The notes beneath the pieces were generated by a model. It worked only from the letters and a program-made list of their open reading frames with translations. It had not been told where the DNA came from and did not search any database. A DNA stretch of 64,000 bases, from positions 62,001 to 126,000 of the forward strand of contig JAEEJN010000089.1 of the NCBI GenBank assembly GCA_016281935.1. The letters are read 5' to 3'. This document shows, piece by piece, positions 1 through 64,000 of this stretch. Made by a program: the position numbers and the translations under genes. How positions within the stretch are numbered: the first letter of the stretch is position 1; every line of letters begins with the position of its first letter. This stretch comes from Bacillota bacterium. GTDB taxonomy: Bacteria > Bacillota > Clostridia > Christensenellales > UMGS416.

Positions 1-1687
1 AGCCGCGAATCGTCAGGCTGCTCTTGGTATTGCCGTTGGTATAGGGAAGATCGAAACGGTCAGGGGCAACGCCGTAACTGCTGGGATTGTCTTCCTCATT
101 GTAATGGATCTGACCATCCTCAGACTCGAAGTCTGTATACTTGGCATACCAGTAATAAGACGTGTTGTTGCCGGCAACTTTGATCGTGATCTTGTAAACG
201 ATGTAGAGCCGGTTGGCTTCATAGCCGTATGCACCGTCTTTCAGTTTGGTGAACCAGTATCCGTCTTCTTCGATGCCTACGAAATCGAAGTAGCTGCGCG
301 TAGAGGCAAATGTCGTGAACTCGTTCTTGATTGCGTCCTTAGGCGTGCTGATCAGGGTGCTGCGGATATCTTCGGGGATCTGATCATAGGATTCAAGATC
401 AAAATCCAGACCTTCGACCGTATACTCTTTGGTGGTCGGGGAAGGAACCTTGCCGTATTCCTTGATCACAGTAGAACGGGCCCAGTCCGGAAGCTCGGCA
501 GTCACAGTGATGACGTCGCCGTTGCGGAGATATCCGTTCGTATCATCCTTGTTGCAGGACATCGTGTAATCCAGGTAATAATAAACGGAATCGGACGGAT
601 AATCCAGAGAGGCATACGCATCGCCGCTGCGTCCGGAGACATCGAGGGTCACGCCTTCAAAAGGATCGAACGTGCCGGGCTCGTCCAGACCGGTAACCTT
701 GATCTTCAGTTCGTCATACTGAAGATCCACATTGAGATACTGCAGGAAATCCTCGGCGCCATAATCGCTCCACTTCCAGGTGATTGTGTCGCCGTTGGAG
801 AGTTCATCATAGTAGTATCCGTCGACCGATCCATACAGGCAGCCGAGAACATACTCCTTGAAGTATTCATCGGCTGTGTAGAGCTTCGTCATGCTCTTGA
901 TCTCTTTTTTGGCTTTCAGATTCCATTTGATGGATTCGCCTTTATCCTTGAGAAGAGCATCCTCATCGAATTTCTGTTCAGTGATGTTGCCGATCGTATC
1001 ATAACCTTCGAACTTGACGCTGACATAATCGTTCAGGTTTACGGAAATGATCTCAGGTTCTTTTTCTCTGAAGAGCAGAAGAAGGACGACGATAATCGCG
1101 GCCAGGGCGACCACGCCCCCGATGATTCCGATGACCAGGCCGGCTTTGCTCTTCTTCTTGGGCTTCTGTGCGGAATAGGGAGCACCGTAAGGCTGACCCT
1201 GGGGAGCGCCGTAAGGCTGACCCTGGGGAGCACCATAAGGCTGACCCTGAGGAGCGCCGTAGGGCTGACCCTGGGGAGCGCCGTAAGGCTGACCCTGGGG
1301 AGCACCGTAAGGCTGACCCTGAGGAGCGCCGTAAGGCTGCTGAGGTGCTTGAGTCACATAAGGAGCAGGCTGCCCCTGAGGCTGCTGGTTCGGATAAGCA
1401 GGTGCCTGCGGAGGCTGAGCACGATAGGGGATGTTCTGTGCCTGCGGGGGCTGCTGAGGCTGATAGGCAGGTGCTGCAGGAGCTTCCTGCTGAATGGGTT
1501 CCTGTACGGGAGCTTCAGGCTGGGGAGCGGGTTCCTGTACGGGTTCGTAGCTGGGAACTGCGGGTTCGGAAGGCGCGTTCTCCTGAACAGGTTCCTGAGT
1601 AAAGGAGATCTGAGGAATTGGAGAACCGCAGTTGGAGCAGAATTTCTGTCCGTCTGCTAAAGGACTTCCGCATTTGGGACAAATCAT
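1..1687 (-). CDS. Zinc-ribbon membrane protein with GAPQGQPY-type repeats, C-terminus runs off the left edge (partial)
   Basis: Reverse-strand reading from ATG at 1687 (MICPKCGSPLADGQKFCSNCGSPIPQ...) stays open to base 2. Two CxxC pairs form a zinc ribbon, followed by a P/Q-rich repeat linker, one TM segment (AGLVIGIIGGVVALAAIIVVLLLLF) and an extracellular domain. It is missing from the ORF track because its stop lies outside the window. Confidence 0.85.
   Translation of the reverse strand, partial: MICPKCGSPLADGQKFCSNCGSPIPQISFTQEPVQENAPSEPAVPSYEPVQEPAPQPEAPVQEPIQQEAPAAPAYQPQQPPQAQNIPYRAQPPQAPAYPNQQPQGQPAPYVTQAPQQPYGAPQGQPYGAPQGQPYGAPQGQPYGAPQGQPYGAPQGQPYGAPQGQPYGAPYSAQKPKKKSKAGLVIGIIGGVVALAAIIVVLLLLFREKEPEIISVNLNDYVSVKFEGYDTIGNITEQKFDEDALLKDKGESIKWNLKAKKEIKSMTKLYTADEYFKEYVLGCLYGSVDGYYYDELSNGDTITWKWSDYGAEDFLQYLNVDLQYDELKIKVTGLDEPGTFDPFEGVTLDVSGRSGDAYASLDYPSDSVYYYLDYTMSCNKDDTNGYLRNGDVITVTAELPDWARSTVIKEYGKVPSPTTKEYTVEGLDFDLESYDQIPEDIRSTLISTPKDAIKNEFTTFASTRSYFDFVGIEEDGYWFTKLKDGAYGYEANRLYIVYKITIKVAGNNTSYYWYAKYTDFESEDGQIHYNEEDNPSSYGVAPDRFDLPYTNGNTKSSLTIRG
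1178..1344 (-). repeat. About seven tandem 24-bp coding repeats (octapeptide YGAPQGQP)
   Basis: Direct reading: ggggagcgccgtaaggctgaccct and close variants repeated head-to-tail. Confidence 0.95.
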
Positions 1688-1884
1688 GAAGACTCCTCCT
1701 TACTGATGGATTTCTTGTTTCTTATTGTAACACAGGCATTTCGCTTCATCAAGAGAAATCAGTGATATAAACGCCGAGACAAGGGCATTTTGCCGTATCA
1801 TTTCTTGAAAAACTCGGATGATCTATGATATACTTATACATACCTGTTCAAGGGTATGTCATTGCGAAAACGGAGGATGAATCG

Positions 1885-3567
1885 ATGCCGGTCAAGGCAG
1901 AAGTTAAACCTGCGGAGCATTTTATCGATGCCGCTATCAACGAAGATATCGAAGCGGGCAAGGTTCGGGATTATATCCAGACGCGGTTCCCGCCCGAGCC
2001 GAACGGTTATCTTCACATCGGACATGTCAAAGCGATGGTCCTGGATTTCGGGACAGCCGAAAAATACGGAGGCTGCTGCAATCTCCGCTTTGATGACACC
2101 AATCCCGAAAAGGAAGATCAGTCGTTTATCGATGCGATTTTTGAGGATATCCACTGGATGGGGTTTGACTGGAAAGAACTCCATTTTGCTTCCGAATACT
2201 TTGAACAGACCTATGAGTTCGCTGAAAAACTCATTTGCGAAGGCAAAGCCTATGTGGATGAGCAGTCTGCCGATGAGATCAGGGAGAATCGCGGTACCCT
2301 GACCGAACCCGGTAAGAATTCTCCCTGGAGAGACCGTCCTTCCGAAGAAAGTCTTCGTCTGTTCCGTGAAATGCGGGCAGGCAAACATCCGGAAGGTTCC
2401 ATGGTGCTGCGTGCCAGGATCGATATGGCCGCTCCCAACATGAATATGAGGGATCCGGTCCTTTACCGCATCCGTTTTGTTACGCATCATCAGACAGGAG
2501 ATAAATGGTGCATTTATCCCATGTACGATTTTTCTCATCCCATCGGAGATGCGCTGGAAGGCGTCACACATTCCCTGTGCTCTTTGGAATATGAGGATCA
2601 CCGTCCTCTGTATGATTGGGTCACGCATGAGATCGGCTTCGAGTATCCTCCCAGGCAGATCGAGTTCGCACGTCTGAATATGACGGGCACTATCATGAGC
2701 AAACGGTATCTTCGCCGAATGGTCGAAGAGCACTTGGTGGACGGGTGGGATGATCCGCGCATGCCTACGCTTCGCGGGCTTCGCCGCAGAGGCATCACTC
2801 CGTCCGCTATCCGCGATTTCCTGTCCAAAGCGGGAACTGCCAAGGCTTACAGCGTCGTCGATATGGCGCTTCTCGAGTCGTGCATCCGGGATGAACTGAA
2901 CGAGAATGCTCCCCGCGCCATGGTCGTGACGGAACCGATCAAGGTCGTTATTACGAATTATCCGGAAGGAAAGAGCGAGACGTTCATGCGTCCGAACCAT
3001 CCTTTCCACGAGGAAGCCGGAAGCCACGAAGTCAGTTTCTCCCGTGAGATCTATATCGAAGCTGCCGACTTTATGGAAGTGCCTGCTCCGAAATATCACC
3101 GTCTGAAACCTGACGGTGAAGTGCGGCTTATGGGTGCATACATCATCCGCTGCGACGAAGTGGTCAAGAATGAAGACGGTACGATCCGCGAACTGCGTTG
3201 TACGGCGGATCTGGACAGTTATACGGGCGGTCCCACTGCGGACCGAAAAGTCAAGGGGACGATTCACTGGGTGGATGCGGCCACAGCAAAACCTGCTACG
3301 ATCCGTATCTACGAATCACTGCTCCGGGACCGTGAAGGCGGTGACGAGCATGATGACTATTTTGACAGGCTGAACATGGATTCCAAGAAGACTCTTACAG
3401 GATGCATGGCTGAAGCCTGGCTGGCTGAAGCGAAACCTGAAGATAAGTTCCAGTTCGTCAGACAGGGCTATTATGTCCTGGACCAGTATGCAAAGGAAGG
3501 TGAACTGACCTTCAACCGGATCGTGAGTCTGAAGGATACATGGGCGAAAGTCCAGGCAAAAGGATAA
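1885..3567 (+). CDS. glnS: Glutaminyl-tRNA synthetase
   Basis: RFPPEPNGYLHIGHVKA (HIGH motif) and GTIMSKRYL (KMSKS-like); GlnRS-family length. Start chosen at ATG 1885 with upstream ggagga; the ORF track extends to 1825. Confidence 0.95.
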   Translation: MPVKAEVKPAEHFIDAAINEDIEAGKVRDYIQTRFPPEPNGYLHIGHVKAMVLDFGTAEKYGGCCNLRFDDTNPEKEDQSFIDAIFEDIHWMGFDWKELHFASEYFEQTYEFAEKLICEGKAYVDEQSADEIRENRGTLTEPGKNSPWRDRPSEESLRLFREMRAGKHPEGSMVLRARIDMAAPNMNMRDPVLYRIRFVTHHQTGDKWCIYPMYDFSHPIGDALEGVTHSLCSLEYEDHRPLYDWVTHEIGFEYPPRQIEFARLNMTGTIMSKRYLRRMVEEHLVDGWDDPRMPTLRGLRRRGITPSAIRDFLSKAGTAKAYSVVDMALLESCIRDELNENAPRAMVVTEPIKVVITNYPEGKSETFMRPNHPFHEEAGSHEVSFSREIYIEAADFMEVPAPKYHRLKPDGEVRLMGAYIIRCDEVVKNEDGTIRELRCTADLDSYTGGPTADRKVKGTIHWVDAATAKPATIRIYESLLRDREGGDEHDDYFDRLNMDSKKTLTGCMAEAWLAEAKPEDKFQFVRQGYYVLDQYAKEGELTFNRIVSLKDTWAKVQAKG

Positions 3568-3577
3568 GGAGAGCGAC

Positions 3578-5023
3578 ATGCAGGTTCGTACACGTTTTGC
3601 GCCGAGTCCCACCGGGTATCTTCATCTGGGCGGGCTTCGTACGGCTCTATACACTTATTTGTTCACAAGAAAGAATCACGGCGTTTATATCCTGAGGATC
3701 GAGGATACCGACCAGGAACGCCTGGTGGAAGGAGCAACGGAAAAGATCTACCGCAGTCTTCGTCTGGCTGGCCTGGATTGGGATGAAGGCCCTGATGTGG
3801 GAGGACCTGTCGGGCCTTATATTCAGACGGAACGCCGGGATATGTATCTTCCTTACGCTCAGGAACTGGTCAGAAAAGGGAAAGCATATTACTGCTTCTG
3901 CACCAAAGAGGAACTTGCTGAGCGCAGAGCTGCGTGTGAAGCGGAAGGGAAGACCTGGAAATACGACAAACACTGCTGCTCCCTCACACCTGAAGAAGTA
4001 CAGGCCAAGCTGGATGCCGGGGTGCCTTATGTGATCCGTCAGAATGTACCGGAATCCGGTGAAGCGTCTTTCGATGACGTTCTTTACGGGCATATCACCG
4101 TAGACTGTTCGGAACTGGACGACAATGTCCTCATCAAACAGGACGGGCTTCCTACCTATAATTTCGCCAACGTGATCGATGACCATACGATGGGCATCAC
4201 GCATGTTCTGCGCGGCAATGAGTATCTCTCTTCTACGCCCAAATACAATCTGCTGTATGACGCGTTCGGATGGGAGAAGCCCGTATACATCCATCTGACC
4301 CCTGTGATGGCGGACGCGACTCGCAAACTGAGCAAAAGATACGGAGATCCTTCTTTCGAAGATCTCCTGGAGGAAGGCTATCTGAAGGAAGCTGTCGTGA
4401 ATTATATCTCTCTTGTCGGTTGGAATCCCGGAGACAACCGTGAGTTCTTCACGATGGACGAACTGATCGAAGCTTTCTCTCTGGAGGGTCTTTCGAAATC
4501 ACCTGCGATCTTCGATAAGGAGAAATGCCGCTGGATGAATGCGGAATATATCCGCCGCATGACACCGGAAGCATTTGATGAAGCTGCAGGCCCCTGGTAT
4601 GAGAAAGCCGGTATCGCTCATATGGATCGCGCGATTCTGGCAAAGTGTCTGCAGCCCCGTGTGGAGGTATTCTCCGAACTGCCGGCTATGGTGGACTTCC
4701 TTACGGAGATGCCCGAGTTCTCCGATGAGCTGTATTTCTCCAAGAAAATGAAGACCAATGCAGAAACGGCGAGAGAAGATCTTCCCGTGATCCTGGACAC
4801 TCTGGAGAAGCTCCCTGCCTGGAACGAGGAGTCTGTGCATGATGCTCTGATCAATCTGGCTCAGAGCCAGAACAAGAAGAACGGCGTCATCATGTGGCCT
4901 CTCCGTATCGCGATCTCCGGCAAAGCGGTGACTCCCTGCGGAGCAGTAGAGATCGCCGTCCTTCTCGGCAGGGATGAGACGCTTGCAAGGATCCGCCGCA
5001 GCCTTGCGGCATTGGAGGCATAA
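3578..5023 (+). CDS. gltX: Glutamyl-tRNA synthetase
   Basis: RFAPSPTGYLHLGGLRTALY and KLSKRYGDPS motifs; bacterial GluRS architecture. Confidence 0.96.
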   Translation: MQVRTRFAPSPTGYLHLGGLRTALYTYLFTRKNHGVYILRIEDTDQERLVEGATEKIYRSLRLAGLDWDEGPDVGGPVGPYIQTERRDMYLPYAQELVRKGKAYYCFCTKEELAERRAACEAEGKTWKYDKHCCSLTPEEVQAKLDAGVPYVIRQNVPESGEASFDDVLYGHITVDCSELDDNVLIKQDGLPTYNFANVIDDHTMGITHVLRGNEYLSSTPKYNLLYDAFGWEKPVYIHLTPVMADATRKLSKRYGDPSFEDLLEEGYLKEAVVNYISLVGWNPGDNREFFTMDELIEAFSLEGLSKSPAIFDKEKCRWMNAEYIRRMTPEAFDEAAGPWYEKAGIAHMDRAILAKCLQPRVEVFSELPAMVDFLTEMPEFSDELYFSKKMKTNAETAREDLPVILDTLEKLPAWNEESVHDALINLAQSQNKKNGVIMWPLRIAISGKAVTPCGAVEIAVLLGRDETLARIRRSLAALEA

Positions 5024-5476
5024 ATGGCTCTGTTTTCCCGGGCAGTCAATGTAAACGGCACCGCAGAAGCCGTTTATCTGCGCGCATGGAAACCGAATCA
5101 CGAGCGCGGGGCTGTGAATTATGTCCTTCGTCGCTTCTGGGTCGGTTACCTTCTTGTCGGCGGATTCGGAACCGTGATCTACGTGCTGAATCTCGTCGGC
5201 GCGATCCAGGACGGCGCTGTCATGGAGGGAATCGTCGCACTGGCAGTCTGGGTCGTGGCCACACTGCTCGGAGGAGCTCTCCTGACGTGGTTCTGGTACC
5301 TGTACAGGGATAAAAAATATCTGCGCTATATGGAAGAGATGAAAAAGTATCATGCCTCACAGAGTTCTGTGTGGCAGGATATCGATCAGATCAATGCGGA
5401 ACGCGGAGCAGATGCACCGGTCAAAAAACGCAAGAATTATGAGATCTATACATCCTATCCACGCAGCAAAAAATAA
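5024..5476 (+). CDS. Small membrane protein with two predicted TM helices, function unknown
   Basis: Starts directly after the gltX stop; two hydrophobic stretches; no recognised domain. Confidence 0.7.
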   Translation: MALFSRAVNVNGTAEAVYLRAWKPNHERGAVNYVLRRFWVGYLLVGGFGTVIYVLNLVGAIQDGAVMEGIVALAVWVVATLLGGALLTWFWYLYRDKKYLRYMEEMKKYHASQSSVWQDIDQINAERGADAPVKKRKNYEIYTSYPRSKK

Positions 5477-5484
5477 GACGACCG

Positions 5485-5520
5485 AAACCGGGACGAAAGG
5501 GATCCCGGTTTTCTCTTTTT
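5485..5520 (+). terminator. Rho-independent terminator
   Basis: AACCGGGA...TCCCGGTT hairpin followed by ttctcttttt. Confidence 0.8.
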
Positions 5521-5593
5521 GTGGCTTGCAGATACGATTGACAGACGATGGATAAGGGTCTGTATATCAGAAAAAGAAAATCGGATTTGGGTG

Positions 5594-5622
5594 TTGACAG
5601 GCAGGACAGCCTGTGCTATAGT
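5594..5622 (+). promoter_or_regulatory. Sigma-A-type promoter for the T-box/trpB unit
   Basis: TTGACA, 17 bp, TATAGT. Confidence 0.75.
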
Positions 5623-5628
5623 AAGTTA

Positions 5629-5905
5629 AACCGATGAAGGAGAAAGAGTAACTTTCCGTATCTTTCTGACAGAGAGCCGCTGAGGGTGGGAATGCGGTGA
5701 AAGAAAGAAAGCGAATGGGCTCCTGAGGGCGAGCGGAAACGAGCAATCGGAGTATGTGAGACGGTCTGGCCTTCCGTCAATGAGGCCGGCATATGAAAGT
5801 ATGCGCTAAGTGGGCGCTGAAGCGTCAAGCCGGGTGGCACCGCAGGAAAGTATGATTCGATCCTGTCCCAGCAGAAATACGACTGGGGCAGGATCGTTTT
5901 ATTTG
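5629..5905 (+). promoter_or_regulatory. T-box leader, tryptophan type
   Basis: T-box motif cgggtggcaccgcag (5831-5845), terminator hairpin gatcctgtcccag/ctggggcaggatc plus gtttta (5859-5900), candidate specifier UGG at 5716-5718 in gcgaaTGGgctc. Confidence 0.88.
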
Positions 5906-5926
5906 CCCCGAAGAAAGGAGCCGAAA

Positions 5927-7300
5927 ATGGCCGAAAAAACTATTCCCTACAAAATCTACCTCAACGAATCCGAAATGCCGAAGTTCTGGTATAATGTGCG
6001 GGCGGATATGACGACAAAACCCGCTCCGCTGCTGAATCCCGGAACGCATCAGCCGATGAAAGCGGAAGAACTCAGCGCGGTGTTCTGCGATGAGCTCGTG
6101 CAGCAGGAACTCGACAATACGACAAGGGAATACCCCATTCCTCAGGAGATCCTGGACTTCTACAAAATGTATCGTCCCTCTCCTTTGGTCAGGGCTTACT
6201 GCCTGGAACAGAAACTGGGAACGCCTGCCAAGATCTACTACAAATTCGAAGGCAACAATACGTCCGGATCGCATAAGCTGAACTCCGCGATCGCCCAGGC
6301 TTATTATGCCAAGAAGCAGGGACTGAAAGGCGTGACAACTGAGACCGGCGCAGGACAGTGGGGGACCGCTCTTTCCATGGCCTGTTCCTATTTCGGACTG
6401 GACTGCAAGGTCTTCATGGTCAAGGTCTCGTATGAACAGAAGCCGTTCCGCCGTGAAGTCATGCGTACCTACGGCGCTTCCGTCACACCTTCTCCTTCTA
6501 TGGAGACGGAAGTCGGCCGCAAGATTCTGGCCGAGCATCCCGGCACCACCGGATCCCTCGGATGCGCGATCTCCGAAGCCGTGGAAGTCGCTGTCAAGAA
6601 TCCCGGTTATCGCTATGTGCTCGGCAGCGTTCTGAATCAGGTGCTCCTCCATCAGTCTGTGATCGGCCTGGAGACCAAGGCTGCGTTGGACAAGTACGGG
6701 ATCGTTCCGGATATCATCATCGGCTGTGCAGGCGGCGGTTCCAACCTCGGCGGACTGATCGCGCCGTTCATGGGCCAGAAACTGCGCGGAGAAGCGGATT
6801 ACCGCATCATCGCCGTAGAACCGGCTTCCTGCCCGAGCTTTACCCGTGGCGTTTATGCGTACGATTTCTGCGACACTGGCATGGTTTGCCCGCTCGCGAA
6901 GATGTATACGCTCGGTTGTGATTTCATCCCCTCCCCGAACCATGCCGGCGGACTGCGTTATCATGGCATGAGCCCCGTGCTGAGTCAGCTGTATGATGAC
7001 GGGTACATGGAAGCCACCTCAGTGACTCAGACGAGCGTATTCGAAGCGGCAGAGTATTTTGCCCGTGTCGAGGGCATCCTGCCCGCGCCCGAATCGAGCC
7101 ATGCGATCCGTGTCGCGATCGACGAAGCGCTGAAGTGCAAGGAGACCGGTGAAGAAAAGACGATCGTGTTCGGTCTGACCGGCACAGGTTATTTTGATAT
7201 GGTCGCGTATGAGAAATTCCATGAGGGGCAGATGGAAGACTATATCCCCACGGACGAAGATCTTGCCAAATACCGCGCGATGCTTCCCAAGGTGGATTGA
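5927..7300 (+). CDS. trpB: TrpB-like PLP-dependent enzyme (TrpB2 type tryptophan synthase beta subunit)
   Basis: KFEGNNTSGSHKLNSA PLP-lysine motif, TETGAGQWGTALS, GCAGGGSNLGG; long TrpB2 form. Start ATG 5927 after aaaggag. Confidence 0.93.
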   Translation: MAEKTIPYKIYLNESEMPKFWYNVRADMTTKPAPLLNPGTHQPMKAEELSAVFCDELVQQELDNTTREYPIPQEILDFYKMYRPSPLVRAYCLEQKLGTPAKIYYKFEGNNTSGSHKLNSAIAQAYYAKKQGLKGVTTETGAGQWGTALSMACSYFGLDCKVFMVKVSYEQKPFRREVMRTYGASVTPSPSMETEVGRKILAEHPGTTGSLGCAISEAVEVAVKNPGYRYVLGSVLNQVLLHQSVIGLETKAALDKYGIVPDIIIGCAGGGSNLGGLIAPFMGQKLRGEADYRIIAVEPASCPSFTRGVYAYDFCDTGMVCPLAKMYTLGCDFIPSPNHAGGLRYHGMSPVLSQLYDDGYMEATSVTQTSVFEAAEYFARVEGILPAPESSHAIRVAIDEALKCKETGEEKTIVFGLTGTGYFDMVAYEKFHEGQMEDYIPTDEDLAKYRAMLPKVD

Positions 7301-7317
7301 TTCCGACCGAAAACAAA

Positions 7318-7356
7318 GAGATCCGGAAAGCCGAAGCTTTCCGGATCGTTTTGTTA
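7318..7356 (+). terminator. Rho-independent terminator after trpB
   Basis: gatccggaaag/ctttccggatc hairpin followed by gttttgtt. Confidence 0.75.
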
Positions 7357-7376
7357 TGCTGGATGTCGATGAGCCA

Positions 7377-9020
7377 TTATTCGAAATCGATTTCAATCAG
7401 CGCAAGAGCATGTGACGGCATATATATGGATGCGCTGAAAGTCCCATTCTTATTCTCAAGCGGAGCAGATTCCGGCTTCAGTTCGGATGCCTGACGGAAT
7501 CGGGCAAGCAGATCTTTATCCGGCCAGTCCGGACTTCCGGCATTTTTCCAAGCCGTATAGGCATTGGCGTGATCGGCATCGATCCTGGTCACGGTCATGA
7601 CGGCGTTCCTGTTATTGGGAGCACTGAGAATCTGAAGATCGATCACGGAATCACGGGATTCATCCCAGTCATCATGATGACTGAACAGAAGGATGCTGAG
7701 GTGCTTCCCATCGGAAGTCGCGCGTCCGTTAATCTCAGGTACGAGGCCGGTACCCCAGGGATCCGGGAAAGAAGACAGATCCTGTGCACCGGAGGACGAT
7801 AGTTCGATTTCTTCCGTTCCCAGTCGGCCAAGCAGACGGAACAGACCCATCATCGGCTTTTCCACACCCTGTGTGGAAAACGTGCGGGTGCCTTCGAAGC
7901 AGCGTTCGCCTTCGAACATGAAAGCCCAGGCCAGCGGCCGGATATCCATATCGAGTTCACGTGCCAGTTCTTCGATGTGATAATAGCCGGATGCGGTATA
8001 GGTGGCATAGTATTCCGTGTTCCGGAAATTCAGATTGTGATTATCGAAACGGCCGCCGGCAGCCCAGCCGTCGGGATCAGCTTCTGACAGTACGCATTCC
8101 AGATCGCCATAACCCCATTTCTTGAGAACGGAAGCCTGAGTGCGCACATTTTCCACAAGCGTCTGCACCGAGGGAAGCTGCTTTTTTCTGAGAGACAGGG
8201 GATCGAAACGATAGCCTCCGCCTTTTGTATGGAAAGTCGTGAAATCGATCCTTGTGCCTGTTGATCCGGTATAATAGTTGATCCCTTCCCTGATATGCTT
8301 GAGGAAACCATCCAGGAACTTAGTCGCATTGCCTTCAGGATCTCTGGTGCCCGTAGTAGCGGGACCGCCGAAACGGGCGTCGGGGAGGACATCATGCAGA
8401 GCGGCTTCCGTATAGTCGTAGAGCTTGCAGAATTCCGCGTGTGTGCCTCTCCAGTAAAAGATGTCCGGTTCGTTCCACATCTCGAAATACCAGCTGGCTA
8501 GTTCCTTTTCACCGTATCTTTCCTTCAGATGAGCGGCTATGACGTGGATCAGATCATACCAACGGTCCCAGTCCTTGGGAGGCATGGACCATCCGATCTG
8601 CTGATACTCTGATAGATTTCCATGTCCCGCATACCGCTTTCCATCCCTTGCAAGACGCGGGTCAGCCAGATCCAGGGGCATGAAACCGATCTCGAAGAAA
8701 GGTTTTCCGCCTGATTTCAGGATCTCATCAAAAATCTTGTCCAGCGTTTCAAAGCAGTATACGGGATCGCCGTTTTCATCCTCCGTATATACATTGGTGG
8801 ATCCCCATTTATAGAACGGATGCATGATGCCTGTTACCAGCATATGATGGCAGCGGACATAATACGGAGCATCGGGCAGCGTTCCGAAAGCTTTCAGGAG
8901 CTTCATGCCCCCGGGAGTATGCGAATAGTTGCATTCATCGTATCCGATGTAGTTCCAGTGATGGGGAAGAGGACCGATTTTTCGGGCCATATCGGCCCGT
9001 ACTTCAACGTGCCGAGTCAT
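7377..9020 (-). CDS. Glycoside hydrolase family 39-like (beta-xylosidase-like)
   Basis: Fold motifs such as WYFEMWNEPDIFYW (acid/base NEP) and a GH39-like N-terminus (HHWNYIGYDECNYSH). Confidence 0.85.
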   Translation of the reverse strand: MTRHVEVRADMARKIGPLPHHWNYIGYDECNYSHTPGGMKLLKAFGTLPDAPYYVRCHHMLVTGIMHPFYKWGSTNVYTEDENGDPVYCFETLDKIFDEILKSGGKPFFEIGFMPLDLADPRLARDGKRYAGHGNLSEYQQIGWSMPPKDWDRWYDLIHVIAAHLKERYGEKELASWYFEMWNEPDIFYWRGTHAEFCKLYDYTEAALHDVLPDARFGGPATTGTRDPEGNATKFLDGFLKHIREGINYYTGSTGTRIDFTTFHTKGGGYRFDPLSLRKKQLPSVQTLVENVRTQASVLKKWGYGDLECVLSEADPDGWAAGGRFDNHNLNFRNTEYYATYTASGYYHIEELARELDMDIRPLAWAFMFEGERCFEGTRTFSTQGVEKPMMGLFRLLGRLGTEEIELSSSGAQDLSSFPDPWGTGLVPEINGRATSDGKHLSILLFSHHDDWDESRDSVIDLQILSAPNNRNAVMTVTRIDADHANAYTAWKNAGSPDWPDKDLLARFRQASELKPESAPLENKNGTFSASIYMPSHALALIEIDFE

Positions 9021-9700
9021 TCCATGGCCTCCAGGATCTCCCTGACTTTTGCAAAAGCGGTTCTTCCGGAGTTGTATACCGGTACGCGTGTAGCACCGAG
9101 TTCCTTTTCAATGGCGGACATTGAGACCTGTGCCAGGACAATGGAGTCCACACGACGGCTCATGTCGTCGATTGCATCCATCAGCATACGGTTGTGGAGT
9201 GAGGTGTTGCCGGAACGCAGTGCCTTGAAGGCTTCGGACAGAAGCGCGGTCTCGACAGTGATCTCCTTTCCTGCGTCGCGTGCCGCTTCGCGAAGCAGCC
9301 GCTCAGATGACGGCATGGTGGAAGGAAGAGTACCGATGAGTCCTACCCGGCTGCCCTGCCGGACTGCCAGATCCATCATGGGACGGTCGATGTTCATGAT
9401 AGGAACATTGATCATGGGACGCGCATGTTCAGCTGCCTGGTTGAAGGTGGAACATCCGAGAAGGATCAGATCCGCACCGGCTTCTTCCATGAAATGACAG
9501 TAGGTGGCGAATTTGAAAAAGTTGACTTTCGGGATTGTGCCGACAGGAGCGGCAAGGTTATCACGCTGAATCGTGTCATCACCGAGATGTACGACCTGGA
9601 CTTCGGGGATGAACTCATCGATGTAGGGCTGTACGGTCTGTGCTGTAAAAACGGCTGCGTGAATGATCGCCAGCGTTTTTTGGGATAAGTCTCTGGACAT
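9017..9700 (-). CDS. Asp/Glu/hydantoin racemase-family protein
   Basis: Family motifs LILLGCSTFNQAAE and GLIGTLPSTMPS; start ATG at 9700 preceded by ggaggttctatc; overlaps the next gene by ATGA. Confidence 0.8.
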   Translation of the reverse strand: MSRDLSQKTLAIIHAAVFTAQTVQPYIDEFIPEVQVVHLGDDTIQRDNLAAPVGTIPKVNFFKFATYCHFMEEAGADLILLGCSTFNQAAEHARPMINVPIMNIDRPMMDLAVRQGSRVGLIGTLPSTMPSSERLLREAARDAGKEITVETALLSEAFKALRSGNTSLHNRMLMDAIDDMSRRVDSIVLAQVSMSAIEKELGATRVPVYNSGRTAFAKVREILEAME

Positions 9701-9772
9701 GATAGAACCTCCTTGAGTGACCTGTATCATCGGCTTCAGTATACTCTAGTCGAGTGCTTTTGAAAAGCCGGA

Positions 9773-9801
9773 TTGACATAAATCTGCCAATCAGAGATAA
9801 T
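9773..9801 (+). promoter_or_regulatory. Sigma-A-type promoter
   Basis: TTGACA, 17 bp, GATAAT. Confidence 0.65.
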
Positions 9802-9823
9802 GGAGCATATGGAGGAAATGCCC

Positions 9824-10642
9824 GTGGAAATAGGATACTGTGTCAATATGGTGGCATCCGAGTTTGACCGTACCGGTATCGGGATGGATATGGCTGCCGC
9901 CGTGTACGATGAGATGTATGATTATGCTGAGCTCCCGCTTGCACAGATGATGGCACTGTCCGACAGCGATTTCCGGCGTGACGTGCTTGAGTTTGTTCGG
10001 GATCGGGGCATACGGGTTGCGGCATGCAACAATTTCGCGCCGGCAAGTCTCAGGCTTACCGGACCGGATGCACAGCCGAACGAGGCCGCGGATTATGCTG
10101 TGCGTGCTTTGGACCGCGCCGCTGCGTTAGGAGCGGATACCATCGTTTTCGGGTCTTCCGGTGCCAGAAACAGTCCGGCTTTTTTCCCGAAGGAAAGAGC
10201 AATCGATCAGCTGGCTTTCTTTCTTCATTATCTCGGTGAGGAAGCTGAAAAGAGAAAACTCTGCATTGCGATAGAACCTTTGAACAGGGGAGAGAGCAAC
10301 CTTGTCAATACTCTGGAGGAAGGTTTTCAGCTGATGAGCGCAGCAGACCATCCTTCTGTCGGAGTGCTTGCAGACAGTTATCATTTCCTCCTTGGGAGAG
10401 AAGATTTCACAAGCCTGAAAGATCGGGCATCTCAACTGAAACATGTGCACTTGGCACAGCCTCTGGGCAGGAGCCTTCCTTTGGAACCGGAGGAACTGTT
10501 TGATGGATTTATGGAAGCATTGCAGTCCGGAGGATATGACGGACGCATGTCTATCGAAGCTTATTGTCAGGGTTCGTTCAGGGAACTGGCCGGCAGGGCC
10601 AGAAACCGCCTGATGGACGAATGGAACAGGAGAATGATATGA
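9824..10642 (+). CDS. Xylose isomerase-like TIM-barrel / sugar phosphate isomerase-epimerase family protein
   Basis: AIEPLNRGESNLVNT and VGVLADSYHF motifs of the AP-endonuclease-2 superfamily. GTG start at 9824 fits RBS ggaggaaatgccc and the promoter position; the ORF track starts at 9800. Confidence 0.8.
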   Translation: MEIGYCVNMVASEFDRTGIGMDMAAAVYDEMYDYAELPLAQMMALSDSDFRRDVLEFVRDRGIRVAACNNFAPASLRLTGPDAQPNEAADYAVRALDRAAALGADTIVFGSSGARNSPAFFPKERAIDQLAFFLHYLGEEAEKRKLCIAIEPLNRGESNLVNTLEEGFQLMSAADHPSVGVLADSYHFLLGREDFTSLKDRASQLKHVHLAQPLGRSLPLEPEELFDGFMEALQSGGYDGRMSIEAYCQGSFRELAGRARNRLMDEWNRRMI

Positions 10643-11385
10643 GAGATTATGAAAAAGAGACTTCCGCGAGGATCGCTTTTATCAAAGAAAGGCTAGCGGA
10701 TGCCCATGCTGACGGAATCATCTATGGAAACAGCGGCGGCAAAGACTGCACACTGGTCGGTATACTGTGCAAGATGGCCTGCGATAATACCGTAGGCGTC
10801 GTCATGCCCTGCCAGAGCAGCCGGAATTATGGGTCTGACATGCAGGATGCTTTTACAGCTGCAGCTCAATACGGCATTGAAACACTGACGGTCGATCTGA
10901 GCGCGGTCAAGGAACAGTTTATGACGGCACTTGGTGAAGCGGGGACCATTACGGATGCAGCCTCGTCCAATATCAACCCCCGCCTGCGTATGACGACACT
11001 GTATGCTCTTGGCCAGTCACGGAATGCGCTTGTTGCCGGTACGGGCAACCGTAGTGAACGCTACATGGGCTACTTCACTAAATGGGGAGACGGAGCATGT
11101 GATTTCAATCCCATTGCAGATCTTACTGTGGAAGAGATCTATGAGTATCTGGCCTATTTCGATGCTCCTCTTTCGATTCGGACAAAAGCTCCTTCTGCGG
11201 GCCTGTATGAAGGCCAGACGGACGAAGATCAGATGGGAGTCAGTTATCAGGCAATCGATGATATGCTTTTGAGAGGAATCAGAAATGAAGGTTCCGAGGG
11301 TATCATTGAACGCGCTCATCGTGTGACCGCGCATAAAAGACGCCCGATTCCGTTGTATGCTGATCCTGACGGAGAGAAAGAATGA
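10639..11385 (+). CDS. nadE: NAD+ synthetase (ammonia-dependent type)
   Basis: P-loop SGGKDCTLVGIL, VAGTGNRSERYMGYFTKWGDGACDFNPIADLTVEEIYE; ATG 10639 overlaps the upstream stop. Confidence 0.9.
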   Translation: MRDYEKETSARIAFIKERLADAHADGIIYGNSGGKDCTLVGILCKMACDNTVGVVMPCQSSRNYGSDMQDAFTAAAQYGIETLTVDLSAVKEQFMTALGEAGTITDAASSNINPRLRMTTLYALGQSRNALVAGTGNRSERYMGYFTKWGDGACDFNPIADLTVEEIYEYLAYFDAPLSIRTKAPSAGLYEGQTDEDQMGVSYQAIDDMLLRGIRNEGSEGIIERAHRVTAHKRRPIPLYADPDGEKE

Positions 11386-11723
11386 ACATTCAGATCTTTG
11401 GGAGAAGCAAGTCTTTCGATACGCAGAAAGCACAGCGCTACTTTAAGGAACGTCGAATCCGTTTCCAGTATATTGATCTGAAAGAAAAGGCTATGTCCGC
11501 GGGTGAACTGCGTTCCGTTCGCGCGGCGGTCGGTGACCTGAATCTTCTCATAGACGACAAAGCAAAAAACTCGGAAGATTCCTGGATGCTGTATCTCGGT
11601 GATCCCAGGTCGATTGAAGACAAGCTGCTTGAACATCAGGAGTTCCTGAAGGTGCCGATCGTCCGTAACGGGCGGCAGGCTACAGTAGGATACTGTCCGG
11701 AGGTTTGGAAGACATGGGAGTAA
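11382..11723 (+). CDS. ArsC/Spx-family thioredoxin-fold protein
   Basis: MNIQIFGRSKSFDTQKAQRYFKERRIRFQYIDL...KVPIVRNGRQATVGY, typical ArsC/YffB-like pattern. Confidence 0.8.
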   Translation: MNIQIFGRSKSFDTQKAQRYFKERRIRFQYIDLKEKAMSAGELRSVRAAVGDLNLLIDDKAKNSEDSWMLYLGDPRSIEDKLLEHQEFLKVPIVRNGRQATVGYCPEVWKTWE

Positions 11724-12481
11724 AAAGAATCTTTTCCTGGAATGTGAACGGACTCCGTGCCTGTATGAACAAGGGATTCATGGAGTTCCTGAAAAACAGT
11801 GATGCGGACTGCGTATGCCTTCAGGAAACAAAAATGCAGCCTGAGCAGGCTGCCTGGGACTGGGATGAATACACAGCTCACTGGTTCAGCGCTGAAAGAA
11901 AAGGATATTCCGGTACGGCGCTTCTGGAAAGAATCGCCCCGGTCATGATAACGACGGGATTTCCTCAGGATTATACGGATCATCCTCAGGAAGGCAGGAT
12001 CATCACGGCAGAGTATCCGGATTTTTATCTTGTCTGTGCCTATGTTCCGAACGCACAGGAAGGACTGGCCCGCCTGCCGTACAGACTCCACTTCGAAGAA
12101 GATCTGAGACGATATCTCCACGTGCTCGACCAGACAAAGCCGGTCATTTACTGCGGAGATTTGAACGTTGCTTTCCAGCCGATCGATCTTTCGCATCCTG
12201 AAGCAAATCGGGGCAATCCCGGCTATTCAGATGAGGAACGTGCTGAGATGGGAAAACTCCAGGATTCCGGATTCGCAGATGTGTTCCGTGAATTGTATCC
12301 GGACAGGAAGGAAGCCTATACCTGGTGGAGTTACCGTATGCGGGCAAGAGAGCGGAACGTGGGATGGAGGATCGATTACTTTCTTGTGTCCCGAAGGTTC
12401 ATGGACAGGATCCAGGACTGTGTGATTCATGATGAGGTCATGGGTTCCGATCATTGTCCGATAGAACTTATCCTGAAATAG
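11714..12481 (+). CDS. xth: Exodeoxyribonuclease III / AP endonuclease
   Basis: FSWNVNGLRACMNKGF, LQETKMQPEQ, CGDLNVAFQPID, MGSDHCPI motifs. Confidence 0.95.
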   Translation: MGVKRIFSWNVNGLRACMNKGFMEFLKNSDADCVCLQETKMQPEQAAWDWDEYTAHWFSAERKGYSGTALLERIAPVMITTGFPQDYTDHPQEGRIITAEYPDFYLVCAYVPNAQEGLARLPYRLHFEEDLRRYLHVLDQTKPVIYCGDLNVAFQPIDLSHPEANRGNPGYSDEERAEMGKLQDSGFADVFRELYPDRKEAYTWWSYRMRARERNVGWRIDYFLVSRRFMDRIQDCVIHDEVMGSDHCPIELILK

Positions 12482-12491
12482 CGATCAATGA

Positions 12492-12540
12492 ACAACGGCG
12501 GTACGGCCTGATGGCTGTACCGCCGATTCTGTTGTTGAAA
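12492..12540. terminator. Hairpin between convergent xth and cyclophilin genes
   Basis: CGGCGGTACGGC/GCTGTACCGCCG stem. Confidence 0.6.
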
Positions 12541-12577
12541 AAACGATATACCGTTCTGCGTGATATCGGTGATTTGG

Positions 12578-13138
12578 TTACCTGATCTTCACTGAAACGA
12601 TGACCGGCTGATATTCCGGGGGAACTGTACCGTTTTTGTCGATGACAGGCGTATTGGCTGCGATGGCATCCACGATCTCGATTCCGGAAGTCACATGCCC
12701 GAAGGCGGCATACTGTCCATCAAGGAATACAGAATCCTGATGTACGATGAAGAACTGACTGCTCGCGCTGTCATAACTGATGTTGTTGCGTGCCATTGAG
12801 ATCACGCCGCGGGTATGCGATATGGGATTCTTCACACCGTTGACGGCAAACTCTCCCTTGATAGTTTCGGAAGAACCGCCTCTCCCGGTTCCGGTGGGAT
12901 CGCCGCCCTGGATCATGAACCCATAGATCACGCGATGAAAAGTCAGTCCGTCATAGAATCCGGATTTAGCGAGTTTGACGAAATTATCCACCGTTTTGGG
13001 CGCGGCGGATCTGTCCAGTTCCACCGTAATGATGCCGTAGCCCTGCACTTCGATCTCCGCAACGGGATTCTTTTTGGAACAGGCGGGCAGAACCAGACAC
13101 AGAAAAGCAAGAATCAGAACGATTGCTGTTTTTTTCAT
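12578..13138 (-). CDS. Cyclophilin-type peptidyl-prolyl isomerase, lipoprotein
   Basis: Lipobox LVLPAC; FHRVIYGFMIQGGDPTGTGRGG; start at 13138. Confidence 0.92.
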   Translation of the reverse strand: MKKTAIVLILAFLCLVLPACSKKNPVAEIEVQGYGIITVELDRSAAPKTVDNFVKLAKSGFYDGLTFHRVIYGFMIQGGDPTGTGRGGSSETIKGEFAVNGVKNPISHTRGVISMARNNISYDSASSQFFIVHQDSVFLDGQYAAFGHVTSGIEIVDAIAANTPVIDKNGTVPPEYQPVIVSVKIR

Positions 13139-13140
13139 TT

Positions 13141-14514
13141 TCAAACCTCCTGAGTGTTGAGTCCGGAACCGCCGGAAATGCCTTTGCTTTTCCGAACCAT
13201 GAGATAACTGATCAGATGACCGGCGGCAGCAAGAGACCATGAGGCGGGATAGCAGCCATACAGGACCCGGATCGTGGGATACCAGGCGAAGACGGTATAC
13301 AGCCAGATGATGCGGAACACGCAGCAGCCCACAAGCGTGATCAGCATGGGAGCGATGGAATAGCCCATGCCTCTCATGACGCCGGGAACGGTGTTCATGA
13401 TGCCGCAGGTGAAGTAGACGATCATCATAACGTTGACTTTTATGACTCCCAACTCTATGACTTCGGGGTCACTGGTATAGATGGACAGAAGCGGACGGGA
13501 GAACAGCATCATGGCGCCGCCCAACAGGATCCAGGTGATAAAGACAAAGACCAGATCCACTTTCACGATCGAATCCACCCTCTTCGGGTTACCGGCTCCT
13601 ATGTTCTGACCGGTGAAAGTGATTGCAGCATTGTAATAAGCATTCATGGTCGTTCCCACCATGCCTTCCAGATTGCTGGCTGCGGAAGAAGCTGCCACAA
13701 GAGTGGAGCCGAAAGAATTGACAGCGGACTGGATGAGGACGTTGGAGATTGAGAACAGTGTTCCCTGCATGCCTGCGGGAAGCCCGATCCGAACAAGGCT
13801 CTTGAGCTTCTCAGGATCCAGCTGCATCTTTTTCCAGAAGAACCGGATACAGCCGTCCGAGTGAAGCAGACAGAGCATGAGCAGGACGACAGAGAGATAC
13901 TGAGATACAACTGTGGCGATTGCAACTCCCGCAACGCTCATCCGGAACGCGATTACGAAAATGAGATTCAGGATGACATTGACGATTCCGCTGATGATCA
14001 GATAATACATCGGACGCTTGGAATCGCCTACAGCTCTCAGGACTGCGGCCCCGAAATTGTATACCATGTTTGCAGGCATTCCGAGAAAATAGATTCTCAT
14101 ATATAGAGCTGAAAGGTCAAGAATGTTGTCGGGCGTTCCCATCAGAGAAAGAAGAGGACGGCAGAAAATGATGCCTACTGCACCGACGAACAGACCGCCA
14201 AGTATGGAAACGGTTATAGAAGTGTGAACAGATCGGGACACGTCGGCGGGCCGGTCTGCACCGTAATCCTGAGCGACGATGACACTCGTACCGACAGACA
14301 ATCCCATGAATAGATTAACGAGCAGATTGATGAGAGCCCCGGTCGCTCCGACCGCTCCCAGTGCGTTGCTGCCTGCGTATCTTCCGACTACGACCATGTC
14401 TGCAGCATTGAACAGCAGCTGGAGAAGATTCATGGCCATAATGGGCAGAGCGAATATGAGCATGTTCTTCAGCAGCGGCCCATGAATCATATCGATATCG
14501 GAATGCCTTTTCAT
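13141..14514 (-). CDS. MATE family multidrug/sodium antiporter
   Basis: 12-TM hydrophobic profile; NAADMVVVGRYAGSNALGAVGA motif. Confidence 0.92.
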   Translation of the reverse strand: MKRHSDIDMIHGPLLKNMLIFALPIMAMNLLQLLFNAADMVVVGRYAGSNALGAVGATGALINLLVNLFMGLSVGTSVIVAQDYGADRPADVSRSVHTSITVSILGGLFVGAVGIIFCRPLLSLMGTPDNILDLSALYMRIYFLGMPANMVYNFGAAVLRAVGDSKRPMYYLIISGIVNVILNLIFVIAFRMSVAGVAIATVVSQYLSVVLLMLCLLHSDGCIRFFWKKMQLDPEKLKSLVRIGLPAGMQGTLFSISNVLIQSAVNSFGSTLVAASSAASNLEGMVGTTMNAYYNAAITFTGQNIGAGNPKRVDSIVKVDLVFVFITWILLGGAMMLFSRPLLSIYTSDPEVIELGVIKVNVMMIVYFTCGIMNTVPGVMRGMGYSIAPMLITLVGCCVFRIIWLYTVFAWYPTIRVLYGCYPASWSLAAAGHLISYLMVRKSKGISGGSGLNTQEV

Positions 14515-14699
14515 TGGAACCTCTCTCCGTAAGACTCACTGTAACGATACTATTATATCAGAACTCTATCGGTCCGTATGTTGTGGGAATACACGAAATT
14601 TGACTGGCGATACTGATGCGGAAAACAGGCTGAAATCGTTCTCAGAGGACTTTGCCCCTAAGCTCTGCATAGCCTGTCGCGTCCGGAAGAGAGGTTTTT

Positions 14700-14755
14700 T
14701 GCAAAAGAGAACGTCCCTGCATCCATCAGTAATCTGACGGATGCGGAGACGTGCC
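14700..14755 (-). terminator. Terminator downstream of the NUDIX gene
   Basis: Minus strand: CGTCtCCGCATCCgTCAG...CTGAtGGATGCaGGGACG hairpin followed by ttctctttt. Confidence 0.65.
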
Positions 14756-14785
14756 AGAATGCGCAGCGTGCATGAGATGCAAGGG

Positions 14786-15316
14786 TCAGGAGCAGAGCAA
14801 GCTGTGTGCCATGAGGATCGCAGTCACGGTCTTGCTGTCTTGAAGCTCACCGTTCATGACCCGCCTGAACAGCTGTTCCAGAGGCTGCACTTCCACGGAT
14901 ACCCATTCGTCTTCGTCCGGATGGGCTGTTCCGCGGTGAAGTCCGGTCGCAAGATAGATGTGAACAATCTCCTGATCGTATGCAGCGGCAGGATACTGAC
15001 TGACCAGATGTTTCCAGTTGTTCGCACTGAGTCCGGTCTCTTCTTCCAGTTCCCGCTTTGCAGCTTCGAGAGGATCTTCTCCGGGTTCCAGCTTGCCTGC
15101 GGGAATCTCCAGAGTATCTCTTCCTATCGCAATGCGGTCCTGGCGAACCAGATAGACGTTCCCTTCTTCGTCAACAGGGATGCAGGCGGAAGCGCCTGGG
15201 TGCAGAAGAACCTCATAGACTCCCTGTTTTCCGTCCGGTTTTTCGATCAGCCAGTGTTCTAGTGTGACGACTTTCCCGTCAAACCGGCGGGTTTTATGTA
15301 AAACTTTTTCTCGCAT
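14786..15316 (-). CDS. NUDIX hydrolase, ADP-ribose pyrophosphatase type
   Basis: Nudix box AGKLEPGEDPLEAAKRELEEETGL; start ATG 15316 after ggaggggcac. Confidence 0.92.
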   Translation of the reverse strand: MREKVLHKTRRFDGKVVTLEHWLIEKPDGKQGVYEVLLHPGASACIPVDEEGNVYLVRQDRIAIGRDTLEIPAGKLEPGEDPLEAAKRELEEETGLSANNWKHLVSQYPAAAYDQEIVHIYLATGLHRGTAHPDEDEWVSVEVQPLEQLFRRVMNGELQDSKTVTAILMAHSLLCS

Positions 15317-15379
15317 GTGCCCCTCCTGTTTCCAAATCAGTATAGCACGCAAAGACGGTTCATGGAAGCCCGAAAGCGT

Positions 15380-15409
15380 TTGCATTTATGCAGGGTATAA
15401 TGATATAAT
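15380..15409 (+). promoter_or_regulatory. Candidate lon promoter
   Basis: TTGCAT, 18 bp, TATAAT. Confidence 0.5.
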
Positions 15410-15458
15410 AACGTAACAATAACCAACTCTTGTCTGAAAGAGAATCAAGGAGAACTGA

Positions 15459-17774
15459 ATGGACGATATTCGTGTGACACTGCCTGTCATCGCTCTGCGC
15501 GGAGTGGTGGCTTTTCCGCAGCTGCCTACGATGCTCGATATTGCCAGAGAACGTTCGGCCACAGCGCTGAAATTGGCGATGGAAATGGACCGTAAGGTCA
15601 TTCTTGTGATGCAGAAACATATCGAAGTCGAAGAACCTCAGTCTTCGGATCTTCATACGATCGGCGTCACTGCACGTATCCTTCAGTTGGTGCACCCGCA
15701 GGGAGAAAACCTTCGCCTGATGGTGGAAGGAGAGGCTCGCGTGCGCCTGCTGTCCGTTTTCGAGAAAGACGGGAGCCTGTGGGCCGAAGCGGAATTCATA
15801 GGGCAGCTCATCCCGAATCCGGAGGATCCGGAATGCCAGGCCCACGTACGGCTGCTCACGGAGGCTTTTGAGACCTATGCGCAGATTTCCGGACGGCTGT
15901 CTCCGGAAATCGTTCTGTCTGCGATCGCTCAGCCGACACCCGCCCGCCTTACCGACTATCTTGCTTTCCATGCACTTCAGGATCCTGAAAAACGTCAGCA
16001 GGTCCTTTCGTGTGCTGATCTGTACAGACGCATGGAACTGACGCTGTCTCTGATCCGTGATGAGACCGAAATCCTCCGTGAAGAGAATCTGATCCAGGAT
16101 CAGGTGCGTGAAGAATTCGGGGAAAGACAGCGGGAGCAGTATCTGCGCGAGCAGATCCGTCAGATCCAGATCGAACTCGGGGACGACGACATGGCGGAAC
16201 TGGAGGCTTACCGGGAGAAGATCGAAGCCTCCCCCATGAATGAGGAAGCGAAGGAAAAAGCTGAGCGTGAACTGCACAGACTGGAACGCATGCCTGCCAA
16301 CATGCCGGAGTCGACCGTGCTCACAACGTGGCTGGACTGGATTCTGGATGTGCCCTGGGGGAAAATGACGGAAGATGATCTGGACCTCTCCCACGTGGAA
16401 CGCATTCTGAACGAGGATCATTATGGCCTGGAAAAAGTCAAGGAGAGGATCCTTGAGTATCTGGCGGCCAAACGTCTGTCCAACAACCAGCTCGGATCGA
16501 TCCTCTGTCTTGTCGGTCCTCCCGGAGTAGGAAAGACTTCCGTAGCTCGCTCTGTAGCAAGGGCGATGGGGCGGGAGTTTGTACGGGTTTCACTCGGCGG
16601 TCTGAGAGATGAAGCTGAGATCCGCGGGCACAGACGCACCTATGTAGGGGCTATTCCCGGATGTGTCATTTCTTCCCTGAAAAAAGCCGGGACGATGAAT
16701 CCCGTGTTTCTGTTCGATGAACTGGACAAGATGAGCCATGATTTCCGGGGCGATCCTGCGTCGGCCATGCTTGAAGTCCTGGACGGTGAACAGAATGTAG
16801 CCTTCAGAGATCTGTATCTGGATGTGCCTGTAGACCTGAGCCATGTGATGTTCCTGGCTACGGCAAACAATCTGGAGGGAATTCCCGAACCGCTTCGCGA
16901 CCGCATGGAGATCATCGAACTGGATGGTTATACCCAGCTTGAGAAAGCAGCGATCGGCAAACGGCATCTGTTCCCGAAACAGCGCAAACTGCAGGGCATT
17001 GAACCATCTCAACTGCGCCTTACCGATGCTGTCTATCCTCTGATCATCGACGGATATACGAGGGAAGCCGGCGTGCGTTCTCTGGAACGTCAGATCGGAA
17101 AGATCTGCAGACGGGCCGCGAAGAAGATCGTCGATATGGGAGAAGACCGCAAACGGATCGTAGTCGGTCGAAAGAACCTGGAAGAGTATCTTGGACCTGT
17201 ACGTTTCAGGAGAGAACCCGAGAGTACCAAGGACCTCATTGGTGTGGCTCATGGGCTCGCATGGACAAGCGTCGGAGGGGAGACTCTTGTGGTCGAAGTG
17301 TCTACGATGCCCGGTTCCGGAAAACTTGAACTTACGGGACAGCTGGGTGAAGTGATGAGAGAATCCGCTATGGCTGCCCTGTCTGGGATCCGTTCGCGTC
17401 AGGAACAGCTGTGTCTGCCGGAGGACTTCCATAAGAAACTGGATATCCATGTGCATGTACCTGAAGGCGCAGTGCCGAAGGATGGCCCCTCCGCAGGTAT
17501 TACAATGGCGACAGCCATGGTGTCAGCTCTGACCGGGAAGCCTGTACGAGGCGATCTGGCTATGACGGGAGAGATCACCCTGCGGGGAAGGGTTTTGCCC
17601 ATCGGAGGTCTCAAGGAAAAATCCATGGCAGCATACCGTGAAGGGATGAAACAGGTTCTTATTCCCAAAGGCAATATACCGGATCTGGAAGAGGTAGCCC
17701 CAGAAATCAAGGAAGGACTGGTGTTCACTCCGGTCTCTACCTTGGATGAAGTGCTTTCCATTGCACTTAGATGA
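15459..17774 (+). CDS. lon: ATP-dependent Lon protease
   Basis: Walker [16 protein letters not shown], catalytic [15 protein letters not shown], full-length LonA. Confidence 0.98.
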
Positions 17775-17815
17775 AAAAAGGGCTCCGTTCTTCGGAGCCC
17801 TTTCCGTTTTGTTTG
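17775..17815 (+). terminator. Terminator between lon and engB
   Basis: aaagggctccgttcttcggagccctttccgtttt hairpin. Confidence 0.8.
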
Positions 17816-17829
17816 AAAAGGAGTTAATT

Positions 17830-18444
17830 GTGGCTTTTGAGATCAAAAAGGCGGAGTTTGTGACGTCCGCTGCAGACCCGGCAAAACTGAAAATCCCATG
17901 TCTTCCCGAGATTGCTCTGGTCGGCCGCTCAAATGTGGGAAAATCTTCTCTTATCAATGCACTGTGCCGGAATTCACATCTTGCAAAAGTGTCTTCGACT
18001 CCGGGCAAGACCAGACTCGTGAATTATTTCCGCATCAATGAGTCGTTCTACCTTGTGGATCTTCCGGGTTACGGATATGCAAAGGTGTCCAGAGACGAAC
18101 AGACTTCCTGGGGGCCTATGATTGAAGAATATTTGACGAATTCCAAGTCCTTGAAAGCTCTGTTCCTGCTGATGGATATCCGTCGTGAGCCCAGTCAGGA
18201 CGATCTGCAGATGGCCTATTATCTTCAGCATTATGCGATCCCCTGCGTGATCGTGGCCACTAAGGCTGATCAGATCACCAGGTCTCAGCGGAAACTGTCA
18301 TCTGCCAGACTGTCGGATTCACTCGGCATGACCTTTCGAACACCCACTGTCGTATTCTCGACAAAAGAATCCCGCTGCCGGGACGATCTTCTGGAAGCAG
18401 TGAGGAAAACACTTGAGGAAGGCTGGACGGTCGGTGAATCCTGA
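17830..18444 (+). CDS. engB: Ribosome biogenesis GTP-binding protein YsxC/EngB
   Basis: GRSNVGKSSLINAL, TPGKTR, DLPGYGYAKV, ATKADQI. GTG start at 17830 with aaaaggag RBS; the track's 17746 start lies inside lon. Confidence 0.93.
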   Translation: MAFEIKKAEFVTSAADPAKLKIPCLPEIALVGRSNVGKSSLINALCRNSHLAKVSSTPGKTRLVNYFRINESFYLVDLPGYGYAKVSRDEQTSWGPMIEEYLTNSKSLKALFLLMDIRREPSQDDLQMAYYLQHYAIPCVIVATKADQITRSQRKLSSARLSDSLGMTFRTPTVVFSTKESRCRDDLLEAVRKTLEEGWTVGES

Positions 18445-18514
18445 CCTTCAGGCGCGACAGCAAATGTGAATATGAAACTGTCCGCGATTAACAACTGTAT
18501 ATCAACGGAGGTAT

Positions 18515-18550
18515 CAGAAAAGGGGACCCGATCGGGTCCCCTTTGGGATT
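18515..18550. terminator. Hairpin terminator between convergent genes
   Basis: aaaggggacccgatcgggtcccctttgg. Confidence 0.75.
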
Positions 18551-18565
18551 ATCCTGTTTCAGTCT

Positions 18566-19423
18566 TTATTTATCCCAGTTGGGATCATAGGGAGTCTGCT
18601 GCAGGAGCATGCGCTCGATCACGCCGTCAGCATTGAAGACGAAGTACACGGAACGATAGGCTTCCTTGTCGGTGCCAATCAGATCGTCCTTCTGGTTATC
18701 CACGGGATACACATACAGATAAGCTTCTTTGCCGTCAAGAGTGGTCTTCTTGCCGAACGCATCATGCGTATAGGTCTTTTCAGCGAACTGGCCTTTGTAG
18801 AAGTAGTCGCCGGAAGCACCGGTCGTCTCGCAGAAGTTGGCTTCTACGTCGGCTTTGGTGGACTTGCCAATGATCATGCCGCGAGGCAGGACGAAACGAT
18901 CGTTGTTGTTTTCGCCGAGAGCGGAAGAGTCATACACATCGATGGATACGCACTTGCCGTCGCCAGCATAGGAAGCATACAGGATATCGGTCAGATCCTT
19001 GGTGAAGGAACCGAGGGTGACACCGGCTTCAACTTCCTTTTCGCTGTATTCGAACTTCATGGTCAGTCCGGCAAGACTCCAGATGCAGATCGTGCGGCCG
19101 TATTCGTCAATAGCATTCTCCAGATCAGCGATCCAAGCCACGGGCTTCTGCTTCAGCTGAGCGTCAGCCTTAGCGGCTTTCAGGCCGATTTTGAAACCGA
19201 GGCCGATGGAATCATCGTTCTTGCGGTCAAAATAATCGGGATAATTGGTCGGGATCTTGGTGGCGACAGCCAGAGACTGACCGCCCTGCTGGGCAGGAGC
19301 CTGCGTGGCAGCGGCAGCGCCGGGATCGTCGGTGACGGGAGTACCGGAACCGCTGGAGCAAGCCGTGAACAGGCAAGACGCGGCAAGCAGCAAGCACAGT
19401 ACTACGATGAGCTTCTTTTTCAT
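18566..19423 (-). CDS. Putative secreted lipoprotein, function unknown
   Basis: Signal peptide with lipobox ASCLFTACSS and an Ala/Gln/Pro linker. Confidence 0.8.
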   Translation of the reverse strand: MKKKLIVVLCLLLAASCLFTACSSGSGTPVTDDPGAAAATQAPAQQGGQSLAVATKIPTNYPDYFDRKNDDSIGLGFKIGLKAAKADAQLKQKPVAWIADLENAIDEYGRTICIWSLAGLTMKFEYSEKEVEAGVTLGSFTKDLTDILYASYAGDGKCVSIDVYDSSALGENNNDRFVLPRGMIIGKSTKADVEANFCETTGASGDYFYKGQFAEKTYTHDAFGKKTTLDGKEAYLYVYPVDNQKDDLIGTDKEAYRSVYFVFNADGVIERMLLQQTPYDPNWDK

Positions 19424-19471
19424 TTTCTTACCTCCTGTAAAATCTTACGGCATAGCCGTATGTAGGTCGGT

Positions 19472-20575
19472 TCAGTTGGTGATCTGTCCGTTGTGGATAT
19501 GAAGGATCTGGCTGGAGATCCCATCCGGCAGGACAGCAGTATCGATATCGGTGCAGGTCAGTATGGTCTGAGCACCTTCTATTGCTGACTGGAGCAGTTT
19601 TCGTCTGCCCAGATCGAGTTCGGAGTAAACATCGTCGAGAAGCAGTATCGGCATTTCACCGGTCTGATCCTTCATCCAGTGAAGCTGTGCGAGCTTCATG
19701 GCGATGGCGCAGGTTCTGACCTGGCCCTGAGATGCCTGTTCTCTTGCCGGCTTCCCGTTCAGCATCACGGAAAGGTCATCTCTGTGAGGACCGGTTTGCG
19801 TAGACTGCAGCCTAAGATCTCTTTCATGTCCCTGTTCCAGATGTTCCAGAAGTTCTGTATGGATCTCTTCTTCGCCGGAACCCGGAACGGAGGGACAGTA
19901 TCTCAGGAGAAACTCTTCCCGGCCGCCTGTCAGGCTCTCATGGATTGCGATGATGATCGGAGACAGCTGGTCAAGGAATTTCTGCCTTGCGATAATAAGA
20001 CGAGTCCCAAGGCTTGCAAGTTCCTCGTCCCAAACAAAGAGTGTATCCGGCTTTGCGATCCCTCTGGCTATTCCGCGAAGAAGGTCGTTACGCTGGGCGA
20101 GAGCTCTTTGATACTGCTGGAGGCTTTGACAGTAGGAAGGATAGATCTGGGAAAGCGTACTGTCGATGAATCTGCGTCTGGCTGAAGGTCCTTCCCGGAT
20201 CAACTGAAGGTCTTCCGGTGAGAAGATCACAGCCGTAGCATGTCCCATCAATTCGCTCATGCGCCTGATCGGGGATCCATTCACACGGATGGCTTTCTTG
20301 CCCGATTGGCTGAGTGCGATTTCAACAGTATGGATCCCATCCTTCTGCAGGACTCTGGCGGATACGTGAGCAGCATCCTGACCGGAAGCGATCAGGTTCT
20401 GCTGTTCCCGGGCGGAACGATGGCTCCTGCCCAGACAACAAAGGTAAACCGATTCCAGGAGATTCGTCTTTCCCTGAGCGTTTTCACCCCAGAGAACCGT
20501 GATGCCCGGCGGGAAGTCCAATTCCAGAGCTGATAGGTTCCTGTACCCGCTGAGGGCCAGATGCGTCAGCTCCAT
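19472..20575 (-). CDS. recF: DNA replication/repair protein RecF
   Basis: GENAQGKTNLLESVYLCCLGRSHR (Walker A), QTGPHRDDL, ILLLDDVYSELD. Start set at 20575 (MELTHLALSGYRN). Confidence 0.95.
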   Translation of the reverse strand: MELTHLALSGYRNLSALELDFPPGITVLWGENAQGKTNLLESVYLCCLGRSHRSAREQQNLIASGQDAAHVSARVLQKDGIHTVEIALSQSGKKAIRVNGSPIRRMSELMGHATAVIFSPEDLQLIREGPSARRRFIDSTLSQIYPSYCQSLQQYQRALAQRNDLLRGIARGIAKPDTLFVWDEELASLGTRLIIARQKFLDQLSPIIIAIHESLTGGREEFLLRYCPSVPGSGEEEIHTELLEHLEQGHERDLRLQSTQTGPHRDDLSVMLNGKPAREQASQGQVRTCAIAMKLAQLHWMKDQTGEMPILLLDDVYSELDLGRRKLLQSAIEGAQTILTCTDIDTAVLPDGISSQILHIHNGQITN

Positions 20576-20807
20576 TCTCCCTCCTGTAAGGACTGTTGCG
20601 ATACCTCTGCAGTCTTTGTGGGTATTATACCATAAAATGCACAGAATGGAATAGGTATTTTTAAGGTTCTTTGAGCTTAGCATCCATAGAGAAAGCGTGT
20701 TTCTGCAGCGGTATCCGGAGAAGCAGATCTCCTGTTCCGGCGGCTTTCCTTGGCAGAACAGGCGGAATCGGTTATAATAATTGAAAACACAGAAACAGGG
20801 AGGCCTT

Positions 20808-22817
20808 ATGGACCGTTATCTCCATCGAGAGCTGTCATGGCTGGATTTCAACGCAAGGGTTCTGGCACAGGCAAAGACGGAAGATGTTCCCATAGGGGAG
20901 CGCTGCCGTTTTCTTTCCATTACCCAGTCGAACGCCGACGAATTCCAGATGGTGCGTGTAGCGTCTCTTGCCCGTGATATCAGAAGACACAAAACAGGGA
21001 GTGTGTTAGGACGCTCCCCCAGGTTGCAGATGAAGGATGTCCGCGCCAAACTTCGTGCGCTCATGCGGGATCAGCAGATGACTGCAGCCCAGCTGCTTGC
21101 TGAGCTTTCTGAGCTGGGAGTTCGTTTACTGCATTTTCATGAACTGTCTTCCGATCAGCAGCAGGAGCTTAGGGGGCAGGTGCAGGAAGAATATCTGCCG
21201 CATCTTATGCCCATACTGATCCAGAAAGGCCGCAGACTGCCGCATATGAGCAGTAAACGTCTGCATCTGGCTATGCGGACAGGTGAAAAGGCATGGACCT
21301 ATTCCATCCCTCTGGAATGGCCTCGTTTTCTGTCTGTTCCCGGAACTGAAACTGAATGGGTTCCGATGGAAGAAGTGATACTCACGTGTCTTCTGCCGGA
21401 TGAAGGCGCTCAGGGCGTCCTTCTGTTCCGAATCCTGCGGGACGAGGATCTTGATTTCGACGATCAGGCTCCCGATTTCCTTAGCGAGATGGAAAGAAGC
21501 GTCCGCCGCCGTGGATGGGGCGTACCCGTTGCCATGGAATACGCGCGGGAATTTCCCCGGGAAGGCTATGACCCTGTGCTGGAGGAAGCTCTTCGTATCG
21601 CTTTGTCTCTTGAAAGAAACGCTGTGACCGGGCTTCCCGTCATGTTGAATCCAAAACCGTTCACGGAACTGACGAAAGGGCTCGGAAAAGATGCATTCTT
21701 TCCGAAAGCAGCACCCGTAATTCACGAGAATCTCCGGCGCGGCGTCAGCATGTTCGAAGCGATGCGCAAAGGCGATTTCATGGTCCATGTTCCTTACGAA
21801 GCCTATGATCCCGTGTTGCGGCTTCTTCAGGAGGCGGCGGAAGATCCAAACGTCATGTCCATCCGTCAGACGCTGTACCGCGTTTCTTCCCATTCCCCTG
21901 TGGTGGAGGCTCTTGGCCGCGCTGCACGAGCCGGAAAAACGGTCACAGTCATGGTGGAACTGAAAGCCAGGTTCGATGAGGAGCACAATATCCACTGGGC
22001 TCACGTCCTGGAGCATATGGGATGCCAGGTGATCTATGGGCTTGCGGGACTGAAAGTGCATGGAAAAGCACTGCTCATCACGCGAAGAGGGGAAAAAGGA
22101 GTTGAAAGATATCTCCACCTGGGGACAGGGAATTACAACGAGGATACGGCCCGGGCGTACAGCGACATGCATCTGTTCACATGCCGTGAAGACCTGTGCA
22201 AGGATGCGGAAGAGCTTTTTAAGGCGCTTTCTGCTCAGGAGGAAATGCCTGTACTGAGAAAACTGAAACTGTCCCCCAACGGTATGAGGCCTTTCCTTTA
22301 TGAGAAGATAGACAGAGAGATCGAGAACGCAAAAGCCGGACGTCCTTCGGGAATCCGGGCTAAAGTCAATTCTCTTTCCGATATCGGCATCATCGACAGG
22401 CTGTATGAAGCATCGCGTGCAGGCGTGCCCGTGGAACTGGTGACACGCGGTATCTGCTGTCTGCTTCCGGGGGTCGAGGGAATGAGCGAGAATATCCGGG
22501 TGGTATCCATCGTCGGACGTTATCTGGAGCATCATCGGATCTTTGCGTTCGAAGCTGACGGAGCCAAAGAGATCTATCTTTCTTCCGCGGACTGGATGCC
22601 CCGAAACCTTGACCGAAGGGTCGAGATCGCGTTCCCCGTTGAAGATCCGGTGTGTGCGGAGCGCCTGCACCGTCTCCTGTCCATTGCACTGGCCGACAAC
22701 GTGCAGGGGTGGGAACTCCACTCCGACGGGACTTGGTCCCGTGTGAAACAGGGAGACAGCCCGCGAGTGGATTTTCAGAGTTACTGTGCGGAAGAGATGA
22801 ATCTGTTCCAGTCGTGA
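20808..22817 (+). CDS. ppk: Polyphosphate kinase 1
   Basis: RELSWLDFNARVL, SIRQTLYRVSSHSPVVEAL, HLGTGNYNE, ELVTRGICCLLPG. Confidence 0.97.
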   Translation: MDRYLHRELSWLDFNARVLAQAKTEDVPIGERCRFLSITQSNADEFQMVRVASLARDIRRHKTGSVLGRSPRLQMKDVRAKLRALMRDQQMTAAQLLAELSELGVRLLHFHELSSDQQQELRGQVQEEYLPHLMPILIQKGRRLPHMSSKRLHLAMRTGEKAWTYSIPLEWPRFLSVPGTETEWVPMEEVILTCLLPDEGAQGVLLFRILRDEDLDFDDQAPDFLSEMERSVRRRGWGVPVAMEYAREFPREGYDPVLEEALRIALSLERNAVTGLPVMLNPKPFTELTKGLGKDAFFPKAAPVIHENLRRGVSMFEAMRKGDFMVHVPYEAYDPVLRLLQEAAEDPNVMSIRQTLYRVSSHSPVVEALGRAARAGKTVTVMVELKARFDEEHNIHWAHVLEHMGCQVIYGLAGLKVHGKALLITRRGEKGVERYLHLGTGNYNEDTARAYSDMHLFTCREDLCKDAEELFKALSAQEEMPVLRKLKLSPNGMRPFLYEKIDREIENAKAGRPSGIRAKVNSLSDIGIIDRLYEASRAGVPVELVTRGICCLLPGVEGMSENIRVVSIVGRYLEHHRIFAFEADGAKEIYLSSADWMPRNLDRRVEIAFPVEDPVCAERLHRLLSIALADNVQGWELHSDGTWSRVKQGDSPRVDFQSYCAEEMNLFQS

Positions 22818-22865
22818 AACCGGGGGAATAAAGCCGCGAAACGGCTTTTTTCCATTGGTTCAGCC

Positions 22866-22894
22866 TTTACAATCCACTGTTTTTCGGGTATAAT
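22866..22894 (+). promoter_or_regulatory. Promoter of the ileS T-box unit
   Basis: TTTACA, 17 bp, TATAAT. Confidence 0.7.
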
Positions 22895-22900
22895 ACCGTT

Positions 22901-23136
22901 TACAACCGAGCGATGGGGACAAGCATCACGCCAGAACGCAAGAAGAGAGCCGGGGACAGGTGAAAGCCCGGTGCGGGAAGGCAGGAAAGCATCACCCCGG
23001 ACGGGCCGGACTGAATCAAGTAAGACCGGACGGCAGCCCACCGTGAGCGGGTATTTGAGAGCGCCTTTCAGGCGAATTCAGGTGGTAACGCGGATCCCCC
23101 TCCGTCCTGTGCGGACGGGGGGATTTTTGATTTTGG
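22901..23136 (+). promoter_or_regulatory. T-box leader, isoleucine type
   Basis: T-box motif ggtggtaacgcgg (23081-23093), terminator atccccctccgtc...gacggggggattttt, candidate specifier AUC at 22991-22993 (aaagcATCacc). Confidence 0.9.
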
Positions 23137-23146
23137 AGGTATTTCC

Positions 23147-26100
23147 ATGCTGTATGAACCCGTATCCTCCTCTCTGGATTTTGCTGCCAGAGAGAAAGAG
23201 ATGCTCCAATTCTGGAAAGATCATTCGATCTTTGAAAAAAGCGTGTCGCTGCGTGAAGGTTCTCCTTCCTTCACGTTCTATGACGGTCCGCCTACTTCCA
23301 ATGGCCGTCCGCATATCGGACATGTACTGACCCGTTCCATCAAGGACCTGATCCCCCGTTACCGCACGATGAAGGGATATCAGGTGCTCCGCAAAGCCGG
23401 ATGGGACACCCATGGCCTGCCTGTGGAACTGGAAGTCGAGAAAAAGCTGGGATTCAACGGCAAGGAACAGATTGAAGCGTTCGGGATCGCGAACTTCAAT
23501 GAAGAATGCAGGACTTCTGTCTGGACTTATCTGGACGAGTGGCAGAAAATGAGTGACCGTGTCGGCTTCTGGGCCGATATGGACAATCCCTATGTGACCT
23601 ATCACAACGATTATATCGAATCGGAATGGTGGGCTTTCAAGAAGATCCATGAAAAAGGTCTTCTTTACAAAGGATATAAAGTCGTGCCTTACTGCCCCCG
23701 CTGCGGGACCGCTCTTGCTTCCCACGAGGTAGCTCAGGGTTATAAGGACGTCAAGGAGACCTCTGCAATCGCCAGATTCCGTGTCAAGGGCAGCGACGCT
23801 TCCATCCTTGCATGGACGACGACTCCCTGGACCCTTCCGTCGAACGTTGCTCTGTGCGTGAATGCGCATGAGGATTACGTAAAAGCAGAAAGCAGGGGAG
23901 AGATCTTCATTCTGGCCGCGGCACTTGTGGAAAGCATCCTCGGAGAAGACGCCAAGGTGCTTGAGACCATGAAAGGTGCCGATCTCGAAGGCATGGAATA
24001 TGAACAGCTCATGCCTTTCGGCTCCGTAAAGGGGAAAGCGTTCTATGTCGTCTGCGATGACTATGTCACGTTGACCGATGGTACCGGTGTCGTGCATATC
24101 GCGCCGGCCTTCGGTGAAGATGACGCCCGTATCGGACGGAATTACAATCTTCCTCTTCTTCAGATGGTGGATGAACACGGCGAGTTCACAGGAGGGACCC
24201 CGTGGGATGGGATGTTCTGCAAGGACGGAGACTCTAAAGTCCTGGAATATCTCAAAGAGCGCGGCCTGCTGTTTGCAGCCCTTCCCTATGAGCACAGCTA
24301 TCCCTTCTGCTGGCGCTGCAACACTCCTCTGCTTTACTATGCCCGCTCTTCCTGGTTCGTGAAGACGACGGCTATCAAGGATGAACTGATTGCCAACAAC
24401 CGAACGGTCAACTGGATCCCTGAGACGATCAAGGAAGGCCGTATGGGCAACTGGCTGGAAAATGTCATTGACTGGGCGGTATCCCGTCAGCGCTACTGGG
24501 GAACGCCTCTGCCCGTATGGGAATGTGAATGCGGTCATATTGAAGTCATCGGTTCCAGGGCGGAGCTGGAGGAAAAGTGCGGGAACGTTCCGCATGATCT
24601 GGATCTTCATCGCCCCTATATCGATGAATATACGATGAAATGCCCCTGCTGCGGCAAAGAAATGCACAGGGTACCGGATGTCGCAGACTGCTGGTTCGAT
24701 TCCGGATCCATGCCTTTTGCTCAGTGGCACTATCCTTTTGAGAACAAAGAGACTTTCGAAGAGCATTTCCCGGCGGATTTCATCTCCGAAGCACAGGATC
24801 AGACACGCGGATGGTTCTATACCCTCCTGACGCTCTCCACACTCCTGTTCGATCAGGCGCCTTTTAAAAACTGCATCGTTCTGGGCCTTGTAAACGACAA
24901 GAACGGCATCAAGATGAGTAAGCATCTGGGCAACGTTGTCGATCCCTGGAGCGTACTGGATGCGCAGGGAGCCGATGCTGTCCGCTGGTATTTCTATACC
25001 GGATCTGCGCTTTGGCTGCCCAGCAGATTCTCCGGAGAAGCCGTGAGTGAGGCTCAGCGTAAGTTCATGGGCACTCTCTGGAATACGTATGCGTTCTACA
25101 TCCTCTATGCCAATATCGATGGATTCAATCCCAACGATTATGAGTTTAAGCCTGAAACTCTGGGAGTCATGGACCGCTGGCTGCTTTCCCGTCTGAACAC
25201 GCTGGTTCGGACAATGGATGAGCATCTGGAGAACTACCGCATCACGGAAGGCGGACGTGCACTGTCTGCCTTCGTTGATGAGCTTTCCAACTGGTATGTG
25301 CGCCGCGGGCGTGAACGCTACTGGGCCTCCGGCATGGAGCAGGATAAGATCAATGCTTATCTTACACTTTATACCGCTTTGGAAACCCTCAGCCGTCTCT
25401 GTGCGCCTTATATCCCCTTCATGGCGGATGAGATCTATCAGAATATCGTGCGCCGTGTAGATCCTGAAGCGCCTGAATCCGTTCATCTTTGTGACTGGCC
25501 GGAATACAGTGCCGAGATGGTTGATCCCGGGCTGGAAGCTTCCATGTCCAAAGTCCTCACCTATGTGACTCTTGGACGTGCTGCTCGGAACGTGGCTTCA
25601 CTGAAAGTCCGTCAACCCCTTTCTACCCTCTATGTGCTGGGAGAGGAACTGACTCCGGAATTCAATGTGCTCGTCGCGGATGAACTGAACGTCAAAACTG
25701 TGGTATATGCCAATGACGAAGCCAGCCTTGTGGATTATGAGATTAAACCGCAGATGCGAACGCTCGGGCCGAGGCTCGGGAAACTCCTTCCCGCCGTGCG
25801 GACGGCTCTGGCCGCATGTGACGGCGTAGACTGCGTCAGACAGCTGAAAGAGAACGGCGTCTATAAACTCGAACTGGCCGACCAGACAATCGAACTGGCC
25901 GAGTCTGACCTGTTGATCTCTCCCCGTCAGAAGAGCGGTCTGGTCAGTCAGAGCGATCAGGGAGTGACGGTAGCCCTTGATACCGCACTGACTCCGGAAC
26001 TTGTGCTCGAAGGACAGATCCGTGAGATCGTATCCAAAGTCCAGAACCTGCGCAAGGAAGCTGATTTTGTTGTAACGGATCATATCCGGCTCGGCTATGC

Positions 26101-26254
26101 GGGCGATGAAAAGTTCTGCAGCCTTATGGCATCGAACGCTTCCGCAATCGGAGAGGATGTACTGGCGGATCGTATCGAAGAAGGGCTTTCCGGCTACGAA
26201 GGCGAAGTGAATCTCGATGCCTTTGCCGGCCGGCTCTCCGTGGAGAAACTCTGA
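23147..26254 (+). CDS. ileS: Isoleucyl-tRNA synthetase
   Basis: DGPPTSNGRPHIGHVLTRS, KMSKHLGN, IleRS signature WDTHGLPVELEVEKKLG. Confidence 0.98.
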   Translation: MLYEPVSSSLDFAAREKEMLQFWKDHSIFEKSVSLREGSPSFTFYDGPPTSNGRPHIGHVLTRSIKDLIPRYRTMKGYQVLRKAGWDTHGLPVELEVEKKLGFNGKEQIEAFGIANFNEECRTSVWTYLDEWQKMSDRVGFWADMDNPYVTYHNDYIESEWWAFKKIHEKGLLYKGYKVVPYCPRCGTALASHEVAQGYKDVKETSAIARFRVKGSDASILAWTTTPWTLPSNVALCVNAHEDYVKAESRGEIFILAAALVESILGEDAKVLETMKGADLEGMEYEQLMPFGSVKGKAFYVVCDDYVTLTDGTGVVHIAPAFGEDDARIGRNYNLPLLQMVDEHGEFTGGTPWDGMFCKDGDSKVLEYLKERGLLFAALPYEHSYPFCWRCNTPLLYYARSSWFVKTTAIKDELIANNRTVNWIPETIKEGRMGNWLENVIDWAVSRQRYWGTPLPVWECECGHIEVIGSRAELEEKCGNVPHDLDLHRPYIDEYTMKCPCCGKEMHRVPDVADCWFDSGSMPFAQWHYPFENKETFEEHFPADFISEAQDQTRGWFYTLLTLSTLLFDQAPFKNCIVLGLVNDKNGIKMSKHLGNVVDPWSVLDAQGADAVRWYFYTGSALWLPSRFSGEAVSEAQRKFMGTLWNTYAFYILYANIDGFNPNDYEFKPETLGVMDRWLLSRLNTLVRTMDEHLENYRITEGGRALSAFVDELSNWYVRRGRERYWASGMEQDKINAYLTLYTALETLSRLCAPYIPFMADEIYQNIVRRVDPEAPESVHLCDWPEYSAEMVDPGLEASMSKVLTYVTLGRAARNVASLKVRQPLSTLYVLGEELTPEFNVLVADELNVKTVVYANDEASLVDYEIKPQMRTLGPRLGKLLPAVRTALAACDGVDCVRQLKENGVYKLELADQTIELAESDLLISPRQKSGLVSQSDQGVTVALDTALTPELVLEGQIREIVSKVQNLRKEADFVVTDHIRLGYAGDEKFCSLMASNASAIGEDVLADRIEEGLSGYEGEVNLDAFAGRLSVEKL

Positions 26255-27111
26255 TGTGGCTTGCTGACACCTGGAGGGACTATGAAGTCCTGGACTGCGG
26301 AGACGGCGAAAAGTTGGAGAGATGGGGCGAAACGATACTTCTTCGCCCCGATCCCCAGGCAATATGGCCTGCAGGATCTAGACTCGAAGCAACAACCGGC
26401 TTGAATGCGCATTATCACCGCTCTGCTTCCGGAGGCGGTGAATGGGAAGTGCTCACCAGACTTCAGGATCCCTGGCAGATCTCATATAGGAAGCTGACCT
26501 TTGAAGTCGGACTCATGGGCTTCAAACATACAGGACTGTTTCCTGAACAGGCTGTCAACTGGGACTGGATGGGAAACCAGCTTCAGGGAAAGGAAAACGC
26601 TGAAGTCCTGAATCTCTTCGGGTATACCGGCGCTGCGACAGTAGCCTGTGCCGCAGCCGGAGCCAAGGTCGTGCATGTGGATGCGTCCAAAGGCATGACC
26701 CAATGGGCAAAACGCAATCTTTCCCTGAACCTCCCGGAAAACCGTTCCGTGCGCTGGATCGTGGAAGACTGTCTCGCTTTTGTGAAGCGTGAACTGCGCA
26801 GAGGGAGAAAGTATCAGGGCATCCTGATGGATCCGCCCAGTTACGGACGGGGCCCGAACGGACAGACATGGAAGCTGGAAGACTCGATCTACGAACTGCT
26901 TCAGCTGACATCCCAGCTTCTGGCGGAGGATGCCTGCTTCTTTCTTCTGAACAGTTATACAACAGGACTGCAGTCTTCGGTGCTTTCAGATCTTCTTAAG
27001 CTTACTGTCGGACAGCATGGAGGCAAGGTGACGGCAGATGAACTCGGGCTTCCCGTATCCAGGAGGCCGATTGTGCTGCCCTGCGGTGCGAGCGGAAGGT
27101 GGGTCCCGTGA
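26254..27111 (+). CDS. Class I SAM-dependent methyltransferase (RlmI/YtxK-like RNA methyltransferase)
   Basis: EVLNLFGYTGAATVACAAAGAKVVHVDASKGMTQWAKRN and MDPPSYGRG motifs. Confidence 0.88.
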   Translation: MWLADTWRDYEVLDCGDGEKLERWGETILLRPDPQAIWPAGSRLEATTGLNAHYHRSASGGGEWEVLTRLQDPWQISYRKLTFEVGLMGFKHTGLFPEQAVNWDWMGNQLQGKENAEVLNLFGYTGAATVACAAAGAKVVHVDASKGMTQWAKRNLSLNLPENRSVRWIVEDCLAFVKRELRRGRKYQGILMDPPSYGRGPNGQTWKLEDSIYELLQLTSQLLAEDACFFLLNSYTTGLQSSVLSDLLKLTVGQHGGKVTADELGLPVSRRPIVLPCGASGRWVP

Positions 27112-27785
27112 GGACACCGAGGATACTGTATGAGGACAACCATATCCTGGTTGTCGTAAAGCCGAAGGGCATGCCCGTGCAGGCGGATGCCTCCGGGGAT
27201 GCGGATCTTGCGACGGTCCTCAAAGAGTACATCAAAGTCAAATACCGGAAGCCGGGCGCGGTCTGGCTGGGAATCGTTCACAGGCTTGACCGGCCGGTCG
27301 GAGGCGTTATGGTTTTTGCCCGGACCTCCAAAGCTGCCGCCCGCCTTTCGGACGAGATACGGCGGGGAGAGATGAACAAACGTTATCTCTGCGTCGCTAA
27401 GGGTGAGTTTTCTCCCGGCAGTTGGGAAGACTGGCTGCTGAAAGACAGTGCCACCAACACGTCCCGTACCGTACCGGAAGGCACGGAAGGGGCAAAAAAT
27501 GCCAGCCTTATTCAACGTACTATAGCGTATGAACAAGGACTGAGCCTGACGGAGGTTGAGCTTCTGACGGGACGAAGCCATCAGATCCGCGTACAGTTCT
27601 CCTCAAGAGGACATGCTCTGTGGGGAGATGCCAGATATAACCCGGAATCAAAACCAGGGCAGGATATCGCGCTTTTTGCTGCTGAACTGTCTTTTACGCA
27701 CCCTACGACAAAGGAAAGGCTGACCTTCACCGCGAGCCCTGAAGGAGTTCCCTGGAATCTTTTTGAAATCGAAAGGATAGACTGA
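27108..27785 (+). CDS. RluA-family pseudouridine synthase
   Basis: HRLDRPVGGVMVFARTSKAAARLS and LLTGRSHQIRVQFS; GTG start at 27099 or 27108. Confidence 0.92.
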   Translation: MRTPRILYEDNHILVVVKPKGMPVQADASGDADLATVLKEYIKVKYRKPGAVWLGIVHRLDRPVGGVMVFARTSKAAARLSDEIRRGEMNKRYLCVAKGEFSPGSWEDWLLKDSATNTSRTVPEGTEGAKNASLIQRTIAYEQGLSLTEVELLTGRSHQIRVQFSSRGHALWGDARYNPESKPGQDIALFAAELSFTHPTTKERLTFTASPEGVPWNLFEIERID

Positions 27786-28102
27786 TGGAAAGGTACGCTT
27801 GGAAAGCCCGCGTTCTGCCGGGAAAACTGGAAGAATACCGTCGCCGTCATGATGAAATCTGGCCGGAACTCGTAGCTGTTCTCAAAGAAGCCGGGATATG
27901 CAACTATACGATCTGGCAGACTGGGGACGAATTGTTCGGCTACTATGAATGCGAGAAAGGTTCCGATTATGCTGCACGCGTGCAGGCGGAAAGCCCTGTC
28001 GTCGATCGGTGGAATCTGTACATGAAGGACGTCATGGAGATGGAGATGGATCCGGTCACTGGTGCGCAGCCCAAAATGGTACAGGTGTTCCGTCTGGAAT
28101 AG
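27785..28102 (+). CDS. rhaM: L-rhamnose mutarotase
   Basis: KLEEYRRRHDEIWPELVAVLKEAGICNYTIW, typical RhaM. Confidence 0.9.
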   Translation: MERYAWKARVLPGKLEEYRRRHDEIWPELVAVLKEAGICNYTIWQTGDELFGYYECEKGSDYAARVQAESPVVDRWNLYMKDVMEMEMDPVTGAQPKMVQVFRLE

Positions 28103-28129
28103 AGACCATATGGTCAGGCCGACAAAAAG

Positions 28130-28172
28130 AAACAGAGCAGAGGGGATAAAACTCCTCTGCTCTGTTTTTTGC
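28130..28172. terminator. Terminator between convergent rhaM and lpd
   Basis: aacagagcagagggg...cctctgctctgttttttg. Confidence 0.85.
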
Positions 28173-28200
28173 GGGATCCTGTCACAGGCTTTCGTGAAGA

Positions 28201-29562
28201 TCAGTCTCTGCAGACTTCTGCCGCCATTTCTGATACGGTAGGATGGGGATGGATGACAGATGCGACCTGTCTGGCTGTGAGACCGAGAGACACGGCCAGA
28301 GCGAATTCTCCGACCAGATCTGTCGCTCTCGGACAGAAAAGCTGTGCGCCGAGGATCCTGTCTGTTTCCTTATCAAAGACTGCTTTGATGAATCCGGATT
28401 CACCGCTTTCGATCACACATTTTCCGTTGGATCCGGTCAGGACTTTTTTGACCCGGCAGGGGATGCCCTGTGCTTTGGCTTCAGCTTCTGTCAGCCCGAC
28501 GGAAGCGATCTCAGGCTGAGTATAGACACAAGCGGGCACGGTATTCATATCTACAGGCAGAGGAAGACCAAGAATCGCCGCAACAGCGTTGCGCGCCTGT
28601 GCTTCTGCTGTGTGTGCCAGCTGCATTGTCCTTGCTCTGGCATCGCCGATCACATATACGTGCGGAATGGAACTGAGTCCGGACTCATCCGTCAGGATGG
28701 CACCGCGCTCCATTTGAGGGATCATATCTGTAAAGAGCCCGTCCGATGCGGCCTTGCGTCCGGTGGCGACGAGAACTCCTTCGGCTTCTGCTGAGCACTC
28801 TTTACCGGCTTTATCCGTATAGCGCACAATCATATGCCCGGGTGTTCCTTCGACAGACGTGACCCTGCAGGAGAGATTGACAGACGCCCCCTGCTTTTTC
28901 AGAAGCAAGGCCAGACGCTGTCCGAATTCTCTGTCCATGGGAGGGAGAAGATGCTCCATGGCTTCAAGGACCGTAATCTGGCTTCCGAGATTCAGATAGA
29001 TGGATGCGCACTCACAACCAATAACACCGCCCCCGATGATGATGAGAGAAGAGTAGTACCTGCCGCTGCCTTCGAGGATCTCATTGCTGGTGCAGACACC
29101 GGGAAGATTCAATCCGGGAATCGGCGGAAGGGACGGGACGGAACCTGCCGCGATAATGACATCTTTGGCTTCGTAGATCTCGCCGTCTGCTTCGATCCTG
29201 ACATTTTCACTGCCGCATGAGAGAATTTTAGCACTGGAACGGATGACTGTGACCTTGTCGGATTTCATCAGCTTTTCAATGCCCTGGCGAAGGAATGTGA
29301 CAACGGAATCTTTCTTTTCGTGCATGACTCGGAAATCATACTCGGATGCTTCCAGACGCAGTCCCCATTCCTGAGCATGAAGAGCGGTCCTGTACAGTTC
29401 ACTTCCGTGCAGCAGTGCTTTTGTAGGGATGCATCCTCTGTTCAGACAGGTACCGCCCAAAAGATCTTTTTCAAAAAGGATTACGGACAGGCCGGCTTTG
29501 GCAGCTTCATCTGCTGCCGTATATCCTCCGGGACCTCCGCCGATGACAGCAAGATCATACAT
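28201..29562 (-). CDS. lpdA: Dihydrolipoyl dehydrogenase
   Basis: GGPGGYTAADEAAKAG, GGTCLNRGCIPTKALL redox disulfide, C-terminal HPHPTVSE. Confidence 0.96.
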   Translation of the reverse strand: MYDLAVIGGGPGGYTAADEAAKAGLSVILFEKDLLGGTCLNRGCIPTKALLHGSELYRTALHAQEWGLRLEASEYDFRVMHEKKDSVVTFLRQGIEKLMKSDKVTVIRSSAKILSCGSENVRIEADGEIYEAKDVIIAAGSVPSLPPIPGLNLPGVCTSNEILEGSGRYYSSLIIIGGGVIGCECASIYLNLGSQITVLEAMEHLLPPMDREFGQRLALLLKKQGASVNLSCRVTSVEGTPGHMIVRYTDKAGKECSAEAEGVLVATGRKAASDGLFTDMIPQMERGAILTDESGLSSIPHVYVIGDARARTMQLAHTAEAQARNAVAAILGLPLPVDMNTVPACVYTQPEIASVGLTEAEAKAQGIPCRVKKVLTGSNGKCVIESGESGFIKAVFDKETDRILGAQLFCPRATDLVGEFALAVSLGLTARQVASVIHPHPTVSEMAAEVCRD

Positions 29563-30568
29563 GATGGTTACCTCCAATGTTTTGGATCAGATGGATCAGC
29601 ACGCGCCCCGCGGGCGAATCTGCATCTTTTCCCAGTTTCTGCACAGCTGCTTCGGTATTTACAGGACAGTCTGTCAGTTTATGAGAGATCGTGAAATCAA
29701 AATCCGTTTCCAGTGTATCCGATGAAAACAGTGTTTTTCGGAAAACAGGAGTTCCGCCGCATGAGCTGACCGTTTCATAATCCAGGCGGAAGAGACCTTC
29801 CGGGAACATGGATTCCGTATGATGCGGCAACGGACCGGAATCGCGCCAGATCCATGAAGGGGATGCGAAAACCGCTCTTTCATGGGAGATCGTTTCCGAG
29901 TCGATGATTGATTCCGGAAGCTGATTGCACGGCAGGCCGTATACACGCGAGAAAGCCAGCTCTAAAGCTTCTGCCATACGCATGACCGTAAGGTCAGGGC
30001 AGATCTCCTGAAGATTCATGACCCGAGACCGTACGGAAGGCACTCCGCTTTTCTGCATTTTAAAAGGGGAGACGTGCAGATAATCAGACAGACGTGACTG
30101 ATCGACGGAGATCATGACCGTCCCGTGATGGAAAGCAGCGCCTCCGGAACGGTAATAAGCATGTCCGGAGAACTTTCTTCCCTCACAGATGAGATCGTTC
30201 CGTCCCGTCCTTTCCGCATGTATCCCGAAACTGCGCACGGCCTCCAGTATGACTTCCGTTTCTTTCTGCCGATCGGAATCATCCGTCGAGGAAAGAAATG
30301 TGAAATTCAAATTGCCCAGATCATGGAAGACAGCGCCGCCGCCGGACAGTCTGCGGGCCAGGTGGGCTCCGTCTTTTTCAAGACGCGAAGGATCGCATTC
30401 GGCCCAGGCATTCTGGTTTCTTCCGATTACGACTGTTTTTTCATTCTGCCAGAGATACAGGATACACTGGCCCTTTTGAACTGTCTGCAGAAGACCTTTC
30501 TCCAGGGCCAGGTTCCGGTATGGATCCGTACTCTCCGTACGGATCAAGTAAAGAGTACGGATCATCAA
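29555..30568 (-). CDS. lplA: Lipoate-protein ligase A
   Basis: VVIGRNQNAWAECD, ARRLSGGGAVFHDLGNLNFTF, KFSGHAYYRSGGAAFHHGT. Confidence 0.94.
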   Translation of the reverse strand: MMIRTLYLIRTESTDPYRNLALEKGLLQTVQKGQCILYLWQNEKTVVIGRNQNAWAECDPSRLEKDGAHLARRLSGGGAVFHDLGNLNFTFLSSTDDSDRQKETEVILEAVRSFGIHAERTGRNDLICEGRKFSGHAYYRSGGAAFHHGTVMISVDQSRLSDYLHVSPFKMQKSGVPSVRSRVMNLQEICPDLTVMRMAEALELAFSRVYGLPCNQLPESIIDSETISHERAVFASPSWIWRDSGPLPHHTESMFPEGLFRLDYETVSSCGGTPVFRKTLFSSDTLETDFDFTISHKLTDCPVNTEAAVQKLGKDADSPAGRVLIHLIQNIGGNHHV

Positions 30569-30574
30569 TGAGGA

Positions 30575-32017
30575 TCAATTTTCGTCAAAGAGGTACTTGA
30601 GGATCGGTTTGCGGGCAGCCAGGACGTCGTCAGGCCGCGTGATCGTCTTCGTCAGAGGCGCAGCATGCAGCATTTCTGGCTGTTCATGTGCTTCTTTCCA
30701 GATTTGGATCAGCGCGTCACAGGCAGCATCCAGCGTTTCCTGAGATTCAGTTTCTGTCGGTTCGATCATGAGCGCCTCATGTACGATAAGAGGGAAATAC
30801 ATTGTCGGCGGATGAATACCGAAGTCCAGAAGCCTTTTGGCTACATCCATGGCATTGACGCCTGTTTCCGCTTTCAGGGGCCCTATGTCCATGACGAATT
30901 CGTGCATGCAGGGCTGCGGATAAGGCATGGTATAGTACTCACTCAGCCGTTTCATCATGTAATTGGCGTTCAGCACAGCACCTTCCGATGCCTCGGGAAT
31001 GCCCTTGCGGCCAAGTGTCAGGATGTAGGTCAGTGCTCGTACGACCACAAGGAAATTGCCGTAGAAACTGCGCACTCTTCCCATCGTCTGTTCCGGATCG
31101 AAAAGGCTGTACTTTCCGTTCTCTTCTCTGACACGAGAAGAGGGAAGGAAGGGAGCAAGGAAAGCTTTGCAGCCTACAGGACCCGAACCGGGGCCTCCGC
31201 CGCCGTGAGGCGTGGAGAATGTCTTGTGCAGATTGACATGCACGCAGTCAAAGCCCATGTCTCCGGGACGGGCCTGCCCCATGACGGCATTCAGGTTTGC
31301 ACCGTCATAGTAGCAAAGGCCGCCGGCTTCATGAACTGTCTTTGTGATCTCGAGGATGTTTGGATCAAACAACCCCAGCGTGTTGGGATTTGTGAGCATG
31401 AGACCGGCAGTATCAGGACCCACGGCGTTTTTCAGAGCCTGAAGGTCTACACCGCCTTCCGGGTTGGAAGGAATGGATACGACCGAGAAACCTGCCATGA
31501 CGGCAGATGCAGGATTCGTGCCGTGAGCCGAGTCGGGAACGATGATCTTGGTGCGCTGGGCAAGTTCTCCGCGCGTTTCATGATACTTGCGGATCAGAAG
31601 CAGTCCTGTATATTCACCATGAGCACCTGCAGCGGGCTGCATCGTCATGGCATCCATTCCCGTGATCTCAGCAATCAGCTTCTCCGTATCATACAGGACG
31701 CGGAGAGCACCCTGAACGGTCTCTGCCGGCTGAAGAGGATGGATCTGAACAAAACCGGGAAGGGAAGATGCCGCTTCATTCACGCGGGGATTGTATTTCA
31801 TCGTGCAGGATCCAAGGGGATAGAAGCCGCAGTTCACACCGTAGGTTTCCTTGGAAAGGGCCGTATAGTGACGGTCAAGATCAACTTCTGCCATTTCGGG
31901 CAGCCGCGGTGCGCTGCTGCGCAGACAGGCCGGATCCAGAGCATATTCCGGTACGTCACAGACGGGGATGAGGCATTCACCGCGTCCAGGACGGCTTTCT
32001 TCAAACAGAAGCTTCAT
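30575..32017 (-). CDS. gcvPB: Glycine dehydrogenase (decarboxylating) subunit 2
   Basis: FYPLGSCTMKYNPR, PDSAHGTNPASA, HVNLHKTFSTPHGGGGPGSGPVG. Confidence 0.97.
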   Translation of the reverse strand: MKLLFEESRPGRGECLIPVCDVPEYALDPACLRSSAPRLPEMAEVDLDRHYTALSKETYGVNCGFYPLGSCTMKYNPRVNEAASSLPGFVQIHPLQPAETVQGALRVLYDTEKLIAEITGMDAMTMQPAAGAHGEYTGLLLIRKYHETRGELAQRTKIIVPDSAHGTNPASAVMAGFSVVSIPSNPEGGVDLQALKNAVGPDTAGLMLTNPNTLGLFDPNILEITKTVHEAGGLCYYDGANLNAVMGQARPGDMGFDCVHVNLHKTFSTPHGGGGPGSGPVGCKAFLAPFLPSSRVREENGKYSLFDPEQTMGRVRSFYGNFLVVVRALTYILTLGRKGIPEASEGAVLNANYMMKRLSEYYTMPYPQPCMHEFVMDIGPLKAETGVNAMDVAKRLLDFGIHPPTMYFPLIVHEALMIEPTETESQETLDAACDALIQIWKEAHEQPEMLHAAPLTKTITRPDDVLAARKPILKYLFDEN

Positions 32018-33330
32018 CGCACTGCCTCCTTAACCAGGTCGACCAGACGGTCGATTTCCTTTTTGCCATTCAATTCCGTGGCGCACCACAGGATACCGCC
32101 TTCGATCGGGAGACCTCCCAAAATGCCCTGTTCCGCTAGCTTTTCGTTCAGGATGATTGGGTCGATGGGACAGGTCATCAGAAATTCGTGGAAGAATTCA
32201 CTGTCTTCCACAAGAGCAAATCCCTCAATCTCTGAAAGCCGGGCCGCGAGGTAATGGGCATGGGAGACGGAATTCAATGCGACTCGACGGAGCCCTTCCG
32301 GTCCTACGGCAGCCAGATAGACGGAAGCGGTCATGGCACAGAGAGCTTCATTGGAGCAGATGTTGGATGAGGCTTTTTCTCTGCGGATGTGCTGTTCACG
32401 GGCCTGAAGCGTAAGAACGTAAGCTCTGCGTCCCTGGGTATCCTCGGTTTGTCCGACGATGCGTCCGGGAAGTTTGCGCATGAGTTCTTTCGTCGTGGCC
32501 ATGAATCCCAGATACGGTCCTCCAAAGGAAAGGGGAAGTCCGAGAGGCTGGCCTTCACCGCATGCGATATCGGCTCCGTATTCTCCGGGAGTCTTCAGAA
32601 GACCGAGAGAAATGGGATTGACGTTCATGACGGCTTTGGCTCCGGCCTCGTGCGTGATGCCGATCAGCGTTTCTGCGTCTTCCAGGATCCCAAAATAGTT
32701 AGGCTGCTGGAAGCAGACGCTCGCACATTCCGAATCCAACAGTTTCCGGAGAGCTTCCGGATCTGTTGCATGGTTTTTCATAGGTATGACGGTGAGAGGC
32801 ACGTTGCGGGACTCGCAGTATGTCTGTACCACGGTCAGTACGTCGGGATTGACTGCTTCGGAAATGAGGACCTTTTTCTTCCTGCGTCCGTCGACGTTCA
32901 TGAGAACGGATTCGGCAGCAGCAACGGCACCGTCATAGACGGAAGCGTTGGAGACTTCCATCCCGGTCAGTTCGCAGATCTGTGTCTGGTATTCGAAAAT
33001 CGACTGAAGAACTCCTTGGCTGATCTCCGCCTGATAAGGAGTGTAGGCGGTCACGAACTCTTCTTTGGTCGTAACTGTCGTTACGATGGAAGGAATGTAA
33101 TGACGATAGGCACCGGCTCCGCGGAACACAGAAGCGAATACTCTGTTCTCACCTGCAAGTGAAGCCATTCTGGCACTGACTTCCATTTCAGTCAGCCCGT
33201 CAGGCAGATTGAGATCGTGAATGCGCGCTTCAGGAGGAATGCAGGAAAAGAGTTCATCCGGAGATCCCATTCCTACAGTCTTCAGCATTCGGGCGCGTTC
33301 TTCTTCAGTGGAAGGAATATAGCTTCCCAT
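32014..33330 (-). CDS. gcvPA: Glycine dehydrogenase (decarboxylating) subunit 1
   Basis: YTPYQAEISQGVLQSIFEYQTQICELTGMEVSNASVYDG and the LPGRIVGQTEDTQGRRAYVLTLQAREQHIRREKASSNICSNEAL signature. Confidence 0.97.
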   Translation of the reverse strand: MGSYIPSTEEERARMLKTVGMGSPDELFSCIPPEARIHDLNLPDGLTEMEVSARMASLAGENRVFASVFRGAGAYRHYIPSIVTTVTTKEEFVTAYTPYQAEISQGVLQSIFEYQTQICELTGMEVSNASVYDGAVAAAESVLMNVDGRRKKKVLISEAVNPDVLTVVQTYCESRNVPLTVIPMKNHATDPEALRKLLDSECASVCFQQPNYFGILEDAETLIGITHEAGAKAVMNVNPISLGLLKTPGEYGADIACGEGQPLGLPLSFGGPYLGFMATTKELMRKLPGRIVGQTEDTQGRRAYVLTLQAREQHIRREKASSNICSNEALCAMTASVYLAAVGPEGLRRVALNSVSHAHYLAARLSEIEGFALVEDSEFFHEFLMTCPIDPIILNEKLAEQGILGGLPIEGGILWCATELNGKKEIDRLVDLVKEAVR

Positions 33331-33335
33331 CCGCT

Positions 33336-33719
33336 TTACTCCTTTTCAGATTCACAGTGCTGGGCATAGGCGGCAGCATCCATCAGTTCGACGCGCTCTG
33401 AGATGTCAGAGACACGGATCAGCCAGGCATCGTACGGAGCTTCGTTGACCAGAGCAGGGTTATCGAGAAGTTCCTCGTTCACGGATTCAACTGTTCCGCT
33501 GACAGGAGAGAAGACCTCGGCGACAGCTTTCACGGATTCGACGTCCGCGAAAGATTCACCTGCAGTTACAGCATCACCGACGGCGGGGAGATTGATGAAG
33601 ACGATATCGCCCATGGCATCCTGCGCAAAGTCGCTCAGGCCGATCGTAGCGATCCCGCTCTCTTCACTGATCCATTCATGGCTGTTGGTGTATTTGACGT
33701 TTTCAGGGATGTTGCTCAT
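33336..33719 (-). CDS. gcvH: Glycine cleavage system H protein
   Basis: ESVKAVAEVFSPVSGTVESVNEEL lipoylation site. Confidence 0.97.
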   Translation of the reverse strand: MSNIPENVKYTNSHEWISEESGIATIGLSDFAQDAMGDIVFINLPAVGDAVTAGESFADVESVKAVAEVFSPVSGTVESVNEELLDNPALVNEAPYDAWLIRVSDISERVELMDAAAYAQHCESEKE

Positions 33720-33742
33720 GAGATGTTTCCTCCGTATCTGTG

Positions 33743-34834
33743 TTATTTCGTTTCGGTCTTATAGAAAACGTAAGGGACGACCTGGCAGGTGACCCGCCGT
33801 CCGCGTACGTCTGCTTCCACTTCCGTGCCGATTGCACTGTACGCTCGATCAACTAAGGCCATGGCGACAGGTTTGCCGATATAGGGGCAGTGTGTGCCTG
33901 AAGTGCTGTGCCCGATCAGAGTATCTCCGACATAGAGGTCCTGATGTTCACGTACGATGCCTCTGCCTGTGATCTCAAGGCCGACACGCACCCGCGTCGG
34001 TTCGCCTTTGGCAATCAGTGCTTCACGGCCGATGAATTCCGCTTTGTCCAGTTTAACGCCAAAACCAAGTCCTGCTTCAAGGGGAGAGATCTCTTCGTCC
34101 ATCTCATGACCGTAAAGCGGCATGCCCGCTTCCAGACGAAGCGTATCGCGAGCACCCAATCCGCAGGGAATCAGTCCAAAGGGCTCTCCGGTACGGCGAA
34201 GGAGACGCCAGAGTTTTTCAGCATTCTCGTTGGCAGTGTAGATCTCATAACCGAGTTCACCTGTATAGCCGGTACGGGAGATCATGCATTCCATATCTTC
34301 AATCATGATACCGCGTTTGGCTGTGTAATAGCCTTTAGGAATCTGGTTTTCCGGTACGAGGCGGGAGAGGATGTCTCTGGAACGGGGGCCCTGGAGAGCA
34401 ATCTCCGCAGTGACGGGGGAGAGGTCTTCGGCTTCTGTGCCCGGCAGAAGATTTGCGCAGATATGGGCATAATCCTTATCCTTGTTGGAGGCGTTCACGA
34501 CGGCGAGATAATCTTCATCACCGAACTTGTAGATGATCAGATCATCCACACAGCCGCCCTTTTCGTTGCACATGACCGTATAGCGGACCTTTCCGATCTT
34601 CATGTTTGTGAAATCGTTGGTCATGATGTGATTCAGTGTCTGAAGGGCTGTGGGGCCGGTGAACCGGATCTCGCCCATGTGAGAGACATCGAACATCCCG
34701 CAGGCTTCCCGCACTGCCATGTGTTCGCGAATGACGCCGGTACCGTACTGAACGGGGAGAAGGTATCCGGCAAAAGGCACGATTTTTCCGCCCTCTTCTT
34801 CATGGATGGCGTACAGCGGTGTTTTTTTCTCCAT
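33743..34834 (-). CDS. gcvT: Glycine cleavage system aminomethyltransferase
   Basis: GMFDVSHMGEIRFTG, LQGPRSRDIL, RTGYTGELGYEIY; start ATG 34834. Confidence 0.96.
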   Translation of the reverse strand: MEKKTPLYAIHEEEGGKIVPFAGYLLPVQYGTGVIREHMAVREACGMFDVSHMGEIRFTGPTALQTLNHIMTNDFTNMKIGKVRYTVMCNEKGGCVDDLIIYKFGDEDYLAVVNASNKDKDYAHICANLLPGTEAEDLSPVTAEIALQGPRSRDILSRLVPENQIPKGYYTAKRGIMIEDMECMISRTGYTGELGYEIYTANENAEKLWRLLRRTGEPFGLIPCGLGARDTLRLEAGMPLYGHEMDEEISPLEAGLGFGVKLDKAEFIGREALIAKGEPTRVRVGLEITGRGIVREHQDLYVGDTLIGHSTSGTHCPYIGKPVAMALVDRAYSAIGTEVEADVRGRRVTCQVVPYVFYKTETK

Positions 34835-34849
34835 TTTGTCTCCTTTCAA

Positions 34850-35085
34850 ACGAAAAAGGGCGCAAAGCATCCCATGCTTTTTGCCCCTGTGTGGAACCTG
34901 AAAGATTCTCCGCCGATCATGTACCGGAATCGGGATCCCGGCGGATTGCTTCTTCGGTGCGCCTGAGCGCTCTCCCGAGTTTCGTCCGGAGCCGGTCCTT
35001 TTGCCTGAGAGTGATTGCGGCCCCTTCGGCGCCGGTGTGTCCGGTCTCTCCCAACTCCATCATCCGAATATGCACTTTTCACCTT
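34850..35085 (-). promoter_or_regulatory. Tandem glycine riboswitch with downstream terminator
   Basis: Minus strand: aptamer 1 GGGAGAGACC...CCGAAGGGGC...CTCTCAGGCAAAAGGACCG; aptamer 2 GGGAGAGCGC...CACCGAAGAAGCAA...TCTTTCAGGTTCC; terminator GGGGCAAAAAGCATGGGATGCTTTGCGCCCTTTTT. Confidence 0.93.
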
Positions 35086-35237
35086 CCTAGGATACAATGA
35101 TAAGCCGGATTTGTCAATGACGAAAGGCTGTTCCGACAACCTTGTTCTTGGTTCTTCCGGATGCTATAATAGACACAAGTTTTTTCGGAATCTCCGAAAA
35201 AAAGCCTGTTTAGCAAACAAAAAGGAAGGATGTAAGC

Positions 35238-36623
35238 ATGCTGCCACAGGAACATGTAGCCAGAGCTTTGCAAAAGGCTCTTTCGACCGGCGGCGATTTC
35301 GCTGAACTGTATGCGGAAGACGCACGCACCAACTCGCTGACCATGATCGGAGGCGCGCTTGAGGACGCAGTCGCAGGGAGAGATCATGGAGCGGGGATCC
35401 GTGTCTTCAAAGGCAAGGATACCGTATATGTCTATACAAATGATACTTCATTGGAAGGTCTGCTTTCTGCAGCGGAACAGGCAGCACAGGCTGTTGCGAG
35501 CGACAGGGTCAGGGTGCCGGATCTTGTGCTGGCGCACCGTGTTCTGACAGAAAACCATCCTGTAAGGGAATGGCCTTATAACGTGGCTACACCTGAAAAA
35601 CTGGACTTTCTCCGCGCAGGTCATGCTGCCATGAAAGCATATTCTCCTGAGATTACACAGACACAGGTCCTCTATTCGGATGTGACGCAGCACGTTCTGA
35701 TCGCCAATTCTCAGGGACTGTGGGTAGAAGATGACCGTACGCGCATCCGCCTGCATCAGTATGCTGTGGCATCTTCGAACGGTCAGACCCAGACAGGGCA
35801 TGTGGGTCCAGGCTTCAATGCCGGATTCGAATCCATACGCGGACTGGACGTGGAAGCCGATGGCAGAAATGCAGCCCGCCAGGCAGTAACAATGCTTCAT
35901 GCCGATTATTGTCCGGCAGGCCGCATGCCCGTAGCGATCGAAAACGGATTCGGCGGGGTGATTTTCCATGAAGCTTGCGGACATGCACTGGAAGCGACGT
36001 CTGTCGGCAAAGGCAATTCCGTATTCTGTGGGAAACTCGGACAGCAGATTGCCGATCTTCGTGTGACTGCTGTTGATGACGGTACGATGCCCAACGCCTG
36101 GGGGTCCAGAAATATCGATGACGAAGGACAGCCGACAAGAAGAAACGTACTGATCGAAAAAGGTATCCTGAAAAGCTATCTCGTCGACAGGCTTGGGGCA
36201 ATGCGACTGAAGCTTGAAGCAAACGGATGTGCCAGAAGGCAGAATTATGCTTTTGCGCCTACATCGAGAATGAGCAATACCTTCATTGCTCCCGGTGAGG
36301 ATGATGACAATGAGATCATTTCAACGATGGGCGATGGACTGTACTGCGCTTCCATGGGCGGCGGTTCCGTGAATCCTCTGACCGGCGATTTCAACTTTGC
36401 GGTGAATGAAGCCTATCTTGTGCGGGATGGAAAGATCACAGTTCCCGTGCGCGGGGCAACTCTGATCGGCAAGGGATCGGAAATACTCTGGAAAATCGAC
36501 AGAGTCGGAAAACACATGCTGACCGGTCAGGGCATGTGCGGTTCTCTTTCCGGAAGCATTCCCGCCGATGTGGGCCAGCCCCTGATCCGCGTGAGCGAGA
36601 TCACTGTAGGCGGACGGAAATAG
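35238..36623 (+). CDS. tldD: TldD/PmbA-family metalloprotease, TldD
   Basis: GFGGVIFHEACGHALEATSVGKGNSVF contains the HExxxH motif. Confidence 0.93.
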   Translation: MLPQEHVARALQKALSTGGDFAELYAEDARTNSLTMIGGALEDAVAGRDHGAGIRVFKGKDTVYVYTNDTSLEGLLSAAEQAAQAVASDRVRVPDLVLAHRVLTENHPVREWPYNVATPEKLDFLRAGHAAMKAYSPEITQTQVLYSDVTQHVLIANSQGLWVEDDRTRIRLHQYAVASSNGQTQTGHVGPGFNAGFESIRGLDVEADGRNAARQAVTMLHADYCPAGRMPVAIENGFGGVIFHEACGHALEATSVGKGNSVFCGKLGQQIADLRVTAVDDGTMPNAWGSRNIDDEGQPTRRNVLIEKGILKSYLVDRLGAMRLKLEANGCARRQNYAFAPTSRMSNTFIAPGEDDDNEIISTMGDGLYCASMGGGSVNPLTGDFNFAVNEAYLVRDGKITVPVRGATLIGKGSEILWKIDRVGKHMLTGQGMCGSLSGSIPADVGQPLIRVSEITVGGRK

Positions 36624-36630
36624 GAGGCAG

Positions 36631-37974
36631 ATGATGCAGATTCAAGAATTTATGGATGCCCTGTTTGCCGCAGCTGAAAAAGCTGGGCTTAAGGATTATG
36701 AAGCGTATGCTACTGAATCCGACAGCTTTCGGGTTTCGGTGCAGAAGGCCGCTGTAGAAGATTACCGGGTCAACAGTTCCCGCACCGTCAGTTTCAGAGT
36801 CATTCAGGACGGAAAAGCTGGTTATGCGTTCACCCGTGCTCTGGACGATGATGCAATCGGCATGCTGATCCGGGAAGCGCTTCAGAACGCGCAGGTCGTG
36901 GATTCTGATGAACCTCAGTTTCTGTATGACGGCTCCGGGCGGTATGAGAAGATGACTTTTAATACGGCTGCTGTCCAGTCTATGACAGCAGCGGAAAAGA
37001 TTGCTTTGGCCAGGAAACTGGAGGAAGCTGCTCTGGCACATCCCGAGGTAGCCCGTGTAAACAGCGCATCGGTTTCAACCACCGGCGGCCATGTCTATAT
37101 CCAGAACAGCCGCGGACTGAAAGTCCATTATGACGACCGCATGCTTGCGGCAATGGTCATGCCCATCGTTCCAAACGGCGAAGGCTTTATCGGAGGATAT
37201 GAATTTGCGCTGACGCGTGATCCGTCTGAAGTCGACGTCGAAGAGGTCGCAGGTTCGGCAGTGAAGGAAGCTCTTGGAATGGTCGGAGCGTCGCCGCTGC
37301 CTTCCGGCACTTATCCCGTCATCTTCAGACGGGATGCGATGGGAAGCCTGCTGGCTGCTTTCTGTGGGATCTTCTCCGCCGAAAATGCACAGAAGGGGCT
37401 TTCTCAGCTGAACGGCCGAGAAGGGGATGCAATCGCTGCCACGTGTGTGACGATCATGGATGATCCGCTGATCCCCAATGGTTTCAGTTCTCGTCCCTTT
37501 GATGACGAAGGTGTGCCGACAAGGACCAAAGCAGTCGTAAAGGACGGTGTTCTGACGACTCTGCTGCACAACCTGAAGACGGCTGCCAAAGCGGGTGTTG
37601 AATCTACCGGAAATGCATACAAGAGCAGTACGGCATCACCGGTCACGGTAGCGCCGATCAACTTTTTCATCCGGCCCGGTACGAAGAGCCTTGACGAATT
37701 GCAGGAAGCAATGGGGAACGGTCTCGTGATCACAGACGTAAACGGTCTCCATGCCGGAGCAAACGCTACATCCGGGGACTTTTCCCTGATCTGTGAAGGA
37801 TATGAGATCGTGGACGGAAAGAAGAGCCGTCCCATGGAGCAGATGACGGTCTCGGGCAACTTCTACAGTCTTCTGGAGAACATCTGCGCTGTGGCCGATG
37901 ACCTGCGCTTTGACGGGTCCGGCATCGCATCGCCTTCCGTCTGGGTAAAAGATATGGCTTTGGCGGGACAATAA
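36631..37974 (+). CDS. TldD/PmbA-family protein, TldE/PmbA partner
   Basis: Partner-subunit pattern without the HExxxH metal site: YPVIFRRDAMGSLLAAF, RPFDDEGVPTRTKAVV. Confidence 0.9.
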   Translation: MMQIQEFMDALFAAAEKAGLKDYEAYATESDSFRVSVQKAAVEDYRVNSSRTVSFRVIQDGKAGYAFTRALDDDAIGMLIREALQNAQVVDSDEPQFLYDGSGRYEKMTFNTAAVQSMTAAEKIALARKLEEAALAHPEVARVNSASVSTTGGHVYIQNSRGLKVHYDDRMLAAMVMPIVPNGEGFIGGYEFALTRDPSEVDVEEVAGSAVKEALGMVGASPLPSGTYPVIFRRDAMGSLLAAFCGIFSAENAQKGLSQLNGREGDAIAATCVTIMDDPLIPNGFSSRPFDDEGVPTRTKAVVKDGVLTTLLHNLKTAAKAGVESTGNAYKSSTASPVTVAPINFFIRPGTKSLDELQEAMGNGLVITDVNGLHAGANATSGDFSLICEGYEIVDGKKSRPMEQMTVSGNFYSLLENICAVADDLRFDGSGIASPSVWVKDMALAGQ

Positions 37975-37983
37975 AACATGACC

Positions 37984-38012
37984 CGGGGGAGGCGGCTTGC
38001 CTCCCTTTTTCA
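37984..38012 (+). terminator. Terminator after tldE
   Basis: gggaggcggcttgcctccctttttc. Confidence 0.65.
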
Positions 38013-38048
38013 TAAGGTCTATAAGTTCATGAGTCGGAAAGGAACAGC

Positions 38049-38639
38049 ATGAAAAGACTGATGATCACCGGATTCGCTCCTTTTGGAGGCGATAAGATCA
38101 ATCCATCCTGGGAAGCAGTATCTAGACTTCCGGATCGGATAGGCGGCTATGAGGTGTTCAAATGCCTCATACCGGTCGAATTCGGACATGCGGGAGAGAT
38201 CGCACTCGAGAAGGCCGAAGTGTTCCAGCCGGATGTTATTCTTTGTATCGGACAGGCAGGCGGACGTGCAGCTGTGACTCCGGAGATGCTGGCAGTCAAC
38301 CTGAGGTATGCGTCGATCCCGGACAATGCGGGACAGAGTCCCGAGGATACTCCGGTCGTGCCAGGAGGAGATAATGCATTGTTTGCCACGGTCCCCGTCC
38401 GGAGAATGGCCTCAGCGATCCGGGAAGCGGGACTCCCCGGAACTGTTTCTCTTTCCGCAGGAGCCTATGTCTGCAACGACTTGCTGTATACGATGCTCTA
38501 TAGTTTCCGCGGTACGAATGTTCGCTGCGGATTCATCCATTTGCCCTATTTGCCCGAACAGGCAGGAGACAGATATCCCAGTCTTCCTCTGGAGTCGATG
38601 ATTGAAGCACTGAAAGCTGCGATTCTAGCTCTGGATTAG
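38049..38639 (+). CDS. pcp: Pyrrolidone-carboxylate peptidase (pyroglutamyl peptidase I)
   Basis: MITGFAPFGGDKINPSWEAV; catalytic SAGAYVCNDLLY. Confidence 0.95.
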   Translation: MKRLMITGFAPFGGDKINPSWEAVSRLPDRIGGYEVFKCLIPVEFGHAGEIALEKAEVFQPDVILCIGQAGGRAAVTPEMLAVNLRYASIPDNAGQSPEDTPVVPGGDNALFATVPVRRMASAIREAGLPGTVSLSAGAYVCNDLLYTMLYSFRGTNVRCGFIHLPYLPEQAGDRYPSLPLESMIEALKAAILALD

Positions 38640-38717
38640 GATGGCCTGAGGGCATTGCACAGTATGAAACGCAGATGAATTCGATTGTCAATCTGTCTGA
38701 ATTGCAGTATACTTGAA

Positions 38718-38780
38718 ACCGTTCCGCTATGCCGCAAGGAATCGGGAGACCGTATTCTGGCAAACGGGACGGTATTTTTG
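38718..38780 (+). promoter_or_regulatory. 5' leader hairpin followed by a T-run, possible attenuator
   Basis: ACCGTTCC (38718-38725) pairs with GGGACGGT (38766-38773), then atttttgttt, upstream of the 38795 start. Confidence 0.45.
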
Positions 38781-38794
38781 TTTGGGAGTATCGA

Positions 38795-40111
38795 ATGAAG
38801 GATTGCCAGCAGAATCGGGAACAGTCTGATCGAAGCCGGACAATGGCGTCACGCTGTGGCTCAGGAAGTTCCTCAAAGGCTGTAAACAGGAAAAAAACGA
38901 CGGCAATGGACAGCATACTGTCGCTTCTTTTATGCATATGTCTGATTTGGGCTGCCTTCAATATTCATCCCGGAGGTGTGCCCGAGATTAAAGCAACGCC
39001 TGACCCGACTGAAGCCCCTTCTGTGACAGTTGCTCCGGAGAGAACTCCGGAACCTACGCCTGTACCGGTGCGTTCTGAAAAACCGACTGCTACTCCGATC
39101 CCTACGCCTGCACCGACGCCGGAACCGCCTCACTATACGATCGCTCCCGACGCGGCCGCAGCACCTGCTCCTGTAGCAGACGCTTATGGATCTGCAGGAA
39201 ATGACAGCCCTCAGGACGTAATCAGAGTGATCGATAGGGCAAGGGAGATCGGCCTTCTTCGGGAAGATGAAGAAGTTGCTTTCCGTGCTGACGCACAATT
39301 CTATACAGGATATCACCGCAGAGATATCCAGTATTATCTGGATGAAACGATTCTTATGATATGTTGGAAGGAAGTCATAGACGGCTGCAGCTGTACATTG
39401 GCTGAAGTCAAGGTCGCTGATCCGTCCCAGTTCAGAAGGAAACTGGCCGGAGATAAATTCGGCTCGGGAAGAGCCCAGTTTGCAAGTGATCTTTCCAAAA
39501 GTGTGAATGCGGTGGTTGCCATGAATGCAGATTATTACGGATTCAGGGATCTTGGCATCGTAGCATACAATGGGGAACTGTGCCGTTTCAATACAGGTTC
39601 TGCTTATCGGAATTACTTTAAGTATAACTGCATTCCCTCGCTGTTCATTACTTCTGCAGGCGACTTTGTTTATATCGAACAGGGAGAAACTCATACGGAA
39701 GAATCAGTAAAAGCCTTCATGAAGGAACATGAGGTCAGCTTTTCTCTGGCTTTCGGTCCCATCCTCGTAAAGGACGGGATAGCACAGGAAGTAAACTGGT
39801 ATCCTCTCGGTGAAGCGCTTCAGGGTTATTCCAGAGCGGGAATCGGTCAGATAGACGAACTCCATTACCTGTATTTTTCATTGAATCACGGTGAGAAAGC
39901 AGCCCGATGGACCGTCAATGAATTTGCCAGGCATTATGCCGAGTTCCCCGTAAAGACAGCATACTGCCTAGATGGAGGACAGACAGGGGAGCTGGTGATC
40001 CGGGGAGAGCCCTACAATTATATCGATTTCGGAGCTGAAAGGGCAGTAAGCGACATCATTTATTTCGCCAGCGCGCTTCCCGAGAAGGAACGCTCTATTC
40101 AGGGGGGATGA
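38795..40111 (+). CDS. Phosphodiester glycosidase (NAGPA-domain) exported protein with P/T-rich linker
   Basis: N-terminal TM, PTPVPVRSEKPTATPIPTPAPTPEPP linker, C-terminal NAGPA pattern (VVAMNADYYGFRD, TAYCLDGGQTGELVIRG). Confidence 0.82.
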   Translation: MKDCQQNREQSDRSRTMASRCGSGSSSKAVNRKKTTAMDSILSLLLCICLIWAAFNIHPGGVPEIKATPDPTEAPSVTVAPERTPEPTPVPVRSEKPTATPIPTPAPTPEPPHYTIAPDAAAAPAPVADAYGSAGNDSPQDVIRVIDRAREIGLLREDEEVAFRADAQFYTGYHRRDIQYYLDETILMICWKEVIDGCSCTLAEVKVADPSQFRRKLAGDKFGSGRAQFASDLSKSVNAVVAMNADYYGFRDLGIVAYNGELCRFNTGSAYRNYFKYNCIPSLFITSAGDFVYIEQGETHTEESVKAFMKEHEVSFSLAFGPILVKDGIAQEVNWYPLGEALQGYSRAGIGQIDELHYLYFSLNHGEKAARWTVNEFARHYAEFPVKTAYCLDGGQTGELVIRGEPYNYIDFGAERAVSDIIYFASALPEKERSIQGG

Positions 40112-40115
40112 TCAT

Positions 40116-41123
40116 ATGACGAACTTGTTGATGCTTGGATCCCTTCGGATCGGTTGGGATTCCCTTGTGACCGTACTGGGGGCACTCTTGTCATTGCTGA
40201 TGACTGTTTCTTTATACCGTCCCCGTCATAAGCGGATAACGGGTGCCCTGGCACTGCATCTTTTCGGATTCCTGATTGGTGGCTTCCTTGCCCGTTTTCT
40301 TCACTGGTATTTCAATTCCGAGACTTATTCGGGCTTTCTGGAGGCATTCTCGGATTTTTCGGTAGGCAGTTATGTTCTTCCGGGCCTGATTGTCGGCACG
40401 GGGCTTGCAGCCTGGTTGGTGTACAGAATGGGAATGGCACCGTCCGTATGGGAACTTCTGGACTGTTCCGCGCCGGGTATGCTCCTGCTGATTTCTTTTC
40501 TTCGCCTGAGTGCTGCATGGAACGATTCATGCCGCGGCCTCATGCAGGTCACACAGAGCAGGTTTCAGCATCTGCCCTTTGCTGTACTGGAGACAGATGC
40601 AGCCGGAAATCAACGGTGGGTCCTTGCTACTTTCCTGATCGCTTTTAACCTGATCTTTTTTCTTTCGTTGTTTGTCTATATCTGCTGCAGACGGCCGATC
40701 AATCAAAAGATCCGGATCGGCAGAGGGGAAGTAGCCAGATGGAGCCTGCTTCTATACTGTGCGGTGGAGATTGTGACTGATTCCACACGTTATGATTCTC
40801 CGCTGATGCATTTCCGCTTTCTGACGGATCTGAACCAGTATTCGGCATTTATCAGTATTGCTCAGGTCTTTGCGGGACTCTGTGCGCTCGCGGTTCTCAT
40901 TTTCTACAGCAGAAAATCGATACGATCCAGAGGTTTCAGCAAAGCACATGCTGTGTTTTGGGTTTTGTTTGCCATATCGCTGTTTGGTATCGGGAAACTC
41001 GGAGAGTACGACGTGCAGCGTTATGCTTCCTATTCTAGGTCCTATACATTGATGATCCTGTCTGTGGTTCTGATGTTGGGCAGCATATACGGTGTGTTCC
41101 GGCTTTGCCCTCAGGATGAATAG
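40116..41123 (+). CDS. Polytopic membrane protein, Lgt-like
   Basis: Multiple TM segments arranged like prolipoprotein diacylglyceryl transferase; diagnostic Lgt signature not clearly intact. Confidence 0.5.
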   Translation: MTNLLMLGSLRIGWDSLVTVLGALLSLLMTVSLYRPRHKRITGALALHLFGFLIGGFLARFLHWYFNSETYSGFLEAFSDFSVGSYVLPGLIVGTGLAAWLVYRMGMAPSVWELLDCSAPGMLLLISFLRLSAAWNDSCRGLMQVTQSRFQHLPFAVLETDAAGNQRWVLATFLIAFNLIFFLSLFVYICCRRPINQKIRIGRGEVARWSLLLYCAVEIVTDSTRYDSPLMHFRFLTDLNQYSAFISIAQVFAGLCALAVLIFYSRKSIRSRGFSKAHAVFWVLFAISLFGIGKLGEYDVQRYASYSRSYTLMILSVVLMLGSIYGVFRLCPQDE

Positions 41124-41190
41124 AACGGATTATTCCGTGCGGAAGCATCTGTCCGAATCAATGACGGAGAAAAGTTTTTGACAATGGGGC

Positions 41191-41219
41191 TTGATTTTCC
41201 TGGTTTACTTTGGTAGAAT
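41191..41219 (+). promoter_or_regulatory. Candidate tRNA-Val promoter
   Basis: TTGATT, 17 bp, TAGAAT. Confidence 0.5.
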
Positions 41220-41242
41220 AATCAGGCACACTGATTGTGCGC

Positions 41243-41318
41243 GGTGCTTTGGCTCAGTTGGTAGAGCACATCGTTCACATCGATGGGGTCACTGGTTCGA
41301 GTCCAGTAAGCACCACCA
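41243..41318 (+). tRNA. tRNA-Val (anticodon CAC), CCA encoded
   Basis: Acceptor GGTGCTT/AAGCACC, D-arm GGCTCAGTTGGTAGAGC, anticodon arm CATCG-TTCACAT-CGATG, T-arm ACTGGTTCGAGTCCAGT, terminal ACCA. Confidence 0.95.
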
Positions 41319-41323
41319 GCAGA

Positions 41324-41365
41324 AAGAAGAAGCTGTTTGAAGCTTCTTCTTTTTTCTTTCTTCTT
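41324..41365 (+). terminator. Terminator after tRNA-Val
   Basis: agaagaagctgtttgaagcttcttcttttttctttct. Confidence 0.75.
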
Positions 41366-41399
41366 TCGGCAGACCATCATCTGAGAAGGAGAAAGAAAA

Positions 41400-41576
41400 A
41401 TGAGAAAATGGTATTCGGATCCGACGGCTGAACAAGCGATCGCAAATGTGGAACGTGAGGAAAGACGCAAAAGAAGGGAAGAGGCTCGGAAACAGTATCA
41501 AGAGACAAAACGGAAAGACAGGTCCTTGCGGTTCCGACGAACGGAGAAAACAAGGCCGGACTCGATGCATTCCTGA
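41400..41576 (+). CDS. Small (58 aa) highly charged protein, function unknown
   Basis: ATG at 41400 after gagaaggagaaagaaaa; MRKWYSDPTAEQAIANVEREERRKRREEARKQYQETKRKDRSLRFRRTEKTRPDSMHS*. Falls below the track's apparent 60-aa cutoff. Confidence 0.6.
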   Translation: MRKWYSDPTAEQAIANVEREERRKRREEARKQYQETKRKDRSLRFRRTEKTRPDSMHS

Positions 41577-41626
41577 TGGGTTTGAGCTCTGATAGAAGGT
41601 GTGAAAGACTGGGTATACTGTCCGGA

Positions 41627-42895
41627 TCATCCCACAGGAAGCACGTATAACCAGTCTCTGCCTTCCATGGGAGGCGAAATCAGGTCGTCTCTGGAAGATA
41701 AGTCCTGCAGGCTGCGTCCGGTTTCTGGATCATACCAGTATCCGCGGGAGCGGGAAAACCGGTGTGAATGGCTCAGAGCGAACGGATGGCCGGTATAGCT
41801 GTATACACAAAGGGATACAGGTGTCAGAAATGCCAGATTTCTCTCATCTTCTTTCCCTGAGTCATCCAGCAGGACATCCTGGGCATTATGACCTTCCTGC
41901 CAGCGTATCGATTCCATGAAACGGCGGAGATGTCCCATCTGGAAAGCGCCGGGCGCATCCAGAGCTCTATCCCAGGTTTCCCGCACGCCGTATGCACCGT
42001 GAGTGCTGCCGTCCCAGAATTGCATGACCGCATTGTGACCGTATGTAAAACCGGCAGCTCCTGCCAACAGACTCCACCAGGCATAGCGGCGGACTTCCCG
42101 ATCTGTCCAGTAAGGACAGCTGGGGTCGTGAAGGCCGTGAGGAATGCCCTCGTAGGAAGGTTCTCCGTCCAGTGTGGGCTTCGTATCTCTTTGAAGATCT
42201 CGGAAGACATAGAGATAATTCTCTTCTCCCATCCACTCTTCTTCCGGCACCGCGTCATCCCATGCGTGCAGACGTCTCTGGCTGCGGTCACGGTGTCCTG
42301 ACTGGAACATGTGGAAATCCAGCCAGTCAGCACCTGTGAACCATTGACTGGAAGAACAGCGGCCGAAAGGATGGAAGCCGATCAGCTGGTCTGGGCAAAG
42401 AGTTTTCAGGTTCCGGCCTAGTACGCTGAACGTTTCAGGAGCATCACTTCCGCGCACATCTCCCCCCAAAAGCCACAGGACGTTTTCATATTGACCGAAT
42501 CGGTCCGCAAGGAATCGGGTATAGCTTTTCGCATTGTCTGTGTTGAGTGTTCCGTTTTTCGCAAAACTGCCCCATGCGGGGAGGAGCGCCATGACGATCC
42601 CCAGCGAGCCGGCCAGGCGGATCGTTTTTTCTACATGATCCCAGTAACGGGAACCTGTATCCGGATGAGAAAAATCGTTCAGGATCAATGCTTTTTCACC
42701 TGTCGGATCCGCATAGTCGATGCCATGTACCAACGTAGCCTGGATGACGGTGAAGCCTTTCTCGGCACGATTGCGCAGATACCGGTCGATCTCGTTGCCA
42801 TTCAACCGGGAAAACAGAAGCCAGGCGGTATCACCTAACCAGAAGAAAGGCTTGCCGCTGCGGAGAAAACCCCGCTTTTCTGAGTTGACCTTCAT
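41627..42895 (-). CDS. DUF4038 / GH140-like glycoside hydrolase (apiosidase-like)
   Basis: GKPFFWLGDTAWLLFSRLN, VLWLLGGDVRG, C-terminal WYDPETGRSLQDLSSRDDLISPP. Confidence 0.85.
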   Translation of the reverse strand: MKVNSEKRGFLRSGKPFFWLGDTAWLLFSRLNGNEIDRYLRNRAEKGFTVIQATLVHGIDYADPTGEKALILNDFSHPDTGSRYWDHVEKTIRLAGSLGIVMALLPAWGSFAKNGTLNTDNAKSYTRFLADRFGQYENVLWLLGGDVRGSDAPETFSVLGRNLKTLCPDQLIGFHPFGRCSSSQWFTGADWLDFHMFQSGHRDRSQRRLHAWDDAVPEEEWMGEENYLYVFRDLQRDTKPTLDGEPSYEGIPHGLHDPSCPYWTDREVRRYAWWSLLAGAAGFTYGHNAVMQFWDGSTHGAYGVRETWDRALDAPGAFQMGHLRRFMESIRWQEGHNAQDVLLDDSGKEDERNLAFLTPVSLCVYSYTGHPFALSHSHRFSRSRGYWYDPETGRSLQDLSSRDDLISPPMEGRDWLYVLPVG

Positions 42896-42983
42896 GGATG
42901 ATTTCTTTTCCTTTTTCAGTAATCAGGTTTTGCAGCTGATGTTACAATCTCCGGGTTTGTTGAAGATAAGGAAAGATCTCAGC

Positions 42984-43799
42984 CTACTTATAACTGTGGA
43001 TACCGGGAAGAAACGTATTGACCCCAATATAGGTGAATATGACGCAGATGAAACCGATCACGGCAAACCATGCGGCCGATCTGTCTTTCCAGCCGCGGCG
43101 TATACGCAGATGGAGATAGACCGCATAGATCAGCCAGGTCACGAGAGACCATGTCTCTTTGGGATCCCATGACCAATAACTGCCCCAAGCACGTTCTGCC
43201 CAGATCGATCCGCTGATGATACAGAAGGAGAGGAACAGAAGTCCGAGACAAACACTTCGGTAGGATATAAGATCCAATTTTTCTTTTTCAGGCACATGCC
43301 GATCCCAGAAACTCCTGTCCTGCATCTTTTCCCGCAGAAGAAAAATGAGCGAAACGACAAAAGAGACGCCGAAAGCCCCGTATGCAATGATTGCGGTGGA
43401 TACGTGAAAACCCAGCCAATTGCTTTGAAGCGCAGGCATGAGAGCTTTGACTTCCCGACTCTGCATCGCAGCATAACCGATAATCAGAAAGATTACGGGA
43501 GCAGAAAAAGCGCCGATCATCGGGAATTTGAACCTGTATGTGAAAATCAGGCTTACAAGGCAGAGCCCCCATGCGAAACTGGTTGCGAATTCATACTGAT
43601 TCGTCATGGGGAGCCTTCCGGCGCCTATTCCTCTGCAGATGAGAGCAGCAGTATGAAGGACAAGTCCGGCTGCCTGCAGAAGGATGGCGACACGGGAAAG
43701 CTTGTCGTTTTTTACGGCAATGAAAACAAAATACAGGATCATGGATGCAAAGTAGAGCAGCATGACAGCGGTAAACAGAGTGTTTTCGATTTTCAGCAT
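42984..43799 (-). CDS. ccsA: Cytochrome c biogenesis protein CcsA/ResC (haem-handling)
   Basis: WxWD motif GSYWSWDPKETWSLVTWLIYAVYLH, multi-TM. Confidence 0.93.
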   Translation of the reverse strand: MLKIENTLFTAVMLLYFASMILYFVFIAVKNDKLSRVAILLQAAGLVLHTAALICRGIGAGRLPMTNQYEFATSFAWGLCLVSLIFTYRFKFPMIGAFSAPVIFLIIGYAAMQSREVKALMPALQSNWLGFHVSTAIIAYGAFGVSFVVSLIFLLREKMQDRSFWDRHVPEKEKLDLISYRSVCLGLLFLSFCIISGSIWAERAWGSYWSWDPKETWSLVTWLIYAVYLHLRIRRGWKDRSAAWFAVIGFICVIFTYIGVNTFLPGIHSYK

Positions 43800-43829
43800 G
43801 GGATTGATTCTCCTGTTTGATCGAATGTC

Positions 43830-45113
43830 TTAAGTATTGCTGTTTTGGGATCTTTGGATGGCTTGCTCCATTTGCTCCCGGAACAGAGCACTGCTTTTGA
43901 TACTCAGACCGGAAACAGTCCAGGATCCGTCATTCTCCTGAACAGCCCAGACTTTCCTGGGCTGGAGATAGAAGGCAAGAAAAATACCCAGAAGTGTAAG
44001 AATGCCACCAGCGAATGCGAGGGCAGTGAAACGATCTCTCTTGATCTGAAGGATCGTATAGTTCTGAGGCTCCGAAAAACGGAACTCATAATCATCGACA
44101 GTGATCGTTTCTCCTTCCATAAGGACATTCATGCCGAGAAGCTGTTCCTTATAGTAAAGCGTGTACAGATAGGCCGGGTTGTTCAGGGCGCCGGAAGCAC
44201 TCGCTGGGCCGCGACCGTCGATAAATACATAGTCAGGATACAGCGCATTGAAATGGAGGATGAGTTCAGGAAGATCCATTACGGTCAGAGATTCGCCTGC
44301 ACAGAGGACTGTTTCCTGAAGGAGAGATCCGTTTTTGATTACGCTTACACGAGCGGCCCATCCTGTGGAATTCTGATAATACTTATAGCCGAACAGGGAG
44401 GCGGGATGATTTACACTGATCTCTGCCGCCTGACTGTTCCCTGTCAATGAATCGTGCACGGTGATGTCTGCCCTGTACTGAGATACAGTATCATCATCCC
44501 TCAGTTCCACGCGAAAACTGTCTATAGAGCAGATGTACGATGTGTCTCCTACTTGCTTTGACTGTCCGGATACACCGTATAGGGAATAATCCTCATGGGT
44601 CATCTGTCCAAGTCCGAACCCGAGGATCAACAGAACGACACCAAGGTGACAGATCCACGCTCCCCAGAGACCGATTCTGTTCGATGATGAAAACAGGATC
44701 TTTTTGCCATCCGCTTCGGCCTTTACCGGTTTGGGCATCGAGAGTGCCGCAAAGACAGGTCCCGGTTTATCCACTGAATGAAAGCTGCATGTTACAGATT
44801 CGGACAGTGCCTTGTCTATTTTCTGTTCATCCTTAAATCGGCGAAATAGCTGAGGAGCTCTGATCAGGTTGCAGAGCAGCAGATTGGCAATGAGAAAACC
44901 TGCAATGACCAGAAACCATGGGCTGTGATAAAGGTCATCCATATGGGTCGCGATGATGAGAGCAGCGGCTCGTTCTGAATAGGCTTCTTTATACCATTCA
45001 AAAGTCTGTCCCTGTGTGATGAAGCTTCCGATCGCGCATGAGACGATCAGAATCAGCAGGAGCAGAATAGCAAACTGCATGGAGGAAAGATATTTCCAGA
45101 TTTTTTTCAACAT
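43830..45113 (-). CDS. resB: Cytochrome c biogenesis protein ResB/Ccs1
   Basis: LSSMQFAILLLLILIVSCAIGSFI start, HLGVVLLILGFGLG, large extracytoplasmic domain. Confidence 0.92.
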   Translation of the reverse strand: MLKKIWKYLSSMQFAILLLLILIVSCAIGSFITQGQTFEWYKEAYSERAAALIIATHMDDLYHSPWFLVIAGFLIANLLLCNLIRAPQLFRRFKDEQKIDKALSESVTCSFHSVDKPGPVFAALSMPKPVKAEADGKKILFSSSNRIGLWGAWICHLGVVLLILGFGLGQMTHEDYSLYGVSGQSKQVGDTSYICSIDSFRVELRDDDTVSQYRADITVHDSLTGNSQAAEISVNHPASLFGYKYYQNSTGWAARVSVIKNGSLLQETVLCAGESLTVMDLPELILHFNALYPDYVFIDGRGPASASGALNNPAYLYTLYYKEQLLGMNVLMEGETITVDDYEFRFSEPQNYTILQIKRDRFTALAFAGGILTLLGIFLAFYLQPRKVWAVQENDGSWTVSGLSIKSSALFREQMEQAIQRSQNSNT

Positions 45114-45139
45114 GATCCCATTCCGATTGCATAATGAAT

Positions 45140-45168
45140 GGGCAGGAATGCGTGAACGCTTCCTGCCC
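45140..45168 (-). other. Strong intercistronic hairpin between nrfA and resB
   Basis: GGGCAGGAAgcgttcacgcaTTCCTGCCC on the minus strand with no T-run. Confidence 0.7.
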
Positions 45169-45179
45169 AGATGAATGCT

Positions 45180-46484
45180 CTATTGTCCCAGAAGAGCCAT
45201 TGCTTCAGCAATCTTGGCTTCTGAAGTATCCAGGCAACGGAAGGCAAGGTCGGAATTATGAGCGCCTTCCGCATTTTCCACATAGCAGAAATCAAAGAAC
45301 CACTGAGCTTCTCTGTGGAGTGTACGGACCTGATTTAGTTCGTCTTCGCTCATTTTGCCTTCGTCGACTGCAGCGGTCAGAGCACTTTTGAGAGCGGAGA
45401 GTTTGTTGCCGACTTCCGTTTCCCTTGTGGTGACCCGTTCCTGAATCCGACGAACATAACTCTTCATATCCGGTTCATCATGGCACTGAGCACATGTGGA
45501 AAGAAGCGTTTCGTTTTCGAGCGGGCTTACCAGAACGTGGCTGTGATAAACAGTACCGTCGTCTGCCATCTCCATGGGCATATGGCAGTCTGCGCAGCTC
45601 AGTACGCCTGCATGTTTTCCGAAAAGGAAGGTCTCCATTTCCGGATGCTGGGCTTTAAGCATGTGGGTGCCTGTGCCGGGCTGCTCCCAGTCATAGAAGC
45701 CAACGGTGCCGTCAGGCAGGACCATATTGTTATAGTAGTCCAGTATCGCTTCCGGGGTCATCGTATCTTTTCCGGAATAAGGCATCATCGTTTCCTTGTC
45801 CGTCGGAGTGAAATAATACTCAATATGACACTGACCGCAGGAAAGAACAGACGGATCGATTGCGTCGGCATTGGCGCCGAGAGCTTTCGTGACATAGCTG
45901 TGGGTTATCGTGATCTTACCGGCGTTGCCGGGGTCATTGCCATGACATGAATAGCAGGACACATTTTCTTCCATTTTTGCCAGGACTTCAGCGAAGTCCA
46001 TGGTATATGCGGAAACACCCAGATCGTTCACCAGTTTAGTGAAGTTGGGGGTCTTGCACGTCAGACAGTTGGCCATGGGATGCGGACGTTCCGTTTTGGC
46101 AACGTCTTCGAGACAATATTCATGACCTCTGGCGGATCCGTAGTCTTTGGCAAAACCGTAACCCTGATAAATGTCGACAAGATAAGGATCCTGCTCAAGG
46201 TAGGAAATGACGTAGCTGTTGTCTTTGTTGGCTCCCATCGTAGCGACGATATACGGATAGATCTCAGACCAGTCCTGCGCATTGACCGTTCCGTCTTTGC
46301 TGGAAGGTGTGGGTGCATCTACATCCAGATAGGTGATATCTTCTCTGGAAAGAGGGCCCAGATCACCGCGGTTCTTCATGTGGTAGAGGATATCGCCGCC
46401 AAACAGACCGGAGAGGAGAAGTGCGACAGCTGCAACGATCAGGGCTGAGATCACAAGCTTGAGAACCTGATTTCTTTTTTCCAT
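45180..46484 (-). CDS. nrfA: Pentaheme cytochrome c nitrite reductase (ammonia-forming)
   Basis: Haem motifs CLTCK (catalytic), CYSCH, CGQCH, CADCH, CAQCH; KHAGVLSCADCHMP; N-terminal TM/signal anchor. Confidence 0.96.
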   Translation of the reverse strand: MEKRNQVLKLVISALIVAAVALLLSGLFGGDILYHMKNRGDLGPLSREDITYLDVDAPTPSSKDGTVNAQDWSEIYPYIVATMGANKDNSYVISYLEQDPYLVDIYQGYGFAKDYGSARGHEYCLEDVAKTERPHPMANCLTCKTPNFTKLVNDLGVSAYTMDFAEVLAKMEENVSCYSCHGNDPGNAGKITITHSYVTKALGANADAIDPSVLSCGQCHIEYYFTPTDKETMMPYSGKDTMTPEAILDYYNNMVLPDGTVGFYDWEQPGTGTHMLKAQHPEMETFLFGKHAGVLSCADCHMPMEMADDGTVYHSHVLVSPLENETLLSTCAQCHDEPDMKSYVRRIQERVTTRETEVGNKLSALKSALTAAVDEGKMSEDELNQVRTLHREAQWFFDFCYVENAEGAHNSDLAFRCLDTSEAKIAEAMALLGQ

Positions 46485-46499
46485 GATTCCTCAGTCTCC

Positions 46500-47294
46500 T
46501 TATAGGGCGGTAATGACCTTGACGGGACACTTCTCGGCGCATTTGCCGCACAAAGTGCAGTTGGCATAGTTCACATGCGCGAGATTGTTGGTGACAGTGA
46601 TGGCTTCGAACTCACACTGACGTGTACAGAGCATGCAGCCGATGCATCCTGCTGAACAAACCGCTTTGACCTGAGGGCCTCGGTCCCGGTTGGAGCACTG
46701 GACCCTAACGCGACGGCTTTCAGGTACCAGTTCAATCAGACCCTTGGGGCAGGCTTTGGCGCAAAGACCGCAGCCCACACATTTGCGTTCGTTCACAACG
46801 GCGACGCCGTCGACTACATGAATTGCATCGTTCGGACAGACAGATACACAGGAACCGAGTCCGAGACACCCGAAATCGCAGTCGGTGATGGAAAGACCGT
46901 TCAATGCAACACTGCGGCAGTCCATGACACCGACATAATTGCCTTGGTTCTTTGTGACTCCGCAGCTGCCTTTGCATCGTACAAAGGCGACTTTCCGTTC
47001 AGCCATTTCGGCATCTGTTCCCATGATTGCGGCAATCATTTCCGCGACAGGTTTTCCACCGACGGGGCAGGAGCCTGCAGGAGCTTCTCCTTTTGCAATA
47101 GCGGCTGCAAGCGCATCGCATCCGGCAAAACCGCAGGCGCCGCAGTTGTTTCCCGGAAGGCATTCACGGACGGCTGTTTCCCGTTCGTCAACGTCTACAT
47201 GGAACTTTTTGCCGGTCCAGACGAGGCCGATCCCAACGATTGCGCCGATCAGAGTGATGACGACGGTCGTGATGAGAATGATGTTTCCGTTCAT
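46500..47294 (-). CDS. rnfB: Rnf electron transport complex subunit B
   Basis: CLPGNNCGACGFAGCDALAAAIAKGEA and several 4Fe-4S motifs (CVGCGLCAKACP, CIGCMLCTRQC, CTLCGKCAEKCP). Confidence 0.96.
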   Translation of the reverse strand: MNGNIILITTVVITLIGAIVGIGLVWTGKKFHVDVDERETAVRECLPGNNCGACGFAGCDALAAAIAKGEAPAGSCPVGGKPVAEMIAAIMGTDAEMAERKVAFVRCKGSCGVTKNQGNYVGVMDCRSVALNGLSITDCDFGCLGLGSCVSVCPNDAIHVVDGVAVVNERKCVGCGLCAKACPKGLIELVPESRRVRVQCSNRDRGPQVKAVCSAGCIGCMLCTRQCEFEAITVTNNLAHVNYANCTLCGKCAEKCPVKVITAL

Positions 47295-47310
47295 GTTTCA
47301 GCCTCCTTTC

Positions 47311-47889
47311 CTAAAACGACAGCCCGGCGAAACCCATGAAGGCAATGGACATCAGGGCGGCTGCAATCATAACGATCGGAGCGCCGCGGAGAGGAGCCGG
47401 AAGGTCCTCTTCATTGATGCGGCTGCGGATACCGGCAAGGAGAACGATGGCCAATGTGAAGCCAAGGGCTGTTCCAAAGCCGGAGAGGACACACTGTAGG
47501 AAATTATATCCGTTCTGCACATTGGTCAGAGCTACGCCCAGAACAGCACAGTTGGTCGTGATCAGGGGGAGATAGATACCAAGGGCCTTGTAGACGGAAG
47601 GAGATGTTTTTTTCAGGAACATCTCAACGATCTGTACAAGAGCTGCGATCACGAGAATGAAGACGATCGTCTTCATATAGTCCATACCCAGAGGAGCAAG
47701 GACATGGTCATATACGAGACTGGCGACAGCGGATGCGATCGTCATGACGAAAATGACTGCCATGCCGAGGCTGGCGGAAGGCTTCATCGATTTGGACACG
47801 CCGAGGAAGGAGCAGATGCCCAGGAACTGATTCAGTACGACGTTGTTGATAAGTGCTCCGCCGATGATGAGAAGGATCAAGTCTTTCAT
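47311..47889 (-). CDS. rnfA: Rnf complex subunit A
   Basis: NVVLNQFLGICSFLGVSKSMKPSASLGMAVIFVM. Confidence 0.96.
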   Translation of the reverse strand: MKDLILLIIGGALINNVVLNQFLGICSFLGVSKSMKPSASLGMAVIFVMTIASAVASLVYDHVLAPLGMDYMKTIVFILVIAALVQIVEMFLKKTSPSVYKALGIYLPLITTNCAVLGVALTNVQNGYNFLQCVLSGFGTALGFTLAIVLLAGIRSRINEEDLPAPLRGAPIVMIAAALMSIAFMGFAGLSF

Positions 47890-48572
47890 TTGCTTTCAAC
47901 CTCCTCTTTTTTGCTGTCGCAGGCCAGGGAACATCCAGCACAGTTACCGTCGCATTCCTGTTCGACCAGCTGACGCTGTCTCGTTTTGATGCCTATGGCA
48001 TTCATGATGATGATGAAGAAAGCGATGACCAGGAAGGCTCCCGGAGGCTGCACGAAAATGCCGATCGGATCCATGGACTTGGGAAGGATCTGATAACCGA
48101 ATGCGGTTCCGTTTCCGAGAACCTCTCTGAAAAGACCGGCCAGAGTCAGGGCAATCGTGAATCCAAGGCCCATACCAAGGCCGTCCATTACGGAGAGCAC
48201 AGGCGTATGCTTGTTCGCATAGGCTTCCGCACGGCCGAGAATAATGCAGTTGACTACGATCAGCGGGATATAGATGCCAAGCGCTTCATAGACCGAAGGA
48301 AGATACGCTTCCATAAGGAGTTCAGTCACCGTGACCAGAGATGCGACGATCACGATGTAACTGGGGAGACGCACCTGATCGGGGATCACTTTGCGCAGCC
48401 AGGAGATCACCAGGTTGGAAAGAATCAGTACGGCTGTTGTGGAAAGCCCCATGCCGATACCATTGATGGCTCTGGTAGAAACAGCTAGCGTCGGGCACAT
48501 ACCGAGCATGAGGACCAAGGTGGGGTTTTCCTTGATCAGACCGTTATACAGACGTTCAATGTATTTGTTCAT
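47886..48572 (-). CDS. rnfE: Rnf complex subunit E
   Basis: LYNGLIKENPTLVLMLGMCPTLAVSTRAINGIGMGLSTTAVL. Confidence 0.96.
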   Translation of the reverse strand: MNKYIERLYNGLIKENPTLVLMLGMCPTLAVSTRAINGIGMGLSTTAVLILSNLVISWLRKVIPDQVRLPSYIVIVASLVTVTELLMEAYLPSVYEALGIYIPLIVVNCIILGRAEAYANKHTPVLSVMDGLGMGLGFTIALTLAGLFREVLGNGTAFGYQILPKSMDPIGIFVQPPGAFLVIAFFIIIMNAIGIKTRQRQLVEQECDGNCAGCSLACDSKKEEVESK

Positions 48573-48573
48573 C

Positions 48574-50139
48574 TTATGCCCCCTTGATCATGCTGTGGAA
48601 GAAGTCCAGAGCGGCATTCACTGCGTTCACGATCGCTTTGGAGGAGATGGTGGCGCCGGAGATTCCGTCGATTTCATTGTCCTTCGAACTTCCGCCATCC
48701 TTCAGAAGCTTCAGGAAAGCCGCGCTGCGTCCGTTGAACTGATCCTTGAAAAGGGGTTCGGCCGCAAGAGAACCTTTTCCGGGCGTTTCATGCAGTTCCG
48801 TAAAGGAGATGGAATTGATCGTACCGTCAGATGTAAGACCCACGGAAAGACCGATGTTGCCGTCATAGCCTTCAGCTGATGTGACGGCAATCGCATAACC
48901 GGCGGTATTGCCAGAATCATCTAGCCCCCGTACGACTTCATTGATCGTGACGCGGCCAAAATCATTCCCGTAAATCTGCCCTTTGATCTCCTGAGCTTCA
49001 GGAACGGCTTCAAACGTGACGGCACCGGGAACGACTTCCTGATATGCGGCCCAGGCGGCTTTTTCCTTCTGCTCGTCGATCGTATCTTTCGTCATGGAGA
49101 ATACTCCGCTCAGGGCGACGCCTGCGATCAGTGCGATCAGCGTGAGAGCGACCACAGGCTTGGGAATGCGCTGAAGGAAAGGCTTGGCCGGTTCGCCGGA
49201 AAGCTTCGCCAGAGCACTGCGCCGGAAGGCGTAGGGCTTGGAGATGATATAAGTATCGATCAGCGGAACGAAAAGGTTCGCGATGATGATGGAATAGGAG
49301 AACGAGTCCGCGGAAGATCCGTAGATACGGAACAGAGCTCCGAGAACACCGATCAGGACTCCGTAGACTGTCTGTCCGAGACGGCTGACAGGCGACGTCA
49401 CATAGTCGGTTGCCATGAAGAACGCGCCGAGAACGACTCCGCCGCCGCACAGATGAGCGGCAAGGAATGCGGGATCGAACCCCTGTCCTCCGAAGATCCC
49501 CATGATCAGCGTGAAGGCGATGAGAACGGAGAAGCAGATTTGTCCATGGATGATGTCCATCGACCAGAGGAAAAGCCCTCCGATGAGAAGCGCAAGGATG
49601 GAAGAACCGATGATGCCGTTGGAAGTCCCAAGGAACATCTCCGTGACGTTGACGGCACGGCCGGCCAGAAGTTCCGCCGTGGGTGTGGCTGCTGATACAC
49701 CGTCTACCGTAAACCGCGTCATGGCTCCGGAGAAGGAGATGAGCAGGAAGCAGCGCGCAGCCAGGGCCGGGTTCACAAAGTTCTTGCCCAGTCCGCCGAA
49801 GGCGCACTTGACGACGAGTATCGCAAAAACGGAACCGAGGATCGGACAATACAGCGGAGTATCGGGAGAGAGGGTGAGGGCCAGCATAAGACCTGTGACC
49901 AATGCGCTTCCGTCTTTCCACGTGTCCGGTTTGTGACAGAGTTTGTCAAACACGAATTCCGTGGCGACAGCTGTCAGTACGGATGCGAGTATCACCCAAA
50001 GCGCTTTGAGCCCATAGACACAAACGCCGACTGCTGCAGCGGGAACGAGAGACAGGAAGACCACGTGCATGATGTACCGCGTGGTCCAACGATCTCTGAC
50101 GTGCGGACCGGAGGAAAGATTCAATGTCATATTCATCAT
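48574..50139 (-). CDS. RnfD-RnfG fusion protein (Rnf complex subunits D and G)
   Basis: N-terminal RnfD with flavinylation-type TDYVTSP (49390-49407); C-terminal RnfG with FMN-binding DGISGATISSKAIVNAV (SGAT at 48649-48660), in one continuous 521-aa frame. Confidence 0.9.
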   Translation of the reverse strand: MMNMTLNLSSGPHVRDRWTTRYIMHVVFLSLVPAAAVGVCVYGLKALWVILASVLTAVATEFVFDKLCHKPDTWKDGSALVTGLMLALTLSPDTPLYCPILGSVFAILVVKCAFGGLGKNFVNPALAARCFLLISFSGAMTRFTVDGVSAATPTAELLAGRAVNVTEMFLGTSNGIIGSSILALLIGGLFLWSMDIIHGQICFSVLIAFTLIMGIFGGQGFDPAFLAAHLCGGGVVLGAFFMATDYVTSPVSRLGQTVYGVLIGVLGALFRIYGSSADSFSYSIIIANLFVPLIDTYIISKPYAFRRSALAKLSGEPAKPFLQRIPKPVVALTLIALIAGVALSGVFSMTKDTIDEQKEKAAWAAYQEVVPGAVTFEAVPEAQEIKGQIYGNDFGRVTINEVVRGLDDSGNTAGYAIAVTSAEGYDGNIGLSVGLTSDGTINSISFTELHETPGKGSLAAEPLFKDQFNGRSAAFLKLLKDGGSSKDNEIDGISGATISSKAIVNAVNAALDFFHSMIKGA

Positions 50140-51491
50140 TTGCCTCCCGCCTGCGCCACCGCGGCGCGTTTGATTGCTGTGATCTCTGCTTTTGCCTGCT
50201 TAAAGGTCTGTGTCAGGGGACGTTTGGCCGGGCAGATATAGGTGCATGAACCGCAGGCTACACATTCAAGACCGTAGAGCTTTTTTTCATAACGCTCGTA
50301 GTCTTTGGCTTCCGCCGCTTCCGCCAGAAGCTGAGGAAGCAGCCCGGCGGGACAAACCGTAGTGCAGCGTCCGCAGTGCAGGCATGCTGTCATCTGAGCC
50401 TGAGCCTTTTCGGCGGGATCGCTTCCCAGGAGCGTGATGCCGTTGGTCGTCTTTTGAACATTGACCTTGAGACTGCCGACAGCAAAGCCCATCATGGGAC
50501 CGCCGGAGAGGGCTTTCTTCAGATCCACATTATCCTTAAGACCGCCACAGGCCTCAACAAGTTCTTCAAATGAAGTACCGTCCCGGACTATAAAATTGCC
50601 GGGTTTCTTCACGGCGTCGCCGCTGACAGTCAGGACATGACGGAACAGGGGTTCGTTGTGAGCGACTGCGCGTTCGATCGCATAGAGTGTGCCAACGTTG
50701 TCCACGATGCAGCCGACATCTGCAGGCAGCTTGGCTACCGGATAGTCGACGCCTGCAATCACGGTGATAAGATTATGCTCACCGCCCTGAGGATATTTGG
50801 TGCGGAGCACGACAACGTCGATCTTGTCCTCTCCAGCGCAGGCCGATTTCATGGCAGTAATGGCTTCGGGCTTGTTGTCTTCGATGCCGATATAACCGCG
50901 TGCATTGGGGAACAGACGGAGGACCAGTTTGATGCCGTCCACGATTGCTTTGGGTTCTTCCCGCATGAGCTGATCATTGCAGGTCAGATAAGGTTCGCAC
51001 TCGGCTCCGTTTGCGATGACATAGCGGATCGCCTCGGGATCACGGGGCTTCAGTTTGACATGGGTGGGGAAACCTGCGCCGCCCAGACCGACGATTCCTG
51101 CAGCCTGGATGCGGTTCAGGATCTCATCGTTGGACAGAGAAGATGCGTCTTCTTCCTGTCCGAGCCCTTCGATGGGGGTGAACAGTCCGTCGTTGTCTAC
51201 GACGATGCATTCGGCCATCGCCCCTGAGATGATCCGCCGCTTTTCAACGGCTTTGACTGTTCCCGAACAGGAACAGATGATGTTGGCAGAAACAAACCCG
51301 TCTGCCTGAGCTATGATCTGACCGACCTGTACTGCGTCGCCCTTTTTGACGATCGCCTTGGCAGGTTTTCCGATATGCTGGGCTACAGGGAATACCATTT
51401 CGCCCTTGGGATCGAAGCTGCGCAGCGGTACTTCCCTGGCCAGACGCTTCTGGTCGTTGGGATGAACCCCGCCGCGGAACGTGTCGCGCAT
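50136..51491 (-). CDS. rnfC: Rnf complex subunit C
   Basis: VGLGGAGFPTHVKL, GAECEPYLTCNDQLM, two 4Fe-4S motifs CLHCGRCTTVCP and CVACGSCTYICP. Confidence 0.96.
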   Translation of the reverse strand: MRDTFRGGVHPNDQKRLAREVPLRSFDPKGEMVFPVAQHIGKPAKAIVKKGDAVQVGQIIAQADGFVSANIICSCSGTVKAVEKRRIISGAMAECIVVDNDGLFTPIEGLGQEEDASSLSNDEILNRIQAAGIVGLGGAGFPTHVKLKPRDPEAIRYVIANGAECEPYLTCNDQLMREEPKAIVDGIKLVLRLFPNARGYIGIEDNKPEAITAMKSACAGEDKIDVVVLRTKYPQGGEHNLITVIAGVDYPVAKLPADVGCIVDNVGTLYAIERAVAHNEPLFRHVLTVSGDAVKKPGNFIVRDGTSFEELVEACGGLKDNVDLKKALSGGPMMGFAVGSLKVNVQKTTNGITLLGSDPAEKAQAQMTACLHCGRCTTVCPAGLLPQLLAEAAEAKDYERYEKKLYGLECVACGSCTYICPAKRPLTQTFKQAKAEITAIKRAAVAQAGGK

Positions 51492-51791
51492 AAAGACCTC
51501 GCCTCCTCCGGTTATTACAACGTGTTTTCGTTTTCATATCAAGCGGTTTGATCCGTGGGCAGAGACCGTTTATATATAAAAACTCATCCTACTGATCGTA
51601 TCATGTTATGGCGTTTTTGTAAACCTAGAATCCCCGAAAAAGCATGGATTTCAGATCACAAAAAACGACGGTTCCATCATCTGTCCAGACAAGACCGGAA
51701 CACCGAATCCGGGCACGTACACTGCTGGACGGCCCAGCTGTCTTTTGCTATAATGGACAAGAATCGGATGATTGGAGAAAGGAGAATCGAC

Positions 51792-52079
51792 ATGATCCGA
51801 CACATCGTGCTGTTTAAGATCAAAGAAGAATACAAACAGGAGATCCCGCAGCTTGTCCGTAACTTTGAAGGTATGAAAGGCCGGATAGAAGGGCTAATCG
51901 ATCTGGAAGCGGGTCAGGATATCCTTCACAGTGAACGATCCTATGACCTTGCGCTCATCACTCTGTTCAGGGACCGCGAATCTTTCGATGCATATCAGAC
52001 TCACCCTGTCCATATGCCCGTGAAAAAGAGAATGCATGAGGTCCGCAGCGGTTCAGTCGCCTGCGATTTTGAGATCTGA
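51792..52079 (+). CDS. Dabb-family (stress-responsive alpha/beta barrel) protein
   Basis: MIRHIVLFKIKEE...YDLALITLFRDRESFDAYQTHPVH; ATG 51792 after gaaaggag. Confidence 0.88.
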   Translation: MIRHIVLFKIKEEYKQEIPQLVRNFEGMKGRIEGLIDLEAGQDILHSERSYDLALITLFRDRESFDAYQTHPVHMPVKKRMHEVRSGSVACDFEI

Positions 52080-52133
52080 AGCCGAAAATGAACGATCCTG
52101 TATGGAAAAGACAGGATCCCATATCTGAAAATG

Positions 52134-52224
52134 AAAACGGTGCGCTTTTCCGGCTGCACCGTTTTGCTGTATTTCCGCTGCAAGATCAAAAAACCGGTCC
52201 GAGAAACCCGGACCGGTTTTGCGG
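52134..52224. terminator. Two terminator-like hairpins between convergent genes
   Basis: AAAACGGTGC...GCACCGTTTT and AAAACCGGTCCG...CGGACCGGTTTT. Confidence 0.75.
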
Positions 52225-52272
52225 TATTCATGACCCTATTCGGATCACTTGCCATATACTTTGGAAAATATG

Positions 52273-53289
52273 TTATTTCTGAGCTTCTTCAACTGCCACG
52301 GCCACAGCCACAGTCGCGCCGACCATGGGGTTGTTGCCCATGCCCAGGAAGCCCATCATCTCAACATGCGCAGGCACGGAGGAAGAGCCGGCAAACTGAG
52401 CATCGGAATGCATGCGGCCCATGGTGTCGGTCATGCCGTAGGAAGCGGGGCCGGCGGCCATGTTGTCGGGATGCAGAGTACGGCCGGTGCCGCCGCCGGA
52501 AGCAACGGAGAAATACTTCTTGCCGGCTTCCCAGCGCTCTTTCTTATAGGTTCCGGCAACGGGATGCTGGAAGCGGGTGGGGTTGGTAGAGTTGCCGGTG
52601 ATGGAAACATCAGCGTTTTCATGCCACATGATGGCTACACCTTCACGGACATCATCCGCACCGTAGCAGCGGACCTTGGCACGGTCACCGGTGGAATAGG
52701 GGGTCTCATTCACGATGGTCAGAGCATGATCTTCCTTCACGTCAGCGGAAAGATAATCATACTTGGTCTGCACATAGGTGAAACCGTTGATGCGGCTGAT
52801 GATCATGGCCGCATCCTTGCCCAGGCCGTTCAGGATGACGCGAAGGGGCTTGGTGCGTACTTTGTTGGCGTTCAGAGCGATCTTGATGGCGCCTTCCGCA
52901 GCAGCGAAGGACTCATGACCGGCGAGGAACGCGAAACACTCGGTATCCTCTTCCAGAAGACGGGCACCGAGATTGCCGTGTCCGATGCCGACCTGACGCT
53001 GGTCTGCTACGGAACCGGGAATGCAGAAGGCCTGCAGGCCGATGCCGATCATACGGGCAGCTTCAGCAGCAGTCTTGACGCCTTCCTTCAGGGCGATGGC
53101 GGCACCGAGTTCATAAGCCCATTTCGCGTTTTCGAAGCAGATGGGCTGAGTGCTTTCTACGATCTTATAGGCGTCTACGCCTTTGGAGTTGTTGAAGGCT
53201 TTGACTTCGTCAAAATCCTTAAAGCCATATTTGTCCAGGATCGGCTGGATCTGGGGCATACGACCGTCATAATTCTCAAACAGAGCCAT
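52273..53289 (-). CDS. GGGtGRT protein family
   Basis: Contains SVASGGGTGRTLHPDNMAAGPASYGMTDTMGRMHSDAQ and C-terminal GMGNNPMVGATVAVAVAVEEAQK. Confidence 0.9.
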   Translation of the reverse strand: MALFENYDGRMPQIQPILDKYGFKDFDEVKAFNNSKGVDAYKIVESTQPICFENAKWAYELGAAIALKEGVKTAAEAARMIGIGLQAFCIPGSVADQRQVGIGHGNLGARLLEEDTECFAFLAGHESFAAAEGAIKIALNANKVRTKPLRVILNGLGKDAAMIISRINGFTYVQTKYDYLSADVKEDHALTIVNETPYSTGDRAKVRCYGADDVREGVAIMWHENADVSITGNSTNPTRFQHPVAGTYKKERWEAGKKYFSVASGGGTGRTLHPDNMAAGPASYGMTDTMGRMHSDAQFAGSSSVPAHVEMMGFLGMGNNPMVGATVAVAVAVEEAQK

Positions 53290-53306
53290 AATTGCGCACC
53301 TCCTGT

Positions 53307-54008
53307 TTACTCTTTGCGCGGATCAATCCATTTGACCGCGCCGTCCTCGGCTTTGAAGCGACCGTAGGTGCCGATGTTCTCTTCATAGGCTTCATTGGGG
53401 GATTTGCCCGCTTTGATGGCATCCATCATCTTGCCCAGGGAAAGGAACTGATAGCCGCAGACCTGATCGTCCTTGTCCAGAGCGATCTTGGTCACGTAGC
53501 CTTCCGTCATTTCCAGGAAGCGGACACCCTTGGCCTTGGTTCCGTACATGGTACCGACCATGGAACGGAGGCCCTTGCCCAGATCTTCCAGACCGGCGCC
53601 GATGCGCAGGCCGTCATCAGAGAAGGCAGACTGGGTGCGGCCATAGACGATCTGCAGGAACAGTTCGCGCATGGCGGTGTTGATGGCGTCGCATACGAGG
53701 TCAGTGTTCAGAGCTTCCAGGATGGTTTTGCCGGGAAGGATCTCAGCGGCCATGGCAGCGGAGTGGGTCATGCCGGAGCAGCCGATCGTTTCCACCAGTG
53801 CTTCCTCGATCACACCGTTTTTCACGTTCAGGCTGAGTTTGCAGGTGCCCTGCTGGGGAGCACACCAGCCAATGCCGTGCGTGTAGCCGGAAATGTCGCT
53901 GATCTCTTTGGCCTGGATCCATTTTCCCTCTTCAGGGATGGGAGCGGGGCCATGGTTCGGGCCTTTGGCCACGCATACCATTTCCTCAACTTCGCGGGAA
54001 TATTGCAT
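53307..54008 (-). CDS. NifU/TSCPD-like iron-sulfur cluster assembly scaffold-type protein
   Basis: ETIGCSGMTHSAAMAAEILPGKTILEALNTDLVCDAI, with CAPQQGTCKL; partner of the GGGtGRT gene. Confidence 0.82.
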   Translation of the reverse strand: MQYSREVEEMVCVAKGPNHGPAPIPEEGKWIQAKEISDISGYTHGIGWCAPQQGTCKLSLNVKNGVIEEALVETIGCSGMTHSAAMAAEILPGKTILEALNTDLVCDAINTAMRELFLQIVYGRTQSAFSDDGLRIGAGLEDLGKGLRSMVGTMYGTKAKGVRFLEMTEGYVTKIALDKDDQVCGYQFLSLGKMMDAIKAGKSPNEAYEENIGTYGRFKAEDGAVKWIDPRKE

Positions 54009-54294
54009 AATGCCTACCTCCTTATAGCGATTACGCTAGAATGTAAGTGTTTGAAATGGAGTCTTCAGACAGCTTGCTGAAGACATACCATCTAAGTTAT
54101 TCTATCATGTATATCTGGGCATTTCAATGCACGGAACAGAGAATTTTCAGTTTGAAAAATGGAAGGGAGGCAGAGCACTCTGCTGCATAGGCTGAGGATT
54201 GCCATACGGGCATTGCCTGTCTGTGAAATGGCTGACAAATGGTGTCAGCCGTGCTAGAATGAATCACTGCAGAAAGGTCAAGGAGGTGGATCAT

Positions 54295-54750
54295 ATGAAT
54301 CACCCGGAGACAGCCAGAGCCCTGTTCCTGAAAGGTTATAACTGTGCTCAGGCGGTTTTTTGCGCTTTTACTGATGTTACCGGACTGAGCAGGGACGAAT
54401 CTGCGAGGATCGCTTCCTCTTTCGGCGGCGGGTTCGGGAGACTCCGGGAAGTTTGCGGTACGATGAGCGCTGCCGTGCTTATCCTCGGATACGCACGGGG
54501 TTACTCCGATCCGAATGACCGGAATGCAAAGATCCGTCACTACAAGCTCGTACAGGAGTATGCCAGACGATTCCGCGAAGCCAACGGTGCTTTGCTGTGC
54601 AGGGACCTTCTGAAAGACGTGGAGACGAAGGAGGGGCCTGAACCGGAGGAACGGACTCAGGAGTACTATGCACGCAGGCCATGCCCTATGATTGCATATC
54701 GGGCTGCCGATATTCTGGATCGTATGCTTAAGGAATCCGCAGAAGAGTAG
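54295..54750 (+). CDS. C_GCAxxG_C_C family redox protein
   Basis: GYNCAQAVFCAF...SSFGGGFGRLREVCGTMSAAVLILG...CRDLL...RPCPMI. Confidence 0.88.
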   Translation: MNHPETARALFLKGYNCAQAVFCAFTDVTGLSRDESARIASSFGGGFGRLREVCGTMSAAVLILGYARGYSDPNDRNAKIRHYKLVQEYARRFREANGALLCRDLLKDVETKEGPEPEERTQEYYARRPCPMIAYRAADILDRMLKESAEE

Positions 54751-54770
54751 GTGCGATGCGGATTGTATAA

Positions 54771-54812
54771 AACAGGCGCTGCCGGTTTCGTTCGGCAGCG
54801 CCTGTTGTTTTC
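54771..54812. terminator. Bidirectional terminator
   Basis: aacaggcgctgccg...cggcagcgcctgtt flanked by A/T runs. Confidence 0.85.
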
Positions 54813-54815
54813 AGG

Positions 54816-55766
54816 TCAGAATCCCGCCTCGTGGATCGCTTTGACCAGATTCCTTCCATATGTCTCGCATCCGAGCGTATTGGGATGCAGACCGTCCAGA
54901 TAATACTCGTTTCTGTGCGGAACCAAACGGAAACCATCGACTACGTGAATCTGTGGATACTCCGATACGATTTTGAGCAGTTCTTCTGTAAACGCAACCA
55001 TACGGGCCTGTTCTTCGGCAGTTCCATCACGCCAGATAGGCGTGATGCACAGAATCGGTATCCTGCTTCCGTAGATTTCGGTAAGTTTTCTGTAGAATAC
55101 CCGGATCGGAGATATATCTTCATTCCTGTATTGGTTAGTACCCAGAGCAACGATGATTTTTTGGGGGTGGTATCCGGGCATTTCCATGATAGAACCCGGA
55201 TCATACACGTATCCGCCGATTCCCTGGTTCAGGACTTCCCATCCCAGTTCGCGCTGCGCGACGCTTACGTAAGTCTCGGCCGAACGAAGGGGACCGTATC
55301 CCTGGGTAATAGAATCACCCAGCCAAAGAACGGGGATTCCAGGCTCCGCGGGTTGAATCTCTTTGTCCGTTTCCGCTTCGCGGATGAGAACAGTGGCATC
55401 AGCAGGAAGATAGAATGTGATCCGTTTGCGACCTTTGGGGAGAGAAAACGTGAGCCGGCCGCACTTCTCCAGATCCCTGACATATCTTATATCTGTGATC
55501 AGACCGTCGACTGCGAGTTCAAATGAATCCTGAGAACCTTCCCAGATGATACGGTAATCCAGTGAGAAGCATGTGCTTTCCGTGAAAAACTCCAGCGTTT
55601 TGGCTGTGGAAGCCATGCAGCGGTCATAGAAGAATTCACGAAGCACTTTGAAGTAGTCCATTTGAGGCTTTGTATACTGGAAGGAAGCGAGCCAGCCTTC
55701 CTCCTTTTCCTCAAAGGAATATGCTCCGCGGTATACGGCTTTCAGCTGATCGAGCGTCCATTTCAT
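54816..55766 (-). CDS. SGNH/GDSL-type hydrolase with N-terminal accessory domain
   Basis: VLWLGDSITQGYG, VALGTNQYR, catalytic DGLHPN. Confidence 0.88.
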   Translation of the reverse strand: MKWTLDQLKAVYRGAYSFEEKEEGWLASFQYTKPQMDYFKVLREFFYDRCMASTAKTLEFFTESTCFSLDYRIIWEGSQDSFELAVDGLITDIRYVRDLEKCGRLTFSLPKGRKRITFYLPADATVLIREAETDKEIQPAEPGIPVLWLGDSITQGYGPLRSAETYVSVAQRELGWEVLNQGIGGYVYDPGSIMEMPGYHPQKIIVALGTNQYRNEDISPIRVFYRKLTEIYGSRIPILCITPIWRDGTAEEQARMVAFTEELLKIVSEYPQIHVVDGFRLVPHRNEYYLDGLHPNTLGCETYGRNLVKAIHEAGF

Positions 55767-55829
55767 GGGAACATGTCCTTTCGTCTGTCGAGTCAGATAA
55801 ATCGGCGAGAATCTGAATCCTTATCTGCA

Positions 55830-57623
55830 TCATCGGCCGTCTGGATTTCGGTTGATCGATGCGAACCGGACGGGATCCATTTTCGGCTGACGGTCTGGGG
55901 TCAGGACACCATTGATCTCCTGCATCACATCTGTCAGCTGTGTGTAGCAGTATCCCTGACAGTAGGGGATGGCACGGATTGCGTCGGTGACAGCTTCGAA
56001 GCGGGCAAAGAAGGCTTCTTCATCTGTGACCTTCTCATGATAACCCCAGGTCTGCATTCCCCCGACATCTCCCTGAAGCCCTATGTTCGTGAAAGCGATG
56101 CCTCCGTATTCTGTGATCAGGAAGGGGAGTGTTTCGTCGGGCCAGTAATCTTTTACGTAAGCGGCTTTGCCCGTGCATCCGTGGGCTTCCACATAACCGC
56201 GGTCCTCAAAGTGCTCGTTGATCATTTCACCTGTATCAGCGTAATCATGCAGAGCGCAGTAGTCTGATTCGGTCTGTTCCCATCCGTCGTTTGAGGAAAC
56301 GAGGCGGGTCCCGTCAAGAGCCTTTGTCAGGTGATAAAGAAGACGGGCTGTTTCCTGCTGACGCGGATGATTGAATATCTGCCTTACGCCCCAGCTTTCA
56401 TTGATGGGGGTCCATGTTATGATGGACGGATGGTTGAAATCTCGGTCTATGAATTCTCCGAGTGTCTGTGTCCAGTTTCGGATCGTTTCATCCGTGAAAT
56501 CATATGCAGAAGGCAGTTCGCCCCAGACTAACAGTCCGAGTTTGTCTGCCCAGTAGTAATAACGGGGATCTTCGATTTTCTGGTGTTTGCGCGCCCCATT
56601 GTATCCGAAACGCTTCGTCAGTTCCACGTCCAGACGGATTGCGTCATCGGAAGGTGGCGTGAGATTGGAGTCGGGCCAATAACCCTGATCCAGAATCAGG
56701 CGCTGATAGAGCGGACTGTGGTTCAGATATACGCAGCCTTCACGGACTTCGATGGAACGCATACCGAAATAGGTGTTCACTGAATCCAGCGTTTCGTTCT
56801 CGTCCTGCAGCGTGACTTTGAGATCATACAGATTCGGACGTTCAGGTGTCCAGGGAAGGAAAGCGGTAAGACCGCCTTTTTCCGTCACGTCGATCGGGAC
56901 ACGTGTATGGCGGTCGTTCATGGATACCTTCTGTGTCTTGATCGTTCGGCCGCGGAAGGACAGTTCAAACGACAGCGTCAGTTCCTTCGCGGGCATTTTA
57001 TCCAGAGCAATCTCGGCGGAGGCAATGCCTCTGTCGATATCGGGGGAGATGTGGATCTGTCTGATCGCATAGACGCCGACCGCCTCCATATAGACTGTCT
57101 GCCAGATACCCGATACCGGTGTATACCAACAGCCCATGACACCGCGATCCCAGTACTGTTTTCCTCTGGGCTGAGTGACGTCCGGCCAGTCTTCCACCCG
57201 TACACACAGATCATTGGACGCTTCTTTCAGATACGGAGTCACGTCCAATGTAAAGGGAGTATATCCGCCTTTGTGTTCACCGACACGGTTTCCGTTCACA
57301 TAGACGGAAGATGCGTAATCAACTGCGCCGAAATGCAGAAGGATACGGCGGCCCTTCATCGTTTCCGGTATACTGAAGGACCTCCGATACCACAGGATCG
57401 GATGAATCTCATCATTCGGACCGAGACCGCTCATTTTCGTCTGATAGGCAAACGGAACGGTAATCTCCAAAGGAAAGGTTTTTTCCGGACGGAACCATTC
57501 TTCCGAAAGGCCGAAGTCCTCATCATCAAAAGCAAATTGCCAGACGCCGTTCAGATTCAGATACTGTTCCCGGAAGAAATCCGGTCGGGGGTGTTCGGGA
57601 CGGGGAATCGTGTTCATATTCAC
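55830..57623 (-). CDS. Glycoside hydrolase family 2 (beta-galactosidase/glucuronidase-like)
   Basis: Acid/base WTPINESWG, nucleophile LITEYGG, GH2 sugar-binding N-terminus PRPDFFREQYLNLNGVWQFAFDDED. Confidence 0.92.
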   Translation of the reverse strand: MNMNTIPRPEHPRPDFFREQYLNLNGVWQFAFDDEDFGLSEEWFRPEKTFPLEITVPFAYQTKMSGLGPNDEIHPILWYRRSFSIPETMKGRRILLHFGAVDYASSVYVNGNRVGEHKGGYTPFTLDVTPYLKEASNDLCVRVEDWPDVTQPRGKQYWDRGVMGCWYTPVSGIWQTVYMEAVGVYAIRQIHISPDIDRGIASAEIALDKMPAKELTLSFELSFRGRTIKTQKVSMNDRHTRVPIDVTEKGGLTAFLPWTPERPNLYDLKVTLQDENETLDSVNTYFGMRSIEVREGCVYLNHSPLYQRLILDQGYWPDSNLTPPSDDAIRLDVELTKRFGYNGARKHQKIEDPRYYYWADKLGLLVWGELPSAYDFTDETIRNWTQTLGEFIDRDFNHPSIITWTPINESWGVRQIFNHPRQQETARLLYHLTKALDGTRLVSSNDGWEQTESDYCALHDYADTGEMINEHFEDRGYVEAHGCTGKAAYVKDYWPDETLPFLITEYGGIAFTNIGLQGDVGGMQTWGYHEKVTDEEAFFARFEAVTDAIRAIPYCQGYCYTQLTDVMQEINGVLTPDRQPKMDPVRFASINRNPDGR

Positions 57624-58648
57624 TCCTTTCCGACATCGATCAGGATTTTCATCGTCGACTCCCGATTCGCGTCGATATATCGATATGCTTCCAGATAGTC
57701 TTTGAAAGCAAAATGACGGCTCATCAAAGGCTTGAGTAGAATTTTTCCTTCACTGACCAGACGGATGGCATCGATATAGTCTTCATGGCGGTACATCATC
57801 GATGTGTTCAGATCCAGTTCATGATCGTTGAGGACGGCCAGATCCACGGTTGCAGGCTTTCCGAATACTGCGACAAGAATGATGACAGATCCTTTTCTTG
57901 CCTGAGATATTGCCTGATTGATCGTAGTGTCGTTGCCGGCACAGTCATAAATCACATCGGCTCTGTCAGAACCGAATGCATTCAGAACGGCTTGGCCGAA
58001 GTCGCTTTTTGCAGTGTTGACGGTATAATCGGCACCAACGGAAGCGGCTATGGACAAACGCAGATCGGATATGTCTGTAATAAGTACGGAATGGGCGCCT
58101 AACGCTTTACATGACTGAGCGAGAAGAATACCGATCGGACCTGCACCGAGAATCGCAACATTGGCTCCGACCATATCGGGGAAACGTTTTGCAGCATGGA
58201 CAGTGACAGCGAGAGGCTCGATCATAGCGCCTTCATCATAGGACATGCTGTCAGGCAGAGGAGTCACTTTGGAAGCATCTACGGCGAAATACTCGCTGGC
58301 TGTTCCTGTGGTCTGGAATCCCATGACCTTAAGGTTTTCGCAAAGATTATACTTGCCATGGATGCAGGGATAGCAGTGTCCGCAGAAGACCTGAGGTTCG
58401 ATTGTGACCTTCTGACCGATCTTCAGATCCTTCACGCCTTCTCCCAGCTCCGTGATCATGCCGGAGACTTCATGGCCTTGTGTCACGGGATAGCTCGTAA
58501 AGGGATGTGTTCCGTGATAGACGTGGATGTCGCTGCCGCATACACCGATACGCATGATTTGAATAAGGACCTGTCCGGGCAGGGGATTCGGTGCGGCGAC
58601 CTCTCTGAATTCGATGTGACGAGGGGATGTCATAATCTGCTGAATCAT
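57620..58648 (-). CDS. Zinc-binding alcohol dehydrogenase family protein
   Basis: RIGVCGSDIHVYHG, QGHEVSGMITELGEGV, CGHCYPCIHGKYNLC structural zinc, AILGAGPIGIL. Start set at 58648. Confidence 0.93.
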   Translation of the reverse strand: MIQQIMTSPRHIEFREVAAPNPLPGQVLIQIMRIGVCGSDIHVYHGTHPFTSYPVTQGHEVSGMITELGEGVKDLKIGQKVTIEPQVFCGHCYPCIHGKYNLCENLKVMGFQTTGTASEYFAVDASKVTPLPDSMSYDEGAMIEPLAVTVHAAKRFPDMVGANVAILGAGPIGILLAQSCKALGAHSVLITDISDLRLSIAASVGADYTVNTAKSDFGQAVLNAFGSDRADVIYDCAGNDTTINQAISQARKGSVIILVAVFGKPATVDLAVLNDHELDLNTSMMYRHEDYIDAIRLVSEGKILLKPLMSRHFAFKDYLEAYRYIDANRESTMKILIDVGKE

Positions 58649-58839
58649 TGCCGTGCTCCTGTTTGCGGGTTTTTCGATTGCTGTATCAAGTATAGCACAC
58701 TTCTGAGCTGTGGATACTTTCTTTTTGGTTTCTTTGTGTTTTTGTGAAGACAGGGCAGGCGTTCGGCTGCGGTATTGTGTCCGTACACATGATATAATAG
58801 AATAAGAACAGCAAATGAAATGAATGAGGAGGTACCTGC

Positions 58840-59430
58840 ATGTCCGAAGATTCTGAATGGACTGCTCTGGAGAACGAGATCGCAGGCTGTACGCTCTGTC
58901 CTCTATGGAGAGGAAGAAACAGGACTGTCCCCGGAGAGGGGAATCGGCATGCACGTGTTATGTTTGTGGGTGAAGGCCCTGGTGCTCAGGAAGATCTGCA
59001 GGGCCGTCCTTTTGTAGGTGCCGCAGGCCAGCTGCTCGACCGTATGCTCGAGTCGATCCATCTGGACAGAAAAGAAGTCTATATCGCAAATGTGGTCAAG
59101 TGCCGTCCGCCACAGAATCGGACGCCGACAGAAGGCGAAGCTGAGATCTGCCTGCGTTATCTCAGACGGCAGACGGCTTTGATTCGTCCCAGAATCATCG
59201 TTTGTCTCGGAACACCTGCAGCAAGAGCGGTGATCAGTCCCGATGCGCGGATCAGTGCAGTCCGCGGGAAGTGGATCGAAAGAAAGGGATTCTGGCTTCT
59301 GGGGACGTATCATCCTGCAGCCCTTCTGCGTGATGAACGTCATAAAGTTGCCGCGTGGAACGATCTCGTCATGCTGCGTGAGAAACTGAGGGAACTGGAT
59401 ATGGAGGCTCAGGATGATGAAGTGTTCTGA
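58840..59430 (+). CDS. Type-4 (Fe-S) uracil-DNA glycosylase
   Basis: GCTLCPLWRGRNRTVPGEG, FVGEGPGAQEDLQGRPFVGAAGQLLD, VVKCRPPQNRTP, TYHPAALL. Confidence 0.93.
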   Translation: MSEDSEWTALENEIAGCTLCPLWRGRNRTVPGEGNRHARVMFVGEGPGAQEDLQGRPFVGAAGQLLDRMLESIHLDRKEVYIANVVKCRPPQNRTPTEGEAEICLRYLRRQTALIRPRIIVCLGTPAARAVISPDARISAVRGKWIERKGFWLLGTYHPAALLRDERHKVAAWNDLVMLREKLRELDMEAQDDEVF

Positions 59431-60049
59431 TCAACTGGAGAAAATAGCGGCTGACTGTTCCTCTTTCCTGGAAGAACGTTATGGAAAAGGAACGATTACT
59501 CCCGTAATGGGCGAAGGAGATCCCGGATCGCGTATCATGATGGTGGGAGAAGCTCCCGGAGCGGAAGAAACAAGACTGAGGCGTCCGTTCGTTGGAAAAG
59601 CCGGCAGAAATCTGGATGAGTTCCTTGAGACCGTTGGCTTGGATCGGAAGGACCTGTATATTACCAATACCGTGAAATTCCGTCCCGTCAAGATCCACGA
59701 AAGGACGGGGAGCCTCAGCAACAGACCTCCTACGAAAAAGGAAGTCAATGACTGCCTGCCGTTTCTGAAACGGGAGATTGAAGCCGTAAAGCCTTTGGTC
59801 GTCGTTACGCTTGGGAATACGCCTCTTCAGGCTCTCGCAGACGATAAAAAGACTGTCATCGGATCTGTACATGGGATCGAGATCCCCGTGATCTGGCCGC
59901 AGGTTTCATTCTGTCTCTTTCCGCTGTATCATCCTGCCAGCATCATTTATAACCGAAGCCTAGGCGAAATATATCTGCAGGATCTGGCCAAACTCCGCAT
60001 GTATTTGGAAGAACGGGAAATCATTATGTCAGGCAGCACAAATTATTGA
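59414..60049 (+). CDS. Uracil-DNA glycosylase-family paralogue, apparently lacking Fe-S ligands
   Basis: MMVGEAPGAEETRLRRPFVGKAGRNLDEFL, NTVKFRPVK (Cys replaced by Phe), LYHPASIIYN. Confidence 0.88.
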   Translation: MMKCSDQLEKIAADCSSFLEERYGKGTITPVMGEGDPGSRIMMVGEAPGAEETRLRRPFVGKAGRNLDEFLETVGLDRKDLYITNTVKFRPVKIHERTGSLSNRPPTKKEVNDCLPFLKREIEAVKPLVVVTLGNTPLQALADDKKTVIGSVHGIEIPVIWPQVSFCLFPLYHPASIIYNRSLGEIYLQDLAKLRMYLEEREIIMSGSTNY

Positions 60050-60136
60050 AAATATGTTACAAAATGCTTTCTTTTTGATTGACAATTCATGGCTTCTCGG
60101 CTACAATACAGGTAACAACATCTGGGAGAAGCGAAG

Positions 60137-62107
60137 ATGAAACAGTATCGGACTTGGATCTGCCTGGCACTCGTCCTGGCAACCTTCCTTCCTTTCGTCA
60201 TGCCCGTAAAAGCAGCAGCGGAAGATTGGGGCACCATTACCGGAAGCTATGTCAATATCCGGGAAGCTCCGAAAGGCAAAGTCATCAAGACGCTCAACAA
60301 GAATACTGTTGTGCAGGTTCTTGGCTTTGACGGGAGCTGGTATAAGATCCAGGTAGACGGACTTACTGCTTATGTGTATAAGGATTATCTCAAAACGGGA
60401 GCCGAGGCTCCTGCATCTCAGGATGATCCTTCGGATCCTGTACCCACTCCGGTTCCACCCAAGGAAATGTCGGACACGACCATTCCGCGTCCTTCCGGCA
60501 CTCTTCTCAAGCTTGGTTCGACCGGTGAGGACGTGAAGCGTCTGCAGGCACGTCTGAAAGAGGTCAATTACTATTCGGGCGAAGTGAGCGGGACGTTTGA
60601 CGCGGCAACGGAAAATGCAGTACGTGAGTATCAGAAACACAACCGGCTCGGTGTGGACGGAAAAGTCGGTCCCAAAACCATCGCTTCTCTGTGGAAAGCC
60701 AAGCAGGGCACTGGGACCGGTGATGCAACGGTTACGGCAGTCCAGAAGCCGACAGTTCAGTATCTCCGCTTCGGAAATGCCGGTGAGAACGTGCGCCGTC
60801 TCCAGATGCGTCTTCAGGAACTGGGATACCTCATGGACAATACCGTGACGGGTAATTATTCCGCCGCGACACGCACAGCTGTTCAGCAGTATCAGCGCGA
60901 TAAAGGACTTCAGGCGGACGGTGTGGCTGGTCCGCAGACGATCACTTCACTGTGGAATAACACTCAGTATGTGCCTGCACCGACTCCCAGCACAACGCCG
61001 GCGGAAACCGCTTCTCCGGATTCCACACCGGCTCCCTCTGAGACCGTGACCCCTGCGCCTTCTGCCACCGCAACACCGGTCCCTGTACCTGAGGTCTTCG
61101 ATACGAATCTGTATCTGCGTAAGGGACAAACGAATGACAACGTCAAAAAACTGCAGCAGGCACTGAAACATCTCGGATACTTTTCTTCCTCGACGGCTGT
61201 AACGAACTATTTCGGGACGGCCACATACAATGCCGTTCTGGCATTCCAGAGAGCCAATCATCTCGGAGCTGACGGTGTGGCGGGGCCCAAAACACTGGCT
61301 GCGCTGAATCAGGCTCTTGCAGGCAGTTCTCCTGTCCAGCCGGATGATCCGACGTCAACAGAAGATCCGTCTTCCGGTGAGACTGTATCGTATACCTTTG
61401 CCTACAAGTCTTTTGATGTGACGCTGAAACTTGGTTCCACAGGAGTCCATGTGAAAGACATGCAGTATGCGCTGTATCTGAAGGGATTCTATAAGGGCGG
61501 CATCACTGGAACGTTTGATTCTACCACGAAGACAGCACTCCTCGCATTCCAGAGAGCAGTCGGACTTACTGCGGACGGACTTGCCGGAGAGTATACTCTC
61601 TGCACGCTGTACACGCTTCTGGATCCGCTTCCCGCAGATGCGGTAGATACTTTCCGCTTTGACAAAGGCGAAGATATTGCGTGTGAACTGATCGACTGGG
61701 ACACCGCGAATTCAGCATTGCCCAGACAGGCGGTTCTCACGATCGTGGATGTGGATACAGGTTATTCGTTCCAGGTCAAGCGTACCGGCGGCGGAAAGCA
61801 TGCTGACGTTGAGCCGTTGGAAGCTTATGATACAAACGTAATGTTCCATGTTTACGGAATGCGCTGGAGTTGGACACGCAGGGCAATCTGGGTGATTTAC
61901 AACGGACACAAATACGCTGCGTCCATGAATGGACAGCCTCATGGATACGATACCATCGGCGGCAACGATATGACCGGACAGATTTGTCTGCACTTCGTGA
62001 ACAGCCGTACGCACGGATCGAACAAGATAGATCCGGATCATCAGGCGGCAGTACAGAGAGCCTATCAAGCCTCCGTTCTGAAAGTTGAATCGGCTCTTGC
62101 AAAATAA
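60137..62107 (+). CDS. Secreted SH3-like and multi-repeat peptidoglycan-binding protein
   Basis: Signal peptide; SH3-like YVNIREAPKGKVIKTL; four PG_binding_1-like repeats (LKLGSTGEDVKRLQARL, LRFGNAGENVRRLQMRL, LRKGQTNDNVKKLQQAL, LKLGSTGVHVKDMQYAL); P/T linkers; distinct C-terminal domain. Confidence 0.9.
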   Translation: MKQYRTWICLALVLATFLPFVMPVKAAAEDWGTITGSYVNIREAPKGKVIKTLNKNTVVQVLGFDGSWYKIQVDGLTAYVYKDYLKTGAEAPASQDDPSDPVPTPVPPKEMSDTTIPRPSGTLLKLGSTGEDVKRLQARLKEVNYYSGEVSGTFDAATENAVREYQKHNRLGVDGKVGPKTIASLWKAKQGTGTGDATVTAVQKPTVQYLRFGNAGENVRRLQMRLQELGYLMDNTVTGNYSAATRTAVQQYQRDKGLQADGVAGPQTITSLWNNTQYVPAPTPSTTPAETASPDSTPAPSETVTPAPSATATPVPVPEVFDTNLYLRKGQTNDNVKKLQQALKHLGYFSSSTAVTNYFGTATYNAVLAFQRANHLGADGVAGPKTLAALNQALAGSSPVQPDDPTSTEDPSSGETVSYTFAYKSFDVTLKLGSTGVHVKDMQYALYLKGFYKGGITGTFDSTTKTALLAFQRAVGLTADGLAGEYTLCTLYTLLDPLPADAVDTFRFDKGEDIACELIDWDTANSALPRQAVLTIVDVDTGYSFQVKRTGGGKHADVEPLEAYDTNVMFHVYGMRWSWTRRAIWVIYNGHKYAASMNGQPHGYDTIGGNDMTGQICLHFVNSRTHGSNKIDPDHQAAVQRAYQASVLKVESALAK

Positions 62108-62121
62108 GCATCCTGAATAAA

Positions 62122-62154
62122 GAAAGCCCTCCGTACTCCGGAGGGTTTTTTTCT
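62122..62154 (+). terminator. Rho-independent terminator
   Basis: agccctccgtactccggagggttttttt. Confidence 0.9.
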
Positions 62155-62215
62155 GTCTGTGAAGAGCATAGAACAGCAGGAGCGCAGAAGAGGATGCAGA
62201 CTGCGCTGTTTCCAC

Positions 62216-63952
62216 TCAGATCCTGTATGGACTTTCTGCGATATCCATCATATCCTGTCCATCGTCCCAATCTCCATATACGGAAAAAAGAGAGTAGCCC
62301 GGCAGTCCCGGTTCCAGACGGAAACCACGGCCGTAGTCGCGCATTCGCAGTGTATTGATGACGAAGGCCATGTCTCCGCCTCCCTGCATAGGATCCATGC
62401 GGTTCCTGTTGGTTTCTCCTAGACACACAAGGTAGAGATGCTCATTGATTCGCACGTACTGTGCAGGTTCTTCAAAGAAAATGTTTTTCCAGCGGCGCAT
62501 CCTGTCCTTGACATCGAATACCGCTTCTTCCGGTGCGTCTTCTGGTAGAGCAGGCTGGTTCTTGAGAGAGTTGCGCATGTAGTTTTCAGTGATATAGCAA
62601 TGTGTGATATTGACATAGGGGGAATAATGCCAGGTTATTCTCTTGCCTACGAGATCATCTGTATAGCCATGACGACGAAACTCCTCAGTCTGATTCATCT
62701 GTACGATTGCGCCGAACAGGATTCGATGCCGGATGAGCCTCATGGACCGGGCATATGTTTCAGCATACAGGACAGTTACCAGGTTTTGTGCTTCATCCAG
62801 TATGAGCGTCACACATTCTGATCCGCGCATGAAAGGAACGAACCAGACACCATCATCACAATGCATGGGGCTGCATGGATAACTCATGAAAGGATCACCT
62901 TTCTTTGCGAAGATAAGGGTATCGTCCGTTATGAAATGAGCGACAGCTTCATCCCCGCTGTCAAGATGCAGACGGAACACTTTCCCTGCAATCCCCCTGT
63001 CGGGCAGAGCTGTGTAGCGACGTCTCCCGTCAGGTGATTCAGGAAGTATATCTCTCGCAACACTCGATTGCCCGATATCAGAGAGAGTTGCGCATTTTCT
63101 TTCAGTCTGAATGCGATATGGAGAAGGAGCATTCTCGATTTGAGGGATGCTCTCTTCTGTTACTTCACCCTTTGAGCGGAAGAATCCATGCTCCAGCCTC
63201 CCGTTGCCCATGGCGAAAGTGCGGCCGCAGTCAAATCCGAGTTTAAGATTCGTCAGGATCATGAGATTGTTGCCGCCAACAGAAGGATCGTTGCGATTCA
63301 TATTGTCTTCGACGAAGCTGATCAGGTACATGCCTTCCTTGATTCTGATGAATCGCGTCGGTTCTTCATAGAGTAGTTCAGGCTTTCGTTTCCCTTCTTG
63401 GATCTCGCGCTGTATCTGTTTTTCCTCTTCAGCCGTCCTGGACCCGGTCAGAGGACGGATTCGGCAATAACGTTCTGATGGATATATGTGTGTGTTGATA
63501 AAACCGCTTGCATAGTGCCACGTGAGCTTCTTGCCGACCAGGTCTCTTGTGAAACCGTGACGTTTTTTAGGGAGCGGCTTGTCCGCAGTGCGGATTGCCC
63601 CGAAAAAGTAATCTACGACGACAAGACGCGGACGAAGCGGATAGTATCCAAGCCTGGATACTGCCATCGTCACAAGATAGTTCTCCAGATCCAAAACCAT
63701 CGTGATGCAGGTTGTCGGTGCGATGCCTGACAGGACGGAAGCAACGAAAAACGTCTGTTCATCGGCTTGCAGACACCCGTATTTCTCCCAACGCAGCGGC
63801 TCGTTGGGACGCCGCCATTCCACGACGTCACCGCTGACAAAGCGTATATCCAGTTCTTCTCCATTGTCCAGGGCGATTCGAAACTGTCGTCCGGCGAGAA
63901 TGATGTCTGTCCTTTTAAGATATTTTCCTTCATGCTCGAAATTGAATTCCAT
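62216..63952 (-). CDS. MoaF-like protein, internally duplicated
   Basis: Two halves each carry the MoaF-like core: DLVGKKLTWHYASGFINTHIYPSERYCRI and DLVGKRITWHYSPYVNITHCYITENYMRN. Confidence 0.75.
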   Translation of the reverse strand: MEFNFEHEGKYLKRTDIILAGRQFRIALDNGEELDIRFVSGDVVEWRRPNEPLRWEKYGCLQADEQTFFVASVLSGIAPTTCITMVLDLENYLVTMAVSRLGYYPLRPRLVVVDYFFGAIRTADKPLPKKRHGFTRDLVGKKLTWHYASGFINTHIYPSERYCRIRPLTGSRTAEEEKQIQREIQEGKRKPELLYEEPTRFIRIKEGMYLISFVEDNMNRNDPSVGGNNLMILTNLKLGFDCGRTFAMGNGRLEHGFFRSKGEVTEESIPQIENAPSPYRIQTERKCATLSDIGQSSVARDILPESPDGRRRYTALPDRGIAGKVFRLHLDSGDEAVAHFITDDTLIFAKKGDPFMSYPCSPMHCDDGVWFVPFMRGSECVTLILDEAQNLVTVLYAETYARSMRLIRHRILFGAIVQMNQTEEFRRHGYTDDLVGKRITWHYSPYVNITHCYITENYMRNSLKNQPALPEDAPEEAVFDVKDRMRRWKNIFFEEPAQYVRINEHLYLVCLGETNRNRMDPMQGGGDMAFVINTLRMRDYGRGFRLEPGLPGYSLFSVYGDWDDGQDMMDIAESPYRI

Positions 63953-64000
63953 GGGGCCTCCTGTTTGGCAGATGATGATGCAGCGAAGTGCTGTCTGCGC

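Follow-up and report, generated by a model that had tools for sequence, protein, structure and literature searches.

All six RnfABCDGE homologues lie side by side on the minus strand of the window (the whole stretch of 64,000 nucleotides analysed here), as judged by Pfam and NCBIfam models, with D and G forming one gene. They are followed by a cytochrome gene and two cytochrome c maturation genes, so that the operon reads rnfC-rnfDG-rnfE-rnfA-rnfB-nrfA-resB-ccsA. RnfD and RnfG are usually separate polypeptides, a trait that is not definitional for Rnf and that is missing here. The genes, with the matches that identify them, are the following:

50136..51491, minus strand: rnfC (TIGR01945, 500 bits)
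48574..50139, minus strand: rnfDG, fused RnfD-RnfG of 521 aa, starting 4 bases inside rnfC and ending just ahead of rnfE (open frame, Pfam, NCBIfam and PDB comparison)
47886..48572, minus strand: rnfE (TIGR01948, 247 bits)
47311..47889, minus strand: rnfA (TIGR01943, 259 bits)
46500..47294, minus strand: rnfB, 264 aa (phmmer match to 7zc6_B, 9e-75)
45180..46484, minus strand: nrfA, pentaheme ammonia-forming nitrite reductase with an N-terminal membrane anchor (Cytochrom_C552, 1.9e-75)
43830..45113, minus strand: resB/ccs1, cytochrome c maturation (ResB, 7e-49)
42984..43799, minus strand: ccsA-type cytochrome c assembly protein, CcsB in NCBIfam naming (TIGR03144, 264 bits)

Upstream of the operon are a weak NifU-like scaffold protein (53307-54008, minus strand) and a C-GCAxxG-C-C family protein (54199-54750, plus strand), while the frame at 52273-53289 (minus strand) had no NCBIfam match.

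The sequence-only reading had proposed that RnfD and RnfG are joined in one 521-aa polypeptide, unlike the separate rnfD and rnfG genes of studied operons, and this is borne out. The minus-strand frame contains no internal stop over its 521 codons, whereas the plus-strand reading of the same interval is interrupted by stops. Pfam places NQR2_RnfD_RnfE at residues 8-303 (E 2.8e-94) and FMN_bind at residues 424-512 (E 1.6e-20), and the subfamily models of NCBIfam both exceed their cut-offs, rnfD with 230 bits (cut-off 207) and rnfG (TIGR01947) with 104 bits (cut-off 102). In a phmmer comparison with the PDB, the RnfD chains 7zc6_D and 9eri_D match residues 3-304 and the RnfG chains 9eri_G and 7zc6_G match residues 330-520. 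By all three comparisons the protein contains a whole RnfD (residues 3-304) and a whole RnfG (residues 330-515). Its parts, all on the minus strand, are:

49231..50118, minus strand: RnfD part, residues 8-303, a 10-TM flavoprotein (Pfam 2.8e-94; Foldseek to 9eri_D and 7zc6_D)
49684..49686, minus strand: T152 in VDGVSAATP, predicted FMN attachment site of the RnfD part (aligned with C. tetanomorphum T153)
49405..49407, minus strand: D245 in MATDYVTSP, predicted riboflavin contact (aligned with A. woodii D249)
49165..49230, minus strand: junction, residues 304-325 (about 22), predicted cytoplasmic linker (homologues differ in length by a few residues; no gene break)
49099..49158, minus strand: N-terminal TM anchor helix of RnfG, residues 328-347, TM11 of the fusion (aligned with RnfG of 9eri_G and 7zc6_G)
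48595..49152, minus strand: RnfG part with FMN_bind, residues 330-515 (TIGR01947 above cut-off; FMN_bind 1.6e-20)
48649..48651, minus strand: T497 in DGISGATISS, predicted FMN attachment site of the RnfG part (ApbE motif Dxx[S/T]GA[S/T], PMC12052999)

An AlphaFold model of the fused protein is of moderate quality (pLDDT 73, pTM 0.55), and we used it for domain folds and helix extents only; a Foldseek search with it retrieved both the RnfD and the RnfG chains of solved Rnf complexes. What had been taken for a linker TM is the normal N-terminal anchor of RnfG, a single long helix (residues 327-368) in the model. In the established Rnf topology the C-terminus of RnfD and the N-terminus of RnfG are both cytoplasmic. 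The fusion can therefore leave the topology as it is, and its junction would lie opposite the FMN domains. The covalent link would thus tether the two chains without fixing the distance between their FMNs, so that the sequence-only reading is not supported on this point. Nor is a 1:1 ratio of RnfD to RnfG something new, since the solved complexes already hold one of each.

The flavin sites differ in part from those first proposed. TDYVTSP is not a flavinylation motif: its Asp corresponds to D249, a riboflavin contact in A. woodii (PMC11889175), whereas the predicted flavinylated residue is T152 (in AATP), equivalent to the flavinylated Thr of RnfD in A. woodii (T156) and C. tetanomorphum (T153) (PMC11889175, PMC9588780). 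Alignment to 7zc6_D and 9eri_D gives N123 and D245 as the riboflavin contacts (published ligands: PMC9588780, PMC11889175), and T152, N123 and D245 are invariant in 57/57 fused homologues. The position of T497 is Thr in 23 of these proteins and Ser in 33, one being truncated there; ApbE accepts both residues, Ser less well (PMC12052999). The sites for covalent FMN and for riboflavin are thus present by alignment in the two parts, flavinylation itself being a prediction. ApbE was not found in the window's own MAG (88% complete), despite the two predicted attachment sites, while it occurs in 16/16 other fused genomes; we therefore attribute its absence to probable incompleteness of the MAG and rejected the notion that flavinylation is lacking.

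Could two ordinary genes have been merged by an assembly or sequencing error, such as an indel? The window's MAG does consist of 117 contigs. Nevertheless, an order-wide protein search recovered the same unbroken fusion in 16/396 genomes, 59-72% identical to that of the window, and one further genome (G061) has a copy cut by contig ends. Full-length single-frame fusions with 57-79% identity exist in dozens of independent assemblies, mostly ruminant-gut Clostridia MAGs, among them some assembled into one or two contigs (G381, G178, G283). Another 46 fused loci came from scanning named genome contigs, nearly all of them full-length and again mostly from such MAGs. The probability of an artefact is accordingly negligible. 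Neither is there support for an internal translation start that would yield a separate RnfG: a Shine-Dalgarno-like site ahead of an in-frame ATG, GTG or TTG in the linker or TM was seen in 0/57 fused homologues, as opposed to 92-100% of the true starts of all rnf genes (rnfC 56/61, rnfDG 61/63, rnfE 58/61, rnfA 57/58, rnfB 42/42). One may also consider that the chain is cleaved after synthesis, in which case the working RnfD and RnfG would be separate as usual and the fusion of little consequence. The linker, residues 304-325, is indeed variable in sequence among homologues and modelled with low confidence (pLDDT 51-60), but no protease motif was seen in it, its predicted location is cytoplasmic, and in all 57 distinct fused proteins 44-52 residues, counting the TM, separate RnfD from the RnfG stalk. 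We consider cleavage improbable.

The remaining subunits are those of a complete Rnf. Alignment to the 7zc6 and 9eri chains shows that every known cluster ligand of RnfA, B, C and E is kept, and that the ferredoxin-entry Fe-S domains of RnfB and the NAD+/FMN and Fe-S sites of RnfC are intact. Among homologues, all eight Fe-S cysteines of RnfC are kept in 56/56, and the cysteines of the membrane [2Fe-2S] cluster are kept in 56/56 (RnfA C26, C114) and 57/57 (RnfE C26, C109). The Rnf complexes of A. woodii (9eri) and C. tetanomorphum (7zc6) have the same order C-D-G-E-A-B and all the cofactor ligands, with 42-45% identity in RnfD. Here, in contrast, RnfD and RnfG are one chain and nrfA-resB-ccsA is appended, and a few further residues set the fused clade apart: RnfC C75 (60/60 versus 0/46 others), and in RnfD C202 and D278, which replace an otherwise invariant Pro and Glu, respectively. 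Another such difference is a clade-specific C-terminal motif of RnfE:

47919..47954, minus strand: CX3CX2CX3C tail of RnfE (C207, C211, C214, C218), from homologue comparison

The tail is found in 53/54 RnfE proteins of the fused clade (loci L053-L096 and L129-L143) plus G061 and in 0/46 unfused ones. Basic residues precede it, its location is probably cytoplasmic, and an Fe-S or Zn site on it is possible.

The operon's NrfA adjoins the rnf genes, as the sequence-only reading had noted, and the association is strong, although it arose from few events. NrfA is present in 17/396 genomes of the order, and 16 of these are exactly those with the full-length fusion; in the seventeenth, G364, nrfA-resB-ccsA stands by itself (43% identical) and an unfused Rnf is encoded elsewhere. 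At 46 fused loci nrfA occurs together with the rnf genes, the other loci ending too early apart from L083 and L095, which differ, and no nrfA was seen in the unfused Rnf operons that were read. Distances in rnfDG correlate with those in nrfA (0.74) no less strongly than with those in rnfA (0.65), and almost as well as with those in rnfC (0.82), so that nrfA diverges in step with rnfDG much as a subunit of Rnf does. A tree of RnfD gathers the fused proteins in a single clade (SH-aLRT 100) on a long stem; its neighbour is family f36, which belongs to the same class, while the order's own Rnf branches elsewhere. The fused, nrfA-bearing operon thus largely reflects one origin followed by retention, and common descent within a single clade links the fusion to nrfA. 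Fusions in two other Bacillota, G618 (of f36) and G435, are probably independent and have no nrfA in the operon, and the fusion was therefore rejected as a general marker of NrfA. The neighbourhoods of these two (L174 and L180) contain no heme protein, and the RnfE tail of G618 is likewise Cys-rich, with a different motif.

The NrfA proteins retain the hallmarks C140-K144 (CXXCK), four CXXCH, R119, Y223 and Q279-H280 in 44/44 homologues; the NCBIfam equivalog for ammonia-forming nitrite reductase scores 209 bits, below its cut-off of 595, whereas the Pfam family cut-off is far exceeded. As in NrfHA systems there is the NrfA catalytic subunit with its CXXCK heme and conserved Arg, Tyr and Gln-His, but here NrfA has its own N-terminal anchor and NrfH (PF03264) is absent from 18/18 genomes, which means that there is no quinol route of the NrfHA type. 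The NrfA of relatives has FMN_bind arrays fused to its N-terminus, its C-terminus or both. At L095 (11654-15800) two proteins come after the fused Rnf, one of 778 aa with multiple FMN_bind domains and the other a flavocytochrome-c-type reductase replacing NrfA. At L142 (1764-4688, minus strand) NrfA is fused behind FMN_bind and a flavocytochrome-c-type FAD domain in one polypeptide. Taken together, the arrays, the L142 fusion and the L095 swap show that the reductase is exchangeable and that its constant neighbour is flavin-based. The L142 chain holds two terminal reductases in a single protein.

With flavin-linked, exchangeable reductases and no NrfH, the simplest reading is that electrons pass from FMN-G to the reductase, either directly or via extra FMN domains. 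Our main interpretation, to which we assign a probability of roughly 0.6, is that an Rnf with an RnfDG chain, co-inherited with NrfA, would export electrons from FMN-G to extracytosolic reductases. Electrons would enter from ferredoxin via RnfB or from NADH via RnfC, and the usual Rnf cofactors would carry them to the FMN of the RnfG part at the outer face, presumably with Na+ pumping. From FMN-G they would reach the membrane-anchored NrfA, besides or in place of returning through RnfD to NAD+, and NrfA would reduce nitrite to ammonium. The FMN_bind arrays on NrfA in relatives may serve as a wire, whereas the plain NrfA of the window would need direct contact with RnfG; flavocytochrome-c-type (fumarate-type) reductases join or replace NrfA in some relatives. 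The cytoplasmic linker would tie the FMN-G carrier to RnfD and so enforce co-assembly.

An alternative explanation is that this is an ordinary ferredoxin:NAD+ Rnf with a neutral fusion, and that nrfA-resB-ccsA is an independent, co-travelling module for nitrite detoxification. Every ferredoxin and NAD+ site is intact, nrfA-free fusions exist in G618 and G435, and G364 shows that nrfA-resB-ccsA can stand alone in a genome with an unfused Rnf. Since the NAD end of RnfC is intact, export may be a mere side branch, and NrfA could be fed by another electron donor. Further points against export are that L083 has a fused Rnf with no reductase within 1.5 kb after rnfB, that the window's MAG lacks ApbE, and that a single inherited event largely accounts for the 16/16 association. 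An independent module, however, fits poorly with the absence of NrfH from all 18 genomes, with a co-divergence of nrfA as strong as that of an Rnf subunit, and with the FMN_bind arrays and the FMN-linked reductase swap at the same place, which suggest an FMN donor. We thus regard it as unlikely, though by no means far-fetched. That a second, unfused Rnf handles the normal role is ruled out for 16/17 fused genomes, which have none; G328 has one.

If export to NrfA is correct, Rnf would serve, beyond ferredoxin:NAD+ exchange, as the electron source for a quinone-free respiration of nitrite, possibly fumarate, in one group of gut and rumen bacteria; disposing of reductant in this way competes, in the rumen, with methanogenesis and the release of hydrogen. 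A fuller picture is possible and put forward tentatively: uncultured rumen Clostridia would respire nitrite or fumarate, and pump ions in doing so, by a quinone-free machine, an Rnf variant specialised for sending electrons of ferredoxin or NADH to interchangeable extracytosolic reductases (NrfA, flavocytochrome-c type). It would have an RnfDG chain and, at the tail of RnfE, an extra Fe-S or metal site. The covalent D-G link also provides a natural test of an actively discussed point of Rnf mechanism, namely whether FMN-G, the mobile carrier, has to be a free subunit.

There is precedent for electron export from Rnf to a cytochrome: in Methanosarcina acetivorans, Rnf is encoded with an outside heptaheme cytochrome, MmcA, that accepts its electrons (PMC11024163). 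Both systems pair Rnf with an outside multiheme c-type cytochrome, but MmcA is a heptaheme conduit, in contrast to the pentaheme terminal reductase and fused RnfDG found here. In Christensenellales, Meheust et al. 2021 (PMC8238504) described multi-flavinylated RnfG proteins that carry a multiheme domain; these are probably the FMN_bind-NrfA fusions of the relatives, so the partner system is partly foreshadowed. In that work the cytochrome is taken as part of RnfG; in our case NrfA bears the FMN arrays, and RnfG shares a chain with RnfD. Their main text mentions neither an RnfD-RnfG fusion nor NrfA. In Nqr/Rnf-like two-gene systems, RnfD-like and RnfG-like parts likewise work closely for export, but their RnfD carries an NAD-binding domain (PF00175) and no covalent FMN site (PMC8238504, PMC10979944), whereas here there is a full Rnf, the FMN site is kept and Pfam finds no PF00175 on RnfD. 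Among openly accessible papers, our search found no account of RnfD fused to RnfG or of an operon that joins Rnf and NrfA; in PMC12718326, "RnfDG" stands for genes that are separate. The fusion by itself is of modest novelty, the setting in an Rnf-NrfA module being the interesting part.

Other arrangements of RnfG also occur in the order. In two Rnf operons (L151 and L152, of G310 and G083) the genes read C-D-E-A-B and rnfG is missing from the position between rnfD and rnfE; their genus has fused members as well. Unfused relatives carry a giant RnfG with several FMN_bind repeats (L154, 7887-10664; L155, 8452-10548).
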